The notes under the pieces: model-generated
Databases searched by the model: none
The model's input: only the letters and a program-made list of their open reading frames with translations
What the model was told of the DNA's origin: nothing
Made by a program: the position numbers and the translations under genes
Shown: positions 1-20,093 of the stretch, piece by piece
Numbering within the stretch: position 1 is the stretch's first letter
How the letters are laid out: every line of letters starts with the position of its first letter
IMG/VR virus record: IMGVR_UViG_3300024346_003214
Coordinates: 1-20,093 of that record
DNA: 20,093 bases
Source: a virus
Reading direction: 5' to 3' (one strand)

Positions 1-47
1 TGCATATATTCTTTCACTAAGTTACCTTGATAAGGGCGATTCATCAT
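1..47 (-). CDS. Start of an unidentified gene, cut by the window edge
   Basis: An open frame begins at ATG 47-45, with a second in-frame ATG at 44-42. It runs off the window reading MMNRPYQGNLVKEYM. The start overlaps the TGA stop (46-44) of the SGNH-like gene, the same stop/start overlap used throughout this operon. A weak purine-rich GGA stretch precedes it. Only about 15 residues are visible, so no family can be assigned. Start overlap and continuity with the operon are the only support. Confidence 0.4.
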   Translation of the reverse strand, partial: MMNRPYQGNLVKEYM

Positions 48-847
48 AATGTTCCATTCTCCATTTTAGTAAACGTTTCAAAAAGTAAGTTTGCATATCG
101 TAAGTTTGTCTTCTCACCAGGATGACCGAACTCTTTAATGTCATTGTTCTCTACTCCCAATGAGTAGAGGTCTGTTATTGGACCTTTTTTACCCATACCT
201 ATTCTACTAGTAGTTTTCAATTTTCTTAGAGAAGTCACTAACCACTCTTTATACTCAGGCACTTTATCTATCCGCATATCTGGATGTATAGGATTAGCTC
301 CATCCATTTCAGCGTCGGTCAGTACCGCCATAATATTGGACCAATTTCTTTTATGAAAAGTCCCTTGAATCAACTTTATTCCTTTTGCCTCACATAACAA
401 TTCAATAGTCTTTATTTTAGACAGTGTGTGCATAATATCAGTTCGTGTATCATAACATCTTTCATACCATTCGTCAAATATTCCTCTGATTTTTTTAGTG
501 TGAATATTTCGTGTCCTTAGACTTGAGAACTGAGTCACATCTAATTCTCTACCGAGTTCCTGTTTTTTATTTGAGGGATAGTATTCGACCCATTCTGATC
601 TCTGCCAAGCAGACCAAAGAACAACCATATGTGTGATCTGTTGGTCTGAGTTGTTGTGCAAGTGATCTATAATGTTACGAAAAATCTGTTCATTACCTGC
701 ACCACATCTTCCTAGATTGACATAATCAATTCCCATCTTTTTTGCGAGTATGTCTGTGAAAGTATGTTTCCAGTGTGTTGGTGGGGTATCATCATAACCA
801 TCAAGTTCATCTCCCCAGACGAAACTGCATCCTGCGGTCAGTAACAT
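44..847 (-). CDS. SGNH/GDSL-hydrolase-like protein
   Basis: A 267-aa protein. Near the N-terminus, GCSFVWGDEL (residues 6-15) resembles block I of SGNH/GDSL hydrolases, with Ser8 in the nucleophile position. LGRCGAGNEQI (about 45-55) could be the Gly/Asn oxyanion-hole segment. EFGHPGEKTN near the C-terminus matches the position of the catalytic His block, although the usual Asp two or three residues before the His is not obvious. This family includes esterases and carbohydrate deacetylases; many marine T4-like phages carry undefined members. There is no signal peptide, so a cytoplasmic or virion-associated role is more likely than secretion. Its ATG shares one base with the iscU stop (TAATG), implying translational coupling. 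The substrate is unknown. Fold assignment is moderately supported; function is not. Confidence 0.55.
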   Translation of the reverse strand: MLLTAGCSFVWGDELDGYDDTPPTHWKHTFTDILAKKMGIDYVNLGRCGAGNEQIFRNIIDHLHNNSDQQITHMVVLWSAWQRSEWVEYYPSNKKQELGRELDVTQFSSLRTRNIHTKKIRGIFDEWYERCYDTRTDIMHTLSKIKTIELLCEAKGIKLIQGTFHKRNWSNIMAVLTDAEMDGANPIHPDMRIDKVPEYKEWLVTSLRKLKTTSRIGMGKKGPITDLYSLGVENNDIKEFGHPGEKTNLRYANLLFETFTKMENGTL

Positions 848-1218
848 TAGTTTTTCTCTTTATAGTCTTTGATCGCAGCCTTGATCGCATCTTCTGCGAG
901 AACACTGCAGTGAATTTTTACGGGTGGAAGTGCGAGTTCTTTGGCGATCTCAGTGTTCTTGATTGCACCTGCCTCATCTAAACTTTTGCCTTTGACCCAT
1001 TCGGTGAGTAGAGAACTGGACGCGATTGCAGAACCGCACCCATAAGTTTTAAACTTTGCGTCTTGAATGACACCATCATCAACAAAGATCTGTAGTTGCA
1101 TAACGTCACCACACGCGGGTGCACCGACCATGCCAGTACCAACGTTGTCGTCTTCTTTGTCCATCTTCCCCACGTTGCGTGGGTTCTCGTAATGGTCTAG
1201 AACCTTGTCGGAATACAT
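847..1218 (-). CDS. iscU: IscU-type iron-sulfur cluster scaffold
   Basis: A 123-aa protein, close to full bacterial IscU length (about 128 aa). All hallmark residues are visible: Cys36 in ACGD with Asp38, Cys61 in YGCGSA, and His103-Cys104 just after the LPPVK motif (97-101), which in cellular IscU is the HscA chaperone-binding site. IscU assembles 2Fe-2S clusters from IscS-delivered sulfur and passes them to apo-proteins via HscA/HscB. No iscS, hscA or hscB is present here, so the protein would have to use host partners; the intact LPPVK is consistent with that. The ATG overlaps the dsbA stop by one base, and the SGNH-like gene follows with another one-base overlap. This is an auxiliary metabolic gene in a phage operon. 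The identity is strong; the benefit to the phage is inferred. Confidence 0.93.
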   Translation of the reverse strand: MYSDKVLDHYENPRNVGKMDKEDDNVGTGMVGAPACGDVMQLQIFVDDGVIQDAKFKTYGCGSAIASSSLLTEWVKGKSLDEAGAIKNTEIAKELALPPVKIHCSVLAEDAIKAAIKDYKEKN

Positions 1219-1460
1219 TACTGAAATAGTTCCTCATACAACTCATAAACTTCATTAGCCTCTGTGCGAGACTCTTCCATGTTTTGTTTATGATAGATAG
1301 TCGCAAGTTTACGGAAGTGCTTCTTATCAACACCGTACTTCTCGTTAGTGACATCTACGATATCTTTCATTAATTCTTTCTCAGCATCGATACGCAACAT
1401 GCTGTCAGACATCTCTCTAATCGCGTCTGCGACTTTCTTTTTATCTTCTGGACCTATCAT
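1218..1460 (-). CDS. dsbA: T4 DsbA-like dsDNA-binding protein (late transcription)
   Basis: An 80-aa protein resembling phage T4 DsbA, a double-stranded DNA-binding protein associated with late promoters (not the thiol oxidoreductase of the same name). The core KDIVDVTNEKYGVDKKHF followed by LATIYHKQN and an acidic VYELYEELF tail parallels the recalled T4 sequence (KDI..A.DELGVD..MF..LLALYHKDN..VVELYD). T4 DsbA is 89 aa. I chose ATG 1460 because it forms an ATGA overlap with the preceding gene and has GGAG about 10 nt upstream; an in-frame upstream start at 1493 would extend it by 11 residues without homology support. The iscU start overlaps its stop by one base. Family recognition is from memory, with good alignment over about 50 residues. 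Confidence 0.8.
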   Translation of the reverse strand: MIGPEDKKKVADAIREMSDSMLRIDAEKELMKDIVDVTNEKYGVDKKHFRKLATIYHKQNMEESRTEANEVYELYEELFQ

Positions 1461-1741
1461 AATAATCTTACTCCACTTGTTGCTTCTGTCCATGCGGCGG
1501 AAAAATCATCATTAGTTAGTGTGCACAGAACATACTGTTGGAAACAAACCTTCTCAGGATTTTCCTTACTTGTCATACATACACCACGTGCAAAACCGAT
1601 ACCTTGATCGCCATGAATCAACATACGCGGGTCTTTGAGAGTAACTGTACCATTACTATTCATGCCGTCCAAATTACTTTCCAAACGACCTACATATTCT
1701 CCACTTACTGTGACAACCGTCACTACATCATTATTCTTCAT
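1457..1741 (-). CDS. Small conserved-looking phage protein, function unknown
   Basis: A 94-aa protein I cannot name. It begins MKNNDVVTVVTVSGEYVGRL, an alternation of beta-strand residues with GEYVGRL that recalls a small Sm-like or SH3-like barrel, followed by TVTLKDPRMLI and GIGFARGVCMTS. This fold suggestion rests on residue pattern alone. ATG 1741 is preferred over the TTG at 1756 because of the GAAGAG purine stretch about 8 nt upstream. It overlaps the end of the oxygenase-like gene by 11 bp and overlaps dsbA by 4 bp (ATGA), so it is part of a coupled run. Its position beside dsbA gives only weak context. Confidence 0.7.
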   Translation of the reverse strand: MKNNDVVTVVTVSGEYVGRLESNLDGMNSNGTVTLKDPRMLIHGDQGIGFARGVCMTSKENPEKVCFQQYVLCTLTNDDFSAAWTEATSGVRLL

Positions 1742-2414
1742 TTTCAATCTCTTCAATTAACATATCACGCATTTGTTGTGCCTGCGCATCTTCAGGGTTA
1801 TCTACACTACCATTATTCACAAACTTATATGCAAGTGTAATGCGTTGACACTCTGTGTATGCGGCGTGCCAACAGTGTAGGTCTTCTTCATGACCCGCAC
1901 CGAAATAATAGTGACGACACTGCCATCCAGGCACATCTGGTATTTTTACAATCTCGTCGTTCTTCTTGTCATAGTACTCAAAGAAACCGTCTCCGGTCTC
2001 TGACCACGTAAACAAGACTTGGTACGCATTGGCATCAAAGTTAGTATGCCAACCCACAAAACCGCCTGGCGGATAGTAAGATAGTAGAGCGGACGTATGT
2101 GCGCCAAGTTCTGACGCAAAGTCATATTTGACCTTTTGCATAAATCCACCCCACATCTCTTTATCTTCACGCACCATCTTTGAAATCGGTTGTGCGAAGT
2201 ATCTATCGGGCGGGCCAACCAGACCATCACGACCGCGAGACAAACAGTCTTCGAGGTACTCACGAGATGTGTAGTACGACCCCAAGTCTACATCCTTGCG
2301 TTCGTGGTAGGTCCAATACTTTTCGTCGTTGTACGACGGTTTAGACAGCATCTCATCTGAGAAACTGTTAAGAGTCTCTAACAACCCTTTATTACGAATT
2401 ACTACTTCAGTCAT
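1731..2414 (-). CDS. 2-oxoglutarate/Fe(II) oxygenase-like protein
   Basis: A 227-aa protein with the look of a double-stranded beta-helix dioxygenase. YYPPGGFVGWHTNFDANAY (113-131) resembles the first metal-ligand strand, FTWSETGDGFFEYYD (135-149) the central strands, and CWHAAYTECQRITLAYKF (181-198) the distal His183 and the Arg191 that would bind 2-oxoglutarate. The expected HxD reads H123-T-N125, with Asp127 two residues later, so the acidic ligand may be displaced or absent as in aspartyl/asparaginyl hydroxylases. Such enzymes hydroxylate proteins, nucleobases or small molecules; the substrate is not evident. The AbrB-like gene ends 8 bp inside its start and the next gene starts before its end. 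Fold moderately likely; activity uncertain. Confidence 0.6.
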   Translation of the reverse strand: MTEVVIRNKGLLETLNSFSDEMLSKPSYNDEKYWTYHERKDVDLGSYYTSREYLEDCLSRGRDGLVGPPDRYFAQPISKMVREDKEMWGGFMQKVKYDFASELGAHTSALLSYYPPGGFVGWHTNFDANAYQVLFTWSETGDGFFEYYDKKNDEIVKIPDVPGWQCRHYYFGAGHEEDLHCWHAAYTECQRITLAYKFVNNGSVDNPEDAQAQQMRDMLIEEIENEE

Positions 2415-2610
2415 TACTTTTATTGCTACGATGAATGATCATGGAGTATCTATCTCCAATCTGTTGTTTGAAAGAAACAGTATCTCCTTCTTTCAAGCTA
2501 AGTTGATCAAATAGTCTATTCGGTATTTCAAAAGCAAGATCGCCTTCTAATACTGTAGGTACTACATTACAATTAAAAATAGTATTATCTTTCTTCATTG
2601 ATACGTTCAT
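2407..2610 (-). CDS. AbrB/MazE-like swapped-hairpin protein
   Basis: A protein of 67 aa (63 aa if it starts at the second ATG, 2598). The segment LAFEIPNRLFDQLSLKEGDTVSFKQ is typical of AbrB/MazE/SpoVT DNA-binding hairpins, whose consensus has I-P-x-x-L, then LxxGDxV, and which act as homodimeric transcription regulators or antitoxins. There is no adjacent toxin gene, so an antitoxin role is not supported; a phage regulator or nucleic-acid-binding protein is more plausible. Neither start has a clear Shine-Dalgarno sequence, which fits translational coupling from the preceding membrane-protein gene (overlap of 14-26 bp). It overlaps the oxygenase-like gene by 8 bp. Confidence 0.6.
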   Translation of the reverse strand: MNVSMKKDNTIFNCNVVPTVLEGDLAFEIPNRLFDQLSLKEGDTVSFKQQIGDRYSMIIHRSNKSND

Positions 2611-2764
2611 TTACTTTATGGAGATCTTCTGGAGTGCATACTCCGTTATTTATTAAGAATATAAGAGTAGACTCAATTCCGTTCTGTTTACCTAGCATTT
2701 GTCCCACTTTGTAAAAAGAATACAGAAGCGACATTGCAAGTGCGGTGTGTATCCATGGATCCAT
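2585..2764 (-). CDS. Small single-pass membrane protein, unknown
   Basis: A 59-aa protein starting at ATG 2764, chosen because GGGAGAG lies 5 nt upstream; the longer open frame to 2848 would run deep inside gp41 and adds no recognisable sequence. Residues 4-24 (WIHTALAMSLLYSFYKVGQML) form one hydrophobic helix, followed by a soluble tail with ESTLIFLINNGVCTPEDLHKVNERI that is probably helical. It starts 10 nt after the gp41 stop, and its end overlaps the AbrB-like gene. I do not recognise the family. Membrane topology is inferred from hydrophobicity only. Confidence 0.65.
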   Translation of the reverse strand: MDPWIHTALAMSLLYSFYKVGQMLGKQNGIESTLIFLINNGVCTPEDLHKVNERINEER

Positions 2765-2774
2765 TATACTCTCC

Positions 2775-4169
2775 CTATAGAGTAAAGTCGGCGAAACGTT
2801 CTGTATTGATTCGCTGACCGGAGTTTGAGTTATCAAAGGCTGGTCCATTATCTACTTCTTTATTTAGGGGTGAGTCGTTTTGATCAACGTCAAATAATCT
2901 CATCTTAGCACGGTCAATACCCACGACAAATCTCTGGTATGTATTCAAATCATTATATCGATTCTTTAACTGTTTCACTAGGATCTGGTTGTTCGCTTTG
3001 AGTTCGTCGTTGGAGATAAGTGCGAACATGAAGTCTGCGGTTGCGGGTAGTCCAAAAGACTCGGACGTATCTTCCAACCCCACGTCATCATTAGTGAAAC
3101 CAGAACGAGTCGTCTGCGTTGCAGACACGATCGGCACGTCGAATTCCACGGCAAGACCACGTAACTCTTCAGCAATAGACTTGATATACGAATACGAGTT
3201 AATAGCACCACCCATCCCCTTCATACGTGCACTCGCACAGATATTCAAATAATCAATGAAGATCATATCTGGCACGAATTGCTTTTTAAGTTTCAGTTCA
3301 TTCAGTAACGCACGAAAGTGGTTAGCGTGTGCACTGCCCGTAGGGTATTCTTTGATGATCAGTTTACCAGTCGTTTTCTCTGCAATACTCTGAACACGAT
3401 TAGAAAACATATCTTTACTCAGATGTTCTAACTGGTCGATAGGAACATTCAACAGATTTGCGTCTATACGCTCGGCGATGCGTTCTTCTGCCATCTCCAT
3501 AGTAATATACAAAACATTTTTACCTTGCGACAGAGACGCACCAGCGCAGTGACACATGAACAACGACTTACCGACACCTGTACCTGCGAGTGCGATATTG
3601 AGAGTCTTGTTTGGTAGACCGCCCTTGGTAATACGATTAAAATAGTCTAAATCAAATCCAATACGTTCTTCATCTAGATGATAAAAGTCCCAACGAGAAT
3701 CAATATTCTCTAGATAATCGTGACCAATGTTGGCGTCAAAAGAAACACCAAGTGCCTTGGACAATATATCTGGAATTGCGTTCTTAGTAAGTGTTTTATT
3801 CTTACCATCAAGAATACCAATCGACTCCATGACTGCGTTAAACACTGCACGATCTTGACACCACTTCTCAGTGCGATCAACTAACCATTCAGAATCTTCT
3901 GCACGGTAATTGAAGATGTCTGGAAGTATCTCCATTGCGTGACGATATTGATCATCTGATAATTTATCTTCAGAATCAATTTCAATTTTAAACGCTTCGA
4001 GCGTAGGCAGTTTGTTAAACTTCGCGATGTAGGATGTAAATTCTTTAAAGAGACCATTGTAGGTCCCTTCAAAGTAATCGGGTGAGAGAAAGGCGGCAAC
4101 CTTTCTCATGTAAGAATCGTTAGTCAGTAGATTCCGTAGAATCGTTTGCTGTAGATTGATCTCTGTCAT
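2775..4169 (-). CDS. 41: Replicative DNA helicase (T4 gp41-like, DnaB family)
   Basis: A 464-aa protein, near T4 gp41 (475 aa). It has an N-terminal helical domain (about 1-150), then a RecA-type helicase core with Walker A AGTGVGKS (195-202), a TMEMAEERIAERID segment (223-236), Walker B near MIFIDYLNI (about 300) and a downstream Q-rich VSATQTTRSG motif. gp41 is the hexameric 5'-3' helicase that unwinds the fork and works with a primase. The ATG at 4169 follows GAGAAG and overlaps the preceding 120-aa gene by 50 bp. The C-terminus is acidic and Ser/Asn-rich. It belongs to the long operon that includes uvsX. Confident assignment. Confidence 0.95.
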   Translation of the reverse strand: MTEINLQQTILRNLLTNDSYMRKVAAFLSPDYFEGTYNGLFKEFTSYIAKFNKLPTLEAFKIEIDSEDKLSDDQYRHAMEILPDIFNYRAEDSEWLVDRTEKWCQDRAVFNAVMESIGILDGKNKTLTKNAIPDILSKALGVSFDANIGHDYLENIDSRWDFYHLDEERIGFDLDYFNRITKGGLPNKTLNIALAGTGVGKSLFMCHCAGASLSQGKNVLYITMEMAEERIAERIDANLLNVPIDQLEHLSKDMFSNRVQSIAEKTTGKLIIKEYPTGSAHANHFRALLNELKLKKQFVPDMIFIDYLNICASARMKGMGGAINSYSYIKSIAEELRGLAVEFDVPIVSATQTTRSGFTNDDVGLEDTSESFGLPATADFMFALISNDELKANNQILVKQLKNRYNDLNTYQRFVVGIDRAKMRLFDVDQNDSPLNKEVDNGPAFDNSNSGQRINTERFADFTL

Positions 4170-4482
4170 TTACTTCTCGCGATTTAATAGTTTTATCTTC
4201 AATTGCAGAGGCTAAAATATCTTGAAGCACCTCCGCAGCGAATTTCTGCATATCTAAATTGTCAAGTGTATTTTCTGGATTTTTATTCTCTAAGACATCA
4301 AAGTTAAACTTTAGCATACCTTCTGTGCCATCTAACTGAACATTATTATATCTAATGGTCACATCTTCATATGGCGATCTTAGAAAACTGACATTCCAGA
4401 ATTCATTACCTTGTGTATCATACGCTGAAATTAACTCGTAGTCAAGATGTTCAGACGGTTTGTCTAGATTTAGTTCACTCAT
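4120..4482 (-). CDS. Conserved-looking protein between uvsX and gp41, unknown
   Basis: A 120-aa acidic protein with no motif I recognise. The N-terminal two thirds (about 10-70) alternates in a beta-like pattern (ELISAYDTQGNEFWNVSFL, VTIRYNNVQLDG, LKFNFDVLE). A helical stretch AAEVLQDILASAIE follows, and the tail is Ser/Thr/Asp-rich and probably disordered. It overlaps uvsX by 4 bp (ATGA) and gp41 by 50 bp, so it is translationally locked between recombinase and helicase; this suggests a recombination-dependent replication accessory, though that is only context. Marine T4-like phages often have a hypothetical gene in this slot. Confidence 0.8.
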   Translation of the reverse strand: MSELNLDKPSEHLDYELISAYDTQGNEFWNVSFLRSPYEDVTIRYNNVQLDGTEGMLKFNFDVLENKNPENTLDNLDMQKFAAEVLQDILASAIEDKTIKSREVNDRDQSTANDSTESTD

Positions 4483-5534
4483 GCTTCCTCCATCTCAGTG
4501 ATTAGTTCCGCATTCAACTCGCTGGCATAACCAATTTTATAGGTTTTTTGCAAAAAGTCTGCGAAGTTAGTTGTTTCAAAAATAGGTTCCCAGAACTCTG
4601 CGTTCAAGGTGTCTTTGGTGCGAACTTTAGTACCGACCATTTCACCCGTAGACGTGTCAACTTTCTGATACCATCCATTAGAAGGTTTCGCGACATATCC
4701 ACCAAGAAGTGCGACATCAAGAAGACCAGAGTACTTCTGCACTCCACCTTCCCACGAGACGCCAATCGGGATCTTAGACTTCTCTTTGACATATCGGGAC
4801 TTCTCTACGTTGATCACAAAGTCATAACCAACGATCTCAGTACCCTGCTTCTCTTGACGACGACCGATGATCCAGATGTTGTCGGCAGAGTAATAGATAC
4901 CAGTACCACCACTAACTACATCTTTTGGAAACAGACCAATCTCTTTATAAGTGTGATTGATTGCAAGCATCGGAATGTTCTTCATCGCAAGGTATGGTGT
5001 TGACATACGGAACAGACCTTTCAGTGCCTTAGCACGTGACATGTCTGCGACACCCTTCTCGTTCAGTGCATCTTCCAGTTCTTTCTTAGACGCAAGGTTA
5101 CCGATAGAGTCAATCACGATAATGACATCATCTTCACGGTCTAGCTGCTCTAACTGGTTGATCATATCAAACTTCAGTTCTTCGACATTTGCGATCGGTG
5201 TGTGTAACACACGACTCGTGTCAATACCGAACTGTTCAAAGTAAGACTGTGGTGAACCAAACTCTGAGTCATAAAACAACATGACTGCGTCTGGTTTTGC
5301 GTTAAGATATGCACCCGCCATAAGTAATGCGAATGATGTCTTAAAGTGTTTCGATGGTCCAGCGAGGACAGTCAGTCCAGGTGTCACACCACCATCGACA
5401 GATCCCGACAACGCGACGTTTACCATCGGAACGTCGGTCGGTACCATATCTTTTTCAGTGAAGAACTTACTAGTGGAAAGTGTCGCCGTCTCCTTTATCT
5501 TCGAGTTCTTCTTCAGTTTGTCCATTATCGACAT
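4479..5534 (-). CDS. uvsX: RecA-like recombinase UvsX
   Basis: A 351-aa protein matching T4 UvsX (about 390 aa). Walker A is GPSKHFKTS (59-67), of the UvsX-specific GPSKxFK type rather than bacterial GPESSGKT. Walker B is in VIIVIDSIGNLASKKE (about 136-151). UvsX forms filaments on ssDNA for strand exchange, repair and recombination-dependent replication, normally with UvsY and Gp32 encoded elsewhere. ATG 5534 is chosen because a perfect GGAGG lies 5 nt upstream; the in-frame TTG at 5546 lies in that Shine-Dalgarno site. The start sits 65 bp inside the end of the UDP-sugar dehydrogenase gene in another frame. The 120-aa unknown follows with an ATGA overlap. Confident. Confidence 0.95.
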   Translation of the reverse strand: MSIMDKLKKNSKIKETATLSTSKFFTEKDMVPTDVPMVNVALSGSVDGGVTPGLTVLAGPSKHFKTSFALLMAGAYLNAKPDAVMLFYDSEFGSPQSYFEQFGIDTSRVLHTPIANVEELKFDMINQLEQLDREDDVIIVIDSIGNLASKKELEDALNEKGVADMSRAKALKGLFRMSTPYLAMKNIPMLAINHTYKEIGLFPKDVVSGGTGIYYSADNIWIIGRRQEKQGTEIVGYDFVINVEKSRYVKEKSKIPIGVSWEGGVQKYSGLLDVALLGGYVAKPSNGWYQKVDTSTGEMVGTKVRTKDTLNAEFWEPIFETTNFADFLQKTYKIGYASELNAELITEMEEA

Positions 5535-6453
5535 TTTTGCCTCCAAAATCTACAAATGTAATGTTATTAACTTTTTCACGTTCATCGAGGTCATATTGTA
5601 CACGATAATCACTATTGATGTCAAGTACTCTCTCTAATAAATCAAATGAATGATCGTTACCCTCATTATCTTCAAACGTAGAGAATCGCAAGAATGCCTT
5701 TGTGTCTTTAGGCAGACACGCACCACCAAACCCACGTTTACCATCAAACCCTGGAACACGAGTGTGACCCAAACCAACACGATCATCTTTACCAGCAGCT
5801 CGTACTACAGTATTGTAATTACAACCATACATGTTAATCAGATCATATAACTGGTTGAAGAACGTGATCTTGGTCGATAGGAATGAGTTGATTGTGTATT
5901 TCACAAACGACGCTTCGTATGCAGTCATGCGGTGATAGTCGTTTGACTCACAAGCACTAAAGATTTCATACACATCAATAACTTCCGCAACTGCTTGAGG
6001 AGTGCCACCGATGACGTGAAACTTTGCAGAGACGAAATCCGATTTAGCATTTTTCTCTGTCAAAAACTCAGGGTTATAAGCAAAACGATCTATCTGTTCT
6101 TTCGTAAGTTGTTGATAGATTCTGTCAATCGCATCTGGTGTGATAGTTGACTTAATAATCACGAGAGCGTCTGTCTCATGTAAACACTTAAGTGCACTCT
6201 CTTCAACAATAGAAGAATTGACAGAACCATCGTCATTCGAAGGTGTCGGTGCACAGATAAAGAAACACGTCGGAGTCTCATCAAGTGTTTTATAGGACAA
6301 GTCGTCTAGACTTGTATTGTGTTTTGGATCAAATAGTGCAAAGTCAACTATAGGATGCATGAACGCATATTCTACAGCTTGACCGACAAATCCGTGACCC
6401 ACAATACCTATTAAAAATCTTACAGATTCGCCATTTTGCATTTTTCTAGACAT
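5470..6453 (-). CDS. UDP-glucose/GDP-mannose dehydrogenase family, lacking the C-terminal domain
   Basis: A 327-aa protein. The N-terminal Rossmann NAD site is IVGHGFVGQA (17-26), the catalytic loop is ICAPTPSNDDGSV, the central helix has Lys185 in ASFVKYTINSF, and the catalytic Cys246 is in GFGGACLPKD (241-250). These enzymes oxidise a UDP-hexose C6 alcohol to the uronic acid in two NAD-dependent steps. Family members are usually about 390-450 aa with a third, UDP-binding domain; here the sequence ends soon after the catalytic cysteine and finishes in an acidic tail (TEEELEDKGDGD). It either works as a compact form or has altered substrate use. Its ATG overlaps the epimerase stop by one base and its last 65 bp overlap uvsX. 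Substrate specificity cannot be read. Confidence 0.85.
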   Translation of the reverse strand: MSRKMQNGESVRFLIGIVGHGFVGQAVEYAFMHPIVDFALFDPKHNTSLDDLSYKTLDETPTCFFICAPTPSNDDGSVNSSIVEESALKCLHETDALVIIKSTITPDAIDRIYQQLTKEQIDRFAYNPEFLTEKNAKSDFVSAKFHVIGGTPQAVAEVIDVYEIFSACESNDYHRMTAYEASFVKYTINSFLSTKITFFNQLYDLINMYGCNYNTVVRAAGKDDRVGLGHTRVPGFDGKRGFGGACLPKDTKAFLRFSTFEDNEGNDHSFDLLERVLDINSDYRVQYDLDEREKVNNITFVDFGGKNVDNGQTEEELEDKGDGDTFH

Positions 6454-7394
6454 TAGTCCACCTCATTATATGTTTTGTACCACTCGTAAAATCTTTCAAC
6501 ACCCTCTGCAATACTCACCTTTGGTTGATAACCAAGTGCGCCAAGTTTAGATGTGTCTGACCATGTTTCTTTAGTGTCTGCCGGATGCTTAGGTGCAAGA
6601 TTCTTAATTGCTGTCTTACCAGTGTTCTTTTCAATTTCACCAATAAAGTCCATCAACTCGACTTGCTCACCACGACCAATATTAAAGATCTCACCAGACT
6701 CGATGTCGGTGTTATCTAAGACGATCTCAATACCATCCAAAATATCGTCAACGTAAGTAAAGTCCCGCTTCATATCACCATAATTATACACGGTTATTTC
6801 TTTTTCGTCAAGTATATTTTTAGTAAAGTCAAACAGCGCCATATCGGGACGACCCCATGGTCCATAGACTGTGAAGAAACGCAGACCGACAGTATTAAGA
6901 CCAGACGACTGCATCTGACACTCGTTTGCCCATTTGGTGTAACCATACGCATTCAACTGCTTACCATGTTCTTTACCTTCTACCCATGGCACTGGAGCGC
7001 CAGCATAGATGCATGAAGTTGACGCATAAAGAATTCTAGTATCAGGCAAATGTTTTTTGCAAACATCGATCAAGTTTTGCGTTGCGTCAATATTGTTCTG
7101 GTGATAACTTTTTTCGTTGCCGAGAGAGTCACGCACGCCTGCCATTGCACCTAAATGAACTATAGTATCTGGATTAAAGTCACGTAATAATGCTTCTAGT
7201 TTTATTTCATCACGCATATCACAACCCCAAATGTCTAATCCGAAGTGTACCATACGATCTTTCTTTAGTTTAGGAGTATAAAGATGATCATTAAAGTTGT
7301 CGATACCTTTTACACTTAGACCACGATCCATAAGACGTTTTGATAACTGAGATCCAATAAAACCAGCGGCACCTGTTACTAATACTTTTTTCAT
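6453..7394 (-). CDS. NAD-dependent nucleotide-sugar epimerase (UDP-glucuronate 4-epimerase-like)
   Basis: A 313-aa extended short-chain dehydrogenase. The NAD motif is GAAGFIGS (8-15), the active-site serine region is ASTSCIY (about 125-131), and the catalytic pair is Tyr150-x-x-x-Lys154 (YGYTK). GIDNFNDHLYTPKLKKDR and RFFTVYGPWGRPDMALF are characteristic of the UDP-glucuronate 4-epimerase branch, which interconverts UDP-GlcA and UDP-GalA. ATG 7394 is preferred to 7403 because AGGA is 9 nt upstream of 7394 but abuts the earlier ATG. It lies directly downstream of the primase-like gene and overlaps the dehydrogenase start by one base. The dehydrogenase could supply UDP-GlcA as its substrate. 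Exact specificity is inferred from family resemblance. Confidence 0.88.
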   Translation of the reverse strand: MKKVLVTGAAGFIGSQLSKRLMDRGLSVKGIDNFNDHLYTPKLKKDRMVHFGLDIWGCDMRDEIKLEALLRDFNPDTIVHLGAMAGVRDSLGNEKSYHQNNIDATQNLIDVCKKHLPDTRILYASTSCIYAGAPVPWVEGKEHGKQLNAYGYTKWANECQMQSSGLNTVGLRFFTVYGPWGRPDMALFDFTKNILDEKEITVYNYGDMKRDFTYVDDILDGIEIVLDNTDIESGEIFNIGRGEQVELMDFIGEIEKNTGKTAIKNLAPKHPADTKETWSDTSKLGALGYQPKVSIAEGVERFYEWYKTYNEVD

Positions 7395-7395
7395 T

Positions 7396-8340
7396 TTATC
7401 CATTCCTGTAAATATATTCTAATGCTCGATCTGCTTCTACATGAAGAGGTCGATTCTCATACCAATTACCTGTTTCGAGATCAAACTCTCGACACAGTTC
7501 TTCTATTTGTCTAGAGGTAATTGGGTACCCTCTAGAGTATGCGTTACCTGCAATCGCAACCGCAATGCGATACATCTTCGAATACCAACCAGTTCCACTG
7601 ATCATCTGATACTCTATCGCAAGTTTCTTTGGCCAAAATGGACAATCACGATATGATGACCATTTAAAGTCGGTATTATTTAGGCTGCTCTTGCGATGTT
7701 GTATTACAGCTTGCTGCAACTCAATAGGCAGCTTGTCCAGAAAAGCATTACCTGTTTTCTCATGATATGGATGTTTCGCAATCAACTCTGAAACATTCAT
7801 GGGAGACCCACCAGAGTTTACCATAAAGAAAGAGTATGCGTTGGGGTACTGCGCAGGTACGTAGTACATACGTGCAAGATCTTTCGTCTGTGGGTCACCC
7901 AGATCACCGAGTTCTGTATTGAGTGCATACCAAAATGATTTGATTCGAGTGTTTTCAACATTCTCATCCAGACGGAATACGATTCTAAATTTTAGATGAT
8001 CTTCTGTACTACTTGCTGTGTTGTAGACGACATAGTCATACTGACCATATTGACTTTGTAACCAAGTTCTTAGGGATTCTATATCAGTGCAACCGTCAAT
8101 AGGATCATCCACATCAACGCAACACCAAGAACTCCAATAAAGAACAGATCGATTACTACGCGTCGTACCCACGTCGAACACAGCAGGAGTAAGAAGAGGA
8201 GAACTATTGGATCCACCTTTCTCTCCAGGTTTAGTGTAAGAATCACGAAGACACATCACGAAGTCCGTCCACGACATAAACGTCGTACGGCGATGAGTCT
8301 TGTTATCAAACTGGTTTTTGAATAGAGTTAATTCATACAT
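7396..8340 (-). CDS. Putative primase-like replication protein (archaeo-eukaryotic primase-type motifs)
   Basis: A 314-aa protein. CCVDVDD (73-79) offers a DxD metal-binding pair. YNTASSTEDHLKFRIVFRL (106-124) resembles the motif-II region of AEP/PrimPol and plasmid RepB'-like primases, which ends in a His and an R-[VI]-V strand. DLARMYYVPAQ (154-164) resembles motif III. The C-terminal half, with WYSKMYRIAVAIAGNAYSRGYPIT, looks like the helical PriCT-type domain that follows such cores. A primase between polymerase and helicase genes makes contextual sense, but T4 gp61 is a DnaG/TOPRIM-type primase, so this would be a different family. The start at 8340 sits 7 nt downstream of a consensus -10 with no Shine-Dalgarno. 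Gene reality is high; the functional call is tentative. Confidence 0.55.
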   Translation of the reverse strand: MYELTLFKNQFDNKTHRRTTFMSWTDFVMCLRDSYTKPGEKGGSNSSPLLTPAVFDVGTTRSNRSVLYWSSWCCVDVDDPIDGCTDIESLRTWLQSQYGQYDYVVYNTASSTEDHLKFRIVFRLDENVENTRIKSFWYALNTELGDLGDPQTKDLARMYYVPAQYPNAYSFFMVNSGGSPMNVSELIAKHPYHEKTGNAFLDKLPIELQQAVIQHRKSSLNNTDFKWSSYRDCPFWPKKLAIEYQMISGTGWYSKMYRIAVAIAGNAYSRGYPITSRQIEELCREFDLETGNWYENRPLHVEADRALEYIYRNG

Positions 8341-8347
8341 GGGACGT

Positions 8348-8377
8348 ATTATACCACATGTTGAGTGCGTTTGTCAA
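8348..8377 (-). promoter_or_regulatory. Consensus sigma70 promoter for the primase-to-SGNH operon
   Basis: On the minus strand TTGACA (8377-8372), an 18-nt spacer and TATAAT (8353-8348) match the sigma70 consensus at all 12 positions. The predicted transcript start is near 8341, one base before the ATG at 8340, so the mRNA would be essentially leaderless. The -35 box includes the TGA stop of dam. It is the last clear promoter before the long gene run down to position 1, so it may drive uvsX and gp41. Confidence 0.85.
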
Positions 8378-8394
8378 ACAAAAAATTCTTCAAG
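8372..8394. repeat. 23-nt repeat at the dam 3' end (copy 2)
   Basis: Second copy of the repeat described at 9281-9303, in the same orientation and about 909 bp away, with two mismatches. It covers the last codons of dam, its stop, and the -35 box of the primase-like gene's promoter. Confidence 0.85.
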
Positions 8395-9249
8395 CGTTTG
8401 AGATTCTTCTGTCGGATAATTCCAGATAAGCAACTCTTTCTTCTTATGCTCATTCTCACGATAAGAGGCAGTTGACACCATGGTGTAAGTCAAATCCCAG
8501 ATCTTTTGATTCCAGTTTTTGTATGCTTCTTGTAGAGTGTCATTTGAGTTGTAAGTGATCATGACCATATTACCAGACGCGTCTGTGCATCTAAAGAAAT
8601 CTTTATGATCAAAAGAGTTGTGCATGTCACCATCTTTGCCGTAAATGAAAGTGGCAATATCGTAGGGCGGATCAGCAAATACAAACACATCTGGGTCATC
8701 ACAAAACATAGTAGAGTAATCTTCGTTTGTGATTGTCCAGTTCTGCATAAGTCGCGAATACTTGGGAAGTTTACCAATCAGTCTGTGATGAAAGTGGTCA
8801 AAGCACGAACCTTTAGAGAATGACGCAGATAACTCTGTGAGACCAGAGAATGAACACCGATTGAGAATATAGAATGCCCATGCAGTCTCAAACTCATTCT
8901 TGGGGTTTGCAAGCACGTCTGTCACAACGTGATAATAGTCATAGTGTGCTTGTTTGGTATCAGACGCGCTGAGTAGTTCGTCTTTGATATCGTGAAGTTT
9001 CTGAGTAAGCGCTTCACCTTCTTTCTGCAAAATCAACCAGAAACAATACAGATTATAGTACTTGTCGTTGACTCGCACAGGAATGTTAGGAAACTTTTTA
9101 GTGAATGCAAATGCACAAGATCCACCACCGAGAAACGGTTCACGATATTCTTTGATGTTTTTGACAGGCAGATTCTCACGCGAGAACAGAAAGTCTACTG
9201 CTCGTGACTTGCCACCAGGATATCGTAAAGGTGTTTTTAGATCTTTCAT
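8374..9249 (-). CDS. dam: DNA adenine-N6 methyltransferase (Dam family, D12 class)
   Basis: A 291-aa D12-class methylase. LRYPGGKSRA (8-17) and EPFLGGGS (37-44) form the S-adenosylmethionine pocket; the catalytic DPPY is at 193-196 in VFADPPYDI. Length and order match T4/E. coli Dam, which methylates GATC; target specificity here is unproven, although GATC is common in the window. Likely roles are protection from restriction or marking of phage DNA. The C-terminus, TLEEFFV, resembles the C-terminal clamp-binding tail of gp43 (SLEDFFG here), suggesting attachment to gp45. The ATG at 9249 begins directly before the conserved core and lies 8 nt from a perfect -10, leaving virtually no leader. 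Confident family call; clamp binding is inference. Confidence 0.93.
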   Translation of the reverse strand: MKDLKTPLRYPGGKSRAVDFLFSRENLPVKNIKEYREPFLGGGSCAFAFTKKFPNIPVRVNDKYYNLYCFWLILQKEGEALTQKLHDIKDELLSASDTKQAHYDYYHVVTDVLANPKNEFETAWAFYILNRCSFSGLTELSASFSKGSCFDHFHHRLIGKLPKYSRLMQNWTITNEDYSTMFCDDPDVFVFADPPYDIATFIYGKDGDMHNSFDHKDFFRCTDASGNMVMITYNSNDTLQEAYKNWNQKIWDLTYTMVSTASYRENEHKKKELLIWNYPTEESQTLEEFFV

Positions 9250-9257
9250 AGGTACCT

Positions 9258-9286
9258 ATTATACTACAATTAAATCGGAATGTCAA
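9258..9286 (-). promoter_or_regulatory. Consensus sigma70 promoter for dam
   Basis: On the minus strand TTGACA (9286-9281), 17-nt spacer, TATAAT (9263-9258): a perfect consensus with optimal spacing. The predicted start is near 9251, two bases before the dam ATG at 9249. The TGA stop of gp43 lies inside the -35 box. There is no Shine-Dalgarno between the -10 and the ATG. Confidence 0.87.
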
Positions 9287-9303
9287 CCAAAAAAGTCTTC
9301 AAG
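9281..9303. repeat. 23-nt repeat at the gp43 3' end (copy 1)
   Basis: Positions 9281-9303 and 8372-8394 agree at 21 of 23 bases. Each copy encodes the end of a protein (LEDFF in gp43, LEEFF in Dam), its TGA stop and the -35 hexamer of the next promoter. The two mismatches are at repeat positions 7 and 15. Confidence 0.85.
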
Positions 9304-11760
9304 TGATGCCTGTGGTTCTGATTGCCAACCGACAGCGTCCAAGATAACTACAAGAGGATCTAGAAACGTCTTGTCAAACATCATGTCATAATCAATGTAT
9401 TTGTGAAGACCGAGTTCTGTAGGCAGATTTAGTGGATAGCTGACAACATTCTGACCGAGACGGTTAGGTACTTTGAGATAACAGAACTTGATTTTCTCAC
9501 CCTGCTTTACAGTCTCCACACGATTCTGAAGACCTGCATCTTTGATTGCGGCATTGAAACACAACGCACCACGCACGTGAATAGGAGTACCTTTCTTGAA
9601 GATAGTCTTACGATCTTGCCATTTACCTAGATTTGACACACCGCGTGGAAAAGAGACATCTTCGGGCGGTAGATTTTTGAACTCGTTTTTGAAATTACGA
9701 ATGAACGACTGCGTATCATTTTCAGTGCCTTCAATAATCACACGGAAGATCTCTTTAAATCTGTCGCGAACGACCTGTGGGGTCGACGACTTGATTGCCT
9801 CGATACCCATCATCTTGAGTTTAGGTTCTGCGTACTGGACACCTTCGTTGTTGTGCACGTTCAGGATGTATCGTTTCTTCGCCATCCAGATACCACGGTC
9901 TGCGATGACCTCACGACCCATCTCCATGCGATTAATATAAGCACCAGTCGAAGTCGCCATCTGAGCATAAGACTTATCAAGAGATTTCTCAAAGTGTTCG
10001 CGACAGATCTTATCTAAGAACTTGACAGGATTGTTGGGAGAAAACTTATCTACCAGGTCACCCATGCGAATATACACTGAGTCGGTATCGATTGCGACGA
10101 CATAGTCTTCATCTGTTTTGAGAATGTTTTGCATCTCATTATTTACACACCTCTCTGCCCATTTGATGGCCAGTTGACCTGCCATGGTGATAGACTCGGC
10201 AACACGCTGATCAAAGTATCGAAACCACTTATTACCAAGAGCGCCATAGAGTGAGTTCATTAAGATCTTAATCGCCATCTGTTGGTTGTTAAGTGACGTG
10301 ATCTTATATTGCATCGACTTACTAGGATTGTTCTGATACTCTTGATCTAACTTGAGCATCTTGTCTTTAATAATACGTCGGTCTGCGTAGTAGTGTTCAA
10401 TAATTGTAGGAATCACACCCTTGCGTGTATGAGTGAATCTAACACCAGTAGGTGACAAGGAGTAGTCATCATTATCAGATTTCACGTGACCGTCAAGAAA
10501 CTTTTCTACAGTGATATCAGGAACAATACCATCCATAATAGTCTCGGGCGACATGTTGTACTGCACAATGATGTTCGGATACAGAGAGTTCAAGTCAAAC
10601 GATGTCACCCAGTCATGAGATCCGACTTGAGGATCTTTCACGTAACCACCGGGATACGGAGTCTTGGGTTTCTCTGTCTTGGGCGGAATCACAATCTTTT
10701 GATTGTTTAGCATACGATAGATGATAGAGTCCCAGATCGCAGTCGTACCGAGAGTGTCTGTATAGTTAACACCGCCACGATACGCCATAGTGAGCACCAG
10801 CGAGATTAGGTCTAGCTTCTCATCAATCTTGTGCACCAACTCAACGTCTTTTACGTTGTAGTCTATGAACTTCTGATAGTCTTCTTTGTAGAGAGTGTGC
10901 AGATTACCATGCTCTTCATAAGAGAGTTTTCGCTCGCCAAGAACGACGTGTGCGATGTGATCAAGTCGATACGACTCTTGTTGTCCGAGTGTATTGAGAG
11001 TAAACTTTTTGAAGATCTCAATATAGTCAAGGTGATCAATACCCTCGATAACATATTCTTGGTTCTCACGTCCATTGATCTTCTGAATTCTCTCGCGCAC
11101 GAGACCCCATGGCGACAGACGTTTTACTAACGTGTCATCACCAAACAGTTTATAACAACGATTAACAATGTAAGGAATATCAAAGAAACGTGTGTTCCAT
11201 CCTGTGATAATATCAGGACTGTAAGTTTGCCAATGGTCTACAAACTTGCGAACAAGATCCATCTCATTATCACAACGAATAAACAGAACATCTTCACGAG
11301 AGGGAGTGTAGTCATTGAGACCCCACACCCAGTAGTTGCCATCATTCTTACGAAGGGCGATAGAGATAATTGGATATTTTGCTTCGCGCTGATCTGGAAA
11401 TCCTTCGTCTGACGCAACCTCGATATCGATATTCATCACACGAACTAGATCACGATCAAACTGAATATCATTAGGCCAGTAAGTAGATATAAACTGCGCG
11501 GTGTAATTGTTCTGACCGTGCACTTTAAAGTTGTCAACGTCGCGATATCGCTTCGTGAACTCAGTCGCTTCTTTCATGGTCTCGAACTGCACTTCAACGA
11601 CAGACTGTCCGTCAAGTGTGCGCCACTCAGACTTAGAATCACCACTCACATAAAGTTTTGGTTTGAAAGGAACGCGAGTCTTGATCTGCTGACCGTTCTC
11701 ATAACCGCGATATAAGATGTTGTTGCCGACGTGTCGGACATTTGTATAGAATTTAGTCAT
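9283..11760 (-). CDS. 43: Family B replicative DNA polymerase (T4 gp43)
   Basis: An 825-aa protein, shorter than T4 gp43 (898 aa). The 3'-5' exonuclease motifs are NIDIE (110-114), [13 protein letters not shown] (about 185-197) and YNVKDVELV (about 301-309). The polymerase motifs are [12 protein letters not shown] (387-398, motif A), [13 protein letters not shown] (about 498-510, motif B) and AIDTDSVYI with catalytic DTD (558-560, motif C). The C-terminal SLEDFFG corresponds to the tail of T4 gp43 that binds the gp45 clamp. ATG 11760 is chosen because [15 protein letters not shown] aligns with the T4 N-terminus MKEFYISIETVGNNI; the earlier ATG at 11796 lies within the promoter/terminator. The start is 7 nt from the -10. 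It carries its own promoter rather than following regA directly as in T4. Very confident. Confidence 0.98.
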
Positions 11761-11767
11761 ATGGTGA

Positions 11768-11796
11768 ATTATATAGTAAAAAGGGGTTGTTGTCAA
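11768..11796 (-). promoter_or_regulatory. 43: Consensus sigma70 promoter for gp43, embedded in a terminator
   Basis: On the minus strand TTGACA (11796-11791), 17-nt spacer, TATAAT (11773-11768): perfect consensus. The predicted start is near 11761, one base before the gp43 ATG at 11760. The -35 box lies in the 5' arm and loop of the terminator hairpin that ends the upstream nuclease-like gene, and the spacer contains its 3' arm and U-tract. Confidence 0.87.
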
Positions 11797-11802
11797 CCCC
11801 TT
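11778..11802 (-). terminator. Rho-independent terminator of the DUF262/HNH gene
   Basis: On the minus strand the RNA forms a 9-bp perfect stem AAGGGGUUG/CAACCCCUU with loop ACAA (stem arms 11802-11794 and 11789-11781), followed by UUU, making a run of five U with the stem end. It begins 11 nt after the stop at 11814. The hairpin overlaps the gp43 promoter. Confidence 0.8.
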
Positions 11803-11813
11803 GTAGATTTATA

Positions 11814-13208
11814 TTATGCAGACTTATCAAGATTAAAAATCGATTGATAATCAGTGACGCTAATCGAACCCATCTTTTTATTGTAACATGCTCTCACCAT
11901 CGCTAGGTTGTCATACACGGTACGTCCACCCGCAGTATGTGCAATGATGTGCGCACCTTCTGCTTCTGAGAGTGTAAGAGGCAGACCATCGACGGCGCAG
12001 ACATCACCTTGCTCAACCAACTTAGCAATGCGTTCCTCTCGGCTAAAGAGTCTCGCAGTATCTAGTTGCATGATTGCTTTAGTAAGATTTGCTCGCGCCA
12101 AAATTTGCTCGACAGGAAAACTGACATGCGAGAGAGTATCGTACTCGCCAAGCGAATCCATAACTTGTTGTCCTACAGTCTTACCAGCATCGAACGGGGA
12201 TCGTGCCTGCAACTCTTTAGTCTGACTCTCTAACTTCACACGGAAGGGTGCGAATGCACGATCGATCGATTCAAAGAACTCTCTACGATCGTACGAAAAC
12301 GAACCTAGCTTGTCAGTCAGATGGATGAATAGTCGCGAGTAAAGCGAGAACTCACGAATCGTCAACTTGCGATTCTTTGATGCCGCAACTTTTGACATTT
12401 CATGTACAAAATCCAGAGTCTTCTTGACTTGCTTCGTCAACTTGATCATCGTGTCATTGTCTGGTGACGCATTGTACATCTCTTCGAGATTCTTACGGTT
12501 CATCACACCAAGACCACCGCCATCGAAGAATCGGAAGTAGAGTCGAGCAACCATTTCATCTTGACGTAATCGCTCATTACCGAACATCAGATTCTTAAAC
12601 GTCAACTTACCTTTTTGTGTGGTGTATGATGTGAATAAGGGATGACAGTCGTTCTCTACACCTCTAACAACTCGCGACATCTCACGAATATGCTTTGCAA
12701 CTGGAATACAGTTGTATGAGTTCAACATCTCTTGGTGGTTAACGTCAGTAGTCTTGTTGACCATCTGGAAGATGAATGCAATCTCTTCGGGCGACAAATC
12801 AAAGTACGTGACTATGTTGATGTTGATGTCGAGAAATGCTTTCCTAAACTCCGGGTCGAATTCAGAGAAAAACTTACCCGTGTAGAACTCACGAAACTGA
12901 CCAAAAATAAATGCCCATAGGTAACGAGTGCGGTGACCAGCATCGATGATCTCACTCATTTTCTTTCCGTTGGGTGTTTCATTGAGTATGAACGCACCAC
13001 CAAAGAGACCGCACATGAAACCGTAGATGATGCCTTGTGCTTTCGAAGGTTTGTCTGTGCCTTCTAGTTTGGGTTCTGTGTCGAGACGTTGACCTTCGGG
13101 ATAAACATCAATATCCATATAGTCAATCTGTATAAACTGTCCGATTGTTTTTGTGGTTTGCTTGGGTGCGAAACGATTAAATGCGAAAGGTTGTTGTTGT
13201 AATAACAT
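11814..13208 (-). CDS. DUF262 (ParB/Srx-like) plus HNH nuclease-like protein
   Basis: A 464-aa protein from ATG 13208, chosen for AGGAGAAG 5 nt upstream; the frame is open to 13304, but that extension crosses the promoter. The N-terminal part resembles DUF262: a YPEGQR segment (about 36-41) and EIIDAGHRTRYLWAF (about 86-100), a variant of the DGQQR signature. After a helical middle region, CAVDGLPLTLSEAEGAHIIAH...GRTVYDNLAMV...YNKKMG (404-447) is HNH-like, with His420, Asn434 and Asn443 in plausible positions. This DUF262-HNH layout occurs in GmrSD-type modification-dependent restriction proteins and related defence nucleases, and can use nucleotides. The gene has its own consensus promoter and terminator inside the replication cluster, like an inserted moron. 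It may exclude competing phages or nick host DNA; that is inference. Confidence 0.75.
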   Translation of the reverse strand: MLLQQQPFAFNRFAPKQTTKTIGQFIQIDYMDIDVYPEGQRLDTEPKLEGTDKPSKAQGIIYGFMCGLFGGAFILNETPNGKKMSEIIDAGHRTRYLWAFIFGQFREFYTGKFFSEFDPEFRKAFLDININIVTYFDLSPEEIAFIFQMVNKTTDVNHQEMLNSYNCIPVAKHIREMSRVVRGVENDCHPLFTSYTTQKGKLTFKNLMFGNERLRQDEMVARLYFRFFDGGGLGVMNRKNLEEMYNASPDNDTMIKLTKQVKKTLDFVHEMSKVAASKNRKLTIREFSLYSRLFIHLTDKLGSFSYDRREFFESIDRAFAPFRVKLESQTKELQARSPFDAGKTVGQQVMDSLGEYDTLSHVSFPVEQILARANLTKAIMQLDTARLFSREERIAKLVEQGDVCAVDGLPLTLSEAEGAHIIAHTAGGRTVYDNLAMVRACYNKKMGSISVTDYQSIFNLDKSA

Positions 13209-13292
13209 GGGTACTTCTCCTAATTGTGTGCCATCTATTGGCGGGTTTTGGGAGCATCTATTGCTCATGTGTAACTCGACGTTACGAAAAGA

Positions 13293-13322
13293 ATTATATA
13301 ACAACTAGGGTGTGTTTGTCAA
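13293..13322 (-). promoter_or_regulatory. Consensus sigma70 promoter for the DUF262/HNH gene
   Basis: On the minus strand TTGACA (13322-13317), 18-nt spacer, TATAAT (13298-13293). The predicted start near 13286 gives a leader of about 78 nt with a strong Shine-Dalgarno, unlike the leaderless promoters downstream. CAATAGATG occurs twice in the leader (13240-13232 and 13263-13255). Confidence 0.82.
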
Positions 13323-13331
13323 CACTTTTTG

Positions 13332-13349
13332 AATGTAAATATTTACATT
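13332..13349. promoter_or_regulatory. 18-bp perfect palindrome, possible operator
   Basis: AATGTAAATATTTACATT reads the same on both strands. It lies 9 bp upstream of the -35 box of the DUF262/HNH promoter and touches the stop codon of the glycosyltransferase-like gene. There is no U-tract after it, so it is not a typical terminator; a dimeric regulator site is more plausible. No regulator is identified. Confidence 0.5.
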
Positions 13350-14149
13350 TAGTCAATAACGTGAAAAAAATTGTGGCGCGTCCAAGGGGATTCAATATGT
13401 TTTTCTTTATATCCATGATGATCCTGAGTTACTGCAAGACGTTTCGAAATCAACTGAGTGGTCGGCGTTGGAATTCCTGTCTTATCATGATCCATACGAT
13501 TGAAGTAGATTCCAATATCACGACCAACACCTATAGTATCACAACCATGCCAAGGATGTAAAGCGGTATTTTTGATTCCGTAATAATTAATTTCTGGTAG
13601 TTCTAGATGACGTGTGGTGTATGTTCTGAAAAGACGTTGCAACACACAGTAAGGTCCACAGTTGATAGGAAATGCATTGTTCAGAAGCATGTGATGGGCC
13701 CAGTGCGCAAATCTCTGATCCATGCAATACATACCCATGAACAATCCTATGTTTGCGTAGAGCGTGTTCTCTGCGTACTCAGAGAGTAATTTGAACGCTT
13801 CGTATCGTTCTTCCACTAACCATGTGTCATGTTCCATGATCCAAAACTTTTCTTCTGACTCACCCTGTCGACGCATCAACTCCCAGTGAGAACACATTCC
13901 AGCTTTCTCTGTAGGCGAGTGGTCATCCTTTTCTTTACCAGATAATATGTCTAGAGTCATGAGACTTTTGGACCAAGTGTACTTATCTACATGGTCTTGG
14001 AAGTCTTCTGATTGAGGGGTAATGGCGTCAAAGGTTTCGATGGAGTCGATATAACCTTCGTCAATGGCGCGTTGAAAAGACCAACGAGAGAGTGCTGCGT
14101 ACTCTTCAGATCGTTCGTCTCCTTTCATAACTATTTGTATTGCTTTCAT
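13349..14149 (-). CDS. Glycosyltransferase-like protein
   Basis: A 266-aa protein counted from ATG 14149; an in-frame GTG at 14158 would add three residues but lies at the terminator U-tract. The segment KFWIMEHDTWLVEERY, about residues 100-115, resembles the hydrophobic strand and acidic [ED]xD loop of GT25/GT-A-type glycosyltransferases, where acidic residues bind the metal and nucleotide sugar. Later segments (NIGLFMGMYCMDQ, NAFPINCGPYCVLQR) would fit an acceptor-binding region. The C-terminus is rich in His and Trp. I cannot name donor or acceptor. It follows a terminator at 14159-14185 closely, so expression probably relies on read-through or an unseen promoter. Together with the dehydrogenase and epimerase, a glycan role is plausible. 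Confidence 0.5.
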   Translation of the reverse strand: MKAIQIVMKGDERSEEYAALSRWSFQRAIDEGYIDSIETFDAITPQSEDFQDHVDKYTWSKSLMTLDILSGKEKDDHSPTEKAGMCSHWELMRRQGESEEKFWIMEHDTWLVEERYEAFKLLSEYAENTLYANIGLFMGMYCMDQRFAHWAHHMLLNNAFPINCGPYCVLQRLFRTYTTRHLELPEINYYGIKNTALHPWHGCDTIGVGRDIGIYFNRMDHDKTGIPTPTTQLISKRLAVTQDHHGYKEKHIESPWTRHNFFHVID

Positions 14150-14158
14150 ATCACTCAC

Positions 14159-14185
14159 AAAAAAAGGGAGATGTTACTCCCCCTT
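14159..14185 (-). terminator. Rho-independent terminator after the hsp20/35-aa unit
   Basis: On the minus strand GGGAG-UAACAU-CUCCC forms a 5-bp GC-rich stem, extendable by AA/UU with a bulge, followed directly by UUUUUUU (14165-14159). It begins 8 nt after the 35-aa ORF stop and ends about 10 nt before the next start codon. Confidence 0.75.
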
Positions 14186-14193
14186 ATTTATGT

Positions 14194-14301
14194 TTACATT
14201 AGTTGTTGTACACAGACGGCTACCACGAATACGCTTGATAGTCCTGCGAACATCCAACCCATCTCTTCTAACCTAGAGTTGGCTCGGGTGTTCTTCTCCA
14301 T
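14194..14301 (-). CDS. 35-aa small membrane protein
   Basis: A short ORF from ATG 14301 to TAA 14194. It has a good ribosome site: GAGGAG about 6 nt before the ATG, lying within the end of hsp20. The protein starts MEKNTRANSRLEEMGWMF and continues with a hydrophobic helix (about 15-32, including FAGLSSVFVVAVCV), giving one transmembrane segment with a charged N-terminus. It overlaps the hsp20 3' end by 29 bp and is followed by a terminator, so it is the last gene of that unit. No family is recognised. The combination of Shine-Dalgarno, coupling, clean stop and membrane character makes it likely to be real. Confidence 0.65.
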   Translation of the reverse strand: MEKNTRANSRLEEMGWMFAGLSSVFVVAVCVQQLM

Positions 14302-14752
14302 TGTTGTTCTCCTCGTTTAAAAGTTGTGGACTTAATATACTAGTCCCATTAATTGCTACTTTACGAGGCTTCTGACTTTCAGGGATTATTACTTCCAATG
14401 AAATGGCTAGTAATCCGTTTCTGAAATCAGCTCCCATTACTTCAACATACTCCGACAGACGGAACTGACGTTCAAATCTTTTCGTCGAAATGCCTTTATG
14501 AATATACTCTCTAGTGTCTAGTACAGACCCTCGAATGCTAAGTGTACGGTTCTTTACTTCGATCTCAAGTTCGTCTTCCGTGAATCCGGCGACTGCTAAC
14601 TCGATTAGGTATTGATCCTCTCCCGTCTTTAGGATGTTATGCGGGGGGAACGTATCACCCGAGTGTCTTGCTACTCTGTCTAGTTCGTCGATCATAGTAT
14701 CAAATCCGACGAATGCTGAACGTGGGAACAGTTGTTTTGCTGTTAATGTCAT
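14273..14752 (-). CDS. hsp20: Small heat-shock protein Hsp20 (IbpA-like)
   Basis: A 159-aa alpha-crystallin-family chaperone. The N-terminal FVGFDTMIDELDRVA resembles IbpA. The crystallin domain spans about 37-130 (YLIELAVAGFTEDELEIEVKNRTLSIRG, then FERQFRLSEYVEVMGADFRNGLLAISLEVIIPE), ending in the A-x-x-x-N-G-x-L segment typical of the fold. A C-terminal SILSPQL could serve as the IxI-type tail anchor. Hsp20 holds unfolding proteins; in marine T4-like phages it is a common gene, possibly aiding capsid assembly or host stress. AAGGAG lies 8 nt before the ATG. A T4-type late promoter is about 67 bp upstream, so late expression is likely. Confident family call. Confidence 0.93.
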   Translation of the reverse strand: MTLTAKQLFPRSAFVGFDTMIDELDRVARHSGDTFPPHNILKTGEDQYLIELAVAGFTEDELEIEVKNRTLSIRGSVLDTREYIHKGISTKRFERQFRLSEYVEVMGADFRNGLLAISLEVIIPESQKPRKVAINGTSILSPQLLNEENNNGEEHPSQL

Positions 14753-14818
14753 GTTGCTAACTCCTTAGTTTTAAGCAAGTTTAAAAGAATGCCCGAACCA
14801 TTCGGCACATTCGCTACT

Positions 14819-14826
14819 TATTTATA
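14819..14826 (-). promoter_or_regulatory. T4-type late promoter TATAAATA upstream of hsp20
   Basis: TATAAATA on the minus strand is an exact match to the T4 late promoter recognised by gp55-bearing RNA polymerase loaded with gp45. It lies in the intergenic space 67 bp before the hsp20 ATG. It overlaps the inverted repeat at 14822-14842. Confidence 0.65.
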
Positions 14827-14842
14827 CACTAAATGTGTATAA
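14822..14842. repeat. 8-bp inverted repeat overlapping the late promoter
   Basis: TTATACAC (14822-14829), TAAAT loop, GTGTATAA (14835-14842): perfect arms. It shares bases with the late promoter. A second short hairpin, CCGAA-CCA-TTCGG (14793-14805), and an A/T stem (14769-14786) follow in the hsp20 leader. They could be leader structures or a weak terminator of the gp44 operon. Confidence 0.55.
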
Positions 14843-14866
14843 CAGTAACATCAGATTCGTGAATAT

Positions 14867-15085
14867 TCACTCATCTAAATTATAGTCGTCATCACCAACC
14901 ATGACGACAGAATCATTTTCTATCATTTCGATAATTTCTAGAGTTACTTTACGGTCCATTTCTAAAAATGCCATTCTATCTTCAATCATCTCTAGATGTC
15001 TTCGATATGAACTAAGTTCTCTTTCTTTGTTTTCTTTTTGCTTGATGACTTCTGTTAGAGATACAATCTTCGTTTCTTCAGTCAT
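14867..15085 (-). CDS. Small coiled-coil protein, unknown
   Basis: A 72-aa, strongly charged protein. Residues about 8-57 form a continuous predicted helix with heptad-like hydrophobics (VIKQKENKERELSSYRRHL and MIEDRMAFLEMDRKV), so a coiled-coil dimer is likely. The tail DDDYNLDE is acidic. I do not recognise a family. AAGGAG lies 8 nt before the ATG, formed partly by the stop region of the oxygenase-like gene 12 nt upstream. It is the last gene of the gp44-started run. An interaction or regulatory role is possible, but nothing in the sequence decides it. Confidence 0.75.
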   Translation of the reverse strand: MTEETKIVSLTEVIKQKENKERELSSYRRHLEMIEDRMAFLEMDRKVTLEIIEMIENDSVVMVGDDDYNLDE

Positions 15086-15097
15086 TTGGACCGCTCC

Positions 15098-15646
15098 TTA
15101 GTAATACATCGACGGATCTGGATCACCTTCAATACCAAACGAGAATGATACTCGTGATACTTTAGGGAACACTTGGTGATGCGTTCCTCTAGGCAAGTAC
15201 ACGTACATCCCTGGTTTGAAATCAAATGGTTCTTCGTTATTGATGCCTTCTACTTTAAGACCGACAGTACTAATAACTTGTACTAAAAACACGTCCATGC
15301 CATCTTTGTGCCATGGATAAGAACCACTCTCTCGACCAAATCCGCTAAATGCAATATTTGTTATTTTTCTTTTATCTGAGTGCAGAGAGAAGACCTCTTC
15401 TAACTCACCATAGATTGTTTTTGCGAACTCCGGAGCACTACCGCGAGAATGAAAATTGTTAAGACCTATACGCATCTTATCAGAATTACGATCATAAAGA
15501 TCGTCGGGATGAGAATCCATCATTTCCATGAACTGATTCCATCCGTAAGTTTCTCCCATATCAAATGGCAAGTTACCTACGAATGGAGTCTTAGTCCCAA
15601 TGTTCTCATCACGACCATCAAAAATACCATAATGTTTATCAGTCAT
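15098..15646 (-). CDS. JmjC/cupin-type Fe(II) oxygenase-like protein
   Basis: A 182-aa protein. SYPWHKDGMDVFLVQV (about 109-124) supplies an HxD pair (His113, Asp115); FKPGMYVYLPRGTHHQV (about 143-159) supplies the distal His156/157; and SRVSFSFGIE holds a likely 2-oxoglutarate-binding Arg165. The order resembles cupin-8/JmjC hydroxylases, including ribosomal-protein oxygenases, where PGD-x-x-Y-x-P-x-G-x-x-H is typical. It would hydroxylate a protein or small molecule; the target is unknown. The start at 15646 overlaps the regA stop (TGATG). A TTG one codon earlier is less likely. It is the second oxygenase-like protein in this window and, unlike the first, has an intact HxD. Confidence 0.72.
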   Translation of the reverse strand: MTDKHYGIFDGRDENIGTKTPFVGNLPFDMGETYGWNQFMEMMDSHPDDLYDRNSDKMRIGLNNFHSRGSAPEFAKTIYGELEEVFSLHSDKRKITNIAFSGFGRESGSYPWHKDGMDVFLVQVISTVGLKVEGINNEEPFDFKPGMYVYLPRGTHHQVFPKVSRVSFSFGIEGDPDPSMYY

Positions 15647-16020
15647 CAATTATTTCCGATATTATATTTTGGTTTCAATGTCCAGTTGGACTTATCTTTG
15701 TATGAGATGATCTTGATCTGTCTCATTGGCGCACAATCAAGTGCAACCTCTTTATTAACGATTGCAACCAATCCCCAATCTGCAAGCAGAGTGGCAATAG
15801 TGTTACGTCGTTCCATGTCCGACACTTCTAGATTAGATTTCTTTCCGTCCAACAAGAACAATTCTTTGAAATGAACGATAAAGTACCTACCCTGTTTATG
15901 TAAGATATGGCATGATTGAAATAGGGTGTTGTCTCTACGAGAAGCCACACCTATACGCGTTAGTGTTTCTCTGACTTTCAGGAAGTCATCTGGTTCTGAT
16001 AGACTGATTTCCAACATCAT
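15646..16020 (-). CDS. regA: RegA translational repressor
   Basis: A 124-aa protein that closely matches T4 RegA (122 aa): DFLKVRETLTRIGVASR, LFQSCHILHKQGRYFIVHFKE, LLADWGLVAIV and WTLKPKYNIGN parallel the T4 sequence segment by segment. RegA binds mRNA near start codons of early genes, including clamp and clamp-loader genes, and blocks ribosome access. ATG 16020 is chosen because it gives the T4-like N-terminus MMLEISL (T4: MIEITL) and has GTGGA 8 nt upstream; a GTG at 16056 would add 12 residues. It follows gp62 by 22 nt, keeping the T4 order 44-62-regA, and its stop overlaps the JmjC-like gene start. Confidence 0.95.
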   Translation of the reverse strand: MMLEISLSEPDDFLKVRETLTRIGVASRRDNTLFQSCHILHKQGRYFIVHFKELFLLDGKKSNLEVSDMERRNTIATLLADWGLVAIVNKEVALDCAPMRQIKIISYKDKSNWTLKPKYNIGNN

Positions 16021-16042
16021 ATCAGAATTCCACTGAACGAGA

Positions 16043-16441
16043 TTATTCTCTTCCACCTTTGGATACCTTATTTTTAATAGTTTTTATTTGTGATTCCGTC
16101 AAGAGCCCAATAACTTGTTTCGCCTTTTGTTCACTGTAACCAAAATATTCCTTGATACATTCCATGTCGGCTCTTTGTTCAGGTTTGTCCCATTTAGAGA
16201 ATCGTTTCTTCTTACGTACAATATTTATAAGAAAGTCGTATTGCATCTTATCATCTAAGTGATGTAATCTGTTCATTTCATTGGACATGAATACCGTGTC
16301 CGGAAAATATGACAGAGACCTATTAACGACAAACCCATTATAGTACTTGGTATTATCTTGATCTTGGTCAATGAGATTGACTTTAGTATCATTTATACTT
16401 TTCAGAAAGTCAAATGGACTTAGTCTACTATTAATATTCAT
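16043..16441 (-). CDS. 62: Clamp-loader small subunit gp62
   Basis: A 132-aa protein, shorter than T4 gp62 (187 aa) and closer to the compact marine form. Recognisable segments are SPFDFLKSINDTK (8-20), YYNGFVVNRSLSYFPDTVF (about 33-51), EMNRLHHLD and RKKKRFSKWDKPE (the basic KRxxKW motif shared with T4). gp62 joins four gp44 subunits to load gp45 onto primed DNA. ATG 16441 is used; a possible earlier ATG at 16462 adds seven residues. Its start overlaps the sulfotransferase-like gene by 11 bp and regA follows. Unlike T4, gp62 is separated from gp44 by one gene. Identification rests on motif pattern and position. Confidence 0.85.
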   Translation of the reverse strand: MNINSRLSPFDFLKSINDTKVNLIDQDQDNTKYYNGFVVNRSLSYFPDTVFMSNEMNRLHHLDDKMQYDFLINIVRKKKRFSKWDKPEQRADMECIKEYFGYSEQKAKQVIGLLTESQIKTIKNKVSKGGRE

Positions 16442-17084
16442 TTTTACACCACCCGCTTTCATAATCACGCCAGTATAGTTTCTTGATGCGGTGTATCTGT
16501 TGCTCGGTCAACACATCACCATACATTTTCAAGGAAGTCTTATTATCCCAAATATCCAACTGGTCGGGAGACAATCCAAGTTCTGAAGATTCGTTTAAGA
16601 ATACCATAAGTTGAGAAAGTTCGTCAATATGAACAATCAGATTATAATCATGCGTACTGTTCATATACCAAGATTGAGTATAAAAATGATTATTTTTAAA
16701 TAATCCATCTTCAATCTTATCCAAAACAGTGTCCAACTCTTTATCTAAACTCGGTAGTTCATTCAAACGACCTAATCTAATATGCTTCGCTTGGTTGGCC
16801 AAAATATATTCACATGCAGATTTAAAACGGTCTACAGGGTCACGTTTAATTGCTATCCGATAACTATTTTTTCTAAAGGGCATTTCAAACTGACAACTAT
16901 AGTTTTTAACGCAATCCATTCTATATTTGCGGCCTACGTACTCATCATGTCCCCGATAGATACGATAAAGTTCTTTGATAGAAGACATGCCGTTTTTAGG
17001 ACACAGTCTAATATCAATGTTGTTAGGAAAATATAAAATATTATCAGCAGGAGTCATCTCATAATGACGTATGTGAGTTCCCAT
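16431..17084 (-). CDS. Sulfotransferase-like protein inserted between gp44 and gp62
   Basis: A 217-aa protein. RLCPKNGMSSIKELY (26-40) resembles the 5'-phosphosulfate-binding P-loop of PAPS-dependent sulfotransferases (PKxGxTS), and YRIAIKRDPVDRFKSACEY (75-93) resembles the 3'-phosphate-binding RDPxxRxxS motif. The rest is helical and ends WRDYESGW, a common ending in carbohydrate sulfotransferase-2-type proteins. It would move sulfate from PAPS to a sugar or other hydroxyl. Its ATG directly follows the gp44 stop and its end overlaps gp62 by 11 bp. Possible acceptors are phage or host glycans made with the epimerase, dehydrogenase and glycosyltransferase in this window; that link is inference. 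Confidence 0.7.
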   Translation of the reverse strand: MGTHIRHYEMTPADNILYFPNNIDIRLCPKNGMSSIKELYRIYRGHDEYVGRKYRMDCVKNYSCQFEMPFRKNSYRIAIKRDPVDRFKSACEYILANQAKHIRLGRLNELPSLDKELDTVLDKIEDGLFKNNHFYTQSWYMNSTHDYNLIVHIDELSQLMVFLNESSELGLSPDQLDIWDNKTSLKMYGDVLTEQQIHRIKKLYWRDYESGWCKNEY

Positions 17085-18029
17085 TTATTGTTTAATCTCC
17101 ACGTTCGCCATAACTTCGGTCATACATGCGACTAGATTCAGTTCATGATCCGCAACGAATGCATTCTTGTACTGATAATCAGCAAGAATAAGAACAAGTT
17201 GTGGAATACTGTTGGGTGCGACATGATCATACATGCGATCATATATGCCGCGAAAAATAGAAGCAGGTTCAACATCAATATTGTTGACGACCCACGACCG
17301 CATTTTCTTGAAGTTTTTATCTCGTATAGATGTAAACAACTGGGTGTATGGGTCTGTTACGTCTTGTCCTATTGATGGAGCAACGCTAAGTGTTCCCGAA
17401 ATAGACCCCTTCTGCAACTCATTTAGTACACGACGCCAGTCTGGTGCGTGTTTCATTATGACTTGCGCCAACATGTCTTTGTGGTATTCGACACCTTCAT
17501 CACGAAGAATGTCCATCGCACGAGACATAAAGTCCGCCGATAAAGACTGTAGACCTTTCTTGGTCGTGTTGAACGCAATCTTAGTACAACGAGAATGCAG
17601 TGGTTCAATAATACGGTTCTCGAAGTTACACGTCATAATGAAACGACAGTTGTTCGAGAACTCTTCAATAAATCCACGCAACGCAGGTTGTGTGGACTGT
17701 GGGTTGAGGTAATCTGCCTCATCCAGAATAACTACTTTATAACCACCGGACAACGAAACGGAAGAGGCGAACTGCTTGATCTTGCCGCGCAGTGTGTCAA
17801 TGTTACCTTCTTCTGATCCATTGATGACGATATAATCAAGATCTAGTTCTTCACAAATCGCTCGTGCGACTGTGGTCTTACCAGTACCAGCGGTACCTGC
17901 AAACATCATGTTGGGAATCTCTTCACCATCCACGATGTTTTGAAAAGTAGTCTTTAGTTCTTTCTGTAGAATCGTCTCCGAGACTTTGCGTGGACGATAC
18001 TTTTCAACCCATAAAAATTCATTGCTCAT
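17085..18029 (-). CDS. 44: Clamp-loader ATPase large subunit gp44
   Basis: A 314-aa AAA+ ATPase (T4 gp44 is 319 aa). LWVEKYRPRKVSE (6-18) is the classic clamp-loader start. Walker A is GTAGTGKT (45-52), Walker B is VVILDEAD (99-106), sensor-1 is near FIMTCNFENRI, and the SRC arginine-finger motif is at 146-148. It opens and loads gp45. GAGG lies 6 nt before the ATG. A sigma70-like promoter at 18065-18093 precedes it, so it heads its own unit (gp44, sulfotransferase, gp62, regA and more) rather than following gp45 directly as in T4. Confident. Confidence 0.97.
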   Translation of the reverse strand: MSNEFLWVEKYRPRKVSETILQKELKTTFQNIVDGEEIPNMMFAGTAGTGKTTVARAICEELDLDYIVINGSEEGNIDTLRGKIKQFASSVSLSGGYKVVILDEADYLNPQSTQPALRGFIEEFSNNCRFIMTCNFENRIIEPLHSRCTKIAFNTTKKGLQSLSADFMSRAMDILRDEGVEYHKDMLAQVIMKHAPDWRRVLNELQKGSISGTLSVAPSIGQDVTDPYTQLFTSIRDKNFKKMRSWVVNNIDVEPASIFRGIYDRMYDHVAPNSIPQLVLILADYQYKNAFVADHELNLVACMTEVMANVEIKQ

Positions 18030-18064
18030 TTAAACCTCATAATATAAGTAGTAATCAATCAGAC

Positions 18065-18093
18065 ATTATACACCAAAAGTATCTGTATGTAAA
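18065..18093 (-). promoter_or_regulatory. Sigma70-type promoter for the gp44 operon
   Basis: On the minus strand TTTACA (18093-18088), 17-nt spacer, TATAAT (18070-18065), 11 of 12 consensus positions. Predicted start near 18058 leaves a leader of about 29 nt with a GAGG ribosome site. The -35 box is part of an imperfect palindrome, TGTAGACATGTTTACA (18103-18088). The 107-nt gap between the oxidase gene and gp44 otherwise holds only A/T-rich sequence. Confidence 0.75.
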
Positions 18094-18136
18094 CATGTCT
18101 ACAATAGTATTTATCTAATAAAAATTTTATATGCGA

Positions 18137-18727
18137 TCAGTATTCGTCAGCATATCCGTGATTTATTTTAGCATGGTGCATTTCATCACGACGAACACAC
18201 ACGATCATATCAGAGAGCATTGCACCCTCTTGTAAATCTATATAATAGTCAATGGCGATCTGTGGGGCAGGAATATCTTTGATTTCACCTGCCTGAATTA
18301 ATGCCAAGTAACTAGTGTAACTGTTCACTGCCTCTTCTTCAAAATACCCAGTCATTCGGTGTGCAGTGCGAGGGAATAACATATACATTAACAGATAGTA
18401 ATGCCAGAAGATGAACTGGACCAAAATAATCAAAACTCTTTCTAAGATAGAAGGCGAAACAATCTCCATAAAAAACATTAGATGCTTACGTTCATTGGTC
18501 GCCTCATCAAGTAGTTCTTGGATCTTAGTACCATTGCCCTTCTGCAGTCTGCGTAGACTGTACAAGTGCGTTAGCATTCCACCAACCATGCCCGGCACTC
18601 CAGCAACCGTCTCTAAGATGAGAGCGCGTTTGCCATAGTTGCGACCAAAGAAAGTGTCTGCAAAGAATCTAAAGAAAGCGGTCATAGATTTTGCAAATGT
18701 GTCTGATATTTTTGTAGTAATATTCAC
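18137..18727 (-). CDS. aox: Alternative oxidase (ubiquinol oxidase, di-iron)
   Basis: A 196-aa alternative oxidase. The four iron-ligand segments are complete: LETVAGVPGM with Glu39, NERKHL with Glu79 and His82, GYFEEEAVNSYT with Glu130/131, and RRDEMHH with Glu182 and His185. Hydrophobic helices between them (about 40-60 and 96-118) fit a monotopic inner-membrane protein. AOX oxidises ubiquinol and reduces O2 to water without pumping protons. PAPQIAIDYY near 153-162 resembles mitochondrial/proteobacterial AOX rather than plastid terminal oxidase. The start is GTG 18727, with GGA 6 nt upstream; ATG 18685 is a poorer alternative. It begins 14 nt after the tRNA 3' end. N-terminal presequences are absent, and the length is near the family core. 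Confidence 0.93.
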   Translation of the reverse strand: MNITTKISDTFAKSMTAFFRFFADTFFGRNYGKRALILETVAGVPGMVGGMLTHLYSLRRLQKGNGTKIQELLDEATNERKHLMFFMEIVSPSILERVLIILVQFIFWHYYLLMYMLFPRTAHRMTGYFEEEAVNSYTSYLALIQAGEIKDIPAPQIAIDYYIDLQEGAMLSDMIVCVRRDEMHHAKINHGYADEY

Positions 18728-18741
18728 GTCTTATCCAAAAG

Positions 18742-18807
<66 letters not shown>

Positions 18808-18817
<10 letters not shown>

Positions 18818-19056
18818 ATGTTCTGTTTCAGTTTTTTCTTACTTTTTTCTGTAAGAGTTCTTACTATGTATATGCGTGTGAATGCTACAAATGAAATTCC
18901 TACCGTTAAAATAGTAGACAAAACTATTGGGTCTGTTATTCCCCACTTTACGACTGCCAACCATGTGTAAAGAACATTTAACGGGTAGTTAATGACGGTC
19001 CCTAATGCAACGTGAATAGACGTTTCTTTTGCGATTAGAGGGTCATAGAACTTCAT
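18808..19056 (-). CDS. Two-helix membrane protein, unknown
   Basis: An 82-aa protein with two hydrophobic helices (about 15-36 and 42-62), then a basic tail (RIYIVRTLTEKSKKKLKQ). A short helical protein with this R-x-Y-x-x-R pattern after the second helix resembles small membrane proteins in other marine phages, but I cannot assign a function. AAGGAGTC lies upstream of the ATG, inside the 3' arm of the large hairpin at 19057-19135, so translation may depend on RNA folding. The last 10 bp, including the TAG stop, are also the 5' end of the tRNA, so tRNA processing would cut its mRNA. Confidence 0.72.
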
Positions 19057-19135
19057 AAAAAAAATGACTCCTTGAATATAAAATAATATAAATCAAATAA
19101 AACTGTATTCTTGAGCGCAAATACTCAAGGAGTCA
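19057..19135 (-). promoter_or_regulatory. 15-bp hairpin with U8 tail that hides the next gene's ribosome site
   Basis: On the minus strand the arms are TGACTCCTTGAGTAT (19135-19121) and ATATTCAAGGAGTCA (19079-19065), 15 paired bases with one G-U, loop 41 nt, then eight U before the AUG at 19056. It follows the 76-aa gene by 6 nt. The 3' arm contains AAGGAG, the ribosome site of the membrane-protein gene. A short alternative stem, CTTGAG/CTCAAG (19129-19110), would compete for the same 5' arm. This could be a terminator, a translational switch, or both. Confidence 0.6.
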
Positions 19136-19141
19136 AAAGGG

Positions 19142-19372
19142 TTACTCTGAGTCAGACTCAGAAGCAGATTCGGCATGTGCCTTAGCGACTTGCTCATAAA
19201 GCGCTACGACTTGGATTGCTTGATCACGAAGTTGACCAATAGTGGTGAGTTCCTCACCCTTGAAACCACCACGTGTGACGACAGTATCTACTACTGCAAC
19301 ACACGACCGTGCTACACGGTTTGCGAGATCGTTTAGTGATGCTTGTTCTTGTGACATAATTTCGTCTGACAT
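19142..19372 (-). CDS. Small protein downstream of the clamp gene, unknown
   Basis: A 76-aa protein with no family I recognise. It is mainly helical: residues 9-30 (EQASLNDLANRVARSCVAVVDT) and 45-68 (IGQLRDQAIQVVALYEQVAKAH), separated by TRGGFKGEEL, and ends in an acidic Ser/Glu tail (SASESDSE). There is no membrane segment. GGAG lies 6 nt before the ATG and overlaps the last codons of gp45, so it is coupled to the sliding-clamp gene with one base between stop and start. Its position suggests a clamp or replication-related role, but that is not demonstrated. Confidence 0.75.
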   Translation of the reverse strand: MSDEIMSQEQASLNDLANRVARSCVAVVDTVVTRGGFKGEELTTIGQLRDQAIQVVALYEQVAKAHAESASESDSE

Positions 19373-19373
19373 T

Positions 19374-20054
19374 TTATGCTCCGTATGATGAAGATTTCTC
19401 TAGCGCAATAAAGTATTGCGTATCTGAAGTAAGTGATCGGAAATGAGAGATCAACTTTGTTGAGACCGAGACATCATAATCTTCACCAAGAAGTTTCATG
19501 TTAGCAACACCCATGATGAAGTTGAAGTCTGTATCCGCAGGGAAGTTACCCTCGACTAAAACTGAGAATGAGTTAGATGTAGAGTTATCAACATCAATCA
19601 CTCGAATTTCTATACTACCATTACCAGAAGGACGAATAGAGATAGTGTCGTAACCTAGAGCGGCAGATGCTCTCTTGACTTTCGACAACGTCTCGTTAGT
19701 CAACACAAACTTGACTTCGCACTCAGGCATGATGATGTCTTTCTTAGGAGCAGCTAACATCTCAGGGTCAGAGTAAAAATACTTGACCGACGATAGACCA
19801 CTACCATCTGATACGGTACAATAACTCTCATCAAAGTCAATTGAAGGATTGTCTACGAGAGATAAGACCGACAAAAACTCTGACAGATCATAGATCCCGA
19901 ATGTGCTAGGGAAGTTCTCATCAACTTCTGCACGAGATACGATATTCTTTGCGATTGACATAGTCTTCAGGATGTTACCGCCATTGACTACAATGTTTGG
20001 GTTGATAGTCGAGAAGTTACGCAAGATCTCGACCGTGCGACTAGATAGTTCCAT
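19374..20054 (-). CDS. 45: Sliding clamp gp45
   Basis: A 226-aa protein (T4 gp45: 228 aa). The N-terminus ELSSRTVEILRNFSTINPNI mirrors T4 KLSKDTTALLKNFATINSGI; FGIYDLSEFLSVLSLVD matches T4 IYDLNGFLGILSLV; and the later ANMKLLGEDYDV matches ANMKMQPGNYKL. It forms the trimeric processivity ring for gp43 and in T4 also activates late transcription with gp33 and gp55. GAGGAA precedes the ATG. A TATAAT at 20084-20089 may be its promoter. It starts the gene run, with the 76-aa gene directly downstream. Confident. Confidence 0.95.
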   Translation of the reverse strand: MELSSRTVEILRNFSTINPNIVVNGGNILKTMSIAKNIVSRAEVDENFPSTFGIYDLSEFLSVLSLVDNPSIDFDESYCTVSDGSGLSSVKYFYSDPEMLAAPKKDIIMPECEVKFVLTNETLSKVKRASAALGYDTISIRPSGNGSIEIRVIDVDNSTSNSFSVLVEGNFPADTDFNFIMGVANMKLLGEDYDVSVSTKLISHFRSLTSDTQYFIALEKSSSYGA

Positions 20055-20083
20055 TGATTGATTCCTCAGTTAATATGTTACAC

Positions 20084-20089
20084 ATTATA
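20084..20089 (-). promoter_or_regulatory. Possible -10 element upstream of gp45
   Basis: TATAAT on the minus strand, about 30 nt from the gp45 ATG. The matching -35 position lies beyond the window edge, so the promoter cannot be confirmed. If used, the leader would be about 23 nt and contain the GAGGAA ribosome site. Confidence 0.4.
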
Positions 20090-20093
20090 TAAT

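Follow-up and report, generated by a model that had tools for sequence, protein, structure and literature searches.

The question raised by a 20,093-nucleotide stretch of viral DNA (IMG/VR record IMGVR_UViG_3300024346_003214; hereafter the window) is what a nuclease-like gene is doing immediately upstream of the DNA polymerase gene of a T4-like marine phage. A first-pass annotation, made from the letters of the stretch, had described a DUF262-like protein with a C-terminal HNH block, encoded by a self-contained cassette with the layout of a moron. In the GmrSD, BrxU, SspE and DndI enzymes, the DUF262 domain hydrolyses NTP and acts as the sensor, and the HNH domain nicks or cuts DNA.

The gene and its control elements

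The gene (P0001; positions 11814–13208, complementary strand) is an intact open reading frame of 464 codons with an AGGAG Shine–Dalgarno sequence and 57 non-redundant homologues. An alternative start at 13268 would extend the protein to 484 residues; the shorter form is preferred because AGGAG lies about 9 nt upstream of its ATG and because it agrees with the N termini of the family. The leader that carries this Shine–Dalgarno sequence before the ATG is about 77 nt long (13209–13286, complementary strand), and its predicted fold as a structured RNA is not unusual (stretch 13160–13290, z = −0.24). A second contig from another sample (L005) repeats the gene and its junction with the polymerase gene, with a protein identity of 100%, so an assembly error at this junction is unlikely. 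The upstream junction is known from the window contig only.

Transcription would start from a σ70-like promoter (13293–13322, complementary strand) that matches the consensus at 12 of 12 positions, with TTGACA at 13322–13317, an 18-nt spacer and TATAAT at 13298–13293. Between this promoter and the stop codon of the upstream gene lies the perfect palindrome ATGTAAATATTTACAT (13333–13348), the sole perfect 16-bp palindrome in the window; with 0.5 expected by chance, it is a weak candidate for an operator. At the other end of the gene, a predicted intrinsic terminator (11781–11802, complementary strand) combines a hairpin with a 9-bp stem (−13.7 kcal/mol, z = −4.3) and a T-rich tail. It overlaps the polymerase promoter (11768–11796, complementary strand; 12/12 consensus and conserved in relatives), such that across 11768–11802 the TTGACA −35 box of the latter sits in the hairpin. 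The consensus promoter, perfect palindrome, leader and terminator listed in the first-pass annotation are, accordingly, all present. However, the private promoter does not by itself single the gene out as a moron: 12/12 promoters also precede the polymerase, D12 adenine methyltransferase and primase-like genes, and because these next three genes each have one, the feature is a local rule and does not mark the gene as foreign.

In these three consecutive genes, TATAAT ends 7–8 nt before the ATG (7 nt for the polymerase) and no Shine–Dalgarno sequence is present (polymerase, 11760–11796; D12 methyltransferase, 9249–9286; primase-like gene, 8340–8377). Their mRNAs are predicted to be leaderless, and the layout at the polymerase gene is conserved in relatives. 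The polymerase itself, T4-like gp43 (9283–11760, complementary strand; phrog_262, 1015 bits), is the downstream neighbour. The upstream neighbour (13349–14158, complementary strand) encodes 269 residues without a family match and directly adjoins the polymerase gene in relatives in which the site is empty. Farther upstream of the insert site is an Hsp20 small heat-shock gene (14273–14752), which many of the examined relatives share, and an alternative oxidase gene (18137–18727; PF01786, E = 6e-68), a respiratory auxiliary gene, lies between gp45 and gp44.

Predicted domain organization

A Pfam scan of the window protein alone gave no DUF262 match and a sub-threshold HNH match, with no curated score reached; a Lumazine-binding match (E = 0.06) was attributed to chance. 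Because the single sequence falls below the Pfam thresholds, the domain call rests on structure and on the profiles of relatives found in viral contigs. Among 13 family members scanned, PF01844 HNH was matched with a best E of 4.7e-6, GmrSD_N appeared sub-threshold in two (best E = 0.0034) and DUF1524 in none. The profile search that had been proposed for this protein thus gave a divided answer, in that the window protein reaches neither DUF262 nor DUF1524, but its relatives match HNH and, sub-threshold, GmrSD_N. Relatives also matched the PADLOC defence profiles NsnA (best E = 7e-13) and REase_II (best E = 7e-8); a literature search on the name NsnA returned nothing relevant.

An AlphaFold model of the window protein was obtained with a mean pLDDT of 83.5. 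The solved structure that best matches the whole model (residues 15–464) is BrxU, with a moderate VIA-align Z score of 8.1, and Foldseek also ranked BrxU first (E = 2.4e-3). Among viral models, GmrSD_N proteins match best (E = 1e-10).

Residues 16–155 (12744–13163, complementary strand) probably form an N-terminal ParB-like DUF262 domain, as suggested by VIA-align, the sub-threshold GmrSD_N matches and the NsnA and REase_II profiles of relatives; its VIA-align matches include SspE (6jiv; Z = 7.8, 133 residues aligned) and ParB-N structures (Z of about 7.5). Residues 156–375 (12084–12743, complementary strand) are modelled as a helical middle domain, which reached a pLDDT of 93 when folded alone. 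Its top two VIA-align matches are both to BrxU (residues 245–422, Z = 6.1; residues 245–424, Z = 5.5; 161 aligned) and are colinear with the match of the whole model; Foldseek found nothing significant for this domain alone (best BrxU, E = 1.4), and its match to BrxU there rests on VIA-align. Residues 389–463 (11820–12044, complementary strand) are assigned to a C-terminal HNH domain by structure, profile and conserved residues. This domain superimposes on Cas9-type HNH (Z = 8.0, rmsd 3.3 over 74 residues), matches the Cas9 HNH profile (E = 5e-4) and has the ββα fold and H-N-N/H residues of the HNH (His-Me finger) class.

Although the fold scores are moderate (Z of 6–8) and depend on predicted models, the modelled order of ParB-like DUF262, helical middle and HNH domains is that of BrxU, a member of the GmrSD family. 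The architecture read from the sequence at the outset is therefore borne out by homologue profiles and two AlphaFold models. The HNH domain resembles a general or Cas9 type rather than DUF1524, and the N-terminal motif is DGGHRKR (DAGHRTR in the window) rather than DGQQR.

Conserved motifs

Two motifs stand out in the N-terminal domain. In the P-x-G-Q-R motif (residues 37–41; 13086–13100, complementary strand), P37, Q40 and R41 are found in all 57 homologues. The second, DAGHRTR (residues 89–95; 12924–12944, complementary strand), is the counterpart of DGQQR; the family form is DGGHRKR, in which both glutamines are replaced, and the aspartate and arginine are invariant (D89, R93 and R95 in 57/57). 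Together with Q40 and R41, these three are the NTP-type motif residues. The other invariant positions are N151, H420, G427, G428 and N434, of which H420 and N434 are the predicted catalytic residues of the HNH domain, and N443 is kept in 56 of the 57. The window copy is unusual at A90, which no other homologue has, and at T94. In DndI, a DUF262–DUF1524 protein, activity and defence are reduced or lost when alanine replaces the DGQQR arginine or an HNH asparagine (PMC11662687; see also PMC12707154, PMC4619093).

The residue before the HNH histidine is acidic in three of the 57 members and alanine or glycine in 52. In GmrSD enzymes, an acidic residue precedes this histidine. Because that residue is mostly absent from the family, its cleavage chemistry may differ, being either altered or weak.

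The family resembles BrxU and GmrSD in the order of its three domains, its QR and DGxxR-type motifs and its H-N-N residues. It differs from them in having DGGHRKR for DGQQR, in mostly lacking the acidic residue, in giving no Pfam DUF1524 match and in location, the window gene being in a T4-like phage and theirs in a bacterial defence island. With SspE and DndI, phosphorothioate-sensing DUF262–HNH nickases, the window protein shares the DUF262 fold, the two-domain plan and the arginine of the DGxxR motif; by contrast, its C-terminal HNH domain resembles Cas9/GmeHNH, not DUF1524.

Presence and absence upstream of the polymerase gene

In Phage C48C1 (Kyanoviridae), which has the closest complete genome and an 84% identical polymerase, the same two neighbours adjoin with no gene between them. 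A phage-wide search with the window protein (50,697 records) gave no match at E = 1e-5 and two weak ones at E = 10, and C48C1 proved to have no copy elsewhere. The interval upstream of the polymerase gene could be read in 68 relatives. In 38 it measures 34–38 nt, which is the polymerase promoter alone; in the other 30 it is longer, nearly always because other genes occupy it. These observations establish that the nuclease gene is accessory, not core. The gene comes and goes at a fixed site with conserved flanks, as a moron would, and with the site empty in C48C1 and 38 of 68 relatives it is an insert rather than a universal syntenic gene. Placement between conserved genes and absence from close relatives are equally features of free-standing homing endonucleases.

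Other occupants of the slot include a C5-cytosine methyltransferase, a second methyltransferase, an asparagine-synthase-like gene and, in L061, a member of the present family with 37% identity to the window gene. In L021 and L035 (polymerase 88–89% identical), the occupant is a TET-associated glycosyltransferase (PF20691; 5116–5967 in L021). These two contigs, with their occupied slots, also share the D12 methyltransferase allele of the window (8374–9249), to which theirs are 94% identical and those of other close relatives about 65%. By eye, DGxHR-like strings were seen in the occupants of L056 (SGNHR; 2369–3859), L063 (EGQHR; 5039–5947), L067 (DGRTR; 4913–5950), L072 (EFQHR; 3334–4224) and L080 (EYQHR; 5067–5951), and the L056 gene opens with a GIY-YIG-like stretch. 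For these occupants Pfam gave nothing, and the PHROGs matches were all to families without a known function, phrog_5931 among them.

A gene annotated as hypothetical in C48C1 (OQ984149.1, 49583–51001) encodes a Tet_JBP dioxygenase (E = 3e-19), as does L178 (7132–8550). Given the TET/JBP enzyme of C48C1 and the glycosyltransferases in the nearest occupied slots, cytosine-modification genes exist in places in this phage group. A general link between TET-type modification and the nuclease was nonetheless not supported: among 50 family-bearing records no Tet_JBP match exceeded the cut-off, and most of the examined relatives have neither. No partner modification gene was seen to travel with the family.

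Distribution and movement of the family

Family members occur sporadically in T4-like phage contigs, at several different replication-core junctions. Among 56 non-redundant loci, 30 are flanked by a T4-like replication or recombination gene, as against 13 expected and a maximum of 26 in 2000 draws, and one is flanked by a structural gene as against 12 expected; the control used one reference map (C48C1) and treated accessory genes as randomly placed, and part of the bias may reflect a general variability of early regions. The first-pass annotation had taken a T4-core location to be undescribed for such a gene; within this family it is recurrent, not unusual. Several phages have a member immediately downstream of gp43, and other members lie near gp44, gp45 and prim/ugd junctions.

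Cultured phages yielded only distant relatives, a Synechococcus phage Sf-FS3 protein (XYM58844, 'HNH Cas9-type domain'; hhalign E = 7e-20 over 336 columns) and a Vibrio phage QD01 protein (XXJ63241, 'DUF262 superfamily'; tblastn E = 2e-7 to a family member), which show about 21–25% identity and occupy other genomic positions. Two pattern scans of 84,980 bacterial and archaeal genomes found no member, with short-motif patterns that distant bacterial relatives may escape.

In a tree of the family, the window gene falls in a clade of 15 (support 100/100) and the L061 gene (there labelled L129) in the other half, so the gp43-upstream interval was filled twice independently. The window and L061 are 37% identical in the nuclease gene and 75% in the polymerase; for the window and L100 the values are 47% and 44%. 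Elsewhere, the inserts are more alike than the polymerases: 85% versus 70% for L118/L119, 84% versus 66% for L138/L139 and 61% versus 44% for L061/L138. These identities indicate that family genes move horizontally, crossing between lineages to which the polymerases stay confined.

Such movement raises the main rival to a defence-like function, namely a free-standing homing endonuclease of the T4 mob/seg kind, which would recognize DNA through its ParB-like domain, cut insert-free phages within or close to a conserved replication gene and be copied into them by repair. T4 free-standing homing genes are also intergenic, between conserved genes, and those of the HNH type nick (PMC2988022). Like mobA–E of T4, the window gene encodes an HNH nuclease between conserved replication genes and is mobile between phages. 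The placement of the family beside gp43, gp44, gp45 and prim/ugd, its lineage crossing in L118/L119 and L138/L139 and its two acquisitions at one interval would all fit. However, close inserts do not share one target (that of L118 lies beside gp44 and that of its close relative L119 beside gp43), and no conversion tract is evident in the DNA flanking the insert in the window. Moreover, Pfam scans of the window protein and 13 members gave no typical homing DNA-binding module, the protein is colinear with BrxU over its full length, and the invariant NTP-type residues are unneeded by a homing endonuclease; homing genes are not known to carry an NTP-type ParB-like domain. We consider homing unlikely.

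Candidate function

The reading that we place first, and hold with evenly balanced confidence, is that the gene encodes a phage-borne, NTP-gated DNA endonuclease of the BrxU/SspE kind, directed against co-infecting or host DNA, accessory to the phage and spread by recombination. It draws on the structural matches to BrxU and SspE, the GmrSD_N viral models, the defence profiles, the invariant motifs, the mutant data for DndI, the broad cytosine-modification range of BrxU, the absence of the gene from the nearest relatives, its horizontal movement and the presence of cytosine-modification genes in this phage group, and it is favoured over homing because of the conserved NTP-type residues and the full-length match to BrxU. 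Counted against it are the sub-threshold Pfam scores, the moderate Z scores, the alanine or glycine before the HNH histidine, the replaced DGQQR and the lack of a partner gene, together with the fact that homing endonucleases, too, recur beside replication genes.

Mechanistically, we infer that during infection the gene's own promoter would drive expression of the enzyme, whose ParB-like DUF262 domain would bind or hydrolyse NTP and sense some property of the DNA substrate, most likely a base modification or its absence. BrxU cleaves DNA bearing many cytosine modifications (PMC13390438; PMC12707154). The helical middle domain would couple sensing to the HNH domain, which would nick or cut DNA unlike that of the phage itself, whether a plasmid, the chromosome of the host or the genome of a co-infecting phage. 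A role against competing DNA is plausible, and the gene would spread by recombination among T4-like phages into junctions of the replication cluster.

Its position among replication genes and the general ParB-like matches of its N-terminal domain might instead suggest a nuclease of host takeover or DNA metabolism that degrades host DNA or processes phage replication intermediates, its ParB-like domain binding DNA or CTP. However, nearly all close relatives share the replication cluster and lack the gene, which is therefore not needed for replication, and we consider this role distinctly improbable. A recent passenger that has no selected function, was brought by recombination to a junction that is variable in relatives (34–38 nt long in 38 of the 68 readable cases and filled by other genes in the remainder) and bears the unusual A90 and T94 is very improbable given the intact frame, the retained catalytic residues, the gene's own promoter, ribosome-binding site and terminator, its recurrence in L005 and the invariant motifs of 57 diverse homologues.

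The BrxU/SspE-like reading admits a broader form, in which the family is a lineage of BrxU-like NTP-gated nucleases that is native to phages and not to bacteria, spreads among T4-like phages in a homing-like manner via replication genes and serves as a weapon against differently modified co-infecting phages. We regard this form as doubtful; if true, the lineage would combine the traits of a type IV restriction enzyme with those of a homing element.

The DUF262–HNH kind of protein is known; its phage-borne version is new, and its activity putative. GmrSD and BrxU enzymes are bacterial weapons against T4-like phages, and here T4-like phages themselves encode one built on that plan, within the replication cluster and in many aquatic lineages. 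If it is active, phages would use modification-type restriction against one another, and the family would offer a testable case for the spread of a nuclease gene through the most conserved part of the phage genome.

Follow-up and report, generated by a model that had tools for sequence, protein, structure and literature searches.

The sliding-clamp unit in the window (the whole analysed stretch of viral DNA, 20,093 nucleotides) is followed by a long hairpin, a real element that acts as RNA. Judged by its relatives, the hairpin is under selection of a distinctive kind: the sequence of its arms turns over almost freely while their pairing is kept. Its position suggests a gate between the clamp genes and a downstream segment made up of an 82-aa ORF, a tRNA, and an alternative oxidase gene, the output of all three of which it probably limits. 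The reading that we favor, with a probability of roughly 55%, is that of a cis-acting attenuator gating the segment behind the clamp unit.

All the genes surrounding the hairpin lie on the minus strand (Table 1). The 82-aa ORF gave no Pfam family above the cut-off in a Pfam search. In phage C48C1 this ORF (3939-3691 in locus L001; OQ984149.1, 25884-26099) is unannotated, and the annotation at that place consists of two small ORFs on the opposite strand. Its end shares the first 10 bases of the tRNA-Thr (window 18808-18817), the anticodon of which is AGT rather than TGT in two of the related loci (L114 and L135). The alternative oxidase domain gene (PF01786) is present in most relatives with the hairpin.

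Table 1. Features of the hairpin locus in the window, listed along the minus strand
Feature	Position	Strand	Remarks
Sliding clamp (gp45)	20054-19374	-	First gene of the unit upstream of the hairpin in the window
76-aa ORF	19372-19142	-	Behind the sliding-clamp gene; stop codon just before arm A
Hairpin	19135-19065	-	Between the 76-aa ORF and the 82-aa ORF
5' arm (A) of the long stem	19135-19121	-	6 nt past the stop codon of the 76-aa ORF
CTTGAGT, part of arm A pairing locally with B	19129-19123	-	p=0.023 against loop shuffles; folding
Element B, GCTCAAG, alternative-stem partner	19116-19110	-	Folding and comparison with relatives
Conserved loop element, TATATTAT	19090-19083	-	Immediately ahead of arm C; reads TATWATG in most relatives
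3' arm (C) of the long stem	19079-19065	-	Folding and covariation
AAGGAG, Shine-Dalgarno-like	19073-19068	-	Within the 3' arm, 12 nt before the AUG
U8 run	19064-19057	-	Separates the stem from the AUG; intrinsic-terminator-like
82-aa ORF	19056-18808	-	Begins immediately after the U-run; ATG at 19056-19054
tRNA-Thr (TGT)	18817-18742	-	Overlaps the end of the 82-aa ORF
Alternative oxidase gene	18727-18137	-	GTG start; PF01786, E 5.9e-68; last gene of the putatively gated segment
Clamp loader	18029-17085	-	Behind the alternative oxidase gene

In the window, the long stem spans 15 bp around a loop of 41 nt and is followed by U8 and the AUG, exactly as a sequence-only reading of this DNA had described it. 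An inverted-repeat search finds 14 of the 15 pairs to be Watson-Crick, and folding pairs all 15, including one G.U. The RNA of 19057-19137 folds at -22.8 kcal/mol (z -6.1), with none of 200 shuffles folding as well; when more flank is included in the fold, z is -3.5. The same reading had placed AAGGAG in the stem, and it does indeed lie inside the helix, with the AUG of the 82-aa ORF outside it. Among 11 inverted repeats, the hairpin is the only one of at least 13 nt with arms more than 25 nt apart, except for one inside the gp44 gene. A scan for such stems returns it as one of three window matches at an equal score cut and its C48C1 counterpart as the top match over 50 kb, with weaker matches of this type arising in shuffled DNA too.

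The relatives carry the case for selection. Phage C48C1 is 75% identical across 97% of the 17000-20093 stretch and has its hairpin at the same place, with both arms differing in sequence. Further loci were obtained from IMG/VR through searches with the 82-aa and 76-aa proteins; the 198 stretches behind the 76-aa ORF, among which several contigs are represented more than once, fall into 63 groups by shared 8-mers. The long stem is present at the same place in 29 of these groups (128 of the 198 stretches), with arm A starting 6-14 nt past the stop codon of the 76-aa ORF, and the remaining 34, mostly more distant, lack such a hairpin and stand outside the counts on the 29. Across the hairpin-bearing groups, the arms align gap-free over a 12-bp core, in which 325 of 336 possible pairs are standard, in 28 different arm pairs (L194, L205, and L226, with scores of 26-27, were excluded from this count by name). 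In 2000 shuffles that deal the 3' letters anew, the pairs average 231 and never exceed 250, and sliding the partner by 1-3 bases leaves 124-181. A MAFFT alignment of 10 sequences made without use of the structure (A4) gives the same picture: pairing holds in 94.3% of its cells, both partners have changed in 11 of 16 pairs, and its covariation of 0.425, as against 0.225, is reached by none of 500 shuffles. The sequence-only reading had staked the hairpin on conservation of its arms and on covariation in related phages; what the relatives display is compensatory change in both arms, by which the arms are kept.

The wobble pairs identify the strand on which selection acts. Over core positions 1-11 there are 19 G.U against 1 A.C, an excess to be read with the fact that the best stem per sequence was picked with G.T allowed, which somewhat favors G.U (L113, with a register slip in the form of a bulge, is in the core-pair count and out of the wobble count). 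As G.U is far above A.C, the sense (gene-strand) RNA is the selected molecule. Every palindrome is a DNA feature too, and one might envisage a protein-binding site or a cruciform rather than an RNA; however, the near-complete freedom of arm sequence and this sense-RNA signature render such a DNA-level role highly improbable.

In its relatives, too, the hairpin separates the clamp genes from the tRNA and oxidase genes, in agreement with the position originally claimed for it. It is nevertheless not tied to what follows. In L088, a protein search gave no match to the 82-aa ORF or the oxidase, and the hairpin is retained. In L114, L135, and L136, a different gene comes after the hairpin (in L114, a putative peroxiredoxin-like gene), with the 82-aa ORF further on. 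Its maintenance where the 82-aa ORF is absent or displaced assigns it to the end of the clamp unit, not to the 82-aa ORF.

This retention in front of differing genes is also what would be expected if the hairpin were no more than an intrinsic terminator of the clamp unit, one with an unusually long loop and an incidental alternative stem, a less likely possibility in our view. Like intrinsic (Rho-independent) terminators, it has a stable, G+C-rich stem, with a U-run directly behind it in the window (U8), and a U-run of at least 4 (lengths 4 to 9) follows the stem in 20 of the 29 groups. Moreover, T4 and DLP6 have terminator-like UUCG hairpins at the same place in the clamp region, between the clamp and clamp-loader genes. 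However, those hairpins differ in having a short tetraloop and no long loop, and no 76-aa ORF is annotated there. Intrinsic terminators do not usually have loops as long as 41 nt, and a terminator scan allowing loops of 3-8 nt did not list the hairpin among its sites. Two further observations speak against a bare terminator: the stem is kept in the 9 groups without a U-run, and the 27-64 nt between the cores across groups hold a conserved element for which such a terminator would have no need. The start codon immediately after the hairpin in most lineages is a further departure from intrinsic terminators. Judged by the U-run, the earlier designation of the hairpin as a terminator fits 20 of the groups, the other 9 having none.

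A corresponding division is seen in the Shine-Dalgarno signal, where sequestration within the stem does not hold up as a general mechanism: an SD-like tetramer lies within the 3' arm in only 9 of the 29 groups and is missing in 20, among them the C-rich families such as L053, L100, and L104, and in the three lineages with an intervening gene (L114, L135, and L136) the gene that comes next has its start further away. The 9 groups without a U-run have the start codon of the 82-aa ORF directly after the stem, as ATG in 7 of the 9 and, read by eye, as TTG in L060 and L061. Neither the U-run nor the SD-like tetramer is thus universal, and, with the one absent from 9 and the other from 20 of the 29, no single output mechanism can serve all lineages. 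Persistence of the stem in the absence of a U-run and of an SD is compatible with a 3'-end stabilizer or an RNase processing site that would protect the clamp mRNA and separate the downstream message. Double-stranded stretches this long are typical of 3'-end stabilizers and RNase barriers. That role would leave unexplained why the stem sits so near the next start codon in most lineages, and we consider it quite unlikely.

The attenuator that we favor might draw on a second pairing. The sequence-only reading had proposed two mutually exclusive stems, and in the window sequence folding recovers both conformers: with the 3' arm removed, the RNA forms the CTTGAGT/GCTCAAG stem (A.B) at -8.5 kcal/mol, and with the 3' arm present, the long stem (A.C) prevails at -22.8 kcal/mol. 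By folding energies, A.C overtakes A.B once 5-12 of the 12 core C bases are out. Outside the window, support for the alternative stem is moderate. The A.B helix is better than in shuffled loops at p < 0.05 in 12 of the 29 groups, with p-values that count related sequences as independent; in a control that uses A arms and loops taken from other families, 11 of the 29 groups come up to the 10% level, and these belong mainly to the GGGTTCGTGGG and GGGGCGGTGGG arm families. An alignment of 19 sequences shows A.B covariation of 0.263 versus 0.188 (equaled in 2 of 500 shuffles), with no excess of double-change pairs (134 of 500 shuffles), and in the clade 2 alignment A.B pairs at 83% of cells without covariation. 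L051, L071, and L113 lack the helix, and in L087, L091, and L114 it is weak. The alternative stem is therefore likely, though not general: the proposal gains from the covariation in the 19-sequence alignment and loses from its lack in clade 2 and from the few groups at the 10% level. By eye, members of different clades (L060, L061, L082, and others) share, within the loop that the alternative stem encloses, a pyrimidine-rich stretch resembling TCTTTGCC.

The loop between the arms holds a conserved element that a plain attenuator does not account for. Of the 29 loops, 24 contain TATWAT (7.0 on average in shuffles, at most 15) and 18 contain TATWATG (1.8 on average, at most 6), at a nearly fixed distance from arm C. 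This -10-like string invites comparison with T4 genes e, soc, 49, and I-TevI, where, according to PMC3014915, a helix in long upstream transcripts covers the downstream start region and a promoter-like element lies between the arms. By that precedent, a promoter in the loop would start transcripts at C that lack A and are stem-free, with the long transcripts being blocked; indeed, a start 7 nt downstream of the element would place initiation between -6 and +1 of the C core in all 29 groups. However, none of the 29 hairpin regions contains TATAAATA, so that a T4-type late promoter between the arms is absent throughout, or TTGACA, even though C48C1 has both classes elsewhere, and the best -35 match is 2.9 of 6, as against 3.1 in shuffles. 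The two C48C1 promoter classes, recognized by eye, are an early TTGACA...TATAAT and a late CGTATAAATA, and the loop element fits neither. Beyond the -10-like string, a promoter in the loop thus finds no support from the -35, TATAAATA, or TTGACA searches, and with a like TATWATG overlapping the gp44 Shine-Dalgarno, where a -10 role is unlikely, we regard the T4-like alternative as rather unlikely. In favor of the attenuator reading, from the hairpin to the oxidase start in the window, no promoter-like site of at least 9 of 12 was found except inside the hairpin, and no TATAAATA site; one match of 9 of 12 (19136-19107) overlaps arm A. Elsewhere in the window, four perfect TTGACA-17/18-TATAAT sites lie on the coding strand near gene starts (13322, 11796, 9286, and 8377, minus strand). 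At the second of these, a terminator-like hairpin (11802-11781, minus strand) holds in its 5' arm and loop the TTGACA of a 12-of-12 promoter (11796-11768), a terminator/promoter overlap.

One other candidate reader of the loop element is the RegA-type repressor of the phage, which encodes a RegA homologue (PF01818, E 2.6e-44). The element would then be an operator through which this repressor acts on the hairpin or the next gene start. According to PMC3014915, T4 RegA binds AAAUUAUGAUU at gene 44, which resembles the UAUUAUGAUU of many loops. The gp44 start in the window is preceded by a RegA-operator-like TATATTATGAGG/GGAG (18046-18035, minus strand), and the gp44 leader has TATWATG within -35 to +6 in 24 of 24 relatives, overlapping the Shine-Dalgarno, while the rest of the leader varies. 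Against this, the RegA sites described in the same text are loosely defined and A+U-rich, the loop of the window itself reads TATATTATTTTA, without an AUG, and a TATWATG-like string occurs also at the start codons of several C48C1 genes. On these sequence likenesses, we judge an operator role improbable. Two further candidates were rejected. A small ORF running from the loop AUG into the 82-aa ORF was dropped because, by eye in the relatives, its frame changes with the length of the U-run; leader-peptide stalling by the 76-aa ORF found no conserved stalling sequence, the tails varying from acidic to basic.

Taking the attenuator reading forward, its workings may be pictured as follows. The element would act in cis within the sense transcript, where the clamp unit of gp45 and the 76-aa ORF ends. 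A transcript from the clamp promoter would run on, and arm A would pair first with the nearby B, where B exists; once 5-12 of the 12 core C bases had emerged, the longer A.C stem would be favored. A ribosome ending the 76-aa ORF 6-14 nt before A may influence this folding. Formation of A.C could then have two outputs: termination at the U-run in the lineages having one, and closure of the region before the 82-aa start codon where that ORF follows directly. Each transcript would then yield plenty of clamp but only small amounts of the 82-aa protein, tRNA-Thr, and alternative oxidase. The metastable leader of the MS2 maturation gene, in which a transient local hairpin holds back the formation of an inhibitory stem over a longer range, offers a likeness, with the order of A.B before A.C being drawn here from folding energies only. 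A more elaborate scheme can be entertained, if with considerable doubt: a three-strand switch, A pairing with B and then C, whose loop element would be read by the RegA homologue or RNA polymerase, coupling clamp supply to alternative oxidase expression and representing a regulatory RNA class of marine T4-like phages outside Rfam.

The hairpin has partial parallels among known systems. It shares with the T4 e, soc, 49, and I-TevI hairpins the helix near a downstream gene start and the promoter-like element between the arms. It differs from them, besides lacking a late promoter, in that the helix lacks an SD in many members, a U-run follows in most, and the arms covary across distant phages. 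Likewise, as a structured RNA of marine T4-like phages near metabolic genes, it recalls manA, wcaG, and PhotoRC-II, the structured RNAs of marine phages treated in PMC2864571; it differs in that the Rfam 15 models do not match it. At gathering scores, Rfam 15 matched only the tRNA, with no known RNA family or riboswitch at the hairpin, and at E up to 1 it added two hits, which fall well short of the gathering scores and lie on the opposite strand. Our literature search found no paper on C48C1 and no description of the hairpin element in the available portions of T4 reviews and general RNA papers, including PMC3014915, PMC2864571, and PMC3037559.

The hairpin clearly exemplifies a phage RNA element that retains its pairing through turnover of its sequence, and it is spread across 29 sequence groups, mostly of uncultured phages, among the marine T4-like phages. 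Lying between replication genes and a respiratory gene, the alternative oxidase, it would mark a point of control there, and it provides a defined place to study the ratio of the clamp to downstream products in T4-like phages far from T4.
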